Shown here: piece after piece, positions 1 to 64,000 of the stretch
How the letters are laid out: every line of letters begins with the position of its first letter
Numbering within the stretch: the stretch's first letter is position 1
Source of the DNA: Bacillus pumilus
Lineage (GTDB): Bacteria > Bacillota > Bacilli > Bacillales > Bacillaceae
Assembly: GCF_003431975.1 (NCBI RefSeq)
Contig: NZ_CP027116.1
Span: 806,001-870,000 of the forward strand
DNA: 64,000 bases
Reading direction: 5' to 3'
Translations under genes and position numbers: made by a program
Notes under the pieces: model-generated
Seen by the model: only the letters and a program-made list of their open reading frames with translations
Database searches by the model: none
Told to the model about the DNA's origin: nothing

Positions 1-218
1 CCTTTGGCTTTTTCAATGGCACGGTCTACAATGTGTTTTGGGACACTATATGTTTTTGCACGTTCTAGGACAAAACGAAGTGCTTGGTTTGATTCTGGGT
101 TTGGCTCACCTTGTTTGGCAGCCACATAGATTTCACGCCCGAATTTTGCGTAAATACGACTTGTACTGGCATCCTTTGATGCTTTCTTTTCTTTAATGTT
201 GTTCCACTTACGACCCAT
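1..218 (-). CDS. YebC/TACO1-family protein, N-terminal part (YeeI/YrbC-like)
   Basis: The reverse strand from 218 encodes the first 72 residues of a protein opening [20 protein letters not shown], the typical start of the YebC/TACO1 family. Members are about 240 residues long and act as translation factors that relieve ribosome stalling, or as transcriptional regulators in older annotation. The basic N-terminus and the stretch [20 protein letters not shown] fit the family. The rest lies beyond the left edge, so nothing can be said about the C-terminal domains. B. subtilis has two paralogues, YeeI and YrbC, and the fragment does not decide firmly between them. No terminator is visible between it and the gene at 350-751. 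Confidence 0.85.
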
Positions 219-349
219 CCTATTCACTCTCTTTCACTTAGAAAATACACAGTATGAGGGTCCCCATGCTGCATGAAATCATTCTGCTTTCTATTATACA
301 TGAATCAGTCAAGAGGATAGAAGTCAGAGGGCTGAAATGAAGAGAATTG

Positions 350-751
350 TTAGCTGATGTGGCCAAGCTGTTCAAGCGTTTCATGTTTTTCATGAGCCCG
401 GGTCAGCTCGTCACATCGAATGATCCTGTCATCTAATAACGTGAAAAGAGCCATGACATCAATGAAACCCTCGTCTCCGCTTGCCAGTTCCACATGTACA
501 GTGTAACGAAAACACCCTTGCTGCGTTTCTTCATCAAATAACACATCATAAAAAGCGGGGATCTCAAGCTGTTTTGTCACTTCTTTTAATGTGGATAGAT
601 GCTTTTTAAACTCATCAAGTGTCGAAACCTTTCCATCTGTTACTTGCTGATAATCAGGTGAAAAATAAGCCTCTACTTTTTCGATATTGAATTTGATTAA
701 AACCTCTTCATACATCTCTTTAATAAATGATAGCGCCTCTTTTTTTGTCAT
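350..751 (-). CDS. NTF2-like (SnoaL-type) small protein
   Basis: This 133-residue protein resembles the NTF2/SnoaL-like cone-shaped alpha+beta barrel family. It has an N-terminal helix followed by FNIEKVEAYFSPDYQQVTDG and a beta-rich second half with FIDVMALFTLLDDRIIRCDE. Family members are ketosteroid-isomerase-like enzymes or ligand-binding proteins, and no specific catalytic residue can be assigned here. No signal peptide or membrane segment is present, so it should be cytoplasmic. The start at 751 has a good ribosome-binding site (AAAGGA). The promoter upstream is overlapped by a duplicated operator-like palindrome (775-815), suggesting control by a dedicated repressor not seen next to it. 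The family call is from fold-level resemblance only. Confidence 0.7.
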   Translation of the reverse strand: MTKKEALSFIKEMYEEVLIKFNIEKVEAYFSPDYQQVTDGKVSTLDEFKKHLSTLKEVTKQLEIPAFYDVLFDEETQQGCFRYTVHVELASGDEGFIDVMALFTLLDDRIIRCDELTRAHEKHETLEQLGHIS

Positions 752-774
752 GAATCAACATCCTTTCTTTTATA

Positions 775-824
775 TTAACTGGTTAACTATATTTCATTAT
801 AATTAACCAGTTAACAAAAAACAA
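775..824 (-). promoter_or_regulatory. Promoter with paired TTAACYRGTTAA operator sites
   Basis: Reading the minus strand, a -35 TTGTTT (819-824) and -10 TATAAT (796-801) are 17 bp apart. Near-palindromes TTAACTGGTTAAC (775-787) and TTAACCAGTTAAC (803-815) lie downstream of the -10 and inside the spacer, and are inverted copies of each other. The layout suggests repression by a MarR/TetR-type dimer pair; the regulator is unknown. Confidence 0.65.
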
Positions 825-854
825 TCAAAAAAAATAACCCCATCACGAATGAGG

Positions 855-1691
855 TTATTTTGCAGTCTGGGGATAAACGAGATCTTCAAGCAATTTGACA
901 TCATGCTGATGAAGTTGTTTGATCATTTCTTTTCGGACAGCGAGGGCAGCATCGAAGTATTTTTCGTCTTCGACCATTCCTTTCACTGTAATCTCAATCC
1001 CGCGGTTCAGCTTGTTAAGGCCCATAATACCATGGACTTGAAAGGGTTCGATGGCGTTTTGAAATTCATCTTTTTTGAGAAAATCATGATGCATCTGATT
1101 GAGATTGTCACAAGCTGTTTCGAGTGCTTGAAAGGCTGTGTCTGGGTTTTGATTCACACTCATTAACACAGATTCCGTTATCCGCATGTAGTGTATGTTA
1201 TAGTTTTGAATTTGCCGGATGTCTCCATTAGAAATGGTTAACAGCTTGCCGCTCCATTCTCTAATTTGCAAAGAGCGGAGACCAATCTCTTCAATCGTTC
1301 CATTAAAGAGGTTATTCACTGTTACATAATCCCCTTTATGAATCTGACGTTCATAGATGAGAAAAATCCCTGCTAAAATATCGCGAATCAGCGTCTGGGC
1401 GCCAAAACCGATGACGATCCCAGCAACACCAGCACCCGCAAGAATTTTTCCGAAGTCATGAAAGAAGAGAGAGATGACATAGAACACAAAGCAAATCGAA
1501 GCAGTGTATTTCGTGACAGACTTGACCAAGCTCTCGATCGTTTGCTTCTTCTTGTCCTCTATAAACTCCGTTCGCTTAAAGAAAATTTGAAGTGCCTTGT
1601 TAATCATAAAGACGGCAAGCCAAAGAATGAGTCCAACAAGGAGAATTTCAATGTATTTGTTCTTGATTATTGTTAGAAAAGTATCGTCCAT
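855..1691 (-). CDS. yfkC: MscS-family small-conductance mechanosensitive channel
   Basis: This 278-residue membrane protein matches B. subtilis YfkC in length and position, directly downstream of yfkAB. It has an N-terminal membrane segment (about residues 14-32), a second (about 65-85) and the pore-lining MscS helix, glycine- and alanine-rich with AGAGVAGIVIGFGAQTLIRD near residues 84-105. The cytosolic beta domain follows, with GDYVTVNNLFNGTIEEIGLR, and then the alpha/beta vestibule. The role is emergency solute release under hypo-osmotic shock. Start at 1691 is preceded by AGGGGGT, and only seven bases separate it from the yfkAB stop, so the two are probably cotranscribed. Confidence 0.9.
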   Translation of the reverse strand: MDDTFLTIIKNKYIEILLVGLILWLAVFMINKALQIFFKRTEFIEDKKKQTIESLVKSVTKYTASICFVFYVISLFFHDFGKILAGAGVAGIVIGFGAQTLIRDILAGIFLIYERQIHKGDYVTVNNLFNGTIEEIGLRSLQIREWSGKLLTISNGDIRQIQNYNIHYMRITESVLMSVNQNPDTAFQALETACDNLNQMHHDFLKKDEFQNAIEPFQVHGIMGLNKLNRGIEITVKGMVEDEKYFDAALAVRKEMIKQLHQHDVKLLEDLVYPQTAK

Positions 1692-1698
1692 CTATCGG

Positions 1699-2820
1699 TT
1701 ACCCCCTGGCTGTACGAGAAGTAAAATCAACATCTTGATAATAGCTGTTTTTCACAAGAACATTCGGACCGAGGCATTGTACGCTTGGGCAATGACAATT
1801 CAGCTCTTTCGCCAATTTTGTGTCCATCCAGCGTGAATAAGCAGATTGTAATGTATCGTTAGCGATGTTTCCAAGTGGCGGTGTATCACCAAAGTCTGTC
1901 ACAATAATATTCCCATCAAAAATATTCACATTCAAACGTGAGCGACCGTCAGGGTCATTTCGTACCGTGATATTTTTCTCCTGGCGTAATCGCTTGAGGA
2001 GGCGCTGGTCTTCTTCATCTGTGCTGCAAGAATAAAATGGCAATGTGCCAAACAGCATCCATGTATCTTGATCACGAATATCAAGCAGCTGATGAATCGC
2101 ATCACGCATTTGCGGAAGCGTCAATGATTCAAGGGCGCTGGCAAAATCACTTGGGTACATCGGATGCACTTCGTGGCGCTGGCATTTCATTTCCTCCACG
2201 ATTTGCCGGTGGATGTGTTCCATATATGGAAGTGTGCGCTTATTGAGCATGGTTTCAGCGGATACGGTAACACCGGCTTTCACAAGTGCCTGGCTATTTT
2301 CAATCATACGGTTAAATAGTTTCTCACGCTGCTCAAAGGTTGGCTTTCTGTCCATCATTGCAAAGCCGACCGTAGCAAACTCTTCAACAGTTCCCCAGTT
2401 ATGTGAAATGTGAAGGACATCCAAGTATGGAATGATCTCTTCATATCGAGCCAAATCAAGTGTTAAATTTGAATTAATCTGTGTTCGGACGCCGCGTTCG
2501 TGGGCATACTTTAATAAAGGGACCACATATTCTCGCACCGATTTAAGAGAAAGCATCGGCTCTCCGCCTGTAATACTGATTGAGCGCAGAAGCGGAACTT
2601 CATCTAAACGGCGAAGCAGTAAATCAAGCGGCAGTGCATTCGGGTCTTTAGGCTGCAAAGTATAGCCGACCGCGCAATGCTCACATCTCATGTTACACAA
2701 CGTCGTGGTTGTAAATTCAATATTTGTCAGCTTCATCTCTCCGTAATCCTGCACATCGAGATAGGCTTCCCAAGGGTCAAATGCAGGTGTAATCGGACGA
2801 AGTGCTGTTTTTTGGTTCAT
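1699..2820 (-). CDS. yfkAB: Radical SAM protein YfkAB
   Basis: The protein (373 residues from the ATG at 2820) carries the radical SAM signature CNMRCEHC (CxxxCxxC), which binds a [4Fe-4S] cluster and S-adenosylmethionine. It is followed by GGEPML, typical of the SAM-binding glycine-rich turn, and by further cysteines towards the C-terminus (NCHCPSVQCLG) that could bind an auxiliary cluster. Length and neighbours match B. subtilis YfkA-YfkB fused as one protein; the substrate is unknown. An upstream in-frame extension to 2946 exists, but the ATG at 2820 has an AAGGAG site at the right distance and starts where homologues start (MNQKT). Probably an operon with yfkC. Confidence 0.88.
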   Translation of the reverse strand: MNQKTALRPITPAFDPWEAYLDVQDYGEMKLTNIEFTTTTLCNMRCEHCAVGYTLQPKDPNALPLDLLLRRLDEVPLLRSISITGGEPMLSLKSVREYVVPLLKYAHERGVRTQINSNLTLDLARYEEIIPYLDVLHISHNWGTVEEFATVGFAMMDRKPTFEQREKLFNRMIENSQALVKAGVTVSAETMLNKRTLPYMEHIHRQIVEEMKCQRHEVHPMYPSDFASALESLTLPQMRDAIHQLLDIRDQDTWMLFGTLPFYSCSTDEEDQRLLKRLRQEKNITVRNDPDGRSRLNVNIFDGNIIVTDFGDTPPLGNIANDTLQSAYSRWMDTKLAKELNCHCPSVQCLGPNVLVKNSYYQDVDFTSRTARG

Positions 2821-2966
2821 GGTATCTATCTCCTTTTCATTCGGGCAAACGTAGACCCGCCAACAGTTAATTTTAAGCCCCATCACCGTTATACGCAAGT
2901 GGGGCATCATTGATTTACAAAGGAAAAAAAGATAAGCTAGAAACAAATGCTAAAGGGAGTGTACCT

Positions 2967-3158
2967 ATGGGCAAGGCAGTAGACAACAAAGAACAGCAGG
3001 TTGATTATTTAAAGAACCGATTAGATATGTTTATGAATGTGATTGATTCATTAGATCCTGAATCCACAGACGTTGAGGATATAGACAGACTGATCCAGAT
3101 GATTGATGACCTAGAAGCGAAATATGAGCGGTTTAAAACCGATTGGAAGGAAGAATAG
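2967..3158 (+). CDS. yfjT: Small SE1561/YfjT-like protein
   Basis: A 63-residue acidic, fully helical-looking protein (MGKAVDNKEQQVDYLKNRLD ...) with strong heptad-like spacing, ending in charged residues. It lies upstream of pdaA and divergent from yfkAB, the position of yfjT in B. subtilis. The ATG at 2967 has AAAGGGAG seven bases upstream; a longer in-frame start at 2910 lacks a site and would run into the divergent promoter. No function is known. A coiled-coil dimer would fit the sequence. Confidence 0.75.
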   Translation: MGKAVDNKEQQVDYLKNRLDMFMNVIDSLDPESTDVEDIDRLIQMIDDLEAKYERFKTDWKEE

Positions 3159-3180
3159 CTCGCGCAGTGCGGGCTTTTTT
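3157..3180 (+). terminator. Rho-independent terminator after yfjT
   Basis: GCTCGC / GCGGGC stem with a four-base loop followed by a run of T, overlapping the yfjT stop codon. Confidence 0.75.
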
Positions 3181-3259
3181 CTTTAAATTGGCAGGTGATT
3201 CAGTGTATGAGTCTCGGTCTAATTCTGCACAATAGAAGAAAAACAGGGAAGTGACGTAA

Positions 3260-4051
3260 ATGAAAAAATGCATGCTCATCTGTTTATGTGCGCTCTTTGT
3301 ATCGATGCCTCTCTCAGAAGCGGAAGCCGTGTCTAACCAGCCCGTTCACTGGGGATTTGCGAAAAGTAAAGAACATCAGCCGGCAGATGCTGGTAAAGAA
3401 CTGAACGCCCTTTTAAAAAAGTATGATGCCTTCTATTTAGGAAACACGAAAAAGAAAGAGATATATTTTACCTTCGACAATGGCTATGAAAATGGATACA
3501 CGCCGAAGATTTTAAATGTGCTGAAAAAACATCAAGTGCCAGCCACCTTTTTTGTGACAGGTCACTTTGTCAAGGACCAGCCTGAGCTTGTTAAACGTAT
3601 GGCAGAAGAAGGGCATATTATTGGCAACCATTCCTATCACCATCCAGATTTAACAACTAAGAGTACGAAAGAAGTCAAAGAAGAGCTGGATCGTGTCAAT
3701 GAAGCCGTGTACAAAATCACAGGAAAACAAGATAACCTCTATCTTCGTCCGCCTCGTGGTGTATTCAGTGAAAGGGTGCTGAAGGAAACAAAAGAGCTTG
3801 GCTACCAAACCGTTTTTTGGTCAGTGGCGTTTGTGGACTGGCATATCCATCATCAAAAAGGAAAACAGTATGCCTACGATCAAATGATGAAGCAGGCCCA
3901 CCCAGGTGCCATTTACTTACTGCATACCGTCTCAAGGGACAATGCCGAGGCATTGGATGATGCCATCACGGCACTGAAAAAACAAGGATATTCCTTTAAA
4001 AGCCTAGACGATCTCATGCTTGAAAAAGTATGGCATCTCCCTCAGCTATAG
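3260..4051 (+). CDS. pdaA: N-acetylmuramic acid deacetylase PdaA
   Basis: This 263-residue secreted polysaccharide deacetylase has the same length as B. subtilis PdaA, which deacetylates muramic acid to allow muramic delta-lactam formation in spore cortex; the lactam is needed for germination. It has a signal peptide (about residues 1-24) and a NodB domain. Motif 1 appears as TFDNGYENG (in PdaA the usual TFDDG is replaced by TFDNG), motif 2 as HIIGNHSYHH with the metal histidines, and motif 3 as LRPPRGVFSE. LLHTVS supplies the late catalytic histidine. The ATG at 3260 follows an AGGGAAGTGA site. Position next to yfjT agrees with the B. subtilis order. Confidence 0.93.
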   Translation: MKKCMLICLCALFVSMPLSEAEAVSNQPVHWGFAKSKEHQPADAGKELNALLKKYDAFYLGNTKKKEIYFTFDNGYENGYTPKILNVLKKHQVPATFFVTGHFVKDQPELVKRMAEEGHIIGNHSYHHPDLTTKSTKEVKEELDRVNEAVYKITGKQDNLYLRPPRGVFSERVLKETKELGYQTVFWSVAFVDWHIHHQKGKQYAYDQMMKQAHPGAIYLLHTVSRDNAEALDDAITALKKQGYSFKSLDDLMLEKVWHLPQL

Positions 4052-4053
4052 AA

Positions 4054-4085
4054 AAAAAGCTTGCAGAACACCTGCGAGCTTTTTC
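4054..4085. terminator. Bidirectional terminator between pdaA and the convergent gene
   Basis: AAAAAGCTTGCAG and CCTGCGAGCTTTTT arms around AACA, with A and T runs on both sides, serving pdaA and the gene ending at 4087. Confidence 0.85.
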
Positions 4086-4086
4086 T

Positions 4087-4578
4087 TTATCCTTCTCTTA
4101 TTTTACGCTGAAACAAAATCGGATGATGGCGCGAGAAAGAATCAATCAAGCCCTCACCAAAAATTGTGATACTTTGCTCCCAAGGATGTCCTAGCAAGCC
4201 CCAATGCATCTCTTTTGATAAAAAGAAATAATAATCCCCGTTCGGAAGCACAGGCACTGTCCATTCTCCAAATTCATCTTTTTCAAATGAGCCGTATGGT
4301 GTGATCCAGTAGCATTCGTGCTGCCAATCAAGTGCCAGCATATATTCGTCTGTTCTGATAAGCTCTTGAAAAACAAGTAATGCTTTCTCTTCAAGGTCTT
4401 CATCAGCATGTAGAAGGGAAGAGTCCTCAAAATAAGCAGAAATATCATATGTAACGAAAGGAGAAGGTACCCGAAATGAGGGAAATCGAGAGAGACTCGG
4501 ATGAAATTTGAAATCTCGATAGAGCGTCTCCCATACGAGCTTTTGTTCTTGATGAGACAATGGAATCCAGTTTTTCAT
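4087..4578 (-). CDS. DUF2716-like protein
   Basis: A 163-residue cytoplasmic protein rich in aromatic residues (tryptophan in WETLYRDF, LDWQHECYWITPYG, EMHWGLLGHPWEQS). The combination of an N-terminal WIPLSHQEQ, FPSFRVPSPFVTYDIS and the C-terminal LLGHPWEQSITIFGEGLI resembles the DUF2716 family of Firmicutes, for which no function is established. The start at 4578 has GAGGAGG at good spacing. It is convergent with pdaA and downstream of corA on the same strand, 32 bases after the corA stop, so cotranscription with corA is possible. Confidence 0.55.
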   Translation of the reverse strand: MKNWIPLSHQEQKLVWETLYRDFKFHPSLSRFPSFRVPSPFVTYDISAYFEDSSLLHADEDLEEKALLVFQELIRTDEYMLALDWQHECYWITPYGSFEKDEFGEWTVPVLPNGDYYFFLSKEMHWGLLGHPWEQSITIFGEGLIDSFSRHHPILFQRKIREG

Positions 4579-4610
4579 CTAACCGCCTCCTCAACCATTC
4601 TCTCTACACA

Positions 4611-5570
4611 TTATTTGAATATGCGGAACCACCCTTTATGCTTAAACCATAAAAGCATACTCGAAACGAGCAGACCCATGAAAATCAGCACGCCAAAATA
4701 ACCATATTTCCAGTGTAATTCAGGCATATTATCAAAGTTCATTCCGTATACTCCCACAATAAAGGTCAGTGGGATAAAAATGGTCGACACAATGGTCAAT
4801 GTCATCATGATCGCATTCATTCGATTGGAATTCAGCGTTTGATAGCTGTCTCGTAAATCGGCCGTCATATCACGGTTTGACTCGACGATCTCGGTTAGTT
4901 TCAAAAGGTGATCATAAATATCATTAAAATACGCTTGCCGATTCGTATCGCTTTTCATCATATTTGTGTTCACAATACGATATAAAAGGTCTCTCATTGG
5001 GATAATCGTTCTGCGCAGCTTGAGCAAATCGGATCGAATTCCAAATACTTCGTTCATCAGCGTTCCGTATGTTTTATGACCTTCTTCATCCTCGATTTCA
5101 TTCAGCCTGTCCTCAATTTGATAAATAATAGGGAAATAATCATCGACAAGCTGATCAATCAGCATATAAGCCATATGCTCTGGTCCGCTCTGCCGTGCTT
5201 TATCAGACCCTTTGAGCTTTCGAATGACGCGATCAATGTAGGGCGCTTCCTTCAAATGAAAGGTCACGATATAGTTTTCGCCAACAAACAGATCGACTTC
5301 CTCATATCGAAGCGTTTTTTGATTTAGGGCATGAAGCACGAAAAATAAATACCCTTCATAAAAATCAAGCTTCGGCCGCTGTAAATAATGGAAACAATCC
5401 TCAATCGCAAGCGGATGGAACTGAAAGTATTCCTTCAAAAGTGCTGCTTCCTTTTCTGTTGGCGCATGAAAATCAATCCAATACCAGGCGATATCGGGGC
5501 TTGAAAGCTGCTGCAATGTTGCATGTTCAATCAAGTCACCGTTTTTTGTCACTGCAATTTTTTTCAGCAT
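4611..5570 (-). CDS. yfjQ: CorA-family magnesium transporter
   Basis: A 319-residue CorA/MIT-family divalent cation channel. The large N-terminal cytosolic alpha/beta domain and long stalk helix are followed by two C-terminal membrane helices. The first ends in the selectivity signature YGMNFDNMPEL, and the second, VLIFMGLLVSSMLLWF, is followed by a basic tail. The expected activity is Mg2+ (or Co2+/Ni2+) uptake as a pentamer. The start is taken at the ATG at 5570 because GGAGGGG precedes it by five bases; a GTG six bases further up would overlap that site. Length and position match B. subtilis YfjQ. Confidence 0.92.
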   Translation of the reverse strand: MLKKIAVTKNGDLIEHATLQQLSSPDIAWYWIDFHAPTEKEAALLKEYFQFHPLAIEDCFHYLQRPKLDFYEGYLFFVLHALNQKTLRYEEVDLFVGENYIVTFHLKEAPYIDRVIRKLKGSDKARQSGPEHMAYMLIDQLVDDYFPIIYQIEDRLNEIEDEEGHKTYGTLMNEVFGIRSDLLKLRRTIIPMRDLLYRIVNTNMMKSDTNRQAYFNDIYDHLLKLTEIVESNRDMTADLRDSYQTLNSNRMNAIMMTLTIVSTIFIPLTFIVGVYGMNFDNMPELHWKYGYFGVLIFMGLLVSSMLLWFKHKGWFRIFK

Positions 5571-5635
5571 GTGCACCCCTCCAGACTTGCATTATATCAT
5601 GAAGCAGTGCGGGTGAACTTATACGTGTTCTCCAT

Positions 5636-5665
5636 AAAAAAAGCCGATCTCATCACTGAGATCGG
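5636..5665 (-). terminator. Terminator of the secreted-protein gene
   Basis: On the minus strand CCGATCTC / GAGATCGG with a six-base loop is followed by seven T residues. Confidence 0.85.
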
Positions 5666-5703
5666 TCCAATGTGCGTGTATGATTGATGGATAAAATCGA
5701 GAA

Positions 5704-6216
5704 TTAAGGACGACGGAACGTAACAAATTTATCTTGACGGTCAAACCAGCCTCTGAACGCCCAGTTATCCCAGCCGCCATCGCCGTTGTTTTTAAAGGTA
5801 CCGCTTTCAAATACCCAAATACCGTAAACAACGTTACCAAGGTTAGCAGTGGCGAAAGTTTTAACACCGTTAAAACGGTCTTCATAATTTTGGCTTAGGT
5901 TAAAGACCATGACGTTATATCTGCCGCCAGCGGCATAGAATGTGCTCTCCATCACGCCTTTAACGAATCCAGGACGGTTTGCATTTGAGTTTACCGCGTT
6001 AACAATCGCATTGGCAATCCCAAGAACATCGAAGTTTACATTAACATTAGGACTAGCTGTCGTCCCAGCTTTACCTTCAGCAGCTTTGTTTAAAACGGTT
6101 TGCTGAAGTGTAGTAGAAACGGGTGTTGACGTTTTTTGTTCAGCAGCATCAGCAAATACTGGCAGTGTCGAAGAAACAGCAGTGGCAAGGGCTACAGAAA
6201 GAATGGTTTTTTTCAT
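5704..6216 (-). CDS. Secreted protein of unknown function
   Basis: A 170-residue protein starting MKKTILSVALATAVSS with a classical signal peptide; cleavage is likely near ADA/AEQ at about residue 24. A low-complexity Thr/Val/Asn linker (about 25-60) is followed by a compact C-terminal domain of about 110 residues with VKGVMESTFYAAGGRYNVMV, an aromatic NNGDGGWDNWAFRGWFDRQD segment, and no cysteine. It looks like a small extracellular beta-rich domain, possibly a toxin-like or stress-secreted protein. I do not recognise the family. The start at 6216 is preceded by AAAGGAG; a longer ORF upstream to 6315 has no such site. It is a monocistronic unit with its own terminator. Confidence 0.7.
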   Translation of the reverse strand: MKKTILSVALATAVSSTLPVFADAAEQKTSTPVSTTLQQTVLNKAAEGKAGTTASPNVNVNFDVLGIANAIVNAVNSNANRPGFVKGVMESTFYAAGGRYNVMVFNLSQNYEDRFNGVKTFATANLGNVVYGIWVFESGTFKNNGDGGWDNWAFRGWFDRQDKFVTFRRP

Positions 6217-6647
6217 TGGTCGGATCTCCTTTGTTTTAAAATTTCGGGTCTTCTTTTTCGTAAAAAGTGAAACTAGGTGAAGCCGGTGATCAATGAGGTA
6301 AATATGTTCCTGCAAGATATAACAAATGATTGCCTAATCCGCTAATTCCTTTGTTCACCTCCTTGATATGTCATAATTATACAAATATTTTTAAATAGGA
6401 AGATATCGACCAAAGGTTTTATTTCTAATTTAAGGAAGATGATCCTAAAATTTTGAAGATGATTGTCGAATGTTAGCTGAATTCGACTAAAAATGTTCCT
6501 TGATTCAAAAGGAAAATGACCGTAAATAAGGAAGATATAACTGATAAATTCTTGTACTCTTTATATTTAAAAGTATTCAATCTAGAGAATCATTCATGCA
6601 AAGTGAAACAATCACATCTGCGAGTGTGCAGAAAGGAAGAGGACAAC
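6217..6647. promoter_or_regulatory. 431-bp AT-rich divergent intergenic region
   Basis: This stretch separates the secreted-protein gene from yfjP. On the minus strand there is a TATAAT near 6374-6379 and a perfect AAGGAGGTGA ribosome-site-like block near 6355-6364 with no convincing gene after it, only a 22-codon frame. GTCGAA and TTCGAC form a perfect 6-bp inverted repeat around 11 bases (6465-6487), and GAAGATGAT occurs twice just before it. These could be operator sites; no regulator is identified. Confidence 0.4.
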
Positions 6648-7517
6648 ATGTGGGAAAAAGAGCTGACCGTTGAACCGCCATATCACTTTGATCAAGTGCT
6701 CAGACGCTTATCGAGTGATCCATTAAAAGCAGTCGATTTGAATAAACGAGAAATCAAAGTGCCGATGAGATTAGAACAAAAACCATACGTTGTCGTCGTT
6801 CAAGCTACGGGAACAAAAGAAGTGCCCACGTTCCGGGTGCAGGCAAACGGCCCAGAGGAACCTCTCATATCTGAGGTGAAGCGGATATTTGGTATGGAGC
6901 ATCAATTACAAGCTGTGCACGAGCATTTTTCTCAAACAAATCTTGCCCCCATTTTTGAGCGCCATATCGGGACGCCGCTTATGCTGGATTTTCATTTATA
7001 TCATTGTTTGATGAAATGCATCATTCATCAGCAGCTCAATCTGGCGTTTGCTTATGAGCTCACGAAACGGTTTGTTCATACGTACGGTGAGCAAATAGAA
7101 GGCGTTTGGTTTGATCCTTTACCGGATACCATCGCTTCACTTGAAACAGAGGATTTGAGAAAGCTTCAATTTAGTCAGCGTAAAGCGGAATATGTCATTG
7201 ATGTATCAAAACGAATTGTGAGCGGTTCTCTTTGTTTAGAGGAATTAACCGATTTAACTGATCTGGAGGTGGAAGAACGTCTTCTTCCAATTAGAGGGAT
7301 TGGCCCTTGGACGGTTCAAAATGTGCTCATGAATGGACTTGGAAGGCCAAATCTCTTTCCGATGGCAGATATCGGGATTCAAAACGCCATCAAGCGGCAC
7401 TTTGACCTGTCTGAAAAACCGACAAAAGAAGAAATGGCAGCACTAAGCGAGGAGTGGACTCCTTATTTAAGCTACGCTTCCTTATATTTATGGAGAAGTA
7501 TTGAGACAGATAAATAA
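6648..7517 (+). CDS. yfjP: AlkA-type DNA-3-methyladenine glycosylase
   Basis: A 289-residue DNA glycosylase of the HhH-GPD superfamily, close in length and position to B. subtilis YfjP. An N-terminal AlkA-like beta domain precedes the helix-hairpin-helix LLPIRGIGPWTVQNVL; the catalytic aspartate should be the one in FPMADIGIQ just after it. The role is excision of alkylated purines. The start at 6648 (MWEKELTV) has AGGAAGAGG upstream. The in-frame extension to 6516 is unusually AT-rich and lacks a ribosome site. No cysteine cluster is present, so it is not of the Fe-S type. Confidence 0.9.
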   Translation: MWEKELTVEPPYHFDQVLRRLSSDPLKAVDLNKREIKVPMRLEQKPYVVVVQATGTKEVPTFRVQANGPEEPLISEVKRIFGMEHQLQAVHEHFSQTNLAPIFERHIGTPLMLDFHLYHCLMKCIIHQQLNLAFAYELTKRFVHTYGEQIEGVWFDPLPDTIASLETEDLRKLQFSQRKAEYVIDVSKRIVSGSLCLEELTDLTDLEVEERLLPIRGIGPWTVQNVLMNGLGRPNLFPMADIGIQNAIKRHFDLSEKPTKEEMAALSEEWTPYLSYASLYLWRSIETDK

Positions 7518-7619
7518 TTGAAAGGGATTTTCTCTCTTTGTCCAAGTCATGATATACTAATGAGATGGAATAAAATGAAGACAACCTATCAAGGTTTCAA
7601 ATAGAACGGAGAGAATGAA

Positions 7620-9005
7620 TTGAAAGAAAAACAGCAAGGTGCCCTTTTGCAAAAGGGACAGCAGTTCCCGCTTACCATTAAACGCCTTGGCATTAATGGG
7701 GAAGGGGTCGGTTATTTTAAAAAGCAAGTAGTCTTTGTCCCGGGTGCGCTTCCAGGTGAGGAAGTGGTTGTGGAAGCAACAAATGTCCAAGCAAAATATG
7801 CAGAAGGTACAGTGAGAAAAGTACGAAAACGTTCCGAGCATCGAGTGAAACCGCCATGCCCAGTATACGAAGAGTGCGGCGGCTGTCAGCTTCAGCATTT
7901 GGCATACGAGCAGCAGCTAAAGGAAAAACGAGATATTGTCATTCAATCAATGGAGCGTCATACAAAACTGTCGGTTGAAAAGATCGACATTAGACCAACG
8001 ATCGGCATGGAAGATCCGTGGCACTATCGGAATAAAAGTCAGTTCCAAGTAGGGCGTTCTCACAGCGGCGACATCATCGCAGGGCTTTACGGACTGAACT
8101 CTCACAAGCTTGTCCCAATCAAGGAATGTATCGTCCAGCATCCGAAAACGAATAAAACAACGGGCGTTGTCCGCAAAATTTTAGAGAAATTCGGTGTATC
8201 GGTCTACAATGAACGGACAAGAAAAGGCGACGTACGCTCGATTGTCGTACGTGTCGGCTTTGAAACAGGTGAAGTACAGGTCGTCCTTGTGACATCAAAG
8301 CCTGAATTTCCAAAGAAAAAAGAAATCGCTGAAGCCATTCAAAAACGTCTGCCAGAAGTGACATCCATTATGCACAATATCAACGGTGAAAAAACGTCAG
8401 TTATTTTTGGTCATAAGACATCTCATCTAGCTGGCAACATGGTCATCCAAGAATTTTTAGGAGACGTTTCCTTTGAACTGAGTGCACGTGCTTTCTTCCA
8501 ATTGAATCCGAAGCAAACACTGAAGCTTTATGACGAAGCGAAAAAAGCGGCCAAACTGACTGGCAAAGAAAAGGTTGTCGATGCATATTGCGGCGTTGGA
8601 ACGATTGGTATGTGGCTGTCAGATGGCGCAAAAGAAGTAAGAGGAATGGATGTCATCAAAGAATCAATTGATGATGCCAAGAAAAATGCCAAAAAACACG
8701 GCATGAAAAACGCGACCTATGTGACAGGAACAGCCGAACACTGGCTGCCAAAATGGGTCAAAGAAGGCTTCCGTCCTGAAGTCATCGTCGTCGACCCACC
8801 AAGAACAGGCTGCGAACGCACCTTCTTAGACACCGTCAAACAAGTCAAACCAAAACGCCTTGTCTACGTCTCTTGCAACCCATCAACACTAGCAAAAGAC
8901 CTCGAATCCATGTCAAAAGACTACAAAATCGAATACATGCAGCCAGTCGATATGTTCCCACATACGGCGCATGTGGAGTGTGTGGTGTCTTTAGTCCTTA
9001 AATAA
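7620..9005 (+). CDS. yfjO: RlmCD/RumA-family 23S rRNA (uracil-5-)-methyltransferase paralogue
   Basis: A 461-residue TRAM-domain RNA m5U methyltransferase. The TRAM domain occupies about residues 10-70. Cluster cysteines are in [11 protein letters not shown], with a fourth in KECIVQHP. The SAM site is [25 protein letters not shown] follows, and the catalytic cysteine is in [11 protein letters not shown]. The start is a TTG at 7620 behind GGAGAG; there is no better ATG. In B. subtilis the characterised enzyme for U747 and U1939 is RlmCD (YefA), while YfjO is a paralogue beside yfjP, as here, so the exact target base is uncertain. The last ~80 codons use mainly C- or A-ending codons, unlike the rest. 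Confidence 0.88.
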
Positions 9006-9121
9006 AAAGGAATGACAGCTATGAAGGGCAAAATAGCAGTCAAACGATTCCAGATATATATGGATCCACAGCAGACGAAATTGGTGGACCGAAAACAGCA
9101 ATAGAAAAGTTCAGTAACTAA
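9002..9121 (+). pseudogene. Orphan C-terminal coding fragment
   Basis: Directly after the methyltransferase stop an open frame without a plausible start reads ... PDIYGSTADEIGGPKTAIEK and ends at 9121. The composition is protein-like and ends like a real C-terminus, so it looks like the tail of a deleted gene. An overlapping 27-codon ORF in another frame (9021-9104) has a start codon but no family resemblance. The parent family is not recognised. Confidence 0.35.
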
Positions 9122-9124
9122 ATG

Positions 9125-9152
9125 AAAAAACCCTTCCAACAGGAGGGGTTTT
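9125..9152 (+). terminator. Terminator after the methyltransferase
   Basis: AAAACCCTTCC / GGAGGGGTTTT stem with an AACA loop and T run. Confidence 0.8.
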
Positions 9153-9302
9153 ACTTTAACTAACAATCTACTTATTTTTTCCTATTTTATTGATTCACTC
9201 ATATATCAGCTGAATGAATATAAAATAAATGTCAAAAAACAAGGTCTTCGGCAAGGACTCTTTAAATATAATTTTAAGTATTTTTAAAGGGAGTGATTAA
9301 AT

Positions 9303-9329
9303 ATGAGACTGAAAGAACATGAAATATAA
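9303..9329 (+). CDS. Possible 8-residue leader peptide ahead of the methyltransferase gene
   Basis: AAAGGGAG precedes ATG at 9303, which opens an eight-codon frame (MRLKEHEI) ending at 9329. The same frame stays open after the stop to 9389, so it may instead be a small gene broken by a nonsense change. The intervening sequence to the next start contains CATCAT (9368-9373), complementary to the ATGATG start region (9404-9409). A translational-attenuation leader is possible but unproven. Confidence 0.25.
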   Translation: MRLKEHEI

Positions 9330-9403
9330 CAACTTTATACATTCGTAAGAGGCCCGCCAAATATTTCATCATTAAAAACTGCAAAATGATAATTGGAGGG
9401 ATT

Positions 9404-10165
9404 ATGATGAATGACAAACAGTTTTCTTCATTGATAAAACAAGCAGATGAACCTTTTGTTGGGTGGGATTTCTCATTCATATCTGAAACTGGGAGAATGA
9501 AAAGTGAGATGCTTTCATGGTCATATGGTAGTGTAGCTACTTCTCTTGTTCAAAGTGCAAAATCAATGCTAGATATGGGGACAGGTGGTGGAGAGTTTTT
9601 ATCAAAGTTAAGACCTTTTCCAACATCAGTTTATGCTACAGAAGGTTACAAGCCTAATGTACCTATCGCAAAAGAACGATTAACACCTTTAGGCGTTAAG
9701 GTAGTTCAAATTGATCAGGATGAAACTCTTCCGTTTGAGGCTGGAAAATTTGATCTTATCATCAATCAACATGAGTCATTTTCATCTAAAGAGGTGAGAA
9801 GAATTATCTCGAAAGAAGGTATTTTTCTAACTCAACAAGTTGGTGGACTCGATTGCATAGAGATTAATGAGAATCTAGGGGTATCAATAAATGAGGAATT
9901 TATTGATTGGAACTTAGAGCTAGCTTTAAAAGAAATACAGGAGAGTAATTTTGAGGTTTTGAAAAGTGCTGAAGAGTTTCCAATTCTAAGATTTTATGAT
10001 ATTGGAGCATTGGTGTATTATCTGAAAGCAATTCCTTGGCAAGTGCCAGGTTTTGAAATAAGTAATGTCAAGGATGAATTATACACCATTCATAAAACCA
10101 TTGAACAAAAGGGGTATTTTGACGCAAAACAACACCGGTTTATTATTTTAGCTAAAGCAGTTTAG
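9404..10165 (+). CDS. Class I SAM-dependent methyltransferase
   Basis: A 253-residue Rossmann-type methyltransferase. Motif I is SMLDMGTGGGEFLSKL (about residues 52-67), motif II holds the acidic YATEGYKPN, and FDLIINQHESF and EGIFLTQQVGG correspond to motifs IV and V. The C-terminal part (RFYDIGALVYYLKAIPWQVP) resembles small-molecule or antibiotic-modifying methyltransferases; the substrate is unknown. GGAGGG lies upstream of two adjacent ATG codons (9404 and 9407). The gene is clearly more AT-rich than its neighbours and sits where the backbone synteny stops, both signs of horizontal acquisition. An inverted repeat GGAGCCTT / AAGGCTCC (10174-10200) follows it without a T run. Confidence 0.85.
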   Translation: MMNDKQFSSLIKQADEPFVGWDFSFISETGRMKSEMLSWSYGSVATSLVQSAKSMLDMGTGGGEFLSKLRPFPTSVYATEGYKPNVPIAKERLTPLGVKVVQIDQDETLPFEAGKFDLIINQHESFSSKEVRRIISKEGIFLTQQVGGLDCIEINENLGVSINEEFIDWNLELALKEIQESNFEVLKSAEEFPILRFYDIGALVYYLKAIPWQVPGFEISNVKDELYTIHKTIEQKGYFDAKQHRFIILAKAV

Positions 10166-10337
10166 TTGGAAATGGAGCCTTGGATATATTTGAAGGCTCC
10201 AGCTTAATTCTGAACTAATGCCACTTCTGTATGCACGATACATGAGCTGAAAAATAATAAAACGTACGATTCATCATATGTGTCCTTCTAATATTGTTTG
10301 GCTTGAAAACATTCTAAAAAAATAGAGGAGGATAACG

Positions 10338-10748
10338 ATGAGTCAATTCGAGATCCTAACAAAATACATACCGATGCTTCACGAAGACCATATCGGAGAA
10401 TGGGTGATCGATCATGAAAATGACGGAACAGCGGAACACCCAATCCAGATGCCCTTTGTGAATTATTCCGAAACGGTCCGTCACTTTATCGAAGATGTCT
10501 ATACCTTTGCAGAACAACATCAAGAGCTGGAGCTTACCCGCTACAGAGAGATCCTCAAAGAAAACGGCATCGAATCCGAAATGAATGATATGGAGAATGT
10601 GGACATCTCTAATTTAAATGCGCAGTGTGTTCTTGCTCTCATGATGGGCGCTGTGAGAGCCGAACGATTTTGCGAGGGTGCGCTATTCAATTTTTTAAAA
10701 AGTGGAGCTATTGTCAAATGCCTGGAAAGATTGGATTGTTTGGGTTAA
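10338..10748 (+). CDS. DUF6508-like small protein
   Basis: A 136-residue acidic cytoplasmic protein with no signal or membrane segment. It opens MSQFEILTKYIPMLHEDHIG, and IQMPFVNYSETVRHFIEDVY is typical of the DUF6508 family. The C-terminal part contains ALMMGAVRAERFCEGALFNF. No function is established for this family. AGAGGAGG precedes the ATG at 10338. A strong terminator follows, and the gene appears to be monocistronic within the accessory segment. Confidence 0.6.
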   Translation: MSQFEILTKYIPMLHEDHIGEWVIDHENDGTAEHPIQMPFVNYSETVRHFIEDVYTFAEQHQELELTRYREILKENGIESEMNDMENVDISNLNAQCVLALMMGAVRAERFCEGALFNFLKSGAIVKCLERLDCLG

Positions 10749-10794
10749 GAAATGGATGCGTCTAAAAAACTTAAACATAAATGGATTGAAACAC

Positions 10795-10830
10795 TAAAAA
10801 ACCTAGATGAAATGAAATCTAGGTTTTTTT
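10795..10830 (+). terminator. Terminator between the DUF6508-like gene and the LysR gene
   Basis: AAAAACCTAGAT / ATCTAGGTTTTTTT around GAAATGAA; symmetrical A and T tracts could also serve the convergent LysR gene. Confidence 0.85.
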
Positions 10831-10858
10831 GAATCATTTCTTCTGTTTTGAAATAAGC

Positions 10859-11740
10859 TCACATGCGTATTTTCTTAGCTTCTTGACGAAATAGATCAAG
10901 CAATAACTGCTTAGTGTTTTTCAGAGATAGATGTGGTTCCTTATGAGATAAGATGCCTATTGGGATAAAAGGGTCCTCCATTTCAATTGGAACTTTCACA
11001 AATTCGTCTGACAATGAGGTAGAGGAAAGGACGACTCCGACAGAGGGGAATTCCTTTAGAAATGGTGGGATCGCTGACATCTGGCTGATGGTATAAGTGA
11101 ATGGCTCAACATTTAACCTTGAGAGCTCCTTTTGTAACTTTATGTGATATAAACAACTTTCCCCGCCTATGATCAAAGGATGTTTATAGAGATCTTTGAT
11201 CAAAGAAATCGTTCCAACTTGATCTGCCTGCTGTTTTGAGATAATAAAAGATATTTCCTCTTTGTACAACTCTTCAAACGGAAGTGTATTCATCACTGGT
11301 TCTCCTGCAATGGCGAAATCAATCTCTCCCTTGAGCAGCTGTTTGTGAAGAAAGTCTGTATTACCGATGATAAAGTGGCATGTGATATTGGGTTTTTGAC
11401 TCCTGAATGTTTGAAGAACAGAAGGAAGAATAGAGGCAGAGATTGGTTCTATGACGCCTATATTCAAGGTTCCGACCTCTTCCTTTTGGAGTTTTTGTGA
11501 CTGATCTAATACAAAGTTCCAATGGAGAATCAGCTGATCAATCTCTTTGGCAAACAATTGTCCTGAAGGGGTTAATTCAGCCTCCCATCCTCTTACAAAC
11601 AATTGAAAACCTAACTCCTGTTCTAATCGTTTGATCTGATTCGTTATGGTCGACTGCGCATAATTCAATTTATGAGCGGCTTTTGAGAATGTCCCTTCTT
11701 GAATCACGGCTTGAAATGCTTTTAACTCTTTTAAGTCCAT
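10859..11740 (-). CDS. LysR-type transcriptional regulator
   Basis: A 293-residue LTTR. The winged helix-turn-helix covers about residues 1-60, with FQAVIQEGTFSKAAHKLNYA and QSTITNQIKRLEQELG, followed by a periplasmic-binding-protein-like effector domain (about 90-290). The start at 11740 (MDLKELKAF) matches where this family begins; an upstream in-frame start at 11773 overlaps the presumed promoter. It is divergent from the tautomerase-family gene, the classical LTTR arrangement, and B. subtilis has a comparable pair (YrdQ near YrdN). An inverted repeat in the shared promoter region (11782-11808) is a likely binding site. The inducer is unknown. Confidence 0.9.
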   Translation of the reverse strand: MDLKELKAFQAVIQEGTFSKAAHKLNYAQSTITNQIKRLEQELGFQLFVRGWEAELTPSGQLFAKEIDQLILHWNFVLDQSQKLQKEEVGTLNIGVIEPISASILPSVLQTFRSQKPNITCHFIIGNTDFLHKQLLKGEIDFAIAGEPVMNTLPFEELYKEEISFIISKQQADQVGTISLIKDLYKHPLIIGGESCLYHIKLQKELSRLNVEPFTYTISQMSAIPPFLKEFPSVGVVLSSTSLSDEFVKVPIEMEDPFIPIGILSHKEPHLSLKNTKQLLLDLFRQEAKKIRM

Positions 11741-11781
11741 TCCTAATAATCTCCATTCGATATATGAATACAAATTTATAT

Positions 11782-11808
11782 AATATTCAATTATATAAAA
11801 CGAATATT
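11782..11808. promoter_or_regulatory. Probable LysR operator
   Basis: AATATTC-N13-GAATATT, a perfect 7-bp dyad in the divergent promoter region between the LysR gene and the tautomerase gene. It includes the T-N11-A type spacing usual for LTTR sites. Confidence 0.5.
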
Positions 11809-11851
11809 GAGATGTAAAATGAAGTGAGTCAGAAAAAGGGAGATGACATTC

Positions 11852-12241
11852 ATGCCATTTGTAAAAGTCAGTTATATGGAAAATGCTTACGATAAAGATA
11901 GCCTAGCTTCTGTTAGCCAAACGATCATGAAGGCTCTGATGAAAGAGTTTCATGTACCTGAAAAAGACTACTTTCATGTGTTCAGTTCACATAAGAAAGA
12001 AGAATTTTATTATGATCCCCATTATCTTCTTCGTCACGAGAGAGATCATTGTCTTTTATATATCCAAATTACATGTGGTTCGGGAAGAACTCAGGAACAA
12101 AAGCAGTCTTTATATAAGGAAATAGCTGATCAATTGTATTGCAAACTCAATATACGGAAAGAAAATATATTCATTATGCTGATTGAGACAGGCTTGGAGA
12201 ATTGGTCTTTTGGTGAAGGACTTGCACAGATGATCAAGTAA
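11852..12241 (+). CDS. Tautomerase-superfamily protein (YrdN/YusQ-like)
   Basis: A 129-residue protein of the 4-oxalocrotonate tautomerase superfamily with a fused double beta-alpha-beta length. It begins Met-Pro (MPFVKVSY), so processing would expose the catalytic Pro1 amine. This fixes the start at 11852 rather than the in-frame ATG nine bases upstream; AAAGGGAG lies in front. RHERDHCLLYIQITCGSGRT and ENIFIMLIETGLENWSFGEG complete the second repeat. The probable reaction is keto-enol tautomerisation or a related conversion of a small unsaturated acid. Divergent LysR control suggests substrate induction. Confidence 0.82.
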   Translation: MPFVKVSYMENAYDKDSLASVSQTIMKALMKEFHVPEKDYFHVFSSHKKEEFYYDPHYLLRHERDHCLLYIQITCGSGRTQEQKQSLYKEIADQLYCKLNIRKENIFIMLIETGLENWSFGEGLAQMIK

Positions 12242-12267
12242 CGGAACGAAAGAAAGGGGAAATAGCT

Positions 12268-12398
12268 ATGCATCAACCAATCAAGCCAACTGTGAAATTA
12301 ACACTTGGAGATAAAGAACCTGTGCGACCAGTGGTCAAAGGATTCTGACACAAAAGCAACTAGAAGAATTGTTAAGAAAGCCAAAAGAACGATTGTGA
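12268..12398 (+). pseudogene. Small ORF, apparently frameshifted
   Basis: Behind AAAGGGG, an ATG at 12268 opens a 26-codon frame (MHQPIKPTVKLTLGDKEPVR ...) ending at 12348. The adjacent frame continues with a protein-like segment TQKQLEELLRKPKERL to a stop at 12398. Together they would make a roughly 44-residue basic protein if one base were restored near 12339-12345. The family is not recognised. The remaining gene-free sequence up to 12675 shows only a terminator. Confidence 0.35.
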
Positions 12399-12489
12399 AG
12401 GGGAATTTGTGAATAATTTGAGGGGCTTCCTATCAATCAAACATTCAAAAAGAAAGTCTTAAAGCTAGCTCCATTTTTGTACGCAAATG

Positions 12490-12519
12490 ACCCCATTTCG
12501 TGGGGTTGTTCGTTTTTTG
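12490..12519 (+). terminator. Terminator-like hairpin
   Basis: ACCCCA / TGGGGT with loop TTTCG, followed by TTGTTCG and six T residues. Confidence 0.6.
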
Positions 12520-12675
12520 TTAAAAAATGTAGTCTCCTCGATTCTGTCTTCTACATATCTTTTATCTTATCCTCTCATTGTCATACTTTTGAATGAAATT
12601 GACTCAATAGAATTGACGAAGGAACCATGAATAGGTGAAGATGAAATAAACTGTAAGATAAAGGGAGAAAAAATA

Positions 12676-13860
12676 ATGATACATATCGTATTCGGGGCAG
12701 CAACTGCCGGTAGTTTAAAACAAGCATTACGTGAAATGAAGCAAGACCAAGTAAATGAGATCATCGCTTTTAATGACATTTATTCGATTGGACCCCTTCT
12801 CCATTTGCATGAACATGAAGGACAGGAGAAGCGTATAGAATGGCTTCGTCACGTGATGTCAAATGAATATGGCTATTTTGATGATGTGGTCATCGATCAG
12901 CATAGAATGCTTCAGCAAATAAAAGAGATAAAAGACGGTACGCGAATTCTCATCTGGACAGGCTTTAATGCACATGAGCAAATTGGCTTGCGATATGCCA
13001 TCTATTTATTAAAAGAAAAAAACATTGAATTATCTTTCATCAATACAACGATCGCATTTGATCAGCTATTTAATACAAATACGAGACGAATGGATATTCG
13101 GCATGCTGGGGAAATCACATCTGAAAAATTGAAGGTTTTGTACGAGAGTAAAGAGCATATTCATTCAGTGACAAAAGAAAAAAGAGAAAAATTACAAAAT
13201 GAATGGCTTTCATTTACTAAAGAAAATCATACGCTGCGGATATGGCAAAAAGGAAAAACGATCAGCGTACCAGAAGATGAATTTGATGCTTATTTAGTGA
13301 AGATGGCTAAGCGACTTCATCAGTCCGAGCAAGAAGAGAAGTACATCGTAACTCCACGCTTAATTGGGGAGGTCATCGGTCATTTAGAACAGTATATCGG
13401 TGATGATTTTATTGAGTATCGAATTAAGTCATTAATTGACCAAGGGATTTTCGACATGAAAGGAAGGCGCACCTCCATGCGTTATTACTCAATTAAACTG
13501 ACAGAATTCGGTCAGCGCTTCAAAAAATGGGTGTGCTGTCGAGAATTCGAGGATCATCCTTTTGTGAAAATTGAAGGAGATTATGGTGGTGAACCTTTTC
13601 ATTGTGGGCATTGTCAATGTCATTTAGAAAGAGATGATGTACCAATAAACGATACACTTTTCTCGAAGATTTGGAATTGGAACATACAGTATGGCCGCTG
13701 GTTTGACGAAGAGACAGATGATTTGGTGCCAAATGGCGCAGACATGGAAAAGAAATTCAATCAAGAAGGGGAGCGTATCACCGAAGAAGTGAAACGAGCC
13801 TTCTCCCCTGCATTTCAAGTTGAATACAGTCCAAGTGAATACACTCAGCATTTCATTTAA
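12676..13860 (+). CDS. DUF1835/DUF3658 domain protein
   Basis: A 394-residue cytoplasmic protein. The N-terminal DUF1835 region starts MIHIVFGAATAGSLKQAL and includes FNDIYSIGPL and WTGFNAHEQIGLRYAIYLL. A DUF3658-like helical domain follows (about 200-290, MAKRLHQSEQEEKYIVTPRL). The C-terminal ~100 residues hold a CGHCQCHLERDD segment that could bind zinc and the motif IWNWNIQYGRWFDEETDDLV. The function of the family is unknown. The start at 12676 has AAGGGAG. The gene is isolated, with gene-free DNA on both sides and the T-boxes downstream belonging to the next gene. Confidence 0.75.
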   Translation: MIHIVFGAATAGSLKQALREMKQDQVNEIIAFNDIYSIGPLLHLHEHEGQEKRIEWLRHVMSNEYGYFDDVVIDQHRMLQQIKEIKDGTRILIWTGFNAHEQIGLRYAIYLLKEKNIELSFINTTIAFDQLFNTNTRRMDIRHAGEITSEKLKVLYESKEHIHSVTKEKREKLQNEWLSFTKENHTLRIWQKGKTISVPEDEFDAYLVKMAKRLHQSEQEEKYIVTPRLIGEVIGHLEQYIGDDFIEYRIKSLIDQGIFDMKGRRTSMRYYSIKLTEFGQRFKKWVCCREFEDHPFVKIEGDYGGEPFHCGHCQCHLERDDVPINDTLFSKIWNWNIQYGRWFDEETDDLVPNGADMEKKFNQEGERITEEVKRAFSPAFQVEYSPSEYTQHFI

Positions 13861-13945
13861 AGAATAAATTTCGGTATCACTACACAAAATAAAGCTTTAC
13901 ATAATCCGTCATCTTCATGTAAGATATGGAGAAATTAAAAGCGAA

Positions 13946-14180
13946 GAAAAGGACATGAGCCATTTTTACTCGTTACCAGAGAGGGAAGTCACGCTGAAAT
14001 CTTCCTAACGCAGGAAATGGTCTTACCGCCTTTGAGCTGTATTGGGGAAATCATAGTATCCAATACCGTCTACGCCACGTTACGGCACCAGAGCCATAAA
14101 GCGAATACGCATTATGGGAATTTGGGTGGAACCACGGATTACACATTCGTCCCTTTATGAGGGATGGGTGTGTTTTTTTT
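13946..14180 (+). promoter_or_regulatory. Threonine T-box riboswitch, first copy
   Basis: Stem I begins near GGACATGAGC (13951). The AGAGAGGG bulge, the GCTGAAA terminal loop and a specifier loop reading TTACCG give Thr codon ACC. The T-box sequence GGGTGGAACCACGG is at 14124-14137. A terminator (ACACATTCGTCCC ... GGGATGGGTGTG plus eight T) ends near 14180. Uncharged tRNA-Thr should stabilise the antiterminator. Confidence 0.95.
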
Positions 14181-14205
14181 GTTCACTCACATATGTTATT
14201 GCTTT

Positions 14206-14442
14206 GAAAAGGACATGAGCCATTTTTACTCGTTACCAGAGAGGGAAGTCACGCTGAAATCTTCCTAACGCAGAAAATTGGTCTTACCGCCTTTGAGCTG
14301 TATTGGGGAAATCATAGTATCCAATACCGTCAATGCCACGTTACGGCACCAGAGCCATAAAGCGAATACGCATTATGGGAATTTGGGTGGAACCACGGAT
14401 TACACATTCGTCCCTCTATGAGGGATGGATGTGTTTTTTTAT
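14206..14442 (+). promoter_or_regulatory. Threonine T-box riboswitch, second copy
   Basis: A near-identical repeat of the preceding T-box, shifted by about 260 bases, with only a handful of differences. The specifier ACC and T-box GGGTGGAACCACGG (14385-14398) are unchanged, and it has its own terminator with seven T (14402-14440). It lies directly ahead of the thrZ start, so transcripts must pass two tRNA-Thr-dependent checkpoints. Confidence 0.95.
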
Positions 14443-14468
14443 TTCAAAAAAAGAAAGGTGTGTCAGTG

Positions 14469-16391
14469 ATGAGAGAAAAAATGGTGAAGATTCAATTTCC
14501 AGATGGAAAGATAAAGGAGTTTTTTGCAGGTACGACTGTCGCGGATGTTGCCTCCCATATTAGCCCGAGCTTAAGGAGAAAAGCAGTGGCGGGAAAGGTG
14601 AATGATCAATTAGTGGATGTAAGTCATCAGCTGGAAAGGGATGCTCGGCTATCCATTGTCACACTTGATTCAAAAGAAGGGCTTGAAGTGCTGCGCCACA
14701 CATCTGCACACGTATTAGCCCAAGCGGTGAAAAGGTTATATGACAATGTCACACTTGGAATCGGACCTGTTATCGAAAATGGATTTTACTATGATATGAA
14801 GCTCAATCAAACATTGAGTGTAGAGGATTTGGCTGCAATTGAAAAAGAAATGGAAAACATCATAAACGAAAATCATTTCATCCAAAGAATGGAGGTCTCT
14901 TACAAAGAAGCTGAATCGTTGTTTGCACATGACCCATATAAGCTGGATATCTTAAAACGACTCCCCTCAGAAGAAGCCATCACAGTGTATCAGCAGGGTG
15001 AATTTATCGACTTATGCCGCGGGCCTCATTTACCTTCTACTGGGTACGTGAAATCATTTAAATTAACACGTGTGGCAGGGGCTTATTGGCGCGGTGACAG
15101 TCATCAAGATGTATTGCAGCGGGTGTATGGTGTCTCATTTCAACAGCCAAAACATCTAGCTGAGTATCTTCATTTCGTGGAAGAAGCAAACAAGCGTGAT
15201 CACCGAAAATTAGGAAAGCAATTATCTCTATTTATGTTTTCAGAAGAAGCGCCAGGTATGCCGTTTTATTTACCAAAAGGTCAGCTTGTCAGAAATGAAT
15301 TAAAGGCCTTTTCAAGAGAAGTGCGAAACAAAGCGCAATATGAAGAAGTGAGCACACCGTTTATGATGAACCAAGAGCTTTGGGAAAAGTCGGGGCACTG
15401 GGATCACTATCATGAAAATATGTATTTCTCAGAAGTAGATCATACAAGCTTTGCTTTAAAACCGATGAATTGTCCTGGGCATATGCTCCTATTTAAAAAC
15501 AGCCTATATTCATACAGAGACCTTCCGATCAGAATGGCTGAATTTGGTCAAGTGCATCGGCATGAATTTAGCGGCGCATTAAATGGATTGTTCAGGGTCA
15601 GAACTTTTTGCCAAGATGACGCTCATATTTTTTTGAGAGAAGATCAAATTGAAGCTGAAATCAAACAGATTTTCCAATTAGTTGATCATGTGTATCGGAC
15701 ATTTGGGTTTGAGTACTCCGTCGAACTATCCACTCGTCCAGAAAAAGCGTTAGGAGATGATGCCATTTGGGATATATCTGAAGCAGCGCTGATAAATGTG
15801 CTTGATCGGCTAAAGGTCGATTACCAGCTAAATGAAGGAGATGGGGCATTTTATGGCCCGAAGATTGATTTTCATATAAAAGATGCCTTGCAGCGGAGCC
15901 ACCAGTGCGCCACAATTCAGCTGGATTTTCAAATGCCTGAGAAATTTGATTTAACATATATCAATGAAAAGAATGAAAAGGTACGGCCAGTTGTCATTCA
16001 CAGTGCCATTTTTGGTTCTCTTGATCGTTTCCTTGGCATTCTCATCGAGCATTTTGCAGGCGCCTTCCCGTTATGGCTGGCTCCAGTACAAGTACAAATC
16101 ATCCCTGTCTCAAAGGTTCACCTCGACCACTGCCTTGAGGTGCAGCAGCAATTAAGAAAGATTGGAATCAGAGTCACAATCGATGAACGGGATGAAAAAC
16201 TCGGCTATAGAATGAGAGAAGCACAAATGCAAAAAATCCCTTATATCGCTGTCATTGGCGATACAGAAATGCAAGAAAAAACAATGAACATCAGACAGCA
16301 TGGAGAACAGACATCTAGACAGCTGTCTATTGACGACTTTAAACACTTGGCAGCTCAGCAAATAAAAGAAAGAACAGCTGCTCAAATATGA
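14469..16391 (+). CDS. thrZ: Threonyl-tRNA synthetase (inducible paralogue type)
   Basis: A 640-residue class II synthetase: TGS domain (about 5-65), editing/SAD domain with HTSAHVLAQA (about 75-225), catalytic core (about 240-535) and anticodon-binding domain (about 540-640). Motif 2 shows in FRVRTFCQDDAHIF and zinc ligands in KPMNCPGHM, IRMAEFGQVHRHE and VVIHSAIFGSLDRF. The start at 14469 is taken from MREKMVKIQF with AAAGGTG upstream; the longer frame from 14418 runs through the T-box terminator. The tandem T-boxes match the thrZ arrangement of B. subtilis, which has three, so this is called thrZ; a housekeeping thrS is presumed elsewhere. Confidence 0.9.
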   Translation: MREKMVKIQFPDGKIKEFFAGTTVADVASHISPSLRRKAVAGKVNDQLVDVSHQLERDARLSIVTLDSKEGLEVLRHTSAHVLAQAVKRLYDNVTLGIGPVIENGFYYDMKLNQTLSVEDLAAIEKEMENIINENHFIQRMEVSYKEAESLFAHDPYKLDILKRLPSEEAITVYQQGEFIDLCRGPHLPSTGYVKSFKLTRVAGAYWRGDSHQDVLQRVYGVSFQQPKHLAEYLHFVEEANKRDHRKLGKQLSLFMFSEEAPGMPFYLPKGQLVRNELKAFSREVRNKAQYEEVSTPFMMNQELWEKSGHWDHYHENMYFSEVDHTSFALKPMNCPGHMLLFKNSLYSYRDLPIRMAEFGQVHRHEFSGALNGLFRVRTFCQDDAHIFLREDQIEAEIKQIFQLVDHVYRTFGFEYSVELSTRPEKALGDDAIWDISEAALINVLDRLKVDYQLNEGDGAFYGPKIDFHIKDALQRSHQCATIQLDFQMPEKFDLTYINEKNEKVRPVVIHSAIFGSLDRFLGILIEHFAGAFPLWLAPVQVQIIPVSKVHLDHCLEVQQQLRKIGIRVTIDERDEKLGYRMREAQMQKIPYIAVIGDTEMQEKTMNIRQHGEQTSRQLSIDDFKHLAAQQIKERTAAQI

Positions 16392-16415
16392 TGTGCTGAT
16401 TTCATAATGAAGGAT

Positions 16416-16445
16416 AAGACGTTCATTGAATGATGGGCGTCTTTT
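16416..16445 (+). terminator. Terminator-like hairpin after thrZ
   Basis: AAGACG / CGTCTT arms around a 17-base loop, then TTTT; short and of moderate strength. Confidence 0.5.
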
Positions 16446-16564
16446 CATTTGCGAAAAAAGCCGAATTGACAGTAGAAAGGGAAAATATTGAAACATTTTT
16501 TCAGTAAAATCGTAATAAAGATAGAGCGTTCAACAGAAACCTTTGAAACGGAGAGGAGTATTAC

Positions 16565-17131
16565 ATGGAACAAGCTGCACTGAAAAAGATGAGAAGAAAA
16601 CAAATAGCTGTCTCTAATTTAATAGTCTGCATCATGATCGTCGCTTTTTTTATCTTGTTTCAAATGTCTGACATTCGATTTACACATTTCTTTCTTTGTT
16701 TAGGATTTATCATGCTCTTTCTAAGTATTTATGGTTTTATTAAGAAAGGCTCAACAAAGTCATTCTTTCCTATTTTCGAGCAAATAGCTATTTATGAAAA
16801 AGAAAAATTGGGGGAAGAGTGGGAGAAAGAAAAGAGGTTAGAAAATATTTCGAGAGTGGTATTGAGTGGTCTGATGTTTCTCCAGTCATTTAGTTTCCAA
16901 GATGTAACGAATCCATTCTTAAACATACAACCTATACTTTTACTTTTCTTATTATTTGTAACTCTAGTCCTTATTAATTTAAGCTTGCTTTATCGCTTTA
17001 GAAAAATCGACCGATCGACTGAAGGTGAGTTAAAAGGCTTCACAAAGGAATCAAACATGATGTCATTGGTTTTAGGATTATTATCAGCGATCATCATAGT
17101 CGGCTTTATTGTCACCTTTCTTCTCCCATAA
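16565..17131 (+). CDS. Multi-pass membrane protein of unknown function
   Basis: A 188-residue protein with a basic cytosolic N-terminus (KKMRRKQ) and about five hydrophobic helices: near residues 17-37, 42-60, 98-117, 120-140 and 164-186. Between the second and third lies a charged cytosolic loop rich in E and K. No family motif is recognised. GAGAGGAG precedes the ATG at 16565. The next gene starts 26 bases after its stop, so the pair is probably cotranscribed; together they may form a small two-gene membrane/cytosolic unit. Confidence 0.7.
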   Translation: MEQAALKKMRRKQIAVSNLIVCIMIVAFFILFQMSDIRFTHFFLCLGFIMLFLSIYGFIKKGSTKSFFPIFEQIAIYEKEKLGEEWEKEKRLENISRVVLSGLMFLQSFSFQDVTNPFLNIQPILLLFLLFVTLVLINLSLLYRFRKIDRSTEGELKGFTKESNMMSLVLGLLSAIIIVGFIVTFLLP

Positions 17132-17157
17132 AACATTATTTTTTTGAGGTGAAACCA

Positions 17158-18447
17158 TTGAATGCAAACACAAACATTCAACAACTAATAGAACAGACAA
17201 AGGCGAAATTTGGTTTAGATCTTTACTATCTAAAAAGACACAGCTTTCATCGTTACGTCAACATGTTCAATGAAACGATTTATACATTGAATATGGAATG
17301 GTTCCCCTCTCATGAAGCTGAACCTGAGGACGACGATGTCAACCCAGACGGCACAGCCGTGATTGAAGTGAATTTGAATACAGGACAGATCGAATCGGTT
17401 ATTTTTGTCATGGACAAAACCCATGCGCAGCAGGGTGTCACGTTTAAGAGACCTTATCCAGCTCATGTCATTCGATGGATCGAACAAGAAACAGGGTTGA
17501 TCTATGGAGAGCATTTTCATATGCATCAGAAGGAGAAAGGGGAACTTTCTTTCGAAGAAGCAATAGACGGTGTGAAAGTAACACCTTCAGGCAGAATCGA
17601 AGTGAAATGGAATGAACATGGACAGCTCATGTACTTTACACACCACGGCCCTTTTTCAGCCAAAACATTACTGAGAGCTGAGGAATTTTCGCTTTCTATT
17701 GATCAGGTGGAGAACTTAGCTGAGCAGCAAGTGCAGCGGTTTGAATGGCCTTCCTTCGAGCACAATCGAATTCGAACCATTTATGCATTAGAAGAAATCT
17801 ATGTGAAGAACGATGGAACAGGCACGCTTCCGTTTGAACTTGGGCGTGAAGAAACGCATTGTATACACATGAATGAGGTCATCGAGTGGAATGAACCGAT
17901 AAACAAACCCTTTGAAAAAAAGGAAATGAATATTCATGAGAACATCTCAGCTGAACAAGCCTTCTCATTGGAGCCTTCACCAGATACCATCCGGATATCA
18001 AAAGAAGAGCAGAATAAGTGTATCGAAGCAGTCCGAACCTTCTTGGCGCAAAAATATTCAAAGGATACAGGAAAGTGGGTCCTAAAAACACTCCAACGTG
18101 ATCACGGATACATCCATGCGATATTAAAAACGAACGGGCAAGAAGGCAGTGGGTTTATGGACAAGATTAAGGTCTTCATTGACGCCAGCTCGTTTGAAGC
18201 CGTTAATTACATAGACAAAAAAGAAATGTTTCAAGTGTGCGGGATACTGAATCCCTCTCAAGCAGCAAGTGAAATTTCTGTATCTCAGAAAGAAGCCTTT
18301 GAAAAATTGAGAGAACATCTTGAACTTACACCTATCTACGTCTATGACGAAGCGCAAAAACAATATGTTCTATGCGGAAAGCTCGATTGCCATAATGGTG
18401 TTGATGCAGAGAGCGGCGAAGTGTTTTCTTTGAAAGACCTCTCATAA
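17158..18447 (+). CDS. Conserved-looking cytoplasmic protein of unknown function
   Basis: A 429-residue protein without signal peptide or membrane segments. It seems to contain two related beta-rich halves: EWFPSHEAEPEDDDVNPDGT and VIEVNLNTGQIESVIFVMDK early, SGFMDKIKVFIDASSFEAVN and YVLCGKLDCHNGVDAESGEV late. The pattern of repeated 'value, then usage' strands recalls the YcdB/DUF4901-type repeat proteins of Bacillus, but I cannot confirm the family. A TTG at 17158 with TTGAGGTG six bases upstream is the likely start; the GTG at 17149 overlaps that site. Probably an operon with the preceding membrane protein. Confidence 0.6.
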   Translation: MNANTNIQQLIEQTKAKFGLDLYYLKRHSFHRYVNMFNETIYTLNMEWFPSHEAEPEDDDVNPDGTAVIEVNLNTGQIESVIFVMDKTHAQQGVTFKRPYPAHVIRWIEQETGLIYGEHFHMHQKEKGELSFEEAIDGVKVTPSGRIEVKWNEHGQLMYFTHHGPFSAKTLLRAEEFSLSIDQVENLAEQQVQRFEWPSFEHNRIRTIYALEEIYVKNDGTGTLPFELGREETHCIHMNEVIEWNEPINKPFEKKEMNIHENISAEQAFSLEPSPDTIRISKEEQNKCIEAVRTFLAQKYSKDTGKWVLKTLQRDHGYIHAILKTNGQEGSGFMDKIKVFIDASSFEAVNYIDKKEMFQVCGILNPSQAASEISVSQKEAFEKLREHLELTPIYVYDEAQKQYVLCGKLDCHNGVDAESGEVFSLKDLS

Positions 18448-18453
18448 TGTCTG

Positions 18454-18482
18454 AAAGAACAGTGAGGAGCTGTTCTTTTTTG
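18454..18482 (+). terminator. Terminator
   Basis: AAAGAACAG / CTGTTCTTT arms with seven-base loop TGAGGAG and a six-T run, after the gene ending at 18447. Confidence 0.85.
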
Positions 18483-18789
18483 TCTCATTGCACCAATTTT
18501 TTGAAGAAATTTGGAATTTTGTAGCAGGAAGTTGTCGTTTCATCACGAAAGAAACAGATAAGAATATGATCATAGGTCCATCGGTTGGAATTCGTTTTGA
18601 ATATAGTAAACGTCATACATATAGAACACCCCTAACAGGAAAGTTGATCTACAATACTTTTAGAACAAAAATGAAATCGTGTCTCTAGTAATAAGCGAAA
18701 ATAGGCGGACTGAGATCATAGGATGAGTTGAGCATGTTTGTTTTTAGGTAAGCTTACACCCATAATAGAAGAAAGTGAGGATATCTATC
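18483..18789 (+). other. Gene-poor leader of the adhesin island
   Basis: About 300 bases without a convincing gene. A 66-codon frame (18488-18688) contains protein-like GPSVGIRFEYSKRHTYRTPL but has no ribosome site and no recognised relative; it may be a decayed fragment. The region should include the promoter of the small gene that starts at 18790. Confidence 0.35.
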
Positions 18790-19071
18790 TTGAGTACATT
18801 GGAAGTGTTTCGTCAGTTTTTGGTTGACCATTATCCTGCGTTACAAGATGAACTTTGGCTAAAAGATGTTGATACCCTTCGAATCTCTCCTATTCTTCAT
18901 CCTTTTCTGAAAAGCAAGCTGCCAGAGGGGATCGAAAAATTCACTTGTGTCCTATTCACGCAACAGACAGATCAAACGGCTGCACCGCTCAAAGTATACC
19001 TTCTATTAGATGAATATGAGCAATCACTTTATGCCATTGATTTGATGAATGAACAAATAGTGCTTCATTAA
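18790..19071 (+). CDS. Small island-associated protein, paralogue A
   Basis: About 93 residues from a TTG at 18790 behind AGTGAGGA; a GTG at 18775 would extend it by five residues. The protein is soluble with no signal peptide. Its core ISPILHPFLKSKLPEGIEKF followed by TCVLFTQQT and a strand VYLLLDEYEQSLYAIDLM is strikingly repeated in the protein at 28107-28424. The family is not recognised. The two copies bracket the Mga-like regulator, the LPxTG adhesin and the sortase, so a role connected with that island is inferred. It is convergent with the regulator and shares a bidirectional terminator with it. Confidence 0.7.
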   Translation: MSTLEVFRQFLVDHYPALQDELWLKDVDTLRISPILHPFLKSKLPEGIEKFTCVLFTQQTDQTAAPLKVYLLLDEYEQSLYAIDLMNEQIVLH

Positions 19072-19080
19072 TATAGAAGC

Positions 19081-19117
19081 AAAAAGCTGCTTGAGAGCTC
19101 CTCAGCAGCTTTTTTTG
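19081..19117. terminator. Bidirectional terminator
   Basis: AAAAAGCTGCT / AGCAGCTTTTTTT around a 12-base loop between the convergent small gene and the Mga-like regulator. Confidence 0.85.
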
Positions 19118-19124
19118 ATGAACA

Positions 19125-20633
19125 TTAGTCGATCATATCAACCAATCTTGAGTGCAAGTTGTCCAATTCTTTCTTTGTTGGAAAAGAGCTGATCAGCAGC
19201 GTAGATTGTCCGAATTGAAGAGGCAGCTCAGTATCGGTCACAATCATATCGATCCGAAGTTCCTCCATAGTGACATCATTTAATGTATTCTCTGGACTTG
19301 TAAAAATGTGAATGAGAGGAGGCACGCTTAACTTAATTAAATCAGCAATAAACAAGCTATGATAATAGCCTAATGTTGAAATAACAAAAATGTTCAGCGT
19401 GTTTCTCCGTTCCATCTCCAGTTGAGCAAGCCCTCTCCATGTAGACGTAATCATACGAATCAATTCCCGTTCATTTTTCACAAAAGAACCGAGGATATCG
19501 TCTGTTTTTAACTCTTGGATGATATGAGTAATCCTCGAATAGAAGTAAGGAAACTGTTTTTTCACCTCTGATAAATAGCTCGATTTCTTTTTGAAAAGGA
19601 AGCCATCTCTCACGGTAATTTCATTGGAATACACATAATATTGGAGAAGAACGAGTTTCATCACCTTGCGATTCGCTATTTCTTGATGAAAAATCGACTC
19701 CAATTGGTTGATAAATGAATGAATGGCATCATAGAGTCGTGGTGTATGTGACTGAAAGAACGTCAATTTTTCTTCGACAGTTTCAATTGATTTAAAGTGT
19801 CCAATAGCTGGTTCGATCAATAGCAAAAAGACAAATTCATGATGATCCAGCGTCACATCAAATACGTCTTTGGTCATTCGGCAAATATGCTCTTCCCATG
19901 TTTTGATTTGATTATAGACCCCTTTGGCTACAGAACTTTGTTTTTCCTCTTTCATTGAGTATGTATATTTACGGCTTATTGTGAAATTTTTCCTCATTCG
20001 GTGAATAGAAACGCCGAACCACAGGCAGTATTTATCTATCGCCACATCTGGCACATTGACTTCAAGCACCTGAAATAGCTCTTGTAATAAATTGACTGCG
20101 TCTTGCTTTTGAATATCATCGAATGGCCAAAGCCGGCTTCCATACACTTCAAATAAGAACTCAACAAAGAATTGACGAATCTCCTTCTCATTTCCATGGA
20201 ACTGCATACTATCTGGGCGTAACTCAATGTCATAAGAGATAAGAATGGAATTGATTTTATGAATGGTGTTATACAATGTGGATCTACTGATATTAAGCGT
20301 GTCCATCCATTCATAGAAAGACCTGTTTTGTTCGAAAAAAATGCCGTCAATCAATCGAATTTCAATCGCATCTTTTAAAATTTCTTTGATATAGTAATCC
20401 ACTCGTATCGTCTGCGTGAAACAAATGGATATGCCTTGTCTCGGCTTTATGTGGATTAATGGCTCTCCATTCTCTGTTTTGAACGATTTCATTTGTTCTA
20501 AATCGCTTTGAATGGCACGAACCGAACCGATATGTTCATTCGATATCTCTTGAAGGCTCCACCACTTATTTTTGGATACAAGCAGTTTTAAAATGTTTAT
20601 CCATCTCTTTGATTTATTATCAATGAGCTCCAT
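19125..20633 (-). CDS. Mga/AtxA-like transcriptional regulator
   Basis: A 502-residue regulator with the layout of Mga/AtxA proteins. An N-terminal winged HTH has KNKWWSLQEISNEHIGSVRA near residues 22-42. A second Mga-type HTH has FYEWMDTLNISRSTLYNTIH near 105-125. Two PRD-like helical domains (about 170-390) are followed by an EIIB-like C-terminal domain (about 400-500, LNIFVISTLGYYHSLFIADL). Relatives control virulence or adhesion genes and respond to PTS phosphorylation; phosphorylatable histidines such as SFINQLESIFHQE are plausible here but not proven. It is divergent from the large adhesin across a 719-bp control region and is the obvious candidate activator of that gene. Confidence 0.85.
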   Translation of the reverse strand: MELIDNKSKRWINILKLLVSKNKWWSLQEISNEHIGSVRAIQSDLEQMKSFKTENGEPLIHIKPRQGISICFTQTIRVDYYIKEILKDAIEIRLIDGIFFEQNRSFYEWMDTLNISRSTLYNTIHKINSILISYDIELRPDSMQFHGNEKEIRQFFVEFLFEVYGSRLWPFDDIQKQDAVNLLQELFQVLEVNVPDVAIDKYCLWFGVSIHRMRKNFTISRKYTYSMKEEKQSSVAKGVYNQIKTWEEHICRMTKDVFDVTLDHHEFVFLLLIEPAIGHFKSIETVEEKLTFFQSHTPRLYDAIHSFINQLESIFHQEIANRKVMKLVLLQYYVYSNEITVRDGFLFKKKSSYLSEVKKQFPYFYSRITHIIQELKTDDILGSFVKNERELIRMITSTWRGLAQLEMERRNTLNIFVISTLGYYHSLFIADLIKLSVPPLIHIFTSPENTLNDVTMEELRIDMIVTDTELPLQFGQSTLLISSFPTKKELDNLHSRLVDMID

Positions 20634-21352
20634 CAAACAACGAACTCCTTCCCTCGGCTTGCCTCTATATTATGAAGTTCACTTATAGAACATTTAATTC
20701 TCAAAATAGGCATGAAATGATTGTAATGTTTAGGCTAATTCGTTTTGTCTTCACTTTTCATGATAAAAGAGAAAAAAATTAGACGAAAACAAATGTTATG
20801 CCCTGATTCTCCATATTTTTCATTTAAGAGGTGATAAGTAAGCCATGAATCCTATAAAAATGGATCATTTTAGTTATTTTGTTTATTTTTTTGCTGTTGA
20901 AACGGTAAATGTAAGAATAAAACACAGCAGCTTTTTGATTACCATATGAAAGGGAGTAGAAAGGAATGCGATCTATATGATGCTGAACTGTCTAACCATA
21001 CATACCATATGATACATGCTTGTTTCATATGAACGAACCATATGTGAGTACATGCTTATATATGCATGTACACATAATTTATTATTCATTCCAGTATAAA
21101 TAGAAACATTCACATTTAATTTTTTCACGATCCTCTCACTATTCCCCATTTCTATAGACCCCTAACCAATTAATATGCCTACTACTCATGATTTGCTTTC
21201 AAGCTCATGATTGATCAACTCATTTTATTCATAGGGTCTTAAGGTGCAATGTTTTAGAAAATATTTGATCAGAAGCGGAGTGATTGATCTGACAGTATAC
21301 AGATGAATTTTTTATCGTTGTTGAAAATTAATTTTAGAAAAGGGTGGATGTA
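20634..21352. promoter_or_regulatory. Divergent control region between the Mga-like regulator and the adhesin
   Basis: 719 bases of AT-rich DNA with no convincing gene. GTACATGC-TTATATAT-GCATGTAC is a perfect 8-bp inverted repeat at 21048-21071. CATATG hexamers occur at 20943, 21006, 21026 and 21039, the middle two exactly 20 bp apart. Mga-type activators bind extended AT-rich regions upstream of their targets, so these are candidate sites. The long untranslated stretch before 21353 may also carry post-transcriptional control. Confidence 0.5.
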
Positions 21353-24300
21353 TTGAAAAGAATATTGTCATTGGCTCTCATCGCGGTGTTAGTCATACAG
21401 TCTAGTATATTAGGAATTTTGCCTTTAGCAGGGGCACAAGCGAAAGAAAGCCAAGAAAACATTTATGGGGATATTGAGTTTGCTGATAGCGAAGGAAACA
21501 AGTTATCAAATATAGAAGATCAGCAAGTTAGAAAGGCAATTGTTCATTGGTCGATAAAAGGAATAGATCTAAAAAAACAATATCCGTATGTTCTCACTCT
21601 TCCTTCAGCCATACAGGTAGAGAAGGAGCAGAAGGAACCCATTACAGTGGGTGACATAATTGTTGGTGAGTATACTGTTTCAAAACAAAATGAAGTGACG
21701 GTCATATTTAAAGAAGATGTTGAGCTTGATCCAAATTTAGAAGGATCAATAGACATCGATGTCACCAGTATAGCTGAGCAAAAAGAGAAAACAAAGCAAG
21801 ATGAGCGTGAAGAAAGCCTTCCAAAAGAAGACTCAACCTCATCTGAAAAAGACGATAAGAATCAAGAAGCCGCTCAAACGAAACAAAGAGATGAAGATGA
21901 ATTACTAAAAAACAAAGTGAGCGTAACTAAGCGTGTAGGGCTGCAAAGTGTTTCAAAACAAATGCAAATACAAGAAAATCTCCTCACTGATGCAAAATTA
22001 ATTTTTGAAGACCAGGAAGGAAATTCAGTTGATAAGCCTGACATCAACTCGCTTATTTCCATTAACTATGAGTGGGCGATCCCAAATGGTCATAGCTATA
22101 ATGGCGGGGATGAATTCCATTTCAAGGTTCCAGAGGAATTAGTGATTTATGAAAAAATCGATCGTCTTGAGATGAAATTTAATCAGGCAACCATTGGTTA
22201 TTTTTCTGTAGATGAGAGCGGAAATGCTTCCATCGAATTCACGGATTTTATTAAACAATATTCAAATATCCATGGAACACTTCAAGTGTGGACACAATTA
22301 GATCAACAAACAATCATCACTGAAGAAAAAGAAGTAATCATTACCCCGATTGAAGGCAAGGATACCGTATCAATCCCGATTCAATACCTTCCAAATGGTC
22401 CAAACGTCTCGAAAAAGGGAGAACCAAATCGATCTTACAATGCTGAAACCATTCAATGGACAGTTGATTTTAATATGGACTTAGACGATGTGAAACAAGC
22501 GAAACTGTTAGATCCGATTCAAGAAGGTCAAGCGTTGAAAAAAGACTCAATCAAGCTTTATCGTGTTGATACAAAGCTAAATGGTGACACATCGATTGGT
22601 CAGCTGCTTGACGAAAATCACTACACAATCGGCCAAACAGCAGATGGTCAAGATTTCACGATTGAATTTAAAGATGACGTGCATCTAGCCTACCGTTTAA
22701 TGTATGAAACGGACATTACGGATCAAGATCAGTCTGTGTTTCGTAATAAAGCGTCCCTTGTTTCTGCTGATAAAGTGATTAGTTCAGCAGAAGGAACAGT
22801 GAATGTGACAAGAGGCAGTCCTTTAAATAAAAAAGCCGCCCACTACGACCCAGTCACACAAACAATTACGTGGGAAATTCGTTATAACTATAACGAAAAA
22901 AAGATTGCTGAAAAGGATGCTTTGTTAGAAGACTTCTTTAATGGTACACAGGCGCTGATTTCTGATTCATTCCAAGTCAAGGAAGTCACAATTGATCAGA
23001 ATGGCAAAGAATCAGGAACAAAAGCGTTTGAAGATTATGTGGTTCAACCTCAAAAAAAGGATGAACAAAACGGGTTTACCTTGCAATTCAATCAAGATAT
23101 CCAATCGGCTTATCTCATCACATATCAAACAAAAGCAACCGAGCGGATTTTCGAAGCTGAAGACATTATCAATACTGTAACAGCTGGCAAAGAGAACAAA
23201 CAAGGAAAGCAAAGAATTGATCAACAAATCCTCACGAAAAATCATGGAACACCGAATTACAAGAACAAGACCATTCCATGGCGTATCATCTTCAACAAAG
23301 ATCAACAAACCATGAAAAATCTAATATTAAAAGATACGTTTACAAACGAAGGATTGACGCTGCAAAAAGATAGTTTAAAAGTGACGACAGGTAATACAGT
23401 GCTTGAAGAAGGCACAGATTATCAAATCGTTGAACATGCAAATGGATTTGATATTCAATTTACGAAAGAAATTAAGACAGAGCATACCGTCACATATACA
23501 ACGTCTTTTGATTATGAAAAAAGAGCAGATAAAGATCAAAACAATCTGCGTAATCATGTAAAACTTGAATGGATCAATGAAGATGGGAAGGCATTGACGA
23601 AGGAAAATCAATCTGTTTTCACGCCTGACACATACACGCAGTCAAATGGTTTCAAAAATGGAACATATGATGCAAAGAAAAAAGAGATCACATGGAATAT
23701 CGGTGTGAACTATAACTTGAAACATTTAGAAGAGGCGAAAATCGAGGATTTCATTCAAGGAAATCAGCGTTTGCTTGAAGATTCAATTACTATCTACTCA
23801 CTTGATTTACATGGCGGGGAAAATGGTGCAGAAGAAAAAGAGGTTTTAGCGAAAGAACATTATGACATCAAATTCCTTGAAAATGAAAAGGGAGAATCAG
23901 GGTTCGAGGTGACGTTCAAAGAAGCCATTGATTCCCCATACAAAATCACTTATCAAACAAGTGTTGAAGGAATGGACTTAGTACAAAAAAACTACGAAAA
24001 CAAAGCAACCCTTTATGATGGAAAGACAAAAGAATCTGATGTGAATGCTGTGGTGTCCATTCCAAATGGAGGGAAATACACGAGCAAATCAGGAAATCAG
24101 CAAGGGAAAGTCATTGAATGGAAACTAAATATCAACTTTGGTCAATCAACAGTCCAAGATGCGACGATTATAGACCATCCGAGTAGTAACCAAGCCATAA
24201 TAGAAAACTCATTTCATCTGTATTCGACGGCAATAGATGAAAAGGGGCAAGTGACCAAAAAGGAGGAGCTGGAAAAAGGGAAGGATTATGAGCTAGACCT

Positions 24301-27300
24301 TGAATTCGATCCAGATTCTTTTCAAATCAAATTTAAAGAAGAAATCACGAGACCATATATTTTAGAATACCAATCTCTCATTTTAGATAAGGTGGGAAGT
24401 ACACTACAAAACGAAGTAACGTTTAGAGGTGAAAATGTAAAAGAAATCAAAAAGGAATCCGAAGCCTCCATTGTGGTCAAACGTACCGCTGGCATGGGAG
24501 ATGGCACAGGAGCGATTGGCGATTTAACCATTAAAAAGGTAGATGCGAGTAGTGGAAAAGCGCTAAAAGGAGCAAGCTTTTCTCTGACAGATGCGGCGAG
24601 CGGTATCGTCATTGGAACAAAGACAACAGATGAAGAAGGAGCTCTTCGATTTGATCGTCTTCTGTATGGTGACTATATTGTGACAGAAGAGAAAGCACCA
24701 GATGGTTATATTAAGACGAAAGAACCAATCAATGTCACGATTGATCAGCCTTACGAATCAGGAGATCAAACGAAAACAGGAAATAGCATGACGGTGCAGA
24801 ACCAAGAAATCCGCCAGCATGTCAAGCTAACGAAAAAAGACAAAGAGACAGGTGCTGCATTAGAGAATGCAGAATTTGAACTGAAAAATGAATCTGGAGA
24901 TACCGTCCAAACCCATTTGAAAACGGACGAAAAAGGAGAAATTCTTTTCAAACGTCTTGACCCAGGTTCCTATTATTTTGTGGAGACAAACGCACCGAAA
25001 GGCTATCAATTAAATCAGCAAAAATGGCCTTTCACCATTAAAGAAAATCAAACAGAAACAACGATTGTCACCGCAGTAAATGACATCGTCAAAGGCTCTG
25101 CTGAATTGAGCAAAATAGGTGAAGGCGGAGAGAGACTAGAAGGTGCACAGTTCAAGCTCTTAGATCAAAACGGGCATGAGCTAAATGGTTCGCTCGTCAC
25201 AGGAGAAAATGGCAAAATCACGATAAGCGAACTAAGACCGGGTACGTATCAGCTCATTGAAACAAAAGCACCTGATGGTTATGTATTAGATGAAACACCC
25301 ATCACATTTGAAGTACCACTCGATCCAACAGAACCAGTCATCATTTCACAAAAGAACCTATATGAAACAAGTGCATTAGAAGTGATAAAAGAAGGAGAAG
25401 ATGGCAACAAGCTTCAAGGTGTTCATTTTGAAGTGATGGATCAACATGACGAAGTTGTGCGTAAAGATTTGACAACAGATGAAGATGGGAAGCTTTTGGT
25501 CGATAACCTCAAACCGGGCAAATATCAGCTTGTGGAGACAGAGAGTATTGATGGTTATCAAAAGAAAAATAAACCTGTTCCTTTTACTATCGAAGTAGCA
25601 CAAAAAACACCGACAGAGATCAAAGTGATCAATGATCTTAAAACTGGAGCTGTCCAGCTCACGAAGCTTGGTGAGAACAATGATGTGCTTGAAGGAGCAG
25701 AATTCAAGCTTGTAGATGCAAATGGAAAAGAGATGAAAACAGGTCTTGTCACAGATGAGAACGGGAAGATCATCGTCAACGATCTTAAACCTGGAACCTA
25801 TCAGTTTGTTGAAACGAAGGCTCCATTCGGTCATGAGCTTGACGAAACACCTGTCACTTTTGCTATACCATTTAACCCTCAGAAGCTGATCAGTGTGACA
25901 AAAGAAAATAGCCGCACAACAGGCGGAGTGCTGTTACACAAAAAAGGCGAAGATGGGAAATCATTAGAAGGGGTTGTCTTTGATCTATCTGATGCCAAAG
26001 GAAAAATAGTGGCAGGAGGAGAAGGAATCACAACCAATCAGGGTGGAAAGATTACCTTCACAGGTCTAAAACCAGGAACCTATCAATTTGTTGAAAGAAA
26101 GAGTCTTGAAGGTTATGAATTGAGTGCGACACCACTTGTCTTTGAAGTTGAATTAGGTCAAAAAGAATTGATTCAAGTGGAGGCCATCAATCAGCTCAAG
26201 AAAGGTTCTGTAGAACTAACAAAAATAGGGGAAGAAAAAGAAAGATTGAAAGGCGCAGAATTTACACTTTTCAATGACGATGGTAAAGAATTGATGTCAG
26301 GTTTAACAACAAACGAAAAAGGCATCATCACTGTCAACGATTTGAAACCAGGCGCTTACCAATTGGTTGAAACGAAGGCTCCTTTTGGACATCAACTTGA
26401 TGCAGAACCAGTAGACTTCAAGATTGATTTCAATCCAAATCAACTGGTGAAAGTGACAAAAGAAAATATTCGGACGACAAGTGCTGTGAAGCTTCAGAAA
26501 AAAGGGGAAGATGGTCAGTTGCTCGCTGGCGTGACCTTTGACCTGATTGATGCGCACGGTCAGCGTGTGAAGAAAGACTTAAAGACAGACAAAAACGGTC
26601 AACTGACAGTCGATCAACTGAAGCCAGGAACCTACCAATTTGTTGAAACAGCAAGCATTGCCGGCTATGAATTGGATCAGACACCTGTCTCATTTACGAT
26701 TCGATTAGGTCAAGACAAACCAGCAAAAGTAGAAATGATCAACAAACTGACGCCTGGAGCAGTCGAACTGACCAAAGTGGATGCTGAGGGACATACGCTC
26801 GAACATGCAGAGTTTGCTCTTCTGAGTAAAGAAGGGAAAATGTTGAAGAAATCACTTGTAACCGACCAAAAAGGAAAGCTTCACATCAACGATTTAAAAC
26901 CGGGAGAATATCAATTCGTTGAAACGAAAGCACCTCATGGCTACAAATTGGATGATCAGCCGATCCTGTTTACCATTGAGAAAAATCAGCAGAAGCCACT
27001 TCAATTAACAGCGAAGAATCACTTGATCTTAGGGAGTCTGCGTATCATAAAGGTAGATCAGCAGACAGATAGAACCTTAAAAGGTGCAGCCTTTGACATT
27101 CGTACAAAAGCTGGGAAAACGATAAAATCTGTGACAACAGGAAAAGACGGAGAAGCCATTGTCAAAGGGCTTAAACCTGGTGAATATACACTCACAGAGA
27201 CGAAAGCTCCAAATGGTTATGTAGCTTTAAAAAAACCACTCGCTTTTACAATTCAAATGGGCGAAGTGGAGATCAAGACATTGATTGTGAAAAATGCTCC

Positions 27301-27490
27301 AATGAAGAATGAAGTGTACCACACGAATCCTCCAGCCTCAGATAAAGGGGATCAACATCCGCCTCATGACTCAAACGGTGAACTGCCAAAGACTGGAGAA
27401 GAATGGCTGCGTTATATGATGTATGCAGGGATTTTACTAGTAGTGTCTGGAGCTGTTCTGCTTGTTGTTAGAAGAAGAACCATTCAGTAA
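21353..27490 (+). CDS. Giant LPxTG surface adhesin with collagen-binding-like and Cna-B domains
   Basis: A 2045-residue cell-wall-anchored protein. A signal peptide (about 1-30, ending near AGAQA) is followed by an Ig-like domain, a K/E-rich linker and an adhesin head. Five collagen-binding-type modules of about 130 residues follow, each introduced by an 'ITW/IEW' strand such as KEITWNIGVNYNLKH or QGKVIEWKLNINFGQ. Then come ten Cna-B (SpaA-like) domains of about 90 residues with the lysine in V-x-L-T-K and the glutamate in FVETKAPxGY, the residues that form isopeptide bonds. The sorting signal is LPKTG, a hydrophobic helix and RRR tail. The TTG at 21353 has AGGGTGG upstream and is preferred over the GTG at 21344. 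The sortase follows after 21 bases. Confidence 0.93.
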   Translation: MKRILSLALIAVLVIQSSILGILPLAGAQAKESQENIYGDIEFADSEGNKLSNIEDQQVRKAIVHWSIKGIDLKKQYPYVLTLPSAIQVEKEQKEPITVGDIIVGEYTVSKQNEVTVIFKEDVELDPNLEGSIDIDVTSIAEQKEKTKQDEREESLPKEDSTSSEKDDKNQEAAQTKQRDEDELLKNKVSVTKRVGLQSVSKQMQIQENLLTDAKLIFEDQEGNSVDKPDINSLISINYEWAIPNGHSYNGGDEFHFKVPEELVIYEKIDRLEMKFNQATIGYFSVDESGNASIEFTDFIKQYSNIHGTLQVWTQLDQQTIITEEKEVIITPIEGKDTVSIPIQYLPNGPNVSKKGEPNRSYNAETIQWTVDFNMDLDDVKQAKLLDPIQEGQALKKDSIKLYRVDTKLNGDTSIGQLLDENHYTIGQTADGQDFTIEFKDDVHLAYRLMYETDITDQDQSVFRNKASLVSADKVISSAEGTVNVTRGSPLNKKAAHYDPVTQTITWEIRYNYNEKKIAEKDALLEDFFNGTQALISDSFQVKEVTIDQNGKESGTKAFEDYVVQPQKKDEQNGFTLQFNQDIQSAYLITYQTKATERIFEAEDIINTVTAGKENKQGKQRIDQQILTKNHGTPNYKNKTIPWRIIFNKDQQTMKNLILKDTFTNEGLTLQKDSLKVTTGNTVLEEGTDYQIVEHANGFDIQFTKEIKTEHTVTYTTSFDYEKRADKDQNNLRNHVKLEWINEDGKALTKENQSVFTPDTYTQSNGFKNGTYDAKKKEITWNIGVNYNLKHLEEAKIEDFIQGNQRLLEDSITIYSLDLHGGENGAEEKEVLAKEHYDIKFLENEKGESGFEVTFKEAIDSPYKITYQTSVEGMDLVQKNYENKATLYDGKTKESDVNAVVSIPNGGKYTSKSGNQQGKVIEWKLNINFGQSTVQDATIIDHPSSNQAIIENSFHLYSTAIDEKGQVTKKEELEKGKDYELDLEFDPDSFQIKFKEEITRPYILEYQSLILDKVGSTLQNEVTFRGENVKEIKKESEASIVVKRTAGMGDGTGAIGDLTIKKVDASSGKALKGASFSLTDAASGIVIGTKTTDEEGALRFDRLLYGDYIVTEEKAPDGYIKTKEPINVTIDQPYESGDQTKTGNSMTVQNQEIRQHVKLTKKDKETGAALENAEFELKNESGDTVQTHLKTDEKGEILFKRLDPGSYYFVETNAPKGYQLNQQKWPFTIKENQTETTIVTAVNDIVKGSAELSKIGEGGERLEGAQFKLLDQNGHELNGSLVTGENGKITISELRPGTYQLIETKAPDGYVLDETPITFEVPLDPTEPVIISQKNLYETSALEVIKEGEDGNKLQGVHFEVMDQHDEVVRKDLTTDEDGKLLVDNLKPGKYQLVETESIDGYQKKNKPVPFTIEVAQKTPTEIKVINDLKTGAVQLTKLGENNDVLEGAEFKLVDANGKEMKTGLVTDENGKIIVNDLKPGTYQFVETKAPFGHELDETPVTFAIPFNPQKLISVTKENSRTTGGVLLHKKGEDGKSLEGVVFDLSDAKGKIVAGGEGITTNQGGKITFTGLKPGTYQFVERKSLEGYELSATPLVFEVELGQKELIQVEAINQLKKGSVELTKIGEEKERLKGAEFTLFNDDGKELMSGLTTNEKGIITVNDLKPGAYQLVETKAPFGHQLDAEPVDFKIDFNPNQLVKVTKENIRTTSAVKLQKKGEDGQLLAGVTFDLIDAHGQRVKKDLKTDKNGQLTVDQLKPGTYQFVETASIAGYELDQTPVSFTIRLGQDKPAKVEMINKLTPGAVELTKVDAEGHTLEHAEFALLSKEGKMLKKSLVTDQKGKLHINDLKPGEYQFVETKAPHGYKLDDQPILFTIEKNQQKPLQLTAKNHLILGSLRIIKVDQQTDRTLKGAAFDIRTKAGKTIKSVTTGKDGEAIVKGLKPGEYTLTETKAPNGYVALKKPLAFTIQMGEVEIKTLIVKNAPMKNEVYHTNPPASDKGDQHPPHDSNGELPKTGEEWLRYMMYAGILLVVSGAVLLVVRRRTIQ

Positions 27491-27511
27491 AAGGAAGGAA
27501 CGAGTGTATTA

Positions 27512-28114
27512 ATGAAAAAAAGAACCTTATTAGGCAGCTTTTTGGTGGTTACGGGGCTAATGCTCATTTCCGTTCCTTATATATATGAGTGGCGAACTTC
27601 TCAAGAGACAGCGGCAATGGAACAGGCATTAAAGATGATAGAAGAAAATGACAGTGATGCCCTTTCTTCTATTCCACATCTCACTGTGTCAGAAGAAGAC
27701 CTTCGAGATGTAATGGAGCTAGAGATCCCGTCAATTGATTTAAACGAAAAAGTGCTTCCTGTTACAACAAAAGAAAATTTAGGTATTGCACTGACTCAGA
27801 TCAAATCTCATCAAATGCCAGGTGAAGGGAATTTCACGATTGCAGGCCATAGAGGGTATAGAGGCGATCGGCTTTTCAGGCAGCTGCCAGAGGTGCCGAA
27901 AGGAGAAAAAGTCGTCTTACATCATCAAGCGGAAACATACGAATATAAAATTGTCAGCTCAGCTACAATTGAACCGACGGATGTGGATGTACTAAAGGAT
28001 CGTGGTAAAAATGAACTGACATTGATCACTTGTACTCTTGATGGCCAGAAACGATTTGTCTTAAAAGGAATACGAATCAATGCTTTAAAGGGTGAGCAAC
28101 CGTCGGATGTATAA
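27512..28114 (+). CDS. Sortase, class D-like
   Basis: A 200-residue membrane-anchored transpeptidase. An N-terminal helix (about 7-25) is followed by the sortase beta-barrel. The catalytic histidine is in FTIAGHRGYRGDRLF, the cysteine in LTLITCTLDGQKRF and the arginine in the same segment. The TLITCT context and the short N-terminal anchor fit class D, as in Bacillus YhcS. It should cleave LPKTG of the adhesin encoded 21 bases upstream and attach it to the wall. AAGGAAGG precedes the ATG. Its 3' end overlaps the start of the small paralogue B, suggesting one transcript. Confidence 0.92.
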   Translation: MKKRTLLGSFLVVTGLMLISVPYIYEWRTSQETAAMEQALKMIEENDSDALSSIPHLTVSEEDLRDVMELEIPSIDLNEKVLPVTTKENLGIALTQIKSHQMPGEGNFTIAGHRGYRGDRLFRQLPEVPKGEKVVLHHQAETYEYKIVSSATIEPTDVDVLKDRGKNELTLITCTLDGQKRFVLKGIRINALKGEQPSDV

Positions 28115-28424
28115 CACCAACATAATAGATGATGGAAAAGCAGCGCTCACGACCGACATGTTACACCAATTGTTATCAGAGCATTATCCAACTTTAAAAA
28201 ACGAACGTTGGGATGTTGATGTAGATACAATCCGGACTTCGCCTATTCTTCACCCTATATTAAAAAGAAAGCTTCCAATTGGTATCGAAAAATTCACCTG
28301 TGTTTTGTTCACGCAGCAAACAGCAGCTTTTGGCGAACCTTTGATTGTGTACTTTTTATTAGATGAAAAAGGCGAAATGATTTACGCAATGGATCTCTTG
28401 CTCGAGCAGCAAGATACCCATTAA
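28107..28424 (+). CDS. Small island-associated protein, paralogue B
   Basis: About 105 residues from the ATG at 28107, overlapping the sortase stop; an internal ATG at 28158 is an alternative and gives a length close to paralogue A. The core TSPILHPILKRKLPIGIEKF, then TCVLFTQQT and VYFLLDEKGEMIYAMDLL, aligns throughout with the protein at 18790-19071. The protein is soluble and lacks cysteine pairs or signal sequence. It is probably translated by coupling to the sortase. An adaptor, chaperone or regulator of the adhesin system is a guess from position only. Confidence 0.72.
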   Translation: MYNTNIIDDGKAALTTDMLHQLLSEHYPTLKNERWDVDVDTIRTSPILHPILKRKLPIGIEKFTCVLFTQQTAAFGEPLIVYFLLDEKGEMIYAMDLLLEQQDTH

Positions 28425-28439
28425 ACGAGAAATAAAAAG

Positions 28440-28464
28440 GAAGGGAGTTTGACTCCCTTCCTTT
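28440..28464 (+). repeat. 25-bp terminator hairpin, left target duplication of miniature element copy 1
   Basis: GAAGGGAGT-TTG-ACTCCCTTC followed by CTTT. The identical 25 bases recur at 28640-28664, immediately after the element's terminal CTG. Each copy is a stem-loop; the right copy is followed by the T-rich tail of a terminator. Confidence 0.85.
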
Positions 28465-28639
28465 CAGATTGTTGACAAAGGGCTGAAATGATGTTTATTT
28501 TAGCCCTTTGTCTTCTTTTCAGTGTGATAGAAAACCTTTGCATTCTAGGAAGGACGAGCACCGGAACGGAGCGAATTTGACATTCGTGAGTACCGGCGCG
28601 CAGGACTGACAAAGAATGCGAGGGTTTGTCTACATGCTG
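28465..28639 (+). mobile_element. 175-bp miniature inverted-repeat element, copy 1
   Basis: It begins CAGATTGTTGACAAA and ends TTTGTCTACATGCTG, an imperfect terminal inverted repeat. It contains a strong hairpin GACAAAGGGCT / AGCCCTTTGTC and a second structured region with CCGG / CCGG arms (28561-28564, 28593-28596). It matches copy 2 at 29414-29588 over its whole length and carries no ORF. It is flanked by a perfect 25-bp duplication of a terminator stem-loop, the hallmark of insertion. Non-autonomous; a transposase of the IS1182 type, as at 40033-41385, is the inferred mover. Confidence 0.8.
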
Positions 28640-28664
28640 GAAGGGAGTTTGACTCCCTTCCTTT
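28640..28664 (+). repeat. 25-bp terminator hairpin, right target duplication of copy 1
   Basis: Exact direct repeat of 28440-28464. Two more T then CGTC follow, completing a terminator that lies between the convergent small gene and the SMR gene. Confidence 0.85.
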
Positions 28665-28676
28665 TTCGTCATTTAA

Positions 28677-28991
28677 TCAAGCGAACAACTTCAGCCCAAC
28701 CACACCAATCACAATCAGCAGCAGGCTGAGGATACGAATCATGTTTTTCGGCTCTTTAAATAGAATCATATTAAATAAGACAGAGCCCGCCGTTCCAAGA
28801 CCAATCCAGACCGTATAGGCAACGGATACTTGAACGGAAGAGAACGAGGCGTATAAAAACAAAAAGGATAAGGCAAACCCGCCAACAAATAAAATGCCTG
28901 TCGTGATTTGCTTTTTCTTACTAAACATATTGAGGCCAATGGTTCCGCCGATTTCGCAGGCAGAGGCTAACAGTACAAAAAACCAGCCCAT
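28677..28991 (-). CDS. SMR-family efflux subunit, second of a pair
   Basis: A 104-residue small multidrug resistance protein with four membrane helices. The family glutamate is in the first helix (LLASACEIGGTIGLNMFS), and SVAYTVWIGLGTAGSVLFN matches the conserved AYAVWTGIG region. Its start immediately follows the stop of the other subunit (28992), so the two are translated together and probably form a heterodimeric proton-coupled exporter, like the paired SMR proteins of Bacillus (YkkCD, YvdRS). The substrate could be guanidinium, quaternary ammonium or another cation and is not deducible here. Confidence 0.88.
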   Translation of the reverse strand: MGWFFVLLASACEIGGTIGLNMFSKKKQITTGILFVGGFALSFLFLYASFSSVQVSVAYTVWIGLGTAGSVLFNMILFKEPKNMIRILSLLLIVIGVVGLKLFA

Positions 28992-29336
28992 TTATACCGC
29001 TTCTCCTTTCTGTTCATGTGCTTCTCCATCAGACACTTTCAGTCCAATAATGCCGAGAATTAAAATGCCCATAAATAAGAGCTTTTCTAATGAAAACGAA
29101 CCGCCGAACAGCGCATAATCCATCAAAGACGTACCAATCGTTCCAACTCCGGCAAACACGGCGTACACGGTCCCTGTCGGCAGCTTCTCGCAAGCTTTCA
29201 TTAAAAAATAAAAATCAACGGGGATCAGACAGATAATGATCGCCCATTCCCACACCGCATCAGCTTTATTTAAACCAAACACCCAAAGTAATTCAAATAA
29301 ACAAGTGAGTGCGACATACATCCAGCTTTTTTTCAT
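28992..29336 (-). CDS. SMR-family efflux subunit, first of a pair
   Basis: A 114-residue four-helix SMR protein. The helix 1 glutamate lies in VALTCLFELLWVFGLNKADA, and PTGTVYAVFAGVGTIGTS is the conserved central segment; a hydrophilic tail follows. The WVFGLNKADA start resembles the YkkC/Gdx side of paired SMR exporters. The start at 29336 has AGGAGG. A TGACGATTCGTCA palindrome 26 bases upstream, shared with the tetR promoter, suggests repression by the TetR protein encoded at 29612-30190. A miniature element lies between the regulator and this gene. Confidence 0.88.
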   Translation of the reverse strand: MKKSWMYVALTCLFELLWVFGLNKADAVWEWAIIICLIPVDFYFLMKACEKLPTGTVYAVFAGVGTIGTSLMDYALFGGSFSLEKLLFMGILILGIIGLKVSDGEAHEQKGEAV

Positions 29337-29361
29337 CCTATTTCCTCCTAAAACTTAAAAC

Positions 29362-29374
29362 TGACGATTCGTCA
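29362..29374. promoter_or_regulatory. Probable TetR operator of the SMR genes
   Basis: TGACGA-T-TCGTCA, a perfect palindrome upstream of the first SMR gene. A one-mismatch copy (TGACGATTTGTCA) lies upstream of the tetR gene at 30240-30252. Confidence 0.65.
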
Positions 29375-29393
29375 TTTTGAAACCAAAAAAGAG

Positions 29394-29413
29394 CGTACAG
29401 CAAATGCTGTACT
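29394..29413 (-). repeat. 20-bp terminator hairpin, left target duplication of copy 2
   Basis: CGTACAGCAAATGCTGTACT, repeated at 29589-29608 with one loop difference. On the minus strand this copy is followed by CTCTTTTTT, so it is the functional terminator end. Confidence 0.8.
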
Positions 29414-29588
29414 CAGATTGTCGACAAAGGGCTAAAATGAACTTTATTTTAGCCCTTTGTCTTCTTTTCAGTGTGATAGAAAACCTTTGCAGTCTAGGAA
29501 GGACGAGTACTGGCGCGGAGCGAATTTGACATTCGTGAGCACCAGCACGCAGGACTGACAACGAATGCGAGGGTTTGTCTACACGCTG
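29414..29588 (+). mobile_element. 175-bp miniature inverted-repeat element, copy 2
   Basis: Same length and orientation as copy 1. It begins CAGATTGTCGACAAA and ends TTTGTCTACACGCTG. The first hairpin is GGGCTAAAAT / ATTTTAGCCC. In the inner stem a C-G pair of copy 1 is replaced by T-A (29511 with 29544), a compensatory change. It is flanked by a 20-bp duplication of a different terminator hairpin, so the flanks come from the target and not from the element. It sits between tetR and its SMR target genes. Confidence 0.8.
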
Positions 29589-29608
29589 CGTACAGCAAGT
29601 GCTGTACT
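29589..29608 (-). repeat. 20-bp terminator hairpin, right target duplication of copy 2
   Basis: CGTACAGCAAGTGCTGTACT, a direct repeat of 29394-29413 with one mismatch in the loop, located just downstream of the tetR stop on the minus strand. Confidence 0.8.
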
Positions 29609-29611
29609 AAG

Positions 29612-30190
29612 TTAAGGTGTCTCTATGCCAAGAGCGTAAAGAAGAAATTGCTTTACCTCTCGCTTTTGAATCAGAACCTCTTCTGTATCTGTTTCTGTAA
29701 ATAAGTACATTTGCTCAGCAGATGATTCAAGTAAACCGATAATGAATTTCGCTGCATATTGACAGTTCAAGTTTGCCCGCACTCTTTTGTCCTGCTTTGC
29801 TTTTTCTAAAAAAGCAGCGACCCATTTGTAGATCGGTTCATAAATATCTTCCCATTCCTTTAAATGCTCCGTGGCAGCTAAGCCGGAGTAGGTTAGCGCA
29901 AGGACATCACGGTATTGTCTTGTAAAAGAGAAGATAAATTCAACAAGCGCATCTGCTTGATCGAGGACATCCGCATGCTGAGTGAGTTCTTTTTCAATGG
30001 CAGGCACCATCTGCGAGATCAGATGTTCTGCAATAGCAGGCATGACAGACAGCTTTGAAGGAAAATATAAATAATACGTTCCTTGCGCCACTCCTGCTGT
30101 TTTCACAATATCCGATATGGTCGTCTTTTCAATTCCTTTTTCTTTAAACGCGTCAATGGCAGCAAGCATAATCTTTTCTCGTTTCGACAC
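29612..30190 (-). CDS. TetR-family repressor of the SMR pair
   Basis: A 192-residue TetR regulator. The HTH is IEKTTISDIVKTAGVAQGTY then YYLYFPSKLSVM (about 19-50), and an all-helical ligand-binding domain follows. It lies upstream of the two SMR genes on the same strand, and both promoters share a TGACGATTYGTCA palindrome, so local autoregulation and repression of the exporter is the simplest model. The start at 30190 has AAGGT upstream. Its terminator was the insertion target of the miniature element at 29414-29588. Confidence 0.9.
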   Translation of the reverse strand: MSKREKIMLAAIDAFKEKGIEKTTISDIVKTAGVAQGTYYLYFPSKLSVMPAIAEHLISQMVPAIEKELTQHADVLDQADALVEFIFSFTRQYRDVLALTYSGLAATEHLKEWEDIYEPIYKWVAAFLEKAKQDKRVRANLNCQYAAKFIIGLLESSAEQMYLFTETDTEEVLIQKREVKQFLLYALGIETP

Positions 30191-30208
30191 ATCATCACCG
30201 ACCTTAAA

Positions 30209-30252
30209 TGACTGAATGTCAGTCAGTTTAGCTTAAAAATGACGATTTGTCA
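30209..30252. promoter_or_regulatory. tetR promoter operators
   Basis: Two dyads: TGACTG-AATGT-CAGTCA at 30209-30225 and TGACGATTTGTCA at 30240-30252. The second matches the SMR operator at 29362-29374 except for one base. Confidence 0.6.
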
Positions 30253-30362
30253 ATATGGTATTCTCTCATTGAATGTGAGAATAAGTGATGAATAGATACG
30301 GGCAAGCCTGAATAAGCTGTCAATATGGTCAAGCATTATGTGAGAAAGGGGCAGCTCTCTCT

Positions 30363-30911
30363 ATGACATCCAGTGCTATCGTTTCCATTGTTTATTTTCT
30401 CCTGCTCGTCCCGCTCTATCTTCATATGAGATACAAACAGGCGAAAAAGCACAAACGCTTTATTTACTTGCGAACAGAAATGGTTCTTGCCTGTCTGTTT
30501 ATTTATACAAATGTTTTATTATATTTGACGGTCTTTCCAAATCGTTTTTCGGCACCAAAGGATCAGGTGAGTGTCAACCTCATACCTTTGCAATCCATTT
30601 ATCAAAATCTCCACGCCTACCACCATGGCTACCCAAATCTTGTTTTTTTAAATTTGGCAGGGAACATTTTGTTGTTTGTGCCTCTTGGCTTTTTTCTTTA
30701 TCAAGCCTTCCGCACCATGCGCTGGCAAAAGGCGATTCTTGCTGGCTTTTTCTCGTCAACGATGATTGAATTGCTTCAATGGATGTTCTCGCAATCTGGT
30801 ATCATTACAAGAAGCAGTGATGTTGATGATATCCTTTTAAATACACTTGGCACTGCACTAGGTTGTATTTTGTTTTGGATGTATCGACGAAGGAAGGAGA
30901 AAATTAAGTGA
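30363..30911 (+). CDS. VanZ-like membrane protein
   Basis: A 182-residue membrane protein with about five helices and the VanZ-family signature: VNLIPLQSIYQN, LVFLNLAGNILLFVPLGFFL, MIEWLQ-like TMIELLQWMF and SSDVDDILLNTLGTALGCIL. VanZ-like proteins are common in Bacillus outside any glycopeptide-resistance cluster, and only the original VanZ is tied to teicoplanin resistance; no vanA-type genes are here. The following gene starts at a GTG overlapping its stop, indicating cotranscription. Confidence 0.88.
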   Translation: MTSSAIVSIVYFLLLVPLYLHMRYKQAKKHKRFIYLRTEMVLACLFIYTNVLLYLTVFPNRFSAPKDQVSVNLIPLQSIYQNLHAYHHGYPNLVFLNLAGNILLFVPLGFFLYQAFRTMRWQKAILAGFFSSTMIELLQWMFSQSGIITRSSDVDDILLNTLGTALGCILFWMYRRRKEKIK

Positions 30912-31372
30912 AGCGAGTTTGTATCATTCCATGTGGAGCGAAGAAAATCTGGGACGTCCATCCAGATGCAGGGAGCCAGCCGGCAAATCTTGTTTATTTA
31001 AGTCCGCTGCATCAGCGTACGAAAAGCTACGCCCAAACGTTCTTTTCAGACTGGCTCATCTTATCAGCGAAGCACGGATTCTTAAAGGCAGATGATATCA
31101 TTCATGAAAATTATGATGTGGCTTTCGGTACACCGAACGCTGATCAGATGACACGAGAAGCACTAAGACAGCAATTTCATGAAAAACATCTCTCTGCATA
31201 TGATGAATTAGTGGTACTAGGTGGAAAGAAATATCGAAAGGTGATCGACCCTTTATTACATCCTCATCAAACAACGATTTATCCGCTAGCTCCGTATAAA
31301 GGAATAGGCTATATGCTTCAGGCGTTAAAACAAGCCGTTGAGACAAAAATAGAACTTCCGCCGCATATTTAA
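30908..31372 (+). CDS. DUF6884-like protein
   Basis: A 154-residue soluble protein starting VKRVCIIPCGAKKIWD from a GTG that overlaps the preceding stop; AAGGAG is upstream. LILSAKHGFLKADDIIHENY and VLGGKKYRKVIDPLL match the DUF6884 family, a Rossmann-like fold with a cysteine in the first loop (CGAKK). Related domains occur next to nucleic-acid modification genes, but the function here is unknown. It is translationally coupled to the VanZ-like gene. Confidence 0.7.
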   Translation: MKRVCIIPCGAKKIWDVHPDAGSQPANLVYLSPLHQRTKSYAQTFFSDWLILSAKHGFLKADDIIHENYDVAFGTPNADQMTREALRQQFHEKHLSAYDELVVLGGKKYRKVIDPLLHPHQTTIYPLAPYKGIGYMLQALKQAVETKIELPPHI

Positions 31373-31419
31373 CGCATTCACATCTACTAATAAGCAGGGT
31401 TTTGATCATCAAAAAGAGA

Positions 31420-31521
31420 ATGAATGAAGGAGCGGTGCTAATTGTTTCATATCTTTTCATCAGCCATTTGGGTGTCCGCATCGCTTATAAAAAGTGGCTA
31501 TATGAAAAAGGGGGCGTATGA
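31420..31521 (+). CDS. 33-residue putative membrane miniprotein
   Basis: ATG at 31420 opens a 33-codon frame, MNEGAVLIVSYLFISHLGVR followed by a basic tail. This is consistent with one short membrane helix. Its stop overlaps the ATG of the esterase gene in an ATGA junction, which suggests coupling. The ribosome-binding site (AAAAAGAGA) is weak and there is no known family, so it may be only a leader ORF. Confidence 0.35.
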   Translation: MNEGAVLIVSYLFISHLGVRIAYKKWLYEKGGV

Positions 31522-32153
31522 ACATGACTACCATCTATTTAGCTGGTGATTCAACCGTTTCATCTTACCCTGATCGTCCTGTTCAAGGAGGATGGGGAGA
31601 GTTTTTACATCGCTATACAGCGCACGGCGTAAGCGCCGAAAACCGTGCAATCGGTGGAAGAAGCTCAAAAACATTCATTGAAGAAGGACGGCTTGATGAC
31701 ATATTGGCTGACATTCAGCCTGGGGACTGGCTGTTCACACAAATGGGTCACAATGATGCTTCAACGGAGAAGCCCGAACGACATACAGATCCTTTCACGA
31801 CGTATAAAAGCTATTTGTCTCAATATATTCATGGAGCAAGAGCAAAAGGAGCAACACCGCTTTTATTAACGCCAGTCGGGCGATTTCATGAAAAAGACGG
31901 AGAATATATCAATGATTTCCCTGATTACTGTGCCGCTATGAAGGAATTAGCTGATGAAGAAGAGGTCCTTCTCGTCGATTTAAATACGGCAAGCCTTCAG
32001 TTTTATCAAATTTCCGGTATCGAGAAAACGACTTCTTACTTTATGCTATCAACTGGCATAGAGGATCGTACGCACTTTACAAAAGAAGGAGCAGATGCGA
32101 TCGCACGACTTGTTTCTCTTGAATTAAAAGACCTTGGGTTAACGATTGTGTGA
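31518..32153 (+). CDS. Rhamnogalacturonan acetylesterase-type SGNH hydrolase
   Basis: A 211-residue SGNH/GDSL esterase of the CE12 type, like B. subtilis YesT/YesY. Block I is LAGDSTVSSYPDRPVQGG with the catalytic Ser, block II includes RAIGGRSSKTF, block III is FTQMGHNDAS, and the catalytic Asp-His pair is in GIEDRTHFTKEGA. There is no signal peptide, so it would deacetylate pectin oligomers inside the cell after uptake. Two ATG codons, 31518 and 31524, are possible; the first forms an ATGA overlap with the upstream mini-ORF, the second has better spacing from AAAGGGGG. Confidence 0.88.
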   Translation: MNMTTIYLAGDSTVSSYPDRPVQGGWGEFLHRYTAHGVSAENRAIGGRSSKTFIEEGRLDDILADIQPGDWLFTQMGHNDASTEKPERHTDPFTTYKSYLSQYIHGARAKGATPLLLTPVGRFHEKDGEYINDFPDYCAAMKELADEEEVLLVDLNTASLQFYQISGIEKTTSYFMLSTGIEDRTHFTKEGADAIARLVSLELKDLGLTIV

Positions 32154-32159
32154 TGGATG

Positions 32160-32194
32160 ACAGGACGAGTGAGCGCTCGTCCTGTTCTTTTTTT
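32160..32194 (+). terminator. Terminator after the esterase
   Basis: ACAGGACGAG / CTCGTCCTGT with a six-base loop, then a long T run. Confidence 0.9.
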
Positions 32195-32244
32195 GCAGAA
32201 AGCTATTGATTCCCTTCATCAGTGTAGACTACAATAGATACATA

Positions 32245-32265
32245 TGATAATGAGAATCAATATCA
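32245..32265. promoter_or_regulatory. Fur box upstream of the ferredoxin-NADP reductase gene
   Basis: TGATAATGAGAATCAATATCA holds two overlapping 7-1-7 Fur half-site pairs (consensus TGATAATNATTATCA), 42 bases upstream of the start. Confidence 0.85.
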
Positions 32266-32306
32266 CTTAAAAATAGATCAATCGATGAAAAACTGGAGGG
32301 ACTCAA

Positions 32307-33347
32307 ATGACAGATCAGCTTGAATTGTTTGACGTCACCATTATTGGCGGCGGTCCAGCAGGAATGTACACCGCCTTTTATAGTGGGATGCGGGACTTAA
32401 AGACCAAGGTACTGGAGTATAACGAAAGCCTTGGAGGAAAAATCCTACTGTATCCTGAAAAGGTCATTTGGGATGTAGGCGGTTTGCCGCCAACAAGAGG
32501 AGAACAGCTCATTCAGCAGCTGGAGACGCAGGCGAAAACATTTGAACCAGAGATTGCACTGAATCAGAAAATCACGACATTTGAGCGCGATGAACATCAT
32601 AATATTTTGTTGACGGCTGAAAATGGTGATCGCCATTTGACGAAGACCCTCATTTTAGCGATGGGCCACGGCATTCCTGTCCAGCGGAAACTTGAAATCG
32701 AGCATGCAGACCGCTATGAAGTGACAAACCTTTATTACACCGTGCAGGAGCTAAAGACTTTTGCAGGAAAGCGTGTGGTCATCTCTGGAGGCGGCGATTC
32801 TGCGGTTGACTGGGCAAATGCCCTTGTTCCAATTGCTGAAAGTGTCACCGTCGTGCATCGCCGTGATATGTTTGGCGGACATGAGAAAAATGTCGCCCAC
32901 ATGAAGGCATCTTGCACACGAATTTTAACCCCGCATGAACTGACAGAGCTTCACGGTCAAGGCGATAAAATTGATGCTGTGTCCATCCAAAACATAGAGA
33001 CAGGCGAAATCGAGCGAATGGAAACAGACGCTGTCATCGTCAACCATGGCATGAAAGGCGATTTAAGTATTCTATCCGAATGGGGACTCAAGCAAGGTGA
33101 ATGGGGACTGATCGAGGTCAATGAAAAAATGGAAACCAATTTACCCGGCGTCTATGCAGTAGGCGATTTATGTACACATAAAAGCAAGGTTCGCTTAATT
33201 GCTGGGACGTTTGTTGACGGAGTCAATGCGCTTAATAGCGCAAAGCTTTACATCGAACCAGAAGCTGAAAAAGTGGCATACGTTTCCTCACATAACGAAC
33301 GCTTTAAAGAGAAAAACAAAGAATTGCAAACGGCTGGAGCTCGTTAA
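32307..33347 (+). CDS. ycgT: Ferredoxin/flavodoxin-NADP+ reductase (thioredoxin-reductase-like)
   Basis: A 346-residue flavoprotein of the TrxR-like FNR group. The FAD site is [16 protein letters not shown], the NADP site [17 protein letters not shown], and the second FAD motif [11 protein letters not shown]. There is no redox-active CxxC pair, so it is not a thioredoxin reductase but supplies NADPH electrons to ferredoxin or flavodoxin. B. subtilis has two such enzymes, YumC and the iron-regulated YcgT; the strong Fur box here favours YcgT. A likely role is electron supply for iron release from siderophores. GGAGGG precedes the ATG. Confidence 0.88.
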
Positions 33348-33355
33348 ACACCCTT

Positions 33356-33405
33356 CAGTCAACCATTGAAGTGCTAAAATGTCGTTTATTTTAGCACTTT
33401 TTTTA
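33356..33405 (+). terminator. Terminator after ycgT, possible miniature-element remnant
   Basis: AAGTGCTAAAAT / ATTTTAGCACTT (33369-33399) with seven T. The CTAAAATG-N3-TTTATTTTAG core and the preceding CAG...TTGA resemble the left end of the 175-bp elements. Confidence 0.8.
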
Positions 33406-33425
33406 TATGGAAGGAGAAAGAGAAA

Positions 33426-35030
33426 ATGACAACCCGTACTCATACCATTCTGCGCATGAAAGAGAGCAGAGAGCGATCTCTTTCTGTCAAACAAACGGTC
33501 TCCTGGCTGACAGCTTCACCTATGTTCTTGACAAGTGATGGATCTGTGTTAATTGAGATGGAAGGATTGGAATATGAGCTAAACGCAAAAGATAGCATGT
33601 TGATCCGCTCAGGTATAAACGTCATTATCCAATCTTTATCCAGCGAACAGGTGGTGATTCATACTGTCATATTTGACCAATTTACCTTGGCAAATGATGC
33701 ACAAAATGAATTGGTCTATAAGGTGAATTATGATGATCTCCCGGATAATGGAGAAATCGTTAAAGGCTCTGCCACCCTTTTTTCCTACATCAAACAAATG
33801 AAGAGGAGTCAAAGCATTCAAGAACAGGTGAAGTGGCTGGAGGACATCATGCGCATTTTTCAGCGTCAATCCAAGCCATACACTGAAAAGGTGCATTATT
33901 CTATTGAAATGATTTTGCAGTATATGGCTGAGCATTATGAGCAAAAGCTAACAAGAAAAGACTTAGCCCATAAGATGGGCTTTCATGAGAGTTATTTTTC
34001 GACTTTTTTCAAACAAAGTATGGGACAGAGTGTGACTGACTATATTGCACAAATTCGAATAGATGAAGCAAAAAAACGTCTTCTGCAAACAGATGATCAA
34101 ATTCAAATGATTGCGCGGCAAGTGGGCTATACAGACAGTTTATATTTCAGCAGGATATTCAAGCAGAAGACAGGGAGGTCCCCTAGTCAGTTCAGAAACA
34201 ATCGAAGACCAGAGCGGATTGCAGCTTTTCAATTTGCCGGATCATTGGTCGCATTAGGCATTCGACCTGTCTGCATTGACCGAGAAACCTTTCTTCATTC
34301 AGATATACTCAAAGATCAGTTGCCCGGTTCTCTGGTCATAGATGAACACACGCCAGATGACATATTCAAATCACTTCAATTAGATTTAATCATCATCCCT
34401 AACTATTATTATTCAAAGCCTGCATTGATCAAACGGTTGGAGCGGATTGCACCTGTACTTGTTCTGCCATATGGTGGTGGTCATGCTGTACAAGAGGTCT
34501 TATTTACAGGGCGTCTGTTAGGAAGAGAGAAAGAGGCAGATGATTGGGTGAGACGCTTCGAATATCTGAGTCAAAAAGCGAGAGATGATTTATCTTCCTT
34601 TAGGGAAAAAGGAGAGACAGTCGCGATTTATGAAATGAGAGGACATGACAAAGTGTACATTTGGTCTTATCAGGCAAGAGGTTCCTTCTATCTTTACGAA
34701 ACGCTTGGCTTAAAGCCTCCAAAGGCGATTCAAGAAGAAGTTCTTCGCCCGAATCAACATACAGTTATTCCTTTAGAGAGGCTAAGAGAATACGAGGCGG
34801 ATCATATGTTTTTTATTGCAGGGGTTCAACATGGGTGGTATGAACAAATGGATAAACGGCTGGAGGAAAGCGATGTTCTCCGTCAATTGTCTGCTGTAAA
34901 AAACGGAACCTTCTATCCGCTAAAGCTAGAGGAATTTCGATTTGATGAAGGGGAGCGGGCGCTTCTTTTAATCAATCGTTTCGTCTCCAAATTGACACAG
35001 AAAACCTATCCAACAATTGTCCATATGTAA
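33426..35030 (+). CDS. AraC-family regulator fused to a siderophore-binding domain (Btr-like)
   Basis: A 534-residue activator. An N-terminal cupin-like region (about 1-140) is followed by two AraC helix-turn-helix motifs (about 160-255, with LTRKDLAHKMGFHESYFSTF and IQMIARQVGYTDSLYFSRIF) and a C-terminal FeuA-like periplasmic-binding domain (about 265-534). The same architecture occurs in B. subtilis Btr (YbbB), which senses bacillibactin and activates feuABC. Here it should sense a siderophore and activate the lipoprotein/ABC genes that follow. AAGGAG precedes the ATG at 33426. Confidence 0.9.
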   Translation: MTTRTHTILRMKESRERSLSVKQTVSWLTASPMFLTSDGSVLIEMEGLEYELNAKDSMLIRSGINVIIQSLSSEQVVIHTVIFDQFTLANDAQNELVYKVNYDDLPDNGEIVKGSATLFSYIKQMKRSQSIQEQVKWLEDIMRIFQRQSKPYTEKVHYSIEMILQYMAEHYEQKLTRKDLAHKMGFHESYFSTFFKQSMGQSVTDYIAQIRIDEAKKRLLQTDDQIQMIARQVGYTDSLYFSRIFKQKTGRSPSQFRNNRRPERIAAFQFAGSLVALGIRPVCIDRETFLHSDILKDQLPGSLVIDEHTPDDIFKSLQLDLIIIPNYYYSKPALIKRLERIAPVLVLPYGGGHAVQEVLFTGRLLGREKEADDWVRRFEYLSQKARDDLSSFREKGETVAIYEMRGHDKVYIWSYQARGSFYLYETLGLKPPKAIQEEVLRPNQHTVIPLERLREYEADHMFFIAGVQHGWYEQMDKRLEESDVLRQLSAVKNGTFYPLKLEEFRFDEGERALLLINRFVSKLTQKTYPTIVHM

Positions 35031-35092
35031 GTTGAGAGAATCCTCCATAGACCGCTTCCCATGAGGTTGATAGAATACATGAGACTAGTAAT

Positions 35093-35107
35093 TGATAACT
35101 ATTCTCA
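35093..35107. promoter_or_regulatory. Fur box upstream of the siderophore-binding lipoprotein
   Basis: TGATAACTATTCTCA matches the 7-1-7 Fur consensus at 12 of 14 positions and lies about 35 bases before the start at 35141. Confidence 0.75.
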
Positions 35108-35140
35108 TTTGTGTCAGGGAAATGAAGGAGGAATACTCAT

Positions 35141-36067
35141 ATGAAAAAAACATATTGGATATGTGCTGTCATCTTAATCCTGGTATTGTCAGCCTGTGGT
35201 AAAAAAGAAGAAGACAAAACGGCAGAAACAAAGCAGCAAACAAAAACCATTGAGACTGTAAAAGGGAAAATCGACATTCCAGCGAACCCAAAACGCATTC
35301 TTATAGATGGATATTTAGGCAGTGCAATTGCATTGGATGTTCACCCTGTAGGTGCAACGACACAAGATTTAAAGAATGTCCATTTGAAGGACAAGATCAA
35401 AGGAATTGAGGATATCAGTGACGAACGTTCAGCTGAAAAAGTTCTTAGTCTAAAGCCTGATCTGATTATCACAGCCGTACAGGATGAAAAGGTCTATGAT
35501 GTGTATAAAAAAATAGCGCCAACACTTGTATATCCTTACAATTCATTCAAAGACGCACACGAAGAAATCACGGCTTTGGCAAAGGTGTTAAACAAAGAAG
35601 AGGAAGGAAAGACGTTTCTCGCCTCCTTTGATCGACGAATTGAAGCAGCTCGAAAAAAAGTAAATTCTGCATTAAAGAAAAATGAAACAGTCTCCATCAT
35701 GGGCGCATTTAAAAATGATGTGTATGTGTATGGGAACGGAATTTACCGAGGTGGACAGGCGCTATATCAACAATTGAAAATGAACCCACCAAAAGAGGTC
35801 GAAGATACAATTTTAAACAGCAAGACAGGCTACGAAGTACTCTCTTATGAAACCCTTCCGAAATATGCTGGAGATTATATATTCATTGATGAATCCAATG
35901 GCGGGACATTTGATAAAAATAATTCCATCTGGAAGAGTTTAAAAGCTGTCAAAAAAGAGCAAACCTACCAACTGGATGCAGAGTTCTTTTGGCCGTATGA
36001 CCCGATTGCAGTAGCGAACCAAGCTGAAAAGTTTGCCGACATATTGACAGAATTGTCCGAGCGGTAG
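35141..36067 (+). CDS. Iron-siderophore-binding lipoprotein
   Basis: A 308-residue class III substrate-binding protein. The lipoprotein signal is a short basic start, a hydrophobic helix and lipobox LVLSACGKK (lipidated Cys near residue 20). The two lobes are joined by a long helix. Typical segments are PKRILIDGYLGSAIALDV, VLSLKPDLIITA and FFWPYDPIAVANQAEKF. It should be tethered outside the membrane and bind an Fe3+-siderophore. Its own Fur box and the upstream Btr-like regulator support iron control. The transporter 12 bases downstream is unusually of the exporter fold, and no FecCD-type permease is present. Confidence 0.9.
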   Translation: MKKTYWICAVILILVLSACGKKEEDKTAETKQQTKTIETVKGKIDIPANPKRILIDGYLGSAIALDVHPVGATTQDLKNVHLKDKIKGIEDISDERSAEKVLSLKPDLIITAVQDEKVYDVYKKIAPTLVYPYNSFKDAHEEITALAKVLNKEEEGKTFLASFDRRIEAARKKVNSALKKNETVSIMGAFKNDVYVYGNGIYRGGQALYQQLKMNPPKEVEDTILNSKTGYEVLSYETLPKYAGDYIFIDESNGGTFDKNNSIWKSLKAVKKEQTYQLDAEFFWPYDPIAVANQAEKFADILTELSER

Positions 36068-36079
36068 GAGGTCCGTCCA

Positions 36080-37795
36080 TTGTTAAAGCGTTTCTTATCA
36101 TACTACAAACCATATATGGGTCTGTTTATCGTAGATTTTTCCTGTGCGGTGCTGGCTGCGTTACTCGAATTATCCTTTCCACTCGCAATAAGTAAAGTCA
36201 TGGACGACTTGCTGCCAAATGGGGATTGGGAAGCCATTTGGTTCTGGGGAAGCATGCTCCTCATTTTATATGTCATCAGCTCCACTATGCATTACGTTGT
36301 CACTTATTTTGGCCATAAATTAGGCATCAATATTGAAACGGATATGAGGAACCAGTTATTTTCTCATGTGCAAAGAATGTCCTTTCGCTTCTTTGACCAA
36401 AAGAAAACGGGAAAGCTCGTCTCTCGTATGACAAATGATTTAATGGATATTGGAGAAATCGCTCATCATGGTCCAGAGGATTTATTTATTGCGGTGATGA
36501 CACTGACTGGTGCCTTTGGGCTTATGCTATCTATTAACTGGCAGCTTGCGGTTCTCACCTTTATTGTCGTTCCATTCCTTATAGGATTATCCGTCTATTT
36601 TACGAAAAAGATGTCCGCTGCTTTTGATAAAATGTTCTCAAGTATTGGACGATTCCACTCACGTGTTGAAAACAATATTAGTGGAATACGTGTTGTGAAA
36701 GCATTCGGGAATGAGACACATGAAATGGATCGTTTTATTGAACATAACCAGCAGTTTAGAGAAACAAAACTAGCCACTTATCAAATGATGGCAGTCCACA
36801 CAGCTGTAAGCCATTTTCTCATTAAAAGTGTTACAGTTTTTGGTCTTGTATGTGGTGCATGGTTCGTATTGCAAAAAAATATGACGTATGGAGAATTTGT
36901 TTCATTTGTTCTTTTAACAGGCATCTTCTTAGGACCTATTCAACAAATCAATGCTGTCATTGAAATGTATCCAAAAGGTGCAGCGGGCTTTAAACGATTC
37001 GCATCACTCATCGATCAATCGCCAGATGAAAAGGATGTTGATGATGCAATCAAAGTCAATCATTTAAAAGGCGATATTGTATTTGAGCATGTGTCTTTCC
37101 AATATGAATCAGGGAAACCTGTTCTGCATGACATCAACCTTGAGGTCAAACAGGGGGAGACGATTGCCATCGTAGGTCCTTCTGGTGCTGGAAAATCTAC
37201 GCTTTGCAGTCTGCTGCCTCGTTTTTACGAATGGCAGGAAGGGACCATTACGATTGATGGTATTGAGACAAGAAAGATGACACTCCCGTCACTTCGCAGT
37301 CAAATTGGTGTCGTGCAGCAAGATATCTATTTATTCCATGGAACAATTCGCGAAAACATCTTATATGGAAAACTACAGGCATCTGATGAGGAAGTATGGG
37401 AGGCAGTAGAGAAGGCTCAATTGAAAGATCTTGTGAATAGCTTGCCAAAAGGGCTGGATACGATCATAGGTGAGCGCGGGATGATGTTATCTGGCGGACA
37501 AAAGCAGCGGATTTCCATTGCGCGTATTTTCCTTAAAAATCCGCCAATTTTTATCTTAGACGAAGCTACATCTTCGCTTGATACGGAGACAGAGTCCTTT
37601 ATCCAAGCATCACTTGAAGAACTGGCTGAAGGACGAACAACGTTTATCATTGCGCATCGTCTAGCCACTATACAACATGCCGATCGCATTGTTGTTTTAA
37701 CAAAAGAAGGCATAAAAGAGCAAGGAAGGCACGAAGACCTTCTTCAAATGGACGGAATGTATCGGCGGTTATATGAAACACAATTTAGAATATAG
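36080..37795 (+). CDS. ABC transporter with fused membrane and ATPase domains (exporter fold)
   Basis: A 571-residue half-transporter. Six membrane helices (about 15-310) carry the coupling helix region RFFDQKKTGKLVSRMTND. The ATPase has Walker A GPSGAGKST, signature LSGGQKQRI and Walker B IFILDEATSSLD. It starts at a TTG (36080) behind GGAGG, 12 bases after the binding-protein gene, so the two form one unit. The fold is that of homodimeric exporters (BmrA/MsbA type), but exporter-fold proteins such as YbtPQ and IrtAB import siderophores, so import is possible. Alternatively it exports a siderophore or releases its product. Confidence 0.88.
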   Translation: MLKRFLSYYKPYMGLFIVDFSCAVLAALLELSFPLAISKVMDDLLPNGDWEAIWFWGSMLLILYVISSTMHYVVTYFGHKLGINIETDMRNQLFSHVQRMSFRFFDQKKTGKLVSRMTNDLMDIGEIAHHGPEDLFIAVMTLTGAFGLMLSINWQLAVLTFIVVPFLIGLSVYFTKKMSAAFDKMFSSIGRFHSRVENNISGIRVVKAFGNETHEMDRFIEHNQQFRETKLATYQMMAVHTAVSHFLIKSVTVFGLVCGAWFVLQKNMTYGEFVSFVLLTGIFLGPIQQINAVIEMYPKGAAGFKRFASLIDQSPDEKDVDDAIKVNHLKGDIVFEHVSFQYESGKPVLHDINLEVKQGETIAIVGPSGAGKSTLCSLLPRFYEWQEGTITIDGIETRKMTLPSLRSQIGVVQQDIYLFHGTIRENILYGKLQASDEEVWEAVEKAQLKDLVNSLPKGLDTIIGERGMMLSGGQKQRISIARIFLKNPPIFILDEATSSLDTETESFIQASLEELAEGRTTFIIAHRLATIQHADRIVVLTKEGIKEQGRHEDLLQMDGMYRRLYETQFRI

Positions 37796-37800
37796 AAGAG

Positions 37801-37824
37801 AAAAGCCGGCATATTGCCGGCTTT
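37801..37824 (+). terminator. Terminator after the ABC transporter
   Basis: AAAGCCGGC-ATATT-GCCGGCTTT, a perfect stem whose T run is interrupted by the miniature-element remnant beginning CAG at 37825. Confidence 0.85.
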
Positions 37825-37898
37825 CAGTGTATAGACAAACCATCGCATCGGTTCCTAGTCCTGAAACCCATTACTCACAATGACCCCTGATTCAGCTC
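37825..37898 (-). mobile_element. Decayed 175-bp-family miniature element, copy 3 (one end only)
   Basis: CAGTGTATAGACAAACCATCGCAT lines up with the reverse complement of the right end of copies 1 and 2 (CAGCATGTAGACAAACCCTCGCAT). The similarity continues through TCCTG and TACTCAC. It begins exactly at the base of a terminator hairpin, as the intact copies do. The other half and the second hairpin copy are gone. Confidence 0.6.
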
Positions 37899-37904
37899 AT
37901 TACA

Positions 37905-38231
37905 TTAATTGCGAGGCGCAAATAACATCACACTGACCCCAGCCAAACAGATCAAAGCACCCATCCAGTCATAGAAATCAGGCGTTTTTCGATCGACCCA
38001 CCAGCCCCAAAACACAGCAAGAACCACAAATATGCCGCCATATGCCGCATAAACCCGTCCAAAGGCGGGGAACTGCTGGAAGGTAGGGATGACCCCATAA
38101 GCGACGAGGATGAGGCTGCCAGCGATCCCAAAGCTGACAGGTTTGGCTTCACGCAGCCAAAGCCACACAAGATAGCCGCCGCCAATTTCTGCTATTCCTG
38201 CTAATAAAAAAAGAACGATCGTCAACATCAT
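37905..38231 (-). CDS. YnfA/UPF0060-family membrane protein
   Basis: A 108-residue four-helix membrane protein of the UPF0060/YnfA family, recognisable by GIAEIGGGYLVWLWLRE in helix 1-2 and FGRVYAAYGGIFVVLAVFWG in the middle, ending DWMGALICLAGVSVMLF. The fold resembles SMR proteins and some members are reported as small-molecule exporters; the physiological substrate is unclear. The start is taken at 38231 (MMLT) with GGAG upstream, giving the family length; the frame could extend to 38246. It is convergent with the ABC transporter gene. Confidence 0.88.
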   Translation of the reverse strand: MMLTIVLFLLAGIAEIGGGYLVWLWLREAKPVSFGIAGSLILVAYGVIPTFQQFPAFGRVYAAYGGIFVVLAVFWGWWVDRKTPDFYDWMGALICLAGVSVMLFAPRN

Positions 38232-38586
38232 GTAAGGACACTCCAATTCGATTCATTGTCTTCTATTATGACATGCTGAAAAAATGCGTGCTACTTCATT
38301 TACATTGTGAGGGAAAGGAGAGTTTGCTAAAATCAACTGAACAGAGAATGGAAACACATGGATTCTTGACTTTTTGGATATAGGTGATCCAAATGATCTT
38401 TCCTTTCGTATAGTAAGTACATTCTCATGGGAGCACACTTCCTTTTTCGGCGCTCTTTTTTTCTCCTTGGAAAAAGAGTAAAGTACAAAGTAGGCTTATT
38501 TCAGCAAATCGAGTGATAAGCAATACGTGAAGGATTTCATGATGAATGCAGCATGCTCTTTCTCATGAAAAAGGGAGGAGATGACC
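38232..38586. promoter_or_regulatory. Divergent promoter region before the ECF sigma operon
   Basis: 355 bases without a gene. A perfect inverted repeat TTTCATGA / TCATGAAA (38535-38542, 38563-38570) lies just before the GGGAGGAG ribosome site of the sigma gene and could fold in the mRNA leader. No certain ECF-type promoter could be assigned by eye. Confidence 0.4.
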
Positions 38587-39153
38587 ATGGATACACTGAA
38601 AGATTCTGAGCTATATCACAAGATCAAATTTGATCGTCATAAGCCTTCGCTTGAAGTGCTGTATGATCGTTATGAACGTGTGTTATATTCGTTTATTTAT
38701 AAAATGACTGGAAGCCGTGAGCTTGCGGAGGAAGTGCTTCAAGAAGTCTTTATCAAGCTCTGGCGCGGCATAGGAGAATACCATACGGATAAAGGGAAAT
38801 TCTCCTCGTGGTTATTCATGATGTCACGGAACACAGCCATTGATCTCCTAAGAAAGCACCGGAACGAAACGGCACTTGAAGATGAGCATATTGAATATTT
38901 AGCTGATCATCAAGAAGATGTATCAAAGGAAGTCGAATGGAACGAGGAAAAACAAATCATACGTGAAGCAGTATCTACACTGTCAAAAGAACAGCAAACC
39001 ATCATAGAAGATGTCTATTTTAAAGGAATGACACAAAAAAGCATTGCAGAAAAGCTAGGCATCCCCATTGGAACGGTGAAGGGAAGGGTTCGATTGTCAT
39101 TGAAGCACTTACGGACGAGACTGTCTCGCGGAGGAAAGGAGGAAGAGGCATGA
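38587..39153 (+). CDS. ECF-type RNA polymerase sigma factor
   Basis: A 188-residue ECF sigma factor. Region 2 has LYDRYERVLYSFIYKMTGSR and EEVLQEVFIKLWRGIGEY (about 20-85), and region 4 has MTQKSIAEKLGIPIGTVKGR (about 145-170). GGGAGGAG lies six bases before the ATG at 38587; the ATG at 38581 abuts that site. The anti-sigma gene starts four bases inside its 3' end, so they are coupled. This pair is not one of the familiar B. subtilis 168 ECF sigma/anti-sigma pairs by its partner type; the regulon is unknown. Confidence 0.9.
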   Translation: MDTLKDSELYHKIKFDRHKPSLEVLYDRYERVLYSFIYKMTGSRELAEEVLQEVFIKLWRGIGEYHTDKGKFSSWLFMMSRNTAIDLLRKHRNETALEDEHIEYLADHQEDVSKEVEWNEEKQIIREAVSTLSKEQQTIIEDVYFKGMTQKSIAEKLGIPIGTVKGRVRLSLKHLRTRLSRGGKEEEA

Positions 39154-39905
39154 CTCAGTGTAAACATCAAGTGATTGATTATTTCAACGGGCATTTACAA
39201 GGAGAAGAAAAAGCGCAATTTGAAGAGCACATCAAGCACTGTTCAGCTTGCAAAGAAGAGCTTGAAGAATTGACATCGCTCATGTCTGACATTCCATTTC
39301 TAGCAGATGACCAAGCACCTCCGGCAGGGATGAAGGGCCGCATTTTATCCCAGGTGTTTGAAGAAGAGACATCAGAGACCGTCGAAGAAAAGAATGACCA
39401 GAAGAAAGAGCTCAAGGTCGCACGTGAACCAAATGAGGTCAGACCGATGCAAAAGAAACGAAAGCAATGGCTGTTGCCGCTTGTTGCCGCACTGCTTCTC
39501 ATTTCAGCAGCTGGAAACGTGTATTTCTTAACAAATGGAAAAGAACAAGCGGAAGAACCTGTAAGGGTTGTTGCGACAAAATCACTGACATCAGCCGAAT
39601 CACCAAAAACAGCAGGTGCTTTTTCAGTGATTGAGCATAACGGCAAAAAAGAACTAGTTGTGAGTGCAGACGGATTAAAGGGTCAGCTTGATTCATCTGC
39701 TGTTTATCAAGTATGGCTCATTAAAGGAGATCAGCCCGTGCCAGCTGGTGCCTTTAAAACAGATAACAAAGGAGAAGGAACTGTCACCTATGCGTTATCT
39801 GAAAAAGAAGCGAGCGAATCATGGGATACCGTGGCAGTCACCCTTGAACCAAAAAAGGATAACAAGCTGCCGCAAGGACCTGTCGTACTAAGCGCTGCAT
39901 TTTAA
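39150..39905 (+). CDS. RskA-like membrane anti-sigma factor
   Basis: A 251-residue anti-sigma factor. The N-terminal zinc-binding anti-sigma domain has CKHQVIDYFNGHL and HIKHCSACKEEL (H-x3-C-x2-C). A linker precedes one membrane helix (about 110-130, WLLPLVAALLLISAAGNVYF), and an extracytoplasmic RskA domain contains VYQVWLIKGDQPVPAGAFKT and VAVTLEPKKDNKLPQGPVVL. It should hold the coupled ECF sigma at the membrane until an outside signal triggers proteolysis. Its terminator (AGGATGCC-TTTT-GGCATCCT) was the target of the insertion sequence at 39939-41488. Confidence 0.9.
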   Translation: MTQCKHQVIDYFNGHLQGEEKAQFEEHIKHCSACKEELEELTSLMSDIPFLADDQAPPAGMKGRILSQVFEEETSETVEEKNDQKKELKVAREPNEVRPMQKKRKQWLLPLVAALLLISAAGNVYFLTNGKEQAEEPVRVVATKSLTSAESPKTAGAFSVIEHNGKKELVVSADGLKGQLDSSAVYQVWLIKGDQPVPAGAFKTDNKGEGTVTYALSEKEASESWDTVAVTLEPKKDNKLPQGPVVLSAAF

Positions 39906-39918
39906 ATATGATTCAGGA

Positions 39919-39938
39919 AGGATGCCTTTTGGCATCCT
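39919..39938 (+). repeat. 20-bp terminator hairpin, left target duplication of the IS
   Basis: AGGATGCCTTTTGGCATCCT, identical to 41489-41508. The right copy is followed by the T run of the original anti-sigma terminator. Confidence 0.9.
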
Positions 39939-40025
39939 CAGATTGTAGAGAAACTCATGTTTTTCTACAATCTTTTTTATTTTTAGCGTAAGTATGATGG
40001 ATGAAAATTAATGAAAAAGGCTTCC

Positions 40026-40060
40026 CACACACCTAGCCTAGCTTCGCTAGGTGTGTGGCA
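40026..40060 (-). terminator. Terminator of the transposase gene
   Basis: CCACACACCTAGC / GCTAGGTGTGTGG inverted repeat next to the transposase stop, followed on the minus strand by GAAGCCTTTTTC. Confidence 0.7.
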
Positions 40061-41385
40061 ATCTTTTTCATGTTCTGGCACGCAGCTGTGAGGAGAACTT
40101 GCTCACTCACGTTTTGTTTTCCCCTCAACCGGCAGTAGCGAAGCCCATGCAGTTGTTTTGAATCTGCAAAGCTTCGCTCTATTTTTTCTTTTCTTTTTTT
40201 ATATAGCTCTTTTCCAGAGACAGTTAACCGATTCTGTCTGATCTTTTCTTTATGTTCTTCCCATATGTGTCTTGAGATGACCTTTTGATGATTTTTCGAC
40301 CTTGTGCATCTTTCAAGGAAAGGACACGATGCACATTTTTTAGGATCTGATTTGTAGAATCGATAACCTTTTCGATCAGTTGTCGTATATAAAAGCTTCT
40401 CACCCTGTGGGCATATGTAATGATCATGTTCAGAATCATACTGAAATTTCCACTTCTCAAATAACCCTCTTGTTGGATGAAAACGTCTATGGGCAATGAC
40501 ACCAAAAACATGTCGATCAGATAAACCTTTACAGATTGGTGTTGTCAAATAACCTGAATCAAGCGCAACAGCTTCTACTTGAAAACCAAATCGTGCGATT
40601 TGGTGATCTAATCGATCAAGATACGGGACAGAATCATGGACATTTCCAGGTGTGACATGAGCATCAGTGATGATATTGTACTTCATATCCGTTGTACGAT
40701 GATCTAGATAGAAAAAGCCTTCTGGCTTGTTTTCGCGATATAGATAGCCACTTTCAGGATCAGTCATACTTTGACGAATGTCTTTTTCTGTTTTCACCTC
40801 CTCTTTTACCTTTAAGAGCTTTTTTCCATGTGCCACCCGATCTTCTTGGACTGCTTCTTCTAAATCATTGATATAGTTCTGGGTATCTTGTTCAATCGTT
40901 TTTCTCGTATATTTATGTTTATTAGCATTGGCTTTAAGATGAGTTGAATCAGTAAAAAGAACGCGACCTCCTACCATATCATGATTGATAGCTTGAAGCA
41001 CAATCTCATCGAAAATGTCTTGAAAAATCGTTGTATTTTTAAATCGAGTACGACGATTCCAACTAATAGTGGAGTGATGGGGAACGGGATCATTGATGTT
41101 CAAACCTAAAAACCATCTATACGCCATGTTATAGTAAATTTCTTTTTCGAGTTGTCTTTCAGAACGGATACCGTACAGGTATCCGATAAACATCATTTTG
41201 AACAAAATAAGCGGATCAAGAGAAGGACGACCTTTATTTTCACTATAATAGGGTTTTACTTTATCTACGATAAATGAAAAATCAATGTATTGATCAATTT
41301 TACGAAGCAGGTGATCCTCTTCGACCAGTTGATCTAGCAATACAAATTCGGCTTCGTGCTGAGAAGAATTTCTAGTGTGGAACAT
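40033..41385 (-). CDS. IS1182-family DDE transposase
   Basis: A 450-residue transposase. The N-terminal DUF772-type region has GRPSLDPLILFKMMFIGYLY and LEKEIYYNMAYRWFLGL. A DDE core follows, with aspartates in LFTDSTHLKANANK and VALDSGYLTTP and a glutamate in KEKIERSFADSKQLHGLRY. A cysteine group CASCPFLERC lies before the glutamate, as in this family. The gene looks intact. The start at 41385 (MFHTRN) has AAGGAAGGTG upstream. It could act on its own ends and, given the shared end pattern, perhaps on the 175-bp elements. Confidence 0.92.
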   Translation of the reverse strand: MFHTRNSSQHEAEFVLLDQLVEEDHLLRKIDQYIDFSFIVDKVKPYYSENKGRPSLDPLILFKMMFIGYLYGIRSERQLEKEIYYNMAYRWFLGLNINDPVPHHSTISWNRRTRFKNTTIFQDIFDEIVLQAINHDMVGGRVLFTDSTHLKANANKHKYTRKTIEQDTQNYINDLEEAVQEDRVAHGKKLLKVKEEVKTEKDIRQSMTDPESGYLYRENKPEGFFYLDHRTTDMKYNIITDAHVTPGNVHDSVPYLDRLDHQIARFGFQVEAVALDSGYLTTPICKGLSDRHVFGVIAHRRFHPTRGLFEKWKFQYDSEHDHYICPQGEKLLYTTTDRKGYRFYKSDPKKCASCPFLERCTRSKNHQKVISRHIWEEHKEKIRQNRLTVSGKELYKKRKEKIERSFADSKQLHGLRYCRLRGKQNVSEQVLLTAACQNMKKIATHLAKLG

Positions 41386-41488
41386 GAGAAAAAACACCTT
41401 CCTTAAGTGGGTTTTTCTCTATTATAAAATGAGGAGATGGAAAGTTTAAGGGGAAAAATAAAGCTGTCGAGATTTTCTCGACAGCCTG

Positions 41489-41508
41489 AGGATGCCTTTT
41501 GGCATCCT
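41489..41508 (+). repeat. 20-bp terminator hairpin, right target duplication of the IS
   Basis: Exact copy of 39919-39938, followed by TTTTTT. Confidence 0.9.
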
Positions 41509-41570
41509 TTTTTGATAGTCAGAGGGAACTTTTTGACAGATAAGGCGTAGTACATATGGAGGTGAAACAG

Positions 41571-42074
41571 ATGAAACCATACATAGAAAAAGAACTATTT
41601 CTCTTATCAGTGAGACACGCTTGTGTTGCCATATATTTTCTTGTCATCCCATTTTTGATCCCATTCTTTTATCGCCCATCGTTTTTATTCATTACGCTCA
41701 TTACACTTTTTATCACTCATAACTTAGCCGAAAGTATCATTTGGTTTTATAAATCAAGAAAGATCAGAAAGCACCAGTCTGGTGATCTATCGAAACGAGG
41801 ACATGTTTTGACCCAGATCGTGCAAAGGCTTGAACAGCTGATGATGATCAGTTTTGTGGTGTTTTTTATAAACGAATGGATACAGGGGATAGCAAATATG
41901 TCTAACCTCTTCTTCATTTCTTTTTTCTTCATCATTGTTTTCCTGCAACACATCCAGTTTTATTACGTTCAGCTATTCTTTAAATCCAAAAGCTGGTTCT
42001 CCTATGTTCCTTCATTGCAAAGGGCTCGTCCTTCTTATATAGCGAGGGAGAGGAAGGCATTAAAGAGATCCTAA
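41571..42074 (+). CDS. Four-helix membrane protein of unknown function
   Basis: A 167-residue membrane protein with hydrophobic segments near residues 13-33, 35-58, 85-102 and 108-130 and a basic tail (ARERKALKRS). No family motif is recognised. GGAGGTG stands six bases before the ATG at 41571, which is therefore preferred to the in-frame ATG at 41556. It follows the insertion sequence and precedes the oxidoreductase gene by 90 bases. Confidence 0.7.
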   Translation: MKPYIEKELFLLSVRHACVAIYFLVIPFLIPFFYRPSFLFITLITLFITHNLAESIIWFYKSRKIRKHQSGDLSKRGHVLTQIVQRLEQLMMISFVVFFINEWIQGIANMSNLFFISFFFIIVFLQHIQFYYVQLFFKSKSWFSYVPSLQRARPSYIARERKALKRS

Positions 42075-42164
42075 ATGTGCAATCACTCGTTTGATCTATC
42101 TATAAACATCAGAAAATTATGATAAAATGTGGAAAGAAAGAATGGAGAAAGGGAGTGCGAGTGA

Positions 42165-43190
42165 GTGAAAGCTGTTGGACTATTGGAGTACTTACCGATT
42201 GAGCATGAGCAAAGCCTGATGGATCAGGAAGTAGAAAAGCCTAAAGCAACGGGCAGGGATGTACTGGTGAAGGTAGAGGCTGTGTCAGTGAATCCAGTTG
42301 ATACAAAGGTGAGGTCACCGAAGGATCAGAAAGAAGAAAAGCTGAAAATTCTTGGCTACGATGCAAGCGGCACGGTTGTTGAAGTCGGCGAATCTTGTAC
42401 ATTGTTTCAGCCTGGTGACCACGTGTACTATGCGGGAGATATCACGCGTCAAGGCTCTAATAGTGAGTATCAGCTTGTGGATGAACGGATTGTGGCGAAA
42501 AAGCCTGCCAATCTCTCCTTTGCAGAAGCTGCGGCGATGCCGCTTACGACCATTACGGCATATGAAGCGCTATTTGACCGGATGCATATGAAGAGAAATG
42601 CAGAAGGGGCAACACTGCTGATCATCGGTGGTGCAGGCGGAGTAGGTTCTATCGCCATTCAACTAGCCAAATTAGCGAATGCCACTGTGATCGCCACTGC
42701 ATCAAGACCTGAAACAAAAAAGTGGTGTCTGTCATTAGGTGCTGATCATATCATTGACCATCATCAGCCGCTTCTCGCGCAACTCACTGAAAAAGGAATA
42801 GGTGAAGTGGATTTTATTTTATGCTTGAATGATACAGACGGACATTTCAAAGGCATGGCAGAAGCCATAAAACCCCAAGGCACGATCTGTACGATTGTTG
42901 AGAATCAGCACAACCTAGACATCCAATTACTCAAAAATAAAAGTGCTGCATTTGTATGGGAGTTCATGTTCACACGACCTATGTACAAAACAGCGGACAT
43001 GATCAAACAGCATGAGCTTTTGACAGAGGCGGCTGAGTTATTTGAACAGGGAACATTAACGCATACCTTAACAAAGGTGCTCAGTCCGATCAATGCTGCT
43101 CATTTGAAGCAGGCACATCAAACACTTGAGCAAGGAAAGATGATTGGCAAATTTGTGCTAGAAGGATTTGAGAAAGGGGAGAGCGTATGA
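42165..43190 (+). CDS. Zinc-type alcohol dehydrogenase / quinone oxidoreductase family
   Basis: A 341-residue MDR-superfamily enzyme. The GroES-like domain has VNPVDTKVRSP and ILGYDASGTVVEVGE, and the NADPH site is LLIIGGAGGVGSIAIQLAK with a following TASRPETKKWCLSLGADHII. Catalytic-zinc ligands are absent, so it is a quinone/enone reductase of the QOR/ZADH group. It starts at a GTG (42165) after GGGAGTG. The next gene, the broken bstA, starts four bases before its stop, so they share a transcript; both may act on electrophiles. Confidence 0.88.
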   Translation: MKAVGLLEYLPIEHEQSLMDQEVEKPKATGRDVLVKVEAVSVNPVDTKVRSPKDQKEEKLKILGYDASGTVVEVGESCTLFQPGDHVYYAGDITRQGSNSEYQLVDERIVAKKPANLSFAEAAAMPLTTITAYEALFDRMHMKRNAEGATLLIIGGAGGVGSIAIQLAKLANATVIATASRPETKKWCLSLGADHIIDHHQPLLAQLTEKGIGEVDFILCLNDTDGHFKGMAEAIKPQGTICTIVENQHNLDIQLLKNKSAAFVWEFMFTRPMYKTADMIKQHELLTEAAELFEQGTLTHTLTKVLSPINAAHLKQAHQTLEQGKMIGKFVLEGFEKGESV

Positions 43191-43713
43191 CGTCCTTACA
43201 ATATCCGATTGGCTTATATGAACCGGTTGAAAATAAAACAAAGGAACAGCTTGAGGCATGGATTGATCAGTTGGCCGCAATTCCACAACAATATGAAGCG
43301 GTCACCAATCATTTGACAGATGTTCAGCTGGATACACCTTATCGGCCGGGGGATGGACTGTCCGTCAGCTCATTCACCACGTTGCAGACAGTCACCTGAA
43401 TGCTTATCTGCGATTCAAACTGGCGCTCACAGAAGAAACACCGGACATACGTCCATATGATCAGCAGGGATTCGCCGAGCTTCCAGACAGCAAGGCGCCC
43501 ATCAGTGTATCACTGCCCTTGATCAGCAGTCTGCATCACAGATGGGTCACGTTACTTCGAGGGATGTCAGAGGAAGATTTCAACGCAACTTATTATCATC
43601 CAGCCGATCAACAAACCGTTTCCTTATATGATGCAACAGGCATGTATGTCTGGCATTCAAAGCATCATCTTGCTCATATCACGGAATTAATCAAAAGAAA
43701 TCAGTGGAATTAA
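43187..43713 (+). pseudogene. bstA: Bacillithiol transferase BstA/YfiT, frameshifted
   Basis: Two frames together encode a DinB-fold YfiT/BstA-type protein. The first frame (43187-43399) covers MTSLQYPIGLYEP to PYRPGD. The second continues from [20 protein letters not shown] to its end at 43713, with metal-ligand histidines in HHVADSH and HSKHHLAHI. A run of five G at 43348-43352 lies at the junction; a sixth G would restore [11 protein letters not shown], as in B. subtilis YfiT. The rest of the sequence is undamaged. It is therefore a one-base deletion: a recent pseudogene, slipped-strand variation, or a sequencing error. Confidence 0.9.
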
Positions 43714-43725
43714 AGAAGTAAACAC

Positions 43726-44010
43726 ATGTCTGGTAGAAGAATTGTCGGCGCTATGTTCATCTGTATGGCGGCATTGTTTTATTTAGCGAAATATGTGCTT
43801 TTTGAGATCCGTTATAGTAACAGCTTAGGCTCAGAAAGAACGATAGAGGAACTTGAACAGCTGCTGCCTGGTGGTACGTGGATTAGTATCCTTTTTCTCA
43901 TCATCGGTCTAGCTTATCTTTTATGGGATGACAGGGAAGTTCTTCAAAAAACGTTCATCCTCTCAGATAAACAAGTAGAAGAAGACATAAAAAAGACGGA
44001 CCTCAAGTGA
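43726..44010 (+). CDS. Small two-helix membrane protein
   Basis: A 94-residue protein with two hydrophobic segments (about residues 5-27 and 51-68) joined by a charged loop (SERTIEELEQLLPGG), and a cytosolic acidic tail. No family is recognised; B. subtilis yfi genes have similar short membrane proteins at this place, but none can be matched with confidence. It begins 12 bases after the bstA stop, so it probably belongs to the same transcript as the oxidoreductase gene. Confidence 0.65.
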   Translation: MSGRRIVGAMFICMAALFYLAKYVLFEIRYSNSLGSERTIEELEQLLPGGTWISILFLIIGLAYLLWDDREVLQKTFILSDKQVEEDIKKTDLK

Positions 44011-44021
44011 CCGTCTTTTTT
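43990..44021. terminator. Bidirectional terminator
   Basis: AAAAAGACGG / CCGTCTTTTTT around an 11-base loop, between the small membrane protein gene and the convergent marR-type gene. Confidence 0.85.
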
Positions 44022-44032
44022 CCTATTCATGT

Positions 44033-44512
44033 TTAGCCGCGTTCAGGACGCAGTGCTTTTTCCAAAATGGCTAGGCCTTCGTTGACTTTTTCTTTTTCCT
44101 CGTCATTGAGCCGTTGCAGGGAATTTTTGATTTTTTCGTGTCCTTTTTGATAAATGCTTCTGAAAATATTCTTCGCTTCCTCTGTCAGTTCTACGACAAT
44201 CATTCTCCGGTCACGCTCAGAGTGTTTCCGTTCAACAAAGTTAGACTGTTCTAAACGGTCAAGCAGACCTGTCATATTGGACAAAGAAGCGCCCATTTTT
44301 TCAGCAATTTCGGATACCTTGAGAGAGCCATGGTTATTGAGCAGCATGAGCACCTTCATTTGAGGCATACTCATATCGAGCTTCATCCATTCTGAAACAT
44401 CTCCAAGACCTGCAGCTGTGAGGACTTTCATATAAAGCACCCATGTCTTTTTTTCCTCCGGAGATAGAATCTCTTCTTTTAATACGGTGGTGTCATGAAT
44501 ATTATATTCCAC
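44033..44512 (-). CDS. yfiV: MarR-family regulator
   Basis: A 159-residue winged-helix repressor: LKVSEIAEKMGASLSNMTGL forms the DNA-reading HTH (about 83-102), LDRLEQSNFVERKHSERDRR the wing, and N- and C-terminal helices form the dimer. It matches B. subtilis YfiV by size and by its place divergent from mprF (yfiX). Whether it controls mprF or the oxidoreductase/bstA genes is not shown; MarR proteins often sense electrophiles or antibiotics, which would suit either. Confidence 0.88.
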   Translation of the reverse strand: MEYNIHDTTVLKEEILSPEEKKTWVLYMKVLTAAGLGDVSEWMKLDMSMPQMKVLMLLNNHGSLKVSEIAEKMGASLSNMTGLLDRLEQSNFVERKHSERDRRMIVVELTEEAKNIFRSIYQKGHEKIKNSLQRLNDEEKEKVNEGLAILEKALRPERG

Positions 44513-44680
44513 GCTTGTTCACTTCCTTTAAGCGGCTCTTTTCTCTATATTACTGATTTTCACTTCTAATTGAAAGGTTCGTCAAGCTTTTGAATGTTAA
44601 ACTGCATGAATCAAGTGGTATTTGTTGTATAATAATGTTCAGTCGAAATAAATGAAGCAACTTAGAAAGTTGGGAAAAAC

Positions 44681-47251
44681 ATGTGGAACAAAAAAACGGG
44701 TATGACGATTTTAAAAATGCTTTTTCCGATCGTCATTATCCTTGTCTTAATTTTTGTCGCCAAGCAAGAGCTGAGCGGCCTTTCCATTAAAAAAACCTTT
44801 TATATTATTGACAGCTTGAATCGAATGGACTTGTTTATTCTTGTCTTTCTTGGACTTGTCGCAGTGTTATCAATGTCCTTATATGATTTTATTTTAAGAA
44901 GAAGTCTTGATATGCCCATTAGCGGCTGGAAAACGATTCGCATTTCTTGGATTGCGAACTCCTTTAACAGTGTCCTTGGATTCGGCGGTCTATCAGGAGC
45001 AGGGCTAAGAACGCTTCTATATAAGGAGTACATAACTGATACAAAAAAACTGTTGAAAGGCATCGCCCTTTTGACTTCCTCGGTTCTTTTAGGGTTATCT
45101 ATTTTCAGTGATCTGATCTTGGTGAGGGTTCTTCCTGTAGAAAGTATTATTAGCCAAGAGCCGTGGCTATGGGCCTTTGTGATTATCTTTGCCTGTATTG
45201 TGCCCATTTATATCATTATGGCATCCATTCGAAAAAGCTCGATTGAGAGCGGTGAAAGTGGTCTGAAGCATCCGATTTACGCTTATATCGGTGCATCGTT
45301 TTTAGAATGGCTGGCAGCTGGTCTTGTCATGTACATGGCTGTCGTCTCTATGGGGATGAATGTCGATGTCCGGATTGTATTAGGGGTATTTGCGATTGCA
45401 TCAATCGGCGGTTTAATCAGTATGGTTCCAGGCGGATTTGGTTCATTTGATCTCATCTTCTTACTGAGCATGCAGTACATTGGGTTTGATAAAGAGATGG
45501 TACTGACGGCGCTCGTTTTGTACCGCTTCGTTTACTCGATTTTCCCGTTTATTCTCGGGCTTTGCTTAGCCGCTTACGACTTAACGGGAACGACGCTTAG
45601 ACGTCTTGAAGGCAATCCGAGAATGGCACCTGCCGTAGAAACAACGAACGTCTTAATTGTGTTGCACCGTGCTCTATTAATCCGTCTATTGTACGGATCT
45701 TTATCGATCTTAACCTTTGGAAGCGGGTTGCTCATTATGGCGTCTGTTGTGCTTCCTGTCGATCGATTAGGCGTGATTACGAGCATTCCGCGTTTTCTAT
45801 TATCAGGATTTAATGGTCTTTCTTTAATGTTCGGCATTATCTTGATGGTTTTGTCCATTGAAGTGTATAAACGAACGAAAAGATCGTACGTATTGACGAT
45901 GATCGCCCTTGCAGGCGGATTTGTGTTTACTTTGTTAAAAGGGTTTAACCTGAGTCTCATCTTTATTCTGCCAGTCATCATGGCAGTGTTTGTCTCTCTT
46001 CGAAATCAATTTGTGAAGCAGCAGGCACCTTATTCCTTGTATCAGTTTGTAGCGGCTGCTGCTGGATATTTACTCGTTTTGTTCAACTATAATGTCATTG
46101 GCAATTTTATTTGGACGAAAATCGGGCATTTCTTGAGTAAGGATTACTTGGTGCATAATGAACGGCATATTACGATGACGAGCATGATTGCTCTCATTGG
46201 TGTACCACTTTTCTTTTTCATTAGTAAATTGATTTTTAATAAAAAAGCATTTCCTATTGGAGAAGAAGCAGATGAGGAAAAATTAAAAACGTTTTTAGAA
46301 GAAAAGGGTGGAAATGCCCTCAGTCATCTTGGCTTTTTAGGCGACAAAAAACTATTCTTCTCAAGTGATGGAGAGGCGATGCTTCAGTTTGGACGAATCG
46401 GCCGCTGCGTCATTGTGCTTGGAGATCCAACTGGACGTAAATCGTCCTTTCCGCTTGTACTTGAGGAATTTTTACAGCAGACAGAAAAAGCAGGGTATCG
46501 CGTCGCTTTTTATCAAGTGGAACGGGAAGGGATGGCGCTCTATCATGACTTAGGGTTTCACTTCTTTAAGCTTGGAGAAGAAGCTATGGTCGATTTAGAA
46601 ACGTTTTCTCTCTCTGGTAAGAAAAAATCAAATTTACGAGCTGTTGCCAATAAGTTTGAACGAGAAGGCTATACGTTTGAAATGCTGGAACCACCTTATT
46701 CAGATGAGCTGATCGCAACCTTAAAACAAATCTCTGACAGCTGGCTCGGAAAGAAAAAAGAAAAAGGGTTTTCGCTCGGCTACTTTCAAGAAGACTATCT
46801 TCAAAAAGCACCGATTGCAATTCTGAAGGATGAACAAGGGGTGATGATTTCTTTTGTGTCGTTAATGCCGATGTATCAAGAAGGGGAGATTTCCATCGAC
46901 TTAATGCGTCATATGCATGATGCCCCGAACGGGATGATGGATGCGCTGTTTATCCACCTATTTCAATGGGCGAAAGAAAAAGGCTATAAATCCTTTAACA
47001 TGGGAATGGCCCCTTTATCAAATGTAGGAACATTTCATCAGTCCTTTCTCACGGAGCGTTTGGCCAGTGTTATTTTCAACAACGTCAGATATATGTACAG
47101 CTTCAGCGGGTTACGGTCGTTTAAGCAGAAATATAAACCTGAATGGCATGGTAAATATTTAGCGTATAAAAAAAATACGTCACTGCCTGTCACAATGGTG
47201 CTTGTCACCAAGCTGATTGGGATGGACCCGAATCGCAGCAGGCGTCCATAG
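44681..47251 (+). CDS. mprF: Lysylphosphatidylglycerol synthase/flippase
   Basis: An 856-residue protein, the same length as B. subtilis MprF (YfiX). The N-terminal half has about 14 membrane helices, including the flippase part with FGGLSGAGLRTLLYKEY and SMVPGGFGSFDLIFL. The C-terminal cytosolic GNAT-type synthase domain (about 530-850) carries VILGDPTG-like IVLGDPTGRK, SFVSLMPMYQEGEISIDLMR and FNMGMAPLSNVG. It transfers lysine from Lys-tRNA to phosphatidylglycerol and flips the product, lowering surface charge and giving resistance to cationic peptides. Monocistronic, with its own terminator. Confidence 0.95.
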   Translation: MWNKKTGMTILKMLFPIVIILVLIFVAKQELSGLSIKKTFYIIDSLNRMDLFILVFLGLVAVLSMSLYDFILRRSLDMPISGWKTIRISWIANSFNSVLGFGGLSGAGLRTLLYKEYITDTKKLLKGIALLTSSVLLGLSIFSDLILVRVLPVESIISQEPWLWAFVIIFACIVPIYIIMASIRKSSIESGESGLKHPIYAYIGASFLEWLAAGLVMYMAVVSMGMNVDVRIVLGVFAIASIGGLISMVPGGFGSFDLIFLLSMQYIGFDKEMVLTALVLYRFVYSIFPFILGLCLAAYDLTGTTLRRLEGNPRMAPAVETTNVLIVLHRALLIRLLYGSLSILTFGSGLLIMASVVLPVDRLGVITSIPRFLLSGFNGLSLMFGIILMVLSIEVYKRTKRSYVLTMIALAGGFVFTLLKGFNLSLIFILPVIMAVFVSLRNQFVKQQAPYSLYQFVAAAAGYLLVLFNYNVIGNFIWTKIGHFLSKDYLVHNERHITMTSMIALIGVPLFFFISKLIFNKKAFPIGEEADEEKLKTFLEEKGGNALSHLGFLGDKKLFFSSDGEAMLQFGRIGRCVIVLGDPTGRKSSFPLVLEEFLQQTEKAGYRVAFYQVEREGMALYHDLGFHFFKLGEEAMVDLETFSLSGKKKSNLRAVANKFEREGYTFEMLEPPYSDELIATLKQISDSWLGKKKEKGFSLGYFQEDYLQKAPIAILKDEQGVMISFVSLMPMYQEGEISIDLMRHMHDAPNGMMDALFIHLFQWAKEKGYKSFNMGMAPLSNVGTFHQSFLTERLASVIFNNVRYMYSFSGLRSFKQKYKPEWHGKYLAYKKNTSLPVTMVLVTKLIGMDPNRSRRP

Positions 47252-47256
47252 ATCCA

Positions 47257-47291
47257 AAACCTTTACCTTTCACTAGGTGAAGGTTTTTTTA
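47257..47291 (+). terminator. Terminator of mprF
   Basis: AACCTTTACC / GGTGAAGGTT around TTTCACTA, then seven T. Confidence 0.8.
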
Positions 47292-47342
47292 GACAAAAGA
47301 ACAGCAAAAGTGGTAAAGTTGAAAGGTAAGGGGGATGTAAAT

Positions 47343-47891
47343 ATGACATTAAATGAATGGTTTACAAAGGGATTAGCTGAACGTACATACGTACACAACA
47401 TGGAGAAAAACCGGGAAAATCTACTCACTGTGTACAACCAGTACGCAATTCATCAAAAAGAAAAAGAGCTGTTTCATAAGCTGCAAAAGAAAAAGCTTAG
47501 AGCGCTTGTCATCACTGCGGATTGGTGCGGAGATGCAATGGTCAATGTACCGATTTTCATGCGGATCGCAAGCGAAGCACTCATCGATGCGCGCTATTTC
47601 ATTCGGGACGAGCATCTAGACCTGATGGATCAGTATTTAACGAACGGGACCGCAAGATCGATTCCGATTATTGTCTTTATTGATCAGGACGGGAATGAAG
47701 TGGGGAAATGGGGACCACGCTCAACAGAAGCACAGCGCTTTGTTGATGAGAAAAAACCAGACAAAGATGCACCTGATTTTGAAGAAGCTTTCCAAGTATT
47801 TGCGAAAGAAGCCGCACATCACTATACGACAGATCGGTACTTATGGAAAGATATTGAGAAAGAAATAGTAGAAGTTTTGGCAAAAATATAA
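47343..47891 (+). CDS. Thioredoxin-fold protein with a single active-site cysteine
   Basis: A 182-residue cytosolic protein with a thioredoxin fold: a long N-terminal helical extension, then LRALVITADWCGDAMVNVPI at the active site and ARSIPIIVFIDQDGNEVGKW containing the cis-proline. The usual CxxC is replaced by CGDA, so the resolving cysteine is missing; a bacillithiol-mixed-disulfide or monothiol role is possible. AAGGGGG precedes the ATG at 47343; the longer frame from 47277 overlaps the mprF terminator. Proteins annotated simply as 'thioredoxin family' with WCGD are common in Bacillus. Confidence 0.78.
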   Translation: MTLNEWFTKGLAERTYVHNMEKNRENLLTVYNQYAIHQKEKELFHKLQKKKLRALVITADWCGDAMVNVPIFMRIASEALIDARYFIRDEHLDLMDQYLTNGTARSIPIIVFIDQDGNEVGKWGPRSTEAQRFVDEKKPDKDAPDFEEAFQVFAKEAAHHYTTDRYLWKDIEKEIVEVLAKI

Positions 47892-47895
47892 ACCA

Positions 47896-47932
47896 AAAGA
47901 CTACTTCGCCGCAACGGGAAGTAGTCTTTTTT
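47896..47932 (+). terminator. Terminator of the thioredoxin-fold gene
   Basis: AAAAGACTACTTC / GAAGTAGTCTTTTTTT with a ten-base loop. Confidence 0.88.
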
Positions 47933-47963
47933 TATCTTGTTTTTGCGTGTCACCTACAAAACG

Positions 47964-48082
47964 CCGCATAAAGATGTAGAAAAACCGCAGAATTCTATCA
48001 AATACCGCAGAAAACCGCAAAGCATCTCGATTTTCCCAACCACTTTTAGTTGAAAAACCTCATATATGCCATGAAAACCTCA
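47964..48082 (+). repeat. Helically phased CCGCA/CCTCA boxes
   Basis: CCGCA occurs at 47964, 47985, 48005 and 48015 (steps of 21, 20 and 10 bases). AAAACCTCA follows, with CCTCA at 48058 and 48078 (20 apart). Most are preceded by a run of A. This lies in the 336-base gene-free stretch before the DCC-family gene and may be a multi-site operator. Confidence 0.4.
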
Positions 48083-48227
48083 ATTTTGCCCTTATCTAAA
48101 GGCTCATATAACGCACGTTGGTTTGCTTTTTCCCAATACAAGAGGCCCAGCAACTATAGTAATCTAGTTGTAATCTCCTTTGAACGAACTAAAAAACAAA
48201 TGACGGAAAAGGGCTGGCGATCAATCT

Positions 48228-48695
48228 ATGAAAAAAATCATTTATCTCGATCAAGAAAAGAAGAAGCTCGCTGAATCGAAAAAAAGAGAACAGCGTTCCA
48301 TCAAATCACTTAGGCTGCTTGTGTTTTATGACGGGCAAAGTCCTTCGTGTGCAAAAGCAATTGACTTGTTAAAATCTCTTGATTGGAAGAACCGTATTCA
48401 CTTTGAATGCTTTAGGCATTCGCAGCTGCTCAGACTGAATAAAATGAGTGAAGAGAAAGCAGAAAAACGAATCGTGTCTATTTCTTTAGCCAAAAATCAA
48501 AAAAATTCAGGGATCTATACTTGGCTGAAAATTGCCTGCAACATCCCTGCACTATGGGGAACGATCCCATTCATCGTGCTCAGCATTTGGTTAGGCTTTG
48601 GGCAGCATGCGTACGATTATTTTGCGAGAAAACGGTACATTCATTCTGTCGAAAAAGTCACCCGTCCTGATACAGATCAACAGAAGACCATATAA
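48228..48695 (+). CDS. DCC/DUF393-family thiol-oxidoreductase-like protein
   Basis: A 155-residue protein resembling the DUF393 'DCC' family (YuxK type). The family motif YDGxCPxC appears here as FYDGQSPSCAKAIDLL, with the first cysteine replaced by Ser. FECFRHSQLLRLNKMSEEKA follows and a hydrophobic segment (about 103-122) near the C-terminus suggests membrane association. Loss of one cysteine makes the usual disulfide chemistry unlikely. The start at 48228 has no close ribosome site (AAGGG is about 15 bases upstream), so the true start is uncertain. Confidence 0.65.
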   Translation: MKKIIYLDQEKKKLAESKKREQRSIKSLRLLVFYDGQSPSCAKAIDLLKSLDWKNRIHFECFRHSQLLRLNKMSEEKAEKRIVSISLAKNQKNSGIYTWLKIACNIPALWGTIPFIVLSIWLGFGQHAYDYFARKRYIHSVEKVTRPDTDQQKTI

Positions 48696-48703
48696 TGAAG
48701 AGA

Positions 48704-48743
48704 AAAAGCATGACCTTCGATCGGCCGAAGGTCATGCTTTTTT
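48704..48743. terminator. Bidirectional terminator
   Basis: AAAAAGCATGACCTTCG / CGAAGGTCATGCTTTTTT, a 17-bp stem between the DCC-family gene and the convergent HTH-TPR regulator; it includes the end of the latter. Confidence 0.92.
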
Positions 48744-49988
48744 GTAATAGGGGACGTAAGACGCTAAGTGATCAAGCAGCGTTTTCGTATAAGACATATA
48801 GGCACGTTCGTCAAGCTCAGAAGCCGCATAGGAAAGCAAGGTTCTCAGAGCAAACAAGTACTCACTGTGCAGCTCATTGTGCTTAAAGTAAGGAAGGGCT
48901 GCTTCGATCAAATAGGTTTTCAAATCAAGAGGGTTTTCCTCAATCATCAATTTATAGATTTTGATCAAATATAAACAGTTTGGCTGAATACGAGGCTGTT
49001 TTAATAGCTCATGTATGTAGGGAAGTGCTTTTTTGCGGTCATATTCAGCATATAATGTAGCAATCTCATAAAGTGTTTCACAGTAACGTTCTTCTATTTG
49101 TTCTTGATTAAAGTAATTGAGTGAATCTAGTAAATAAGGTACAGCTGAAGAGAAATCACCTTCCCGTTTTAAGAGCACCCCATAATAAAAATAAGCCGTC
49201 ATTTTAATATAGGCATCAGGATATAGGGAAGTGTGCAAAATCACCTCTTTTAAATATTTTTTCGCTGTTTGAAAGGCTTTTAGTTCCAGTGAAATCACAC
49301 CATGAATGAGTGTACAATGAATAATCCGCTTGAAATTGTTCTTTTGTCTATATAAATCCATCGCTTGATGTGTCGCTTCAAGTGCATCACCAAGATGTCC
49401 CATGTTTCCAAGTGCTTTTGCATAGTGATAATATAGGTCGCTTTGTTCAATGGAAGCGTAAGAGAAGCAGCTTTCAAGCTTTTTTAAGCCTTCTTCAAGC
49501 TGACCATTTTTAATGATATGAATGCCATCTAGATATTCAAAAATTTCTTTTTCCGTTTCAATAAAGGTTTTTTCAAATTTTTTAAGCACGCGGTGTGTTT
49601 TTAAAGCGAGTGGCTGCTTGTCTGTTAATAAATAAAATTGAAATAAGGACAAATGATACTGAATGCCTAAATCAAGCGAAAAGAACTGTTCCTCGTGCTG
49701 AATGATCATTTCTGCATTTTGTTCTGCTTGATCGAGTGCATAGAAATACATATTCATTTGAAACTCATCCAAAAGTGACAGCAAGTGACGGGCCTTCTGT
49801 GAGAGCGTTTCTTGGCTGATGCCCAGCCGTTCAAGCAGTAAATTGATCGTATCTTGATTGGCCTCCTTTGAGCCATTTTCGATTTTACTTAAATGAGAGA
49901 CAGAACAAACTCCTTCTGCCAATTCAGATTGAGTCATATTTTGTTTATAACGGTAGAGCTTGATGATTTGCCCGATATTGATTTTCAT
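48732..49988 (-). CDS. XRE-type HTH regulator with TPR domain (PlcR/NprR-like layout)
   Basis: A 418-residue protein. The N-terminal Cro/CI HTH (about 1-60) has YKQNMTQSELAEGVCSVSHL and SKIENG. About nine tetratricopeptide-like helical pairs follow (about 70-415, for example YYHYAKALGNMGHLGDALEA and YAEYDRKKALPYIHELLKQP). This is the layout of the RRNPP quorum-sensing regulators, in which the TPR groove binds a short secreted peptide. No partner peptide gene was found next to it. The start at 49988 has GGGAGG upstream. Confidence 0.82.
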   Translation of the reverse strand: MKINIGQIIKLYRYKQNMTQSELAEGVCSVSHLSKIENGSKEANQDTINLLLERLGISQETLSQKARHLLSLLDEFQMNMYFYALDQAEQNAEMIIQHEEQFFSLDLGIQYHLSLFQFYLLTDKQPLALKTHRVLKKFEKTFIETEKEIFEYLDGIHIIKNGQLEEGLKKLESCFSYASIEQSDLYYHYAKALGNMGHLGDALEATHQAMDLYRQKNNFKRIIHCTLIHGVISLELKAFQTAKKYLKEVILHTSLYPDAYIKMTAYFYYGVLLKREGDFSSAVPYLLDSLNYFNQEQIEERYCETLYEIATLYAEYDRKKALPYIHELLKQPRIQPNCLYLIKIYKLMIEENPLDLKTYLIEAALPYFKHNELHSEYLFALRTLLSYAASELDERAYMSYTKTLLDHLASYVPYYKKA

Positions 49989-50213
49989 TCCATCCAGAAG
50001 CCTCCCTTCCAATCATGGGTTGAAAGCCTTTTGACAAAAGAACCGAATCAGACAAAATGGGAATACCTGATATCATTTCATCATCTTGGTTTTTTTCTCA
50101 AAATTTGTTTAAAACGTAATATGATTGTAACATTACTTGAAAAACTCAAACAACTTTTTAGCAGACCGGAAGGGTAACACCATTTGCAACTGCTCGAAAT
50201 GATGTTTATAATG

Positions 50214-50232
50214 TGAATGAGAATCAATTTCA
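50214..50232. promoter_or_regulatory. Fur box upstream of yfhC
   Basis: TGAATGAGAATCAATTTCA; the 15-bp part from 50218 (TGAGAATCAATTTCA) fits the 7-1-7 Fur consensus at most positions. It lies about 30 bases before the start at 50261. Confidence 0.7.
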
Positions 50233-50260
50233 ATTAAAATTGATTGAAAGGATGACATAT

Positions 50261-50848
50261 ATGCCAGAAATCAAACAACAAACAGAAGCGTTAACAGTTC
50301 GAGACGCTGTCAGATATAGACGATCCATTCGAAAATTCAAAGAAACACCGGTGACCGTTGAGCAGCTTCAGCCGTTATTAGAGGATGCGGTCTATGCACC
50401 GAATCATAAAATCACGGAGCCATGGCGCTTTCTATATGCGGTGACGGATGAAGCGAAAGCGGTATTTGTTGAGCGGTTCATTGCTTTCTTTAAGCGCAAC
50501 AACCCAGACGCAAAAGAAGAAAAGATCAATCAGTACAGAGATTATTTTTCTAAAGTACCAGCACTTTTACTTGTTGTTCTAAAAGAAGACGAAAATCCAG
50601 TTGTGAGAAATGATGATTTTGCCGCTGTGAGCACGCTTATTCAAAACTTCCAGCTGCTTGCTTGGGATCAAGGGATCGGTATGGTCTGGAAGAGTGGCCG
50701 CATCTTATACGACAAAGGCTTTCAACAGGACATGGGCTTAAAGGAAAATGAGCGATTTGCTGCAATCCTTCACATTGGTTATCCAGAAGAGGTACCTGAG
50801 GAAAAATCACGTCAGAAAGCATCAAGTCTTTTAACTGAAATTAAATAA
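50261..50848 (+). CDS. yfhC: Nitroreductase-family protein
   Basis: A 195-residue FMN-dependent nitroreductase-fold enzyme: RYRRSIRKFKETPVTVEQLQ and LEDAVYAPNHKITEPWRF bind FMN, and AAVSTLIQNFQLLAWDQGIG and IGYPEEVPEEKSR are C-terminal family motifs. It probably reduces quinones or nitro compounds with NAD(P)H. The start is set at the ATG at 50261 with AAAGGATG upstream; the frame could extend to 50213 but would include the Fur box. Position and iron-box control match B. subtilis yfhC. Confidence 0.9.
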   Translation: MPEIKQQTEALTVRDAVRYRRSIRKFKETPVTVEQLQPLLEDAVYAPNHKITEPWRFLYAVTDEAKAVFVERFIAFFKRNNPDAKEEKINQYRDYFSKVPALLLVVLKEDENPVVRNDDFAAVSTLIQNFQLLAWDQGIGMVWKSGRILYDKGFQQDMGLKENERFAAILHIGYPEEVPEEKSRQKASSLLTEIK

Positions 50849-50850
50849 AG

Positions 50851-50881
50851 AAAAGCAGACCGCTAGAGGGTCTGCTTTTTT
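50851..50881. terminator. Terminator between yfhC and yfhD
   Basis: AAAAGCAGACC / GGGTCTGCTTTTTT around GCTAGA; usable from both sides. Confidence 0.9.
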
Positions 50882-50883
50882 AC

Positions 50884-51039
50884 TTATTGTTTTTTGGCGC
50901 GCTGGTCGGCTGCTTTCATACGTGCCATTGCTTTTACGTCATTCGGATCTGCAAGTTCTTTGGAAAATTCAACATATTCGCCATCCGACTCTTGTGCTGC
51001 AAGCTCGTGGTTGGTTTTTTGGTGTTGGTCTTTTTTCAA
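50884..51039 (-). CDS. yfhD: YfhD-family small protein
   Basis: A 51-residue very hydrophilic protein from a TTG at 51039 behind AAGGAGG: LKKDQHQKTNHELAAQESDG followed by EYVEFSKELADPNDVKAMAR and a lysine-rich end. Composition and position, before yfhE and convergent with yfhC, match YfhD of B. subtilis, a small protein of unknown function found in spore-formers. It is transcribed with yfhE. Confidence 0.85.
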   Translation of the reverse strand: MKKDQHQKTNHELAAQESDGEYVEFSKELADPNDVKAMARMKAADQRAKKQ

Positions 51040-51100
51040 AGCTTTTCCCTCCTTTACAAGATCACCTTAGTTATGTGCTTGTTGGAGTGGAATATCCATC

Positions 51101-51211
51101 TTATTTGTTTCTTTTTTCTGCTGCTCTTTCCGCTTTTTTGAATTCCTGCTGATACAGGACTTCCTGGGTTTTTTTCAGCTTTGAAGTTGGCTGGTGTTCT
51201 TTTTTCTTCAT
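51101..51211 (-). CDS. yfhE: YfhE-family small protein
   Basis: A 36-residue basic peptide-sized protein: MKKKEHQPTSKLKKTQEVLY, QQEFKKAERAAEKRNK. It matches the YfhE family in length and pattern (K-x-x-Q-E-V-L-Y-x-x-E-F-K). The ATG at 51211 follows GAGGGGGCG. It lies between yfhF and yfhD on the same strand. Function unknown; a single charged helix is expected. Confidence 0.85.
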   Translation of the reverse strand: MKKKEHQPTSKLKKTQEVLYQQEFKKAERAAEKRNK

Positions 51212-51263
51212 CAAAATCGCCCCCTCATCTCATTTCTAATAGGATGGGTGTTTTTGACAAAAA

Positions 51264-52160
51264 TTATTCCTCTGAATGCAAAATCGCTTCTTTTAATTCA
51301 GGATACAAAAAGTCATAAGAAGAAAGCAAAGCCTTCTTCGGAAGCGCACGCTGTCCTTCTAAAACAAGTAATGACATTTCGCCAAGTGCCGTTTGAATGA
51401 CAAAGGATGGAACCTTCAGCCAGTGGGGGCGGTGAAGGGCAGACGCAATCGTTTGTCCGAGCTGCTTCATTTGAACAGGATTCGGTGATGTGACATTGAG
51501 TGGACCTGAGATGTTGTCATTGTGTATGGCATAAGCAATAAGATGTGCTACATCTTCGACATGAACCCATGAAACCCATTGCGAGCCGGGGCCAATCGTT
51601 CCACCGGCAAACAGTTTATATGGTAGTGTCATCAGTGGCAGTGTCCCTTTTTCTCCTAATACGACGCCGAAGCGTGTGTAGACGGTACGAATGCCGAGTG
51701 TTTCAATCTTTTGCCCCTCAGCTTCCCAAAGTTTAGATGTATGACTTAAGAAATCAGTATCCGCAGGAGGTGATTCCTCCGTAAAATCTCCTGTTTGAGA
51801 CGTGCCATAAATTCCGACAGCACTTGCTTGAATGAGCACAGATGGTTTCGATTCCTGCGCTTCTATAATGCGCCTTACTTCTTGTGTGGATTGAATGCGG
51901 CTGGAGAGGATGCCTTCTTTTGCCTTGTCTGTCCAGCGTGTGAAAATGGATTTTCCAGCAAGGTTAATCCAGACATCAATCGCAGGCAATTCATGCTCGG
52001 GCGCAGCACCTTCTGTCAGCCACTGCACATAGTGTAAATGATTTTGTTCGGATTCCTTTGGATTTCTTGTTAAAATATATAGATGATGTCCTTCAGCAGC
52101 GAGCACTTTAGTGACGTGCTGGCCGATAAAACCGGTTCCTCCGGTGATGGCGATATTCAA
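51264..52160 (-). CDS. yfhF: TIGR01777-family NAD-dependent epimerase-like protein
   Basis: A 298-residue extended short-chain dehydrogenase. The N-terminal dinucleotide site is ITGGTGFIGQHVTKVLAAEG, followed by VWINLAGKSIFTRWTDKAK, QASAVGIYGTSQTGDFTEES, RFGVVLGEKGTLPLMTLPYK and WVSWVHVEDVAHLIAYAIHN. The C-terminal DUF1731 domain is LKVPSFVIQTALGEM to the end. It matches B. subtilis YfhF. Substrate unknown. The start at 52160 lies behind AGGAGAG. Divergent from recX. Confidence 0.92.
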   Translation of the reverse strand: MNIAITGGTGFIGQHVTKVLAAEGHHLYILTRNPKESEQNHLHYVQWLTEGAAPEHELPAIDVWINLAGKSIFTRWTDKAKEGILSSRIQSTQEVRRIIEAQESKPSVLIQASAVGIYGTSQTGDFTEESPPADTDFLSHTSKLWEAEGQKIETLGIRTVYTRFGVVLGEKGTLPLMTLPYKLFAGGTIGPGSQWVSWVHVEDVAHLIAYAIHNDNISGPLNVTSPNPVQMKQLGQTIASALHRPHWLKVPSFVIQTALGEMSLLVLEGQRALPKKALLSSYDFLYPELKEAILHSEE

Positions 52161-52254
52161 TTGACATCTCTCCTCTCATATACATACTTATATCTTTCAC
52201 GATTTTGAATCAGAAGAAACATCCTGACTGTTTAAAAAAAGGGGTGATCACAGG

Positions 52255-53046
52255 ATGCCTTATATTACAAAAATCTCCGCTCAGAAAAAAAATACGGAGC
52301 GAGTGAACATTTTTCTTGATGAAAAGTACGCCTTTAGCGTTGATCTAGATGTGCTCGTTCAGCACGATTTGAAAAAAGGGAAAGAGCTGGACGAAGCAGA
52401 TATCATTGAAATTCAATTCGGTGATGCTGTGAAAAAAGGATTTCACCAGGCTGTCGATTATTTATCCTACCGGATGAGATCAGTAAAAGAAGTGGCTGAT
52501 TATTTGACGAAAAAAGAAATTCCAGCACCTGCTATTAGTGAAATTATACACAAATTAAAGGATTACAAGTATGTAAACGATCTTGAATTTGCGGAAGCCT
52601 ATGTAAGCACCCATCGTAAAACGAATAGTAAAGGGCCGTCCGTCCTCAAAAAAGAGCTAAAGCTTAAAGGGATAGACGATGACACCATTGAACAAGCCCT
52701 ATCGCAATACCCTGATGATTTACAGCTGGAGGAAGCTGTGAAGCAGGTCCAGAAGCTTGTGAGAAAAGAAAAAAATCGTTCCGCAAAAGAGATCGAGCAG
52801 CGCATCAAGCTGCAGCTACAACGAAAGGGATTTTCGTTTGAGATGATTGATAAAGCCCTTCAAGAAGCCTATGATGGACAAGAAGAGGAAAAGGAAGAAG
52901 AAGCCCTCCTCTATATGATGGAGAAGGCAAAACGCAAGGTAGGATATGACGGCTCATTTGAAAAGAAGATGAAAGTGAAGCAATTTTTATTCAGAAAAGG
53001 CTTTGATCTTGACGCAATTGATCACGTTTTAGACAAAGGGGAATGA
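52255..53046 (+). CDS. recX: RecX regulatory protein
   Basis: A 263-residue protein of the long Gram-positive RecX type, with three-helix repeats: RMRSVKEVADYLTKKEIPAP, YKYVNDLEFAEAYVSTHRKT, GPSVLKKELKLKGIDDDTIE and the late FLFRKGFDLDAIDHVLDKGE. RecX modulates RecA filaments during recombination and the SOS response. It corresponds to B. subtilis YfhG (264 residues). AAGGGGTGATC precedes the ATG. yfhH starts four bases after its stop, forming a two-gene operon. Confidence 0.93.
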   Translation: MPYITKISAQKKNTERVNIFLDEKYAFSVDLDVLVQHDLKKGKELDEADIIEIQFGDAVKKGFHQAVDYLSYRMRSVKEVADYLTKKEIPAPAISEIIHKLKDYKYVNDLEFAEAYVSTHRKTNSKGPSVLKKELKLKGIDDDTIEQALSQYPDDLQLEEAVKQVQKLVRKEKNRSAKEIEQRIKLQLQRKGFSFEMIDKALQEAYDGQEEEKEEEALLYMMEKAKRKVGYDGSFEKKMKVKQFLFRKGFDLDAIDHVLDKGE

Positions 53047-53049
53047 CAG

Positions 53050-53364
53050 ATGGACAAACGTTATAGTGAAATGACGGAATACGAATTGAAGCAGGAGATT
53101 GCCTCTCTTTCTGAAAAAGCACGAAAGGCTGAGCAGCTTGGCATTGTGAATGAATATGCCGTTTTAGAACGGAAGATCGATATGGCCAAAGCCTACTTAT
53201 TAGATCCAGCACTCATTCAAACCAAAACGACCTATCAAATCAAAGATACAGACGAAGAGTTTTACGTGGAATATTTAAATGGCGTATTTGCGTGGGGATA
53301 CAGAGTATCAGCTCCAAATAAGGAAGATGCACTGCCGATTTCAATGCTTACGAAAAAGGACTGA
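53050..53364 (+). CDS. yfhH: YfhH (DUF1811) protein
   Basis: A 104-residue protein with an N-terminal helical hairpin (MDKRYSEMTEYELKQEIASL, AVLERKIDMAKAYLLDP) followed by an SH3-like beta domain (TYQIKDTDEEFYVEYLNGVF, AWGYRVS). It is the DUF1811 family, YfhH in B. subtilis, always near recX; a structural role without known enzymatic activity. It is coupled to recX and ends in a strong shared terminator. Confidence 0.9.
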   Translation: MDKRYSEMTEYELKQEIASLSEKARKAEQLGIVNEYAVLERKIDMAKAYLLDPALIQTKTTYQIKDTDEEFYVEYLNGVFAWGYRVSAPNKEDALPISMLTKKD

Positions 53365-53384
53365 TCTCTAGGATCAGTCCTTTT
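53353..53384. terminator. Bidirectional terminator between yfhH and the YpzG-like gene
   Basis: AAAAAGGACTGATC / GGATCAGTCCTTTT around TCTA; it overlaps the yfhH stop codon. Confidence 0.9.
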
Positions 53385-53386
53385 CT

Positions 53387-53560
53387 TTACTTCGAACGCT
53401 GTTTACGGACGTTGTTCTGAAGTACGATGTCGTGCTGCGTTTGCTGCGTTTCTCCGTTGACCTGAGAGGCAGAATGCTTTGCATTCGCCCATGGTTGAGG
53501 GTAAGCAGTTGTCCTTAATTGAACAAAGTCTTCCATATACGATTTCCCATTTGAACTCAT
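53387..53560 (-). CDS. YpzG-like small protein
   Basis: A 57-residue hydrophilic protein: YMEDFVQLRTTAYPQPWANA then KHSASQVNGETQQTQHDIVL and a basic end. The segment PWANAKHSASQVNGETQ matches the YpzG-like family, small proteins with a conserved NGET core that are common in spore-formers. The ATG at 53560 follows GGGAGTG. It is adjacent to sspK on the same strand, 25 bases downstream, so both are probably made in the developing spore. Confidence 0.75.
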   Translation of the reverse strand: MSSNGKSYMEDFVQLRTTAYPQPWANAKHSASQVNGETQQTQHDIVLQNNVRKQRSK

Positions 53561-53585
53561 ATCTCAAGCACTCCCTTTGGAAAAA

Positions 53586-53735
53586 TTAGCGTTTCCCTGA
53601 TGCCCTCATTCGTTCCTGTGGACGTGTATTCGTCTCACCATTCGGCCTTTTAGACACAAAAGCATCTGTGGCGCCTGGCTCGCCTTCAAACTTGTGATTC
53701 ACTTGATTTGGAAAGCCTTTTGCTTTATTACGCAT
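53586..53735 (-). CDS. sspK: Small acid-soluble spore protein K
   Basis: A 49-residue protein, [20 protein letters not shown] then [20 protein letters not shown], recognisable as SspK by the N-terminal basic KGFP, KFEGEP and the C-terminal [11 protein letters not shown]. Minor SASP family member expressed in the forespore. The start at 53735 has GGAGGG upstream. It lies between yfhH and yfhJ as in B. subtilis. Confidence 0.9.
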
Positions 53736-53851
53736 ATCGATTCCCTCCAAACAATACAAATCATTTGCGTCTTTTGAAGACGTAAGGGTAGTATATGAAA
53801 AAAGAGGTTTTTTTAAAAAGGCACTTTCTGCTAGATGAAGGAGGAACCGAC

Positions 53852-54124
53852 ATGGAACAATACTTTGAACGACTAACAGAACAACTCATGGAAAAAAACA
53901 ATATGCTCACATATGACGAAGCCCGTACATGGGTAGAGCTGCTTTGGAGTGATTTTGAAACGACCTATGCAAAGGCTGGCCGTAAGTATAAAGGGCAGGA
54001 AACAACCGAACGAATTGTCCAAGAGTGGATTGAGAGCTACGGTGCGCAGCTGCATCTATTTCAAAATAAACAATCAAAGGCAAACGAGCATCTTCAAGGG
54101 CAGAACAAAGGGCTGCTTCATTAA
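53852..54124 (+). CDS. yfhJ: YfhJ (WVELL-domain) protein
   Basis: A 90-residue protein with the WVELL signature in [20 protein letters not shown] (about 28-47), characteristic of the YfhJ family of small Bacillus proteins. The rest is helical and polar. Function unknown. The ATG at 53852 follows AAGGAGG; an in-frame extension to 53795 has no comparable site. It is divergent from sspK. Confidence 0.88.
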
Positions 54125-54145
54125 AAGAAGGGCCCCGCTCATTTT
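54110..54145 (+). terminator. Probable terminator of yfhJ
   Basis: GGGC-T-GCTTC / GAAG-G-GCCC imperfect stem overlapping the end of yfhJ, followed within a few bases by seven T. The 291-base gap to csbB otherwise shows only a TATAAT at 54293-54298. Confidence 0.5.
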
Positions 54146-54415
54146 TTTCAATAAATAGGTAAATATATAAATGAGCAAACAATTTTATGATACAATACCC
54201 AGTCTGTGATTGAAATTACAGGCTTTTTACAATGGTTAAACTTAAAATTACATTAAATTCATCTTGCTGAAAATCATTGGAAATAAAACTTTGATATAAT
54301 GGAACGATTAAAGAGATATGTAATTTATGGATAATAAAAAAGGGTTTCGTTTCCTGACAAAAAAGGAATAATGAACATATCAGACTATGTGAAAAAAGTG
54401 AAGAGAAGGTGCGAT

Positions 54416-55399
54416 ATGGAACGGGAATTGCTCTCTGTTATAATTCCTTCTTACAATGAAGGTGAAAACATCAGAAGAATCTTTGAGGCACTCGAGGAAG
54501 AGTTTCGCGATTTTCATTATGACTTTGAAATCATCTTTATTAATGATGGAAGCAAGGACAACACACTTCAATACATGAGAGAGCTCTCTCGCAAAAGTGC
54601 AAAGGTGAAATACATTTCCTTCTCACGTAACTTTGGGAAGGAAGCCGCCATTCTGGCAGGACTGGAACATGTCAAGGGAGAAGCTGCGATCATCATGGAC
54701 GCCGACTTGCAGCACCCGACGTATTTAATTCAAGACTTTGTCAGAGGGTATGAAGAAGGCTATCATCAAGTCATCGCCAAACGGAACCGTAAAGGAGACA
54801 GCAAGCTTCGCTCTTACTTATCATCGTTGTACTATAAAGTGATGAACAAGGTAGTCGAAGTGGACTTGCGTGATGGTGTCGGAGACTTCCGTTTAATTTC
54901 CCGCCAGGCAATCGATGCATTGCTTCAGTTAAAAGAGGGAAATCGTTTTTCAAAAGGGCTTTTTTGCTGGATTGGGTTTGAAGAAAAGGTCATCTACTAT
55001 GAAAATGTTGAAAGACAGCACGGTGATACAAAATGGTCACTGAAGAAGTTGTTTAACTATGGCATAGATGGCGTCATTTCTTTTAACAACCGCCCGCTTC
55101 GTATTTGTTTTTATACTGGCATACTGATCTTATTCCTCTCTTTGATTTACATCGTGGCCACCTTTATTCAAATTGTCAGAACGGGTGTGATGGTACCTGG
55201 TTATTTCACTTTAATATCGGCTGTGCTTTTCCTCGGAGGTGTCCAGCTTTTGAGTCTAGGTGTGATTGGAGAATATATTGGCCGCATTTATTATGAAACG
55301 AAAAAGAGGCCGCATTATTTGATCCAAGAATCAAATGTCATGCAGCAAGAGACAAGCTCTAAGGAACAAGACCGAGTGTTAACACAGTTATTTAAATAA
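54416..55399 (+). CDS. csbB: Family 2 glycosyltransferase CsbB
   Basis: A 327-residue polyprenyl-phosphate glycosyltransferase: GT-A domain with VIIPSYNEGENIRRIF, IFINDGSKDNTLQYMREL, AAIIMDADLQHPTYLIQDF (DxD-type site) and FSRNFGKEAAILAGLEH, then two C-terminal membrane helices. It matches B. subtilis CsbB closely along its length. In B. subtilis CsbB works with the membrane glycosyltransferase YfhO to put GlcNAc on lipoteichoic acid, and yfhO follows here too. The start at 54416 has AGAAGGTG; an alternative ATG at 54371 adds 15 residues. csbB is sigma-B controlled in B. subtilis; I could not identify that promoter by eye. Confidence 0.93.
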   Translation: MERELLSVIIPSYNEGENIRRIFEALEEEFRDFHYDFEIIFINDGSKDNTLQYMRELSRKSAKVKYISFSRNFGKEAAILAGLEHVKGEAAIIMDADLQHPTYLIQDFVRGYEEGYHQVIAKRNRKGDSKLRSYLSSLYYKVMNKVVEVDLRDGVGDFRLISRQAIDALLQLKEGNRFSKGLFCWIGFEEKVIYYENVERQHGDTKWSLKKLFNYGIDGVISFNNRPLRICFYTGILILFLSLIYIVATFIQIVRTGVMVPGYFTLISAVLFLGGVQLLSLGVIGEYIGRIYYETKKRPHYLIQESNVMQQETSSKEQDRVLTQLFK

Positions 55400-55412
55400 C
55401 GTGGAGTCAAAT

Positions 55413-55451
55413 AACCGGCAAGCACGAATCGCTTGCTGGGTTGTTTTGTTT
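55413..55451 (+). terminator. Terminator-like hairpin between csbB and yfhO
   Basis: AACCGGCAAGC / GCTTGCTGGGTT around ACGAATC, then TGTTTTGTTT; probably partial read-through into yfhO. Confidence 0.65.
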
Positions 55452-55486
55452 CAAGGAACAATGGATCTTTTGTGGAAAGGATTTAG

Positions 55487-58078
55487 ATGATGAAACGTAG
55501 ATGGATAATCATTGGAATGTGCCTCATTCTTGCATTATTAGGCCACTCCTTTTTCTTATATGAATATACGCAAGGCCGGTACATGACAGGAGATGGGGAT
55601 GGCATCTCGCAAATGCTCCCATTTAAAAAACTGCTTTACGACGAATATGTCAAAGGGAATTTCTTTTATTCCTATCAATTCGGACTAGGCGGTGGTACAT
55701 ACACGCAATTAGGGTATTATTTCACAACGTCGACGGTCTTTATGATGACAGTCGCTGTCGTCTGGCTGTTGAATGCACTTCATCTCATACAGTCAATGGA
55801 CATTCATTTCTGGGCAAATGCCGTGGTTTGGTTGAGCGTGATCAAGTTGACGCTCATTCTATTCATCGCTTACCGTGTGCTTCTTTCAATGGTTCAAAAT
55901 AGATTGGGTGCACTGACAGGAGCGGCAATCTATGGATTATCTATTGTATATTTCCGCCATCAAACGTTTTGGGAATTTTTCACCGATAGCATGATGTGGC
56001 TTCCGGTACTTGTGCTTGGGGTTGAGCGGATATTCAAAACGGGTAAGCCCGCTTGGTTTATTGCGAGTTGCAGTCTGATGCTGATCAACAACTTTTACTT
56101 TGCTTATATTCACTTTATCTTTTTAGCGATCTATCTTGTCTTCAGATATATGATCAAGCTGCGAAGTGAGGAGCGCGGGTGGAAAGTGTTCTGGACGCTT
56201 GCGATCTCTACACTGTTATCTTTTGGGATCAGTGCCGCCTTTTTTATCCCGTCTGTTTATGGCTTTCTTAACAATATAAGACCGCCGTATGAACAGGCCA
56301 TTCCTTGGTTCGAGCTGCATGATCATCTGCTGTTTACGAGCAGGGTGTATTTATTACCTGTGATGTTTCTGATTTGTCTGTTTCTCGTACCGCTTTACCG
56401 GAACAGATGGTTTTTCATGTTTACATCCATCAGTGTTCTGCTGATCATTTTTCATTACAGTCCAAAGATGGCGAGCGTGTTTAATGGTTTTTCTGCACCG
56501 CAGTACAGGTTTGAATACATACTCGCCTTTACAGTTGGAGCGGTCGTAGCCATCACGATCAAGCATTTCCCGCAAATCGAGTGGAAGTGGAAAAAGCGTG
56601 CGGTCTTAGGCGCTTGGATCGTGTTCCTTCTCGCTGTCGTCCTTTCAGAACGAGCAAAGGGAAACATGGATGTCGTTGTGTTTACAGGCATAGGACTGCT
56701 TGTCATCAGCTTGTTTTTCCTATGGATGCATGCGGAAAAACGCCAGCATCTTCGTCTCTTTTCAGCTGTCCTTATTGCCATTAGCCTACTGACAGCAGGC
56801 GTGTATCAGCAGGGCTACTTATCTGAAAGAAGCAATATAAAGAGCGTATCCGATACGTATCTGAATAGTGAGGCATATGCTGGACATGAGCAAATGAAGC
56901 TCATTCAGCAGATTCAAAGTCGTTCAAAAGACCCGCTTGCTCGGATTGATTGGATGAATGGCGTGCGAAACAATACCCCATTATTTGAAGGCTTTCAAGG
57001 CATGAGTGCGTATTCAAGCATATTGAATCAGCATTTGCTCAATTTCTACTGGAATGACCTGCAAATCGATATGGGAAGGGAAAGTGTCAGCCGGTATGCA
57101 ACAATGGGGGACAGGGTGAATTTATACAGCCTGACCTACGGAAAGTATTATATGAGAGACAAAATGATGTCTTACTCACCACCAGCTTATTTTAAGCCAA
57201 TATTAGAAAGCGAGCATTATGAGGTGTATGAAAATACACGGCCGCTGCCATTTGCAAGAACAACGAGCACTGTTTATTCAGAACAATCCTTAAAGGATGC
57301 CTCAGCACTTGATAAAGAGCATGCGATGCTTCAAGGCGTCATTTTAGACAAAAAAGGAAACGCTGAAATCGAGCATGTGGCAGATCGAGTGAAGGATACA
57401 AATATTCATACTGAACAAGCCGTATACGAAAATGGTGTGCTTAATGTTTACGGGGAAAAGGGCGGTCTGAATATCACCCTTCCAGATGATATCGCTCGTG
57501 CCGGGGATGTGTATGTGAGCTTTTATGTAAAGCGAACTGACCGCAACGAAGGATTTCAGTTATCCGTTGACGACTACGTCACATCACGAAAAAGCAATAC
57601 ATCCATCTATAAAACAGGCGTAAATGAAGTGACGATTCGGGTCCCTGCGGAAAAGATCCTCTCCATACGAGTACCAAAAGGGACGTATGAGCTGAGTCAA
57701 TTAAAGCTGTATCAAGAGCCTTACCGCGTCCTAGAGAAAGCATATGAAAAAGAAAAACAGGATGATGGTAGCCAAAAAGTAAAGCTTAAAAATAACCGCT
57801 TTACGATTTCGTATGATAATAAGCGCAGTGATGACTACATGATTCTGCCTGTTCCATATGAAAAAGGCTGGGAGCTCACGGTGAACGGACACAAAACCGA
57901 TATTGAAAAAGCCAACTACACTTTTATTGGTTTTCCAATAGAAAAAGGCGAAAACGAGATTGTACTAACCTACTATCCGCCTTATATCAGAATTCTCGCA
58001 TTGATTTCACTCGTCAGTTTGATTGGTGCAATCGTCTATGCACGGAGAAAACACAAGAAACACCACTTTTTATCATAA
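55487..58078 (+). CDS. yfhO: YfhO, GT-C-type membrane glycosyltransferase
   Basis: An 863-residue membrane protein. About 13 hydrophobic helices span residues 1-460 plus a last one near 838-855. The first extracellular loop has YMTGDGDGISQMLPFK, with acidic residues as expected for a GT-C catalytic site, and a large external beta-rich domain follows (about 480-830). It matches B. subtilis YfhO (861 residues), needed with CsbB for lipoteichoic acid glycosylation. The ATG at 55487 follows GAAAGGA. Downstream the B. subtilis neighbour would be yfhP, but an oxalate decarboxylase module intervenes here. Confidence 0.93.
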   Translation: MMKRRWIIIGMCLILALLGHSFFLYEYTQGRYMTGDGDGISQMLPFKKLLYDEYVKGNFFYSYQFGLGGGTYTQLGYYFTTSTVFMMTVAVVWLLNALHLIQSMDIHFWANAVVWLSVIKLTLILFIAYRVLLSMVQNRLGALTGAAIYGLSIVYFRHQTFWEFFTDSMMWLPVLVLGVERIFKTGKPAWFIASCSLMLINNFYFAYIHFIFLAIYLVFRYMIKLRSEERGWKVFWTLAISTLLSFGISAAFFIPSVYGFLNNIRPPYEQAIPWFELHDHLLFTSRVYLLPVMFLICLFLVPLYRNRWFFMFTSISVLLIIFHYSPKMASVFNGFSAPQYRFEYILAFTVGAVVAITIKHFPQIEWKWKKRAVLGAWIVFLLAVVLSERAKGNMDVVVFTGIGLLVISLFFLWMHAEKRQHLRLFSAVLIAISLLTAGVYQQGYLSERSNIKSVSDTYLNSEAYAGHEQMKLIQQIQSRSKDPLARIDWMNGVRNNTPLFEGFQGMSAYSSILNQHLLNFYWNDLQIDMGRESVSRYATMGDRVNLYSLTYGKYYMRDKMMSYSPPAYFKPILESEHYEVYENTRPLPFARTTSTVYSEQSLKDASALDKEHAMLQGVILDKKGNAEIEHVADRVKDTNIHTEQAVYENGVLNVYGEKGGLNITLPDDIARAGDVYVSFYVKRTDRNEGFQLSVDDYVTSRKSNTSIYKTGVNEVTIRVPAEKILSIRVPKGTYELSQLKLYQEPYRVLEKAYEKEKQDDGSQKVKLKNNRFTISYDNKRSDDYMILPVPYEKGWELTVNGHKTDIEKANYTFIGFPIEKGENEIVLTYYPPYIRILALISLVSLIGAIVYARRKHKKHHFLS

Positions 58079-58090
58079 GTGGTGTTTCTT
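58056..58090 (+). terminator. Terminator of yfhO
   Basis: AAGAAACACCACTT / AGTGGTGTTTCTT around TTTATCATA; the stem includes the end of the gene. Confidence 0.75.
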
Positions 58091-58187
58091 ATCGTTCATT
58101 TCGTCTAATTGATATGAGACATGAAGCGAGACGATTGGACGGTTTATTGCTGTCAAGAAACACTCTCTCCAGAAACATGATAGAGAC

Positions 58188-58610
58188 TCACGAAGCTTCC
58201 TTCTCAAATGGAAACGTCGCATAATCAAACAAAAAATGAAACAACCAAAGACTCAGGGCGAAGAGAATTTCCTCAGAAGTGGACAGCCAAATGCCGTCAA
58301 CCAATTCGTCTGATAAATAGACAGCACCCCAAATAAACAAAAGGTGAAATAAAATGGCATAGAAAACGATGGCTCTTTTTTTGGAGCGGCACTTTCTGAC
58401 AAAACACATGAGCGCATGCTCAACATGTTCAAAGGATATCCCAAGTACGACATAGATGCCCATAAACAGAAGCATCGATAAAATTGATTGATAAAAAGCG
58501 CCCGTCAAATGAAAGAACAGTACACAAAACAACAAAAATATGTAACAGATAGCCGACGCTGCCATGAGCCATTTCAGCCCTTGCCATAAAGCGTGAACAG
58601 ATTGCTGCAT
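58188..58610 (-). CDS. yvrL: YvrL-like membrane regulator
   Basis: A 140-residue four-helix membrane protein (segments near 17-40, 43-65, 80-100 and 108-132) starting MQQSVHALWQGLKWLMAASA. Its size, topology and place downstream of the oxalate decarboxylase gene match B. subtilis YvrL, which dampens SigO-RsoA-dependent expression of oxdC. The start at 58610 has AAAGGAG eleven bases upstream; the frame could extend to 58646. Identification rests mainly on context. Confidence 0.7.
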   Translation of the reverse strand: MQQSVHALWQGLKWLMAASAICYIFLLFCVLFFHLTGAFYQSILSMLLFMGIYVVLGISFEHVEHALMCFVRKCRSKKRAIVFYAILFHLLFIWGAVYLSDELVDGIWLSTSEEILFALSLWLFHFLFDYATFPFEKEAS

Positions 58611-58639
58611 GGTAAACAACACTCCTTTACATGAAGATA

Positions 58640-58667
58640 CCTGCAAAAAGGACAGCCCTTTTGCAGG
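58640..58667 (-). terminator. Hairpin between oxdC and yvrL
   Basis: CCTGCAAAA / TTTTGCAGG stem without a clear T run on the minus strand; possibly a weak attenuator or RNA-processing site between the two genes. Confidence 0.4.
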
Positions 58668-58676
58668 AAGGTGGAA

Positions 58677-59840
58677 TTAATCCTCTTTTTTAGGTGCAGC
58701 GATGACAGGATGTTTTTCAGTATCAAGCAATTTCAAGAATTCTTCGCCTTGATCTAAATGATCAAGAACAAGCTGTTTCGGTGTGACCGCAAGCCACTGA
58801 TTCAGTGAGATATCTGCATAATGGTCGCTCTTGAAGATTTCTAAGAAATAAAGCGGTTCGTCACCTGTATTTTCTACATAATGCCCCATCGCAAATGGCA
58901 CATAGCCAACGTCTCCCGCCTGATAGTTGAAGGTTCTCGCATGTCCATCAGAAGCAAATACCGTCATTCGTGCCTTTCCAGAAATGAAATATTGCCATTC
59001 ATCCGTATTTGGATGCCAGTGCAGCTCACGGATGGCACCTGGATCAACTTTCACAAGAGCAGAGGCAATCGTTTTAGACGCTTTGAAATTGGTAGAATCC
59101 GCAATCCACACTTGTCCGCCGCTTGACGTAATCGGCTCTTGCTTTAACAGCTCATATTTAAAGGAATTCGGGACTTCTCCTTGCTCTGTTTTTACCTTGT
59201 CACATTCAAGGGAACCAGGAATTCCTGTTTGGAAAATATACTTCTCTTTCTCTGGCAGCTTGTTAAATTGCTCCTTTGTCATTCCAAAGTTTTGGAGCAC
59301 AACTTCCTCTGGTGTATGGACAAGCCAATCAGTCACTTGGAACGTACTATTTTCAGAGAAAGACCCATCATCAAACACAAGCAAGAATTCCGCTCCCGGT
59401 TCAAGTGCTTGAATAGAATGCGGCAAGCCTGAAGGGAAGTACCACAAATCGCCCTCGGTCACATCCTCTGTAAAATTGCGCCCCTCTGCATCAACTGATG
59501 TAATTCGGGCTTCCCCATAAATCATGTACGCCCATTCTGCTTCCTTATGCCAGTGCAGCTCGCGAATTGCACCAGGCTTTAGCCGCATGTTCACAGAGGC
59601 AAGACTTTTAGAAATGGGCAGTTCACGTACTGTGACTTCTCTGGCGTAACCGCCTTTTTCTAAACGGTTGTGCGTATCAGAAAAAGAATATTTCATGTTG
59701 GGAACCGTTCCATGATCGGTTTCTGGTGGCGTGAGCATATCTGGGTTTTGTCTGTCTCGCTCGAGATTACGTGGAATTTTGACCGTTGCTCCTTTTTCTC
59801 CTCGAATCGGCTGTGGTACACCATTTTGCTTTTCACTCAT
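58677..59840 (-). CDS. oxdC: Oxalate decarboxylase (bicupin)
   Basis: A 387-residue bicupin. Each half has a Mn-binding motif, GAIRELHWHKEAEWAYMIYG and GAIRELHWHPNTDEWQYFIS, followed by a late histidine. The N-terminal lid motif SENST, with the catalytic glutamate, is present in DDGSFSENSTFQ, which marks a decarboxylase rather than an oxidase. It converts oxalate to formate and CO2, consuming a proton. The start at 59840 (MSEKQNG) follows AAAGGGGA. It sits between yvrJ and yvrL and divergent to sigO-rsoA, as in the B. subtilis yvrI-yvrL cluster. Confidence 0.95.
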   Translation of the reverse strand: MSEKQNGVPQPIRGEKGATVKIPRNLERDRQNPDMLTPPETDHGTVPNMKYSFSDTHNRLEKGGYAREVTVRELPISKSLASVNMRLKPGAIRELHWHKEAEWAYMIYGEARITSVDAEGRNFTEDVTEGDLWYFPSGLPHSIQALEPGAEFLLVFDDGSFSENSTFQVTDWLVHTPEEVVLQNFGMTKEQFNKLPEKEKYIFQTGIPGSLECDKVKTEQGEVPNSFKYELLKQEPITSSGGQVWIADSTNFKASKTIASALVKVDPGAIRELHWHPNTDEWQYFISGKARMTVFASDGHARTFNYQAGDVGYVPFAMGHYVENTGDEPLYFLEIFKSDHYADISLNQWLAVTPKQLVLDHLDQGEEFLKLLDTEKHPVIAAPKKED

Positions 59841-59934
59841 GATAAAATCCCCTTTCAACATCGTCTTGTGTGAGGTGACAAAAGGCCTTTCATTTCGCCC
59901 TCGTTTTCATAAGGTGAAACGAATCAAGAAGATG

Positions 59935-60099
59935 TCAATCTGATTCATCATTTTTTTGAACAGCGACCAATCGTTGGATGAGCTTGCTTAATTCATCAAA
60001 CTTTCGTTCAAAACGTGTCAGCAAATAAACCGTCAAAATGGCTGGAAAGCCAGCCTGACCGAGCTGCTTCAGCCATTCCTCCGAAAAAAAGGTCTCCAT
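59935..60099 (-). CDS. yvrJ: YvrJ-family small membrane protein
   Basis: A 54-residue protein with one hydrophobic stretch: METFFSEEWLKQLGQAGFPA, then ILTVYLLTRFERKFDELSKL and a polar end. It fits the YvrJ family. The start at 60099 lies behind GGGAGGTGAG. In B. subtilis yvrJ is the first gene of the SigO-RsoA-dependent yvrJ-oxdC transcript, and the same order is kept here. Its role is unknown. Confidence 0.85.
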   Translation of the reverse strand: METFFSEEWLKQLGQAGFPAILTVYLLTRFERKFDELSKLIQRLVAVQKNDESD

Positions 60100-60265
60100 T
60101 TGTCTCACCTCCCAGTAGATGCTCGTCTTCTCTATAAGTGGTATGAAAGAAGAAATAGGAAATCAAAGGGGGAGAAAATGAACCATTAGACCCGTTTCAC
60201 AAAGTTTACTTTTTTTAACTTTTGTCCACTTAATGCAAGTAGAGAGAACAAAGGGGAGGATGCAC
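60100..60265. promoter_or_regulatory. Divergent promoter region of sigO-rsoA and yvrJ-oxdC
   Basis: 166 bases between the two divergent units. By analogy with B. subtilis both directions should carry SigO-type promoters; TTTACTTTTTTTAACTTTTG near 60205 is conspicuous, but no promoter can be assigned with confidence. Confidence 0.4.
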
Positions 60266-60868
60266 ATGGATTATCGGCTGTTATTGAAAGCAAAATGGAA
60301 TGAAATCGTTGATCACCCGCTCATTCAGCAATTTTTAAGCAATCCTAAAAACCAGCAGCTGCTTAGGCAAGTCATGGAAGAGCCAAACGAAGAAAATGCG
60401 AAAAAACTAGATTCTGAGTTCAAGCAGTTTTATCAAAAAATCCGCATCATCAAGTATATTTCCACAATGATCCGCATCTTTTCAGTCGACTTTGATAAAC
60501 GAGTCAAAAAAAAGCAGCAACGTTTTCCGCTCATACTCGATCATCCTGATCATCAAGAAGTGAAAGACCCTGTTCAAACAGATGCGTATGAAGCCGTGCT
60601 CTTCAACCAGCAAGACTTAGGAGAGCACCTGCAAGATCAAACGTTGTACAAGGTCTACCAGCAGCTCACAGACAAACAAAAAATGGTCTTGACCCAAATT
60701 TATGTCGAAGGCCAAACGATGAAGGAAATAGCCGATCAGTTAGGCGAAACAAGACAAAACATCTCAAACATCCACAAAAAAGCGCTCAACAAACTAAAAG
60801 AAGAAACAGGGGGAGATGTCCGTGCAAGAAGACAAAATGACCAATGGAGAGATGGAAGAACTCATTGA
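60266..60868 (+). CDS. sigO: Sigma factor SigO (YvrI-like)
   Basis: A 200-residue protein. The C-terminal sigma region 4 has LTDKQKMVLTQIYVEGQTMK and EIADQLGETRQNISNIHKKA (about 142-182). The N-terminal half is helical and lacks a canonical region 2, as in SigO of B. subtilis, which needs the co-sigma RsoA. The start at 60266 has GGGGAGG at six bases; an ATG at 60260 abuts that site. rsoA begins inside its 3' end, so the two are coupled. Expected target: the divergent yvrJ-oxdC unit and its own operon, probably in acid stress. Confidence 0.88.
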   Translation: MDYRLLLKAKWNEIVDHPLIQQFLSNPKNQQLLRQVMEEPNEENAKKLDSEFKQFYQKIRIIKYISTMIRIFSVDFDKRVKKKQQRFPLILDHPDHQEVKDPVQTDAYEAVLFNQQDLGEHLQDQTLYKVYQQLTDKQKMVLTQIYVEGQTMKEIADQLGETRQNISNIHKKALNKLKEETGGDVRARRQNDQWRDGRTH

Positions 60869-61037
60869 AACCTTCACACCCATGATCAAAAAGAAACTAC
60901 AAAACACGGCATATCAAGAAAGAGAAGACCTCGAACAAGAACTCTATATCAAACTCATCGAAAAAGTGGACTGGCTGATTTATCAGGAGGGACCTGGCTT
61001 CTGGGAGTTTATTGTGGAATATATGACGAAGTTGTAA
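60822..61037 (+). CDS. rsoA: Co-sigma factor RsoA (YvrHa-like)
   Basis: About 71 residues from a GTG at 60822 with GGGGGAG six bases upstream; an ATG at 60816 is the alternative. MEELIETFTPMIKKKLQNTA and REDLEQELYIKLIEKVDWLI resemble sigma region 2.1-2.2, the part that contacts the core enzyme, which SigO lacks. The 47-base overlap with sigO supports equal synthesis of both subunits. Together they form a two-subunit sigma factor. Confidence 0.85.
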   Translation: MQEDKMTNGEMEELIETFTPMIKKKLQNTAYQEREDLEQELYIKLIEKVDWLIYQEGPGFWEFIVEYMTKL

Positions 61038-61048
61038 GAGAGTTAAAC

Positions 61049-61082
61049 AAAAAAAGACTCGCTCACACTGAGCCGAGTCTTA
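61049..61082. terminator. Bidirectional terminator between rsoA and yfhP
   Basis: AAAAAGACTCG / CGAGTCTTAATTTTTTT around CTCACACTGAGC, partly within the yfhP end. Confidence 0.8.
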
Positions 61083-62043
61083 ATTTTTTTTGCAGTTTTT
61101 CTTCACTGAAAATCCAGCCGGTATAGGAATTTTTGATTTGATGATCCATGTCGATATGGCAGATCGCGACGAAAGGGTAGTGACCTTTGCTACGGTAGCG
61201 CAAATCAATGAACCGCACTTCATAATGATCCTTGTATTTATCTACTTCCCACCGGTAGACAGGGGAGAAGGAGAGAAAGGCTGAAATGTTTTCATCTTGT
61301 TTGGCAATTTTCATAATGTCAGTATCAGGGACCGGCACACGGTTAAAGGTGTCTAAAATGACAATTTCGCCATTCATGCTGCGTCCAACATGGAAGGAGG
61401 ATTTACATTTCACTGCAATACGCCATTGTCTGAACTTCATCGTAGGCGAAATAATAATGTCTTCAATCTCATCGAATCGCGCACGCAGCTCACGTTTAAT
61501 CTGAAGCTGCATGATGACCCTGACGATATAGTAACAGAAAATCACGGTGTACAGCGAGATGAACGTATAGCCGGGATGCCCGCCAATCGCCCAAACGACA
61601 ATGGCGACAAGATGTGTAAAAAAGATGAACGGATCAAACGTGTTAATAATCCCAAGCGCTACCCATTTCTTTGAAAATGGACGAATGGCCTGTGTGCCGT
61701 ATGCATTGAATATATCGACAAACACATGAAGCACAACGGCTAATAGGGTCCATAGCCAAAGGTGAAGTATATTCGCCCCTGGCACAAATGGGAAAATCAC
61801 AGCCGGAATCAGCAATGACCAAAACAGTACAGCCGGAATGGAATGTGTAAATCCTCGGTGATTTCTTATATAAACCGCATTATTTTTTAGTTTTAGCACA
61901 GTATCAATGTCTGGTGCTTGGGAGCCGGCGATGGTCGCGATCATCACGGCGTGTGCCATGTGTGGATCTGCGCTGACGGCTGGATCTAAAAGTGCAAGTC
62001 CCCCAAGAGAAATGCCCATTACTACATGAGTACCAGTGTCCAA
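61063..62043 (-). CDS. yfhP: YfhP, membrane-bound DUF457 metal-hydrolase-like protein
   Basis: A 326-residue protein. The N-terminal membrane part has about four helices and conserved histidines and aspartates: MDTGTHVVMGISLGGLALLD, GSQAPDIDTVLKL, RGFTHSIPAVLFW and VVLHVFVDIFNAYGTQAIRP, the DUF457 (YdjM-type) pattern of a membrane-embedded metal hydrolase. A soluble C-terminal domain (about 200-326) follows. It matches B. subtilis YfhP, which has been linked to regulation of the neighbouring mutY/fabL genes. Divergent from mutY. Confidence 0.9.
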   Translation of the reverse strand: MDTGTHVVMGISLGGLALLDPAVSADPHMAHAVMIATIAGSQAPDIDTVLKLKNNAVYIRNHRGFTHSIPAVLFWSLLIPAVIFPFVPGANILHLWLWTLLAVVLHVFVDIFNAYGTQAIRPFSKKWVALGIINTFDPFIFFTHLVAIVVWAIGGHPGYTFISLYTVIFCYYIVRVIMQLQIKRELRARFDEIEDIIISPTMKFRQWRIAVKCKSSFHVGRSMNGEIVILDTFNRVPVPDTDIMKIAKQDENISAFLSFSPVYRWEVDKYKDHYEVRFIDLRYRSKGHYPFVAICHIDMDHQIKNSYTGWIFSEEKLQKKLRLGSV

Positions 62044-62234
62044 TTGATTACCTCCTAGTTGTCATGCTTAGGAACAATCATACAAAGTATACGTCTCCAA
62101 TCAAGACTATGTGCAAAATCACTTTTGCTTTATCCCGATTTAATGTAACATGTTAACGTATCTACAAACAGTATACAACAAATAAGGTTCTTTTCAGAAC
62201 GTTAGCCCTCGGTCCAATGAGAAGGAGTATAGAT

Positions 62235-63335
62235 ATGAAAGACATTCAAGAAAAGCTGGACCGCAAAGATATTGCGGGTTTTCAGCATGATTTAATTGAT
62301 TGGTATGAAAAAGAACAACGAACATTGCCATGGCGTGAAAATCAAGATCCATACCGCGTCTGGGTATCAGAAGTGATGCTTCAGCAGACGAGAGTAGATA
62401 CGGTCATTCCGTACTTCAACCGGTTTATGGAGCAATTCCCGACGGTGAAAGATCTCGCTTTAGCTGATGAAGAAAAGGTCATGAAAGCATGGGAAGGTCT
62501 TGGCTACTACTCAAGAGTGCGTAATTTACAGGCAGCCGTGAAAGAAGTATATGAAACCTATGACGGTATTGTCCCTGATACGAAAGAACAATTTTCAAAG
62601 CTCAAAGGTGTAGGTCCGTATACGAGCGGCGCAGTACTGAGTATCGCCTATAACAAGCCGTACCCTGCGGTAGATGGCAACGTCATGAGGGTCATTTCCC
62701 GTATTTTGTCCATATGGGATGATATTGCAAAACCAAAAACGAGAAATATTTTCGAGTTTGCGGTGGATCAGCTCATTTCCCGGGAAAAGCCGTCAGAATT
62801 CAATCAAGGGTTGATGGAGCTAGGTGCGCTCATTTGCACCCCAACCTCACCTGCCTGCCTTATTTGCCCTGTAAACATGCATTGCTCGGCACTTGAAGAA
62901 GGCGTTCAGCATGAGCTTCCAGTGAAAAGTAAAAAGAAAAAGCCGACTGCAAAATCAATGGCAGCAGCGGTATTATTTGATGACGCAGGCCACTTCTATA
63001 TTCATAAGCGTCCAAGTACAGGTCTGCTTGCTAATTTATGGGAATTCCCTAATTTAGAAACCATAAAGGGAAGAAAAACGGAAAAAGAGCAGCTGATGGA
63101 TTTCTTAAAAGAGGAGGCAGGTGTACAAGCAGAGCTTGGTGACTTAGAAGGCACCATTCAGCATGTATTTACCCACCTCATTTGGAATATTTCTGTTTTC
63201 TTTGGACGTGTCACGTCTGTATCAGATGACACTGCATTAAAAAAAGTCACACGAGAAGAATTTGAGGCATATGCTTTGCCAGTCTCACATCAAAAAATTT
63301 GGAAGATGGCACTTGAAGAGCCTAGTCGTATTTAA
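62235..63335 (+). CDS. mutY: A/G-specific adenine glycosylase MutY
   Basis: A 366-residue HhH-GPD glycosylase that removes A opposite 8-oxoG. The catalytic Glu is in [17 protein letters not shown], the HhH is [16 protein letters not shown] with Asp in AVDGNVMRV, and the [4Fe-4S] cysteines are in [17 protein letters not shown] (C-x6-C-x2-C-x5-C). A C-terminal NUDIX-like 8-oxoG recognition domain (about 230-366) has [12 protein letters not shown]. The start at 62235 follows AAGGAG. Its 3' end overlaps the convergent yfhS by 14 bases. Confidence 0.95.
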
Positions 63336-63546
63336 CCGTTGTACCGTGGGTATAATCGGCTTCATTTCGGTGCAGACCCCCACGGTTTTCAATTTCAGAA
63401 ATGATTTCTCGATACTTAGATTGCCCTTCTTCGTTTAAATAAGGTAAAATTTGTTGGAAAGCATGATGAAAAAAAGCAAGCTCAGTATCTTTCCATTGAT
63501 CCTTTGACATCATGCCAAGCTGGCTTAAATCGCGTCCGACATACAT
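63322..63546 (-). CDS. yfhS: YfhS small protein
   Basis: A 74-residue soluble protein: [20 protein letters not shown] then [20 protein letters not shown], matching B. subtilis YfhS (74 residues) between mutY and fabL. The function is unclear; in B. subtilis it has been associated with sporulation-stage expression. The ATG at 63546 follows TAGGAGG. The 3' ends of yfhS and mutY overlap tail to tail. Confidence 0.88.
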
Positions 63547-63621
63547 GAATGTAACCTCCTAATAGGAACTTTCCTATTAGTGTGAAGCGAATGGACGAAA
63601 ACTATTCAAATCAGGAGATGA

Positions 63622-64000
<379 letters not shown>

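Follow-up and report, generated by a model that had tools for sequence, protein, structure and literature searches.

ISfinder lists widely varying direct-repeat lengths for members of the IS1182 family, so single cases of hairpin duplication may be recorded there, and most DDE transposases leave a target-site duplication (TSD) of nearly fixed length. That transposition in the IS1182 family can seek out hairpins is already known (PMC4923244, PMC5678879). As far as the available portions of these accounts go, IS1272 and TnSha1 take hairpins as insertion sites, several of which have been confirmed as terminators; the hairpin is partly deleted and not duplicated, and orientation bias appears to be absent (PMC4923244). 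IS1272 is also described as replacing stem-loops; in the part of that account available, duplication of a whole stem-loop appears as pathway b of a model, in the legend of Fig. 13, and not as an outcome shown for IS1272, and Siguier et al. are credited, without detailed data, with palindrome targeting by some IS1182 members (PMC5678879). Excerpts from other reports add that IS1182 relatives act with or without a TSD and may read DNA structure (PMC12056078), that ISBpu1 and other IS1182-like elements have been named in B. pumilus (PMC7820076), and that IS1182 is among the families over-represented between convergent genes (PMC9208149), an excess that fits the hairpin-duplicating elements described here.

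The 175-bp elements of this study and the transposons related to them resemble IS1272 and TnSha1, as these are described in the accessible text, in the transposase family, which is shared by name only, and in having stem-loop targets without a common sequence, several of which are terminators. Target Z of TnSha1 was hit repeatedly in both orientations, and one terminator is reused here too. They differ in the fate of the target: IS1272 and TnSha1 remove all or part of the stem-loop and leave no TSD, whereas the elements studied here duplicate the entire hairpin, as seen at 84 of 94 MITE sites and at most resolved IS copies. ISBpu1 is likewise an IS1182-like element of B. pumilus and may belong to one of the two transposon types, IS-A and IS-B, described below. 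ISEfa7 (L311) and the IS1182 insertion sequence of a Staphylococcus simulans plasmid (L312) share the CAGNNTGTNGACAAA ends, belong to the same clade and have flanks that look hairpin-like by eye, but their two flanks are unlike each other and no TSD was seen there. The RUP, BOX and SPRITE repeats are also short, noncoding and mostly intergenic, and SPRITE is terminator-like, but in the portion of that account available no terminator hairpin duplicated as a TSD is mentioned for any of them (PMC10969869). Nothing on hairpin duplication was found in the accessible parts of PMC3281130 and PMC10969869. In a search of literature titles and abstracts, which left most subscription papers outside, neither this MITE nor hairpin duplication was described. 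The B. subtilis chromosome carries 190-bp repeats, and nothing on a relation to them was found among the titles and abstracts listed. Whole-hairpin duplication at this scale, the MITE itself, a cut distance set from the loop and an orientation linked to replication look new. This would be a mobile element that copies the regulatory part into which it lands, and it would give a natural set of terminator 3' ends with and without a structured insert.

The window analyzed here is a stretch of 64,000 nucleotides (positions 806001 to 870000) of the 3.94-Mb B. pumilus genome G000. By sequence reading and a repeat search, it holds two 175-bp elements in one orientation that are 92% identical, in agreement with the original prediction (Table 1). 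Their terminal inverted repeats are imperfect, as that prediction had also noted, with 12 of 20 end positions identical, and CAGNNTGTNGACAAA is present at both ends of both copies. The repeats around both copies are hairpins. Copy 1 lies between identical repeats of 25 bp (26 bp when a shared G at the junction is counted), with the TSD off-centre by 9 bases on one side of the loop and 13 on the other, and copy 2 lies between centred repeats of 20 bp with one mismatch. The direct-repeat scores of the two copies, 25 and 17, compare with a maximum of 6.5 among 2256 mismatched flank pairs, in which the left flank of one element was combined with the right flank of another, drawn from 48 G000 end pairs. 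These scores, together with the empty sites in relatives described below, support the proposal that the flanks are TSDs. Copy 1 separates a convergent small-multidrug-resistance gene from an ORF that follows a sortase gene. Copy 2 follows a tetR-type gene and precedes two paired small-multidrug-resistance genes. The listed ORFs that cross the elements (83 and 68 aa) extend out into the flanks; they look spurious, and the MITE appears to be without coding capacity for a transposase.

Table 1. Features of the window, with positions counted from its first nucleotide
Feature	Position	Strand	Remarks
Left TSD, copy 1	28440..28464	.	25 bp; hairpin GAAGGGAGT-TTG-ACTCCCTTC plus CTTT
MITE copy 1	28465..28639	+	175 bp; single-hairpin empty site in L062 (B. 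safensis), L064 (B. xiamenensis), L065 (Bacillus sp. 28A-2) and L066 (B. zhangzhouensis)
Internal hairpin 1 of copy 1	28474..28512	+	18 pairs, then TTCTTTTC; terminator-like on + strand; compensatory changes
Long snap-back hairpin 2 inside copy 1	28520..28639	+	Fold and compensatory changes
Right TSD, copy 1	28640..28664	.	T-tract retained
Left TSD, copy 2	29394..29413	.	20 bp (CGTACAGCAAATGCTGTACT)
MITE copy 2	29414..29588	+	175 bp; empty site in L060-L069
Right TSD, copy 2	29589..29608	.	One mismatch to left TSD
Terminator-like hairpin beside MITE relic	37801..37824	.	Sequence reading
Degenerate right end of third MITE (relic)	37825..37863	-	End motif with one mismatch; far border estimated by eye
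Left TSD, IS-B	39919..39938	.	Hairpin AGGATGCC-TTTT-GGCATCCT
IS-B	39939..41488	-	1550-bp IS1182-family transposon; ends CAGATTGTAGAGAAAC / CAGGCTGTCGAGAAAA
IS-B transposase	40033..41397	-	454 aa; NCBIfam NF033551; Pfam PF05598, PF13751, PF01609
Right TSD, IS-B	41489..41508	.	Followed by T-run

Short, without a transposase, bounded by terminal inverted repeats, provided with a TSD and an empty site, and present in dispersed copies, the 175-bp elements are a MITE. At least 40 near-full-length matches lie in G000 (40 scored among 96 candidates), where the end-motif pattern gave 56 forward and 48 reverse matches, compared with 5 and 8 for a control pattern. When a window copy was used as the query, 35 of 44 genomes of the genus matched at an E value of 0.001 or better; with a diverged copy, 38 of the 44 matched at 1e-8, as did 0 of 36 genomes from five other genera of the family. 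In a plasmid collection, matches were found in three records (NZ_CP078511.1, NZ_CP078512.1, and CP063894.1), two labelled Stutzerimonas and one Klebsiella, which we suspect to be contaminated assemblies, and no record of a phage collection matched.

Duplication of the hairpin is the usual state of these insertions. Among the 48 G000 end pairs, a direct repeat scoring 17 to 28 was found in 37 and one scoring 1 to 7 in 3, and no repeat was found in 8, which include one false pair (L180, 229 bp); a few pairs of odd length are doubtful. Pooling of 100 about full-length copies (38 from G000, 34 from G018, 20 from G022, and 8 from G021) gave 94 distinct sites. A TSD with a score of at least 12, and with it the duplicated hairpin flanks on which the original prediction turned, was present at 84 of the 94. 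A stable hairpin (32 nt, -7 kcal/mol or better) lay on at least one side of the element at 93 of the 94 sites, compared with 69 of 940 control windows, and an outer A-tract or T-tract, as in intrinsic terminators, was present at 81 of the 84 TSD sites, in line with the proposed selection of terminator stem-loops. In a simple ungapped test, the arms of the TSD were paired at 80% or more of positions in 59 of 84 cases, compared with 17 of 1880 control 24-mers, and at fewer than 80% in the other 25. Elsewhere in the genus, 26 of 29 MITE loci (L031-L059) have a direct repeat, a few of these repeats being imperfect or offset. On sequence reading, each duplicate loses the outer tract on its element-facing side and keeps an A-tract or T-tract only outward, so whichever the direction of transcription, it is probably the far hairpin copy that terminates it. 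The earlier proposal that a second terminator is left behind holds for the hairpin, which is duplicated, but not for intact tracts on both sides, the element-facing one being lost.

For 18 of the 37 G000 copies with good TSDs, the two flanks were joined and used as queries against four relatives. A single match spanning the junction was scored as empty and two half matches separated by a gap of MITE or IS size were scored as occupied; L025 in G018 was scored as occupied from reading of the locus. The 72 site-by-genome results comprised 48 empty, 18 occupied, and 6 other, and 17 of the 18 sites were empty in at least one relative. The exception, L022, shows a MITE-size gap in G021 and a decayed remnant in G028, and the matches in G018 and G022 have the same odd length as that in G028. 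Empty sites with one hairpin and no element were also found for both window copies: the site of copy 2 was empty in all 10 of the named pumilus-group loci, and 4 of the 10 show one clean hairpin at the site of copy 1, the other six having a different terminator or being unaligned there. MITE occupancy is strongly polymorphic among these relatives. One terminator holds a MITE in G000 and a 1503-bp IS-A in G021, and at another site the MITEs of G018 and G022 lie in opposite orientations.

To describe where the cuts fall on the hairpin, 70 clean TSDs were aligned with their stem-loops. These TSDs are of unlike sequence and range in length from 18 to 41 bp, and 56 of the 70 have their centre exactly on the hairpin dyad, with 65 lying no more than one base from it. 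In the 47 sites with fully paired arms, picked for clean pairing, the cut lies 9.8 bp from the loop (SD, 0.97), the distance being exactly 10 in 24; the length of the G/C stem is more variable (SD, 1.41), and the two lengths are correlated (r, 0.66). A cut simply at the foot of the stem was not supported, because the palindrome continues past the cut in 34 of these 47 sites. It is apparently the loop, at a distance of about one helical turn, and not the stem foot that sets the position of the cut.

The original prediction of a MITE family was borne out but lacked the autonomous IS1182-family relatives, which have the same end motif and the same targeting. A PF13751 profile gave 13 matches in G000. 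Two transposon types were distinguished, IS-A of about 1505 bp, with CAGNNTGTNGACAAA ends (one end has CAGACCGTAGACAAA), and IS-B of about 1550 bp, with CAGNNTGTNGAGAAA ends. The transposases of both belong to the IS1182 family, with scores of 479.9 bits (IS-B) and 476.8 bits (IS-A) against NF033551 (transpos_IS1182), for which the curated cut-off is 270. Solved structures searched by sequence with the IS-B transposase gave no match at an E value of 1. A direct repeat was present at both ends in 8 of 13 G000 loci (L160-L172), in 7 of 7 loci chosen from other genomes (L173-L179), and in 11 of 20 of the loci L120-L139, some of which are the same places as L160-L179; loci without a direct repeat are fragments, abutting copies, or unresolved. 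These repeats are nearly all hairpins, with short ones of 14 to 15 bp at two distinct places. Plasmid pBP-T2 of B. pumilus (NZ_MH594122.1) carries an IS-B with a hairpin TSD. The MITE and the IS have about 15 to 16 terminal bases in common and no interior. We infer that an IS1182 transposase moves the MITE, with the IS-A type as the best guess because its GACAAA ends match those of the MITE.

Among 120 genomes from the order, an IS1182-type match was found in 84 and exceeded the cut-off in 41. Thirty IS1182 loci from the order were inspected. CAG ends together with a hairpin TSD were found in 8 of them, 6 of which lie outside the genus (7 were identified by a script, which can miss cases, and L280 by eye); CAG ends without a matching repeat were found at L289 and L290, and neither feature was found in 20. 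The CAG-ended transposases form one group in the tree, with 95/97 support, inside which ISEfa7 and the S. simulans plasmid IS also fall. L289 was left aside in this tree because of a wrong-reading-frame row and a long branch; when L289 was kept and the two plasmid IS carried the label "other," three changes of label were counted on the tree.

One strand of the MITE folds into two hairpins (-80.9 kcal/mol; z, -9.7). The first resembles a terminator, with a T-rich run behind it, and the first bases of the second (CAGTGTGATAGAAAA in window copy 1) are paired to the right terminal repeat. Across 20 diverged copies, pairing is seen in 94.3% of cells and falls to about 40% when the partner is slid; 61 cells are changed on both sides, compared with 20.9 in shuffles, and none of 500 shuffles reached that count. 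Neither the number of pairs with both-side changes (10 versus 7.6; 26 of 500 shuffles as high) nor the number of further pair types (23 versus 24.5) is striking. The pairing and the both-side changes suggest that the structure is probably maintained, as DNA or RNA. The + strand gives the better fold in every one of 94 copies. Selection for RNA on one strand was set aside as a hint only, with 346 of 389 G-U cells coming from five positions shared by descent.

The orientation of the MITE was compared with a rule that places its minus strand on the right arm and its plus strand on the left arm of the chromosome, the terminus being taken as the point opposite dnaA. At distinct sites of G000, G018, and G022, in which dnaA lies at the contig start, 65 of 86 MITEs follow this rule (P value, 2e-6); orthologous insertions were merged in this set only. 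Sites between convergent genes follow it in 34 of 43 cases (P value, 2e-4), forward-only sites in 16 of 21, and reverse-only sites in 13 of 20, the last not significant. With gene calls taken as simple ORFs, MITEs point against transcription at 23 of 31 sites beside genes co-directional with the fork and at 4 of 10 beside head-on genes. These counts do not support orientation by transcription rather than replication: sites between convergent genes show the bias, and only 4 of the 10 head-on cases point against transcription. Among the matches listed for each genome, the bias is significant alone in G018 (28/34) and G000 (29/40) and not in G022 (27/40), G028 (17/26), or G043 (10/12). A second lineage (G005, G012, G035, and G036, with dnaA near the contig start) follows the rule in 49 of 62 matches, partial ones included, after 7 of 69 listed rows were dropped, namely, six short partial matches, all agreeing, and one second piece of the same element. 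In G039, the count is 26 of 33 with dnaA located and 19 of 33 with the origin misplaced (36 matches were listed, three of them second pieces), and G021, with 25 of 38 before and 24 of 38 after dnaA was located, adds no support. IS-B copies show no orientation bias (20/42), as counted in copies taken from PF13751 matches, with fragments excluded and the type judged by inspection. These unbiased copies weaken the idea of a fork-directed target choice by the transposase and suggest that the bias belongs to the MITE, which would favour retention over fork-directed insertion. Such a retention bias would mean that the more stable strand is kept off the lagging-strand template.

Collectively, it is very probable that the elements are nonautonomous MITE copies moved by transposases of one IS1182 clade. 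The transposase would attach one end of the element to each strand of the hairpin, at positions that mirror each other about 10 bp of stem away from the loop, and gap repair would copy everything between them, leaving a whole hairpin on each side. The target would be read as an extruded hairpin or cruciform and not as duplex sequence. The retained outer terminator would make insertions cheap, and it is plausible that they are nearly harmless to the host. Since the duplicated segment follows the hairpin in dozens of insertions per genome, with empty sites available, cruciform reading by the transposase is directly testable. A wider reading, which we offer tentatively and at slightly less than even odds, is that a DDE clade reads DNA shape and cuts the hairpin symmetrically about one helical turn from the loop, duplicating an intact regulatory part, and that retention of the MITE is biased by the fork, the folded strand being better tolerated on the leading-strand template.

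The transposase could instead read the features of a duplex terminator, namely, its A-tract, inverted symmetry, and T-tract, with a variable stagger and no extrusion. The TSDs do start with A in 63 of 70 cases and finish with T in as many, and they are flanked by A-rich and T-rich sequence. However, their length rises with loop length (slope of about 0.95 in a two-variable fit, with a plain correlation of only 0.32), so that such a reader would have to span a variable gap, and we consider this explanation unlikely. Coincidence of the TSD centre with the dyad over a range of lengths from 18 to 41 bp is what insertion without any choice of hairpins cannot produce. If the MITE inserted widely and selection spared only the insertions in terminators, hairpins at nearly all sites and the position of most G000 insertions close behind genes would follow, but loose intergenic insertions should survive too, and at most 1 of the 94 sites is without a hairpin by the threshold used; this is highly improbable.

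Single-hairpin empty sites in relatives contradict the view that the flanks are not TSDs at all, the element and the hairpin having been copied together or the terminators recombined, and the flanks differ between copies and match within most of them. Such an origin is barely credible for the family, although 10 of the 94 sites lack a TSD of score 12 and several of these carry a different hairpin on each side, which is what recombination between copies would produce. A repeat kept mainly for its use, as a functional host RNA or terminator module, is improbable as well: it would explain the very stable fold, the excess of both-side changes over shuffles, and an orientation that follows replication in two lineages, but not the strongly polymorphic occupancy, and a search of Rfam gave six matches, all below the gathering score, with no family reaching it. 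A host function could have been gained on top of the mobility of the MITE. Group II introns and REP-targeting IS were rejected as an explanation on the ground that group IIC introns are not known to make a TSD.

In L035, L131, and L212, a second element directly adjoins the duplicated hairpin of the first, and these tandem arrangements suggest that the duplicate hairpin serves as a new target; the spacing at L131, judged from its length, fits a MITE and an IS-B in one terminator. Near 1482 kb in G000 (L161 and L169), IS-A abuts IS-B at their hairpin ends, as if one IS took the end hairpin of the other as its target. The ends of IS-A and IS-B (L162 and L165) each fold into a hairpin of their own with a T-rich run nearby, so these IS may carry terminators at their borders. 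At a terminator that holds a MITE in G000, G018 has a stretch of about 4.7 kb with several ORFs (L190; G018:3102400-3107600), which also shows one end-like motif beside a similar hairpin. In the window, a terminator-like hairpin is followed by the degenerate right end of a third MITE, the other half of which appears to be lost. MITEs shortened to about 134 to 145 bp with the same ends were found at L146, L151, and L156 in G000 and at L192 in G021, and L153 may hold a much shorter version. The 145-bp form at L151 has a 29-bp hairpin repeat, so deletion derivatives of the MITE may still move.
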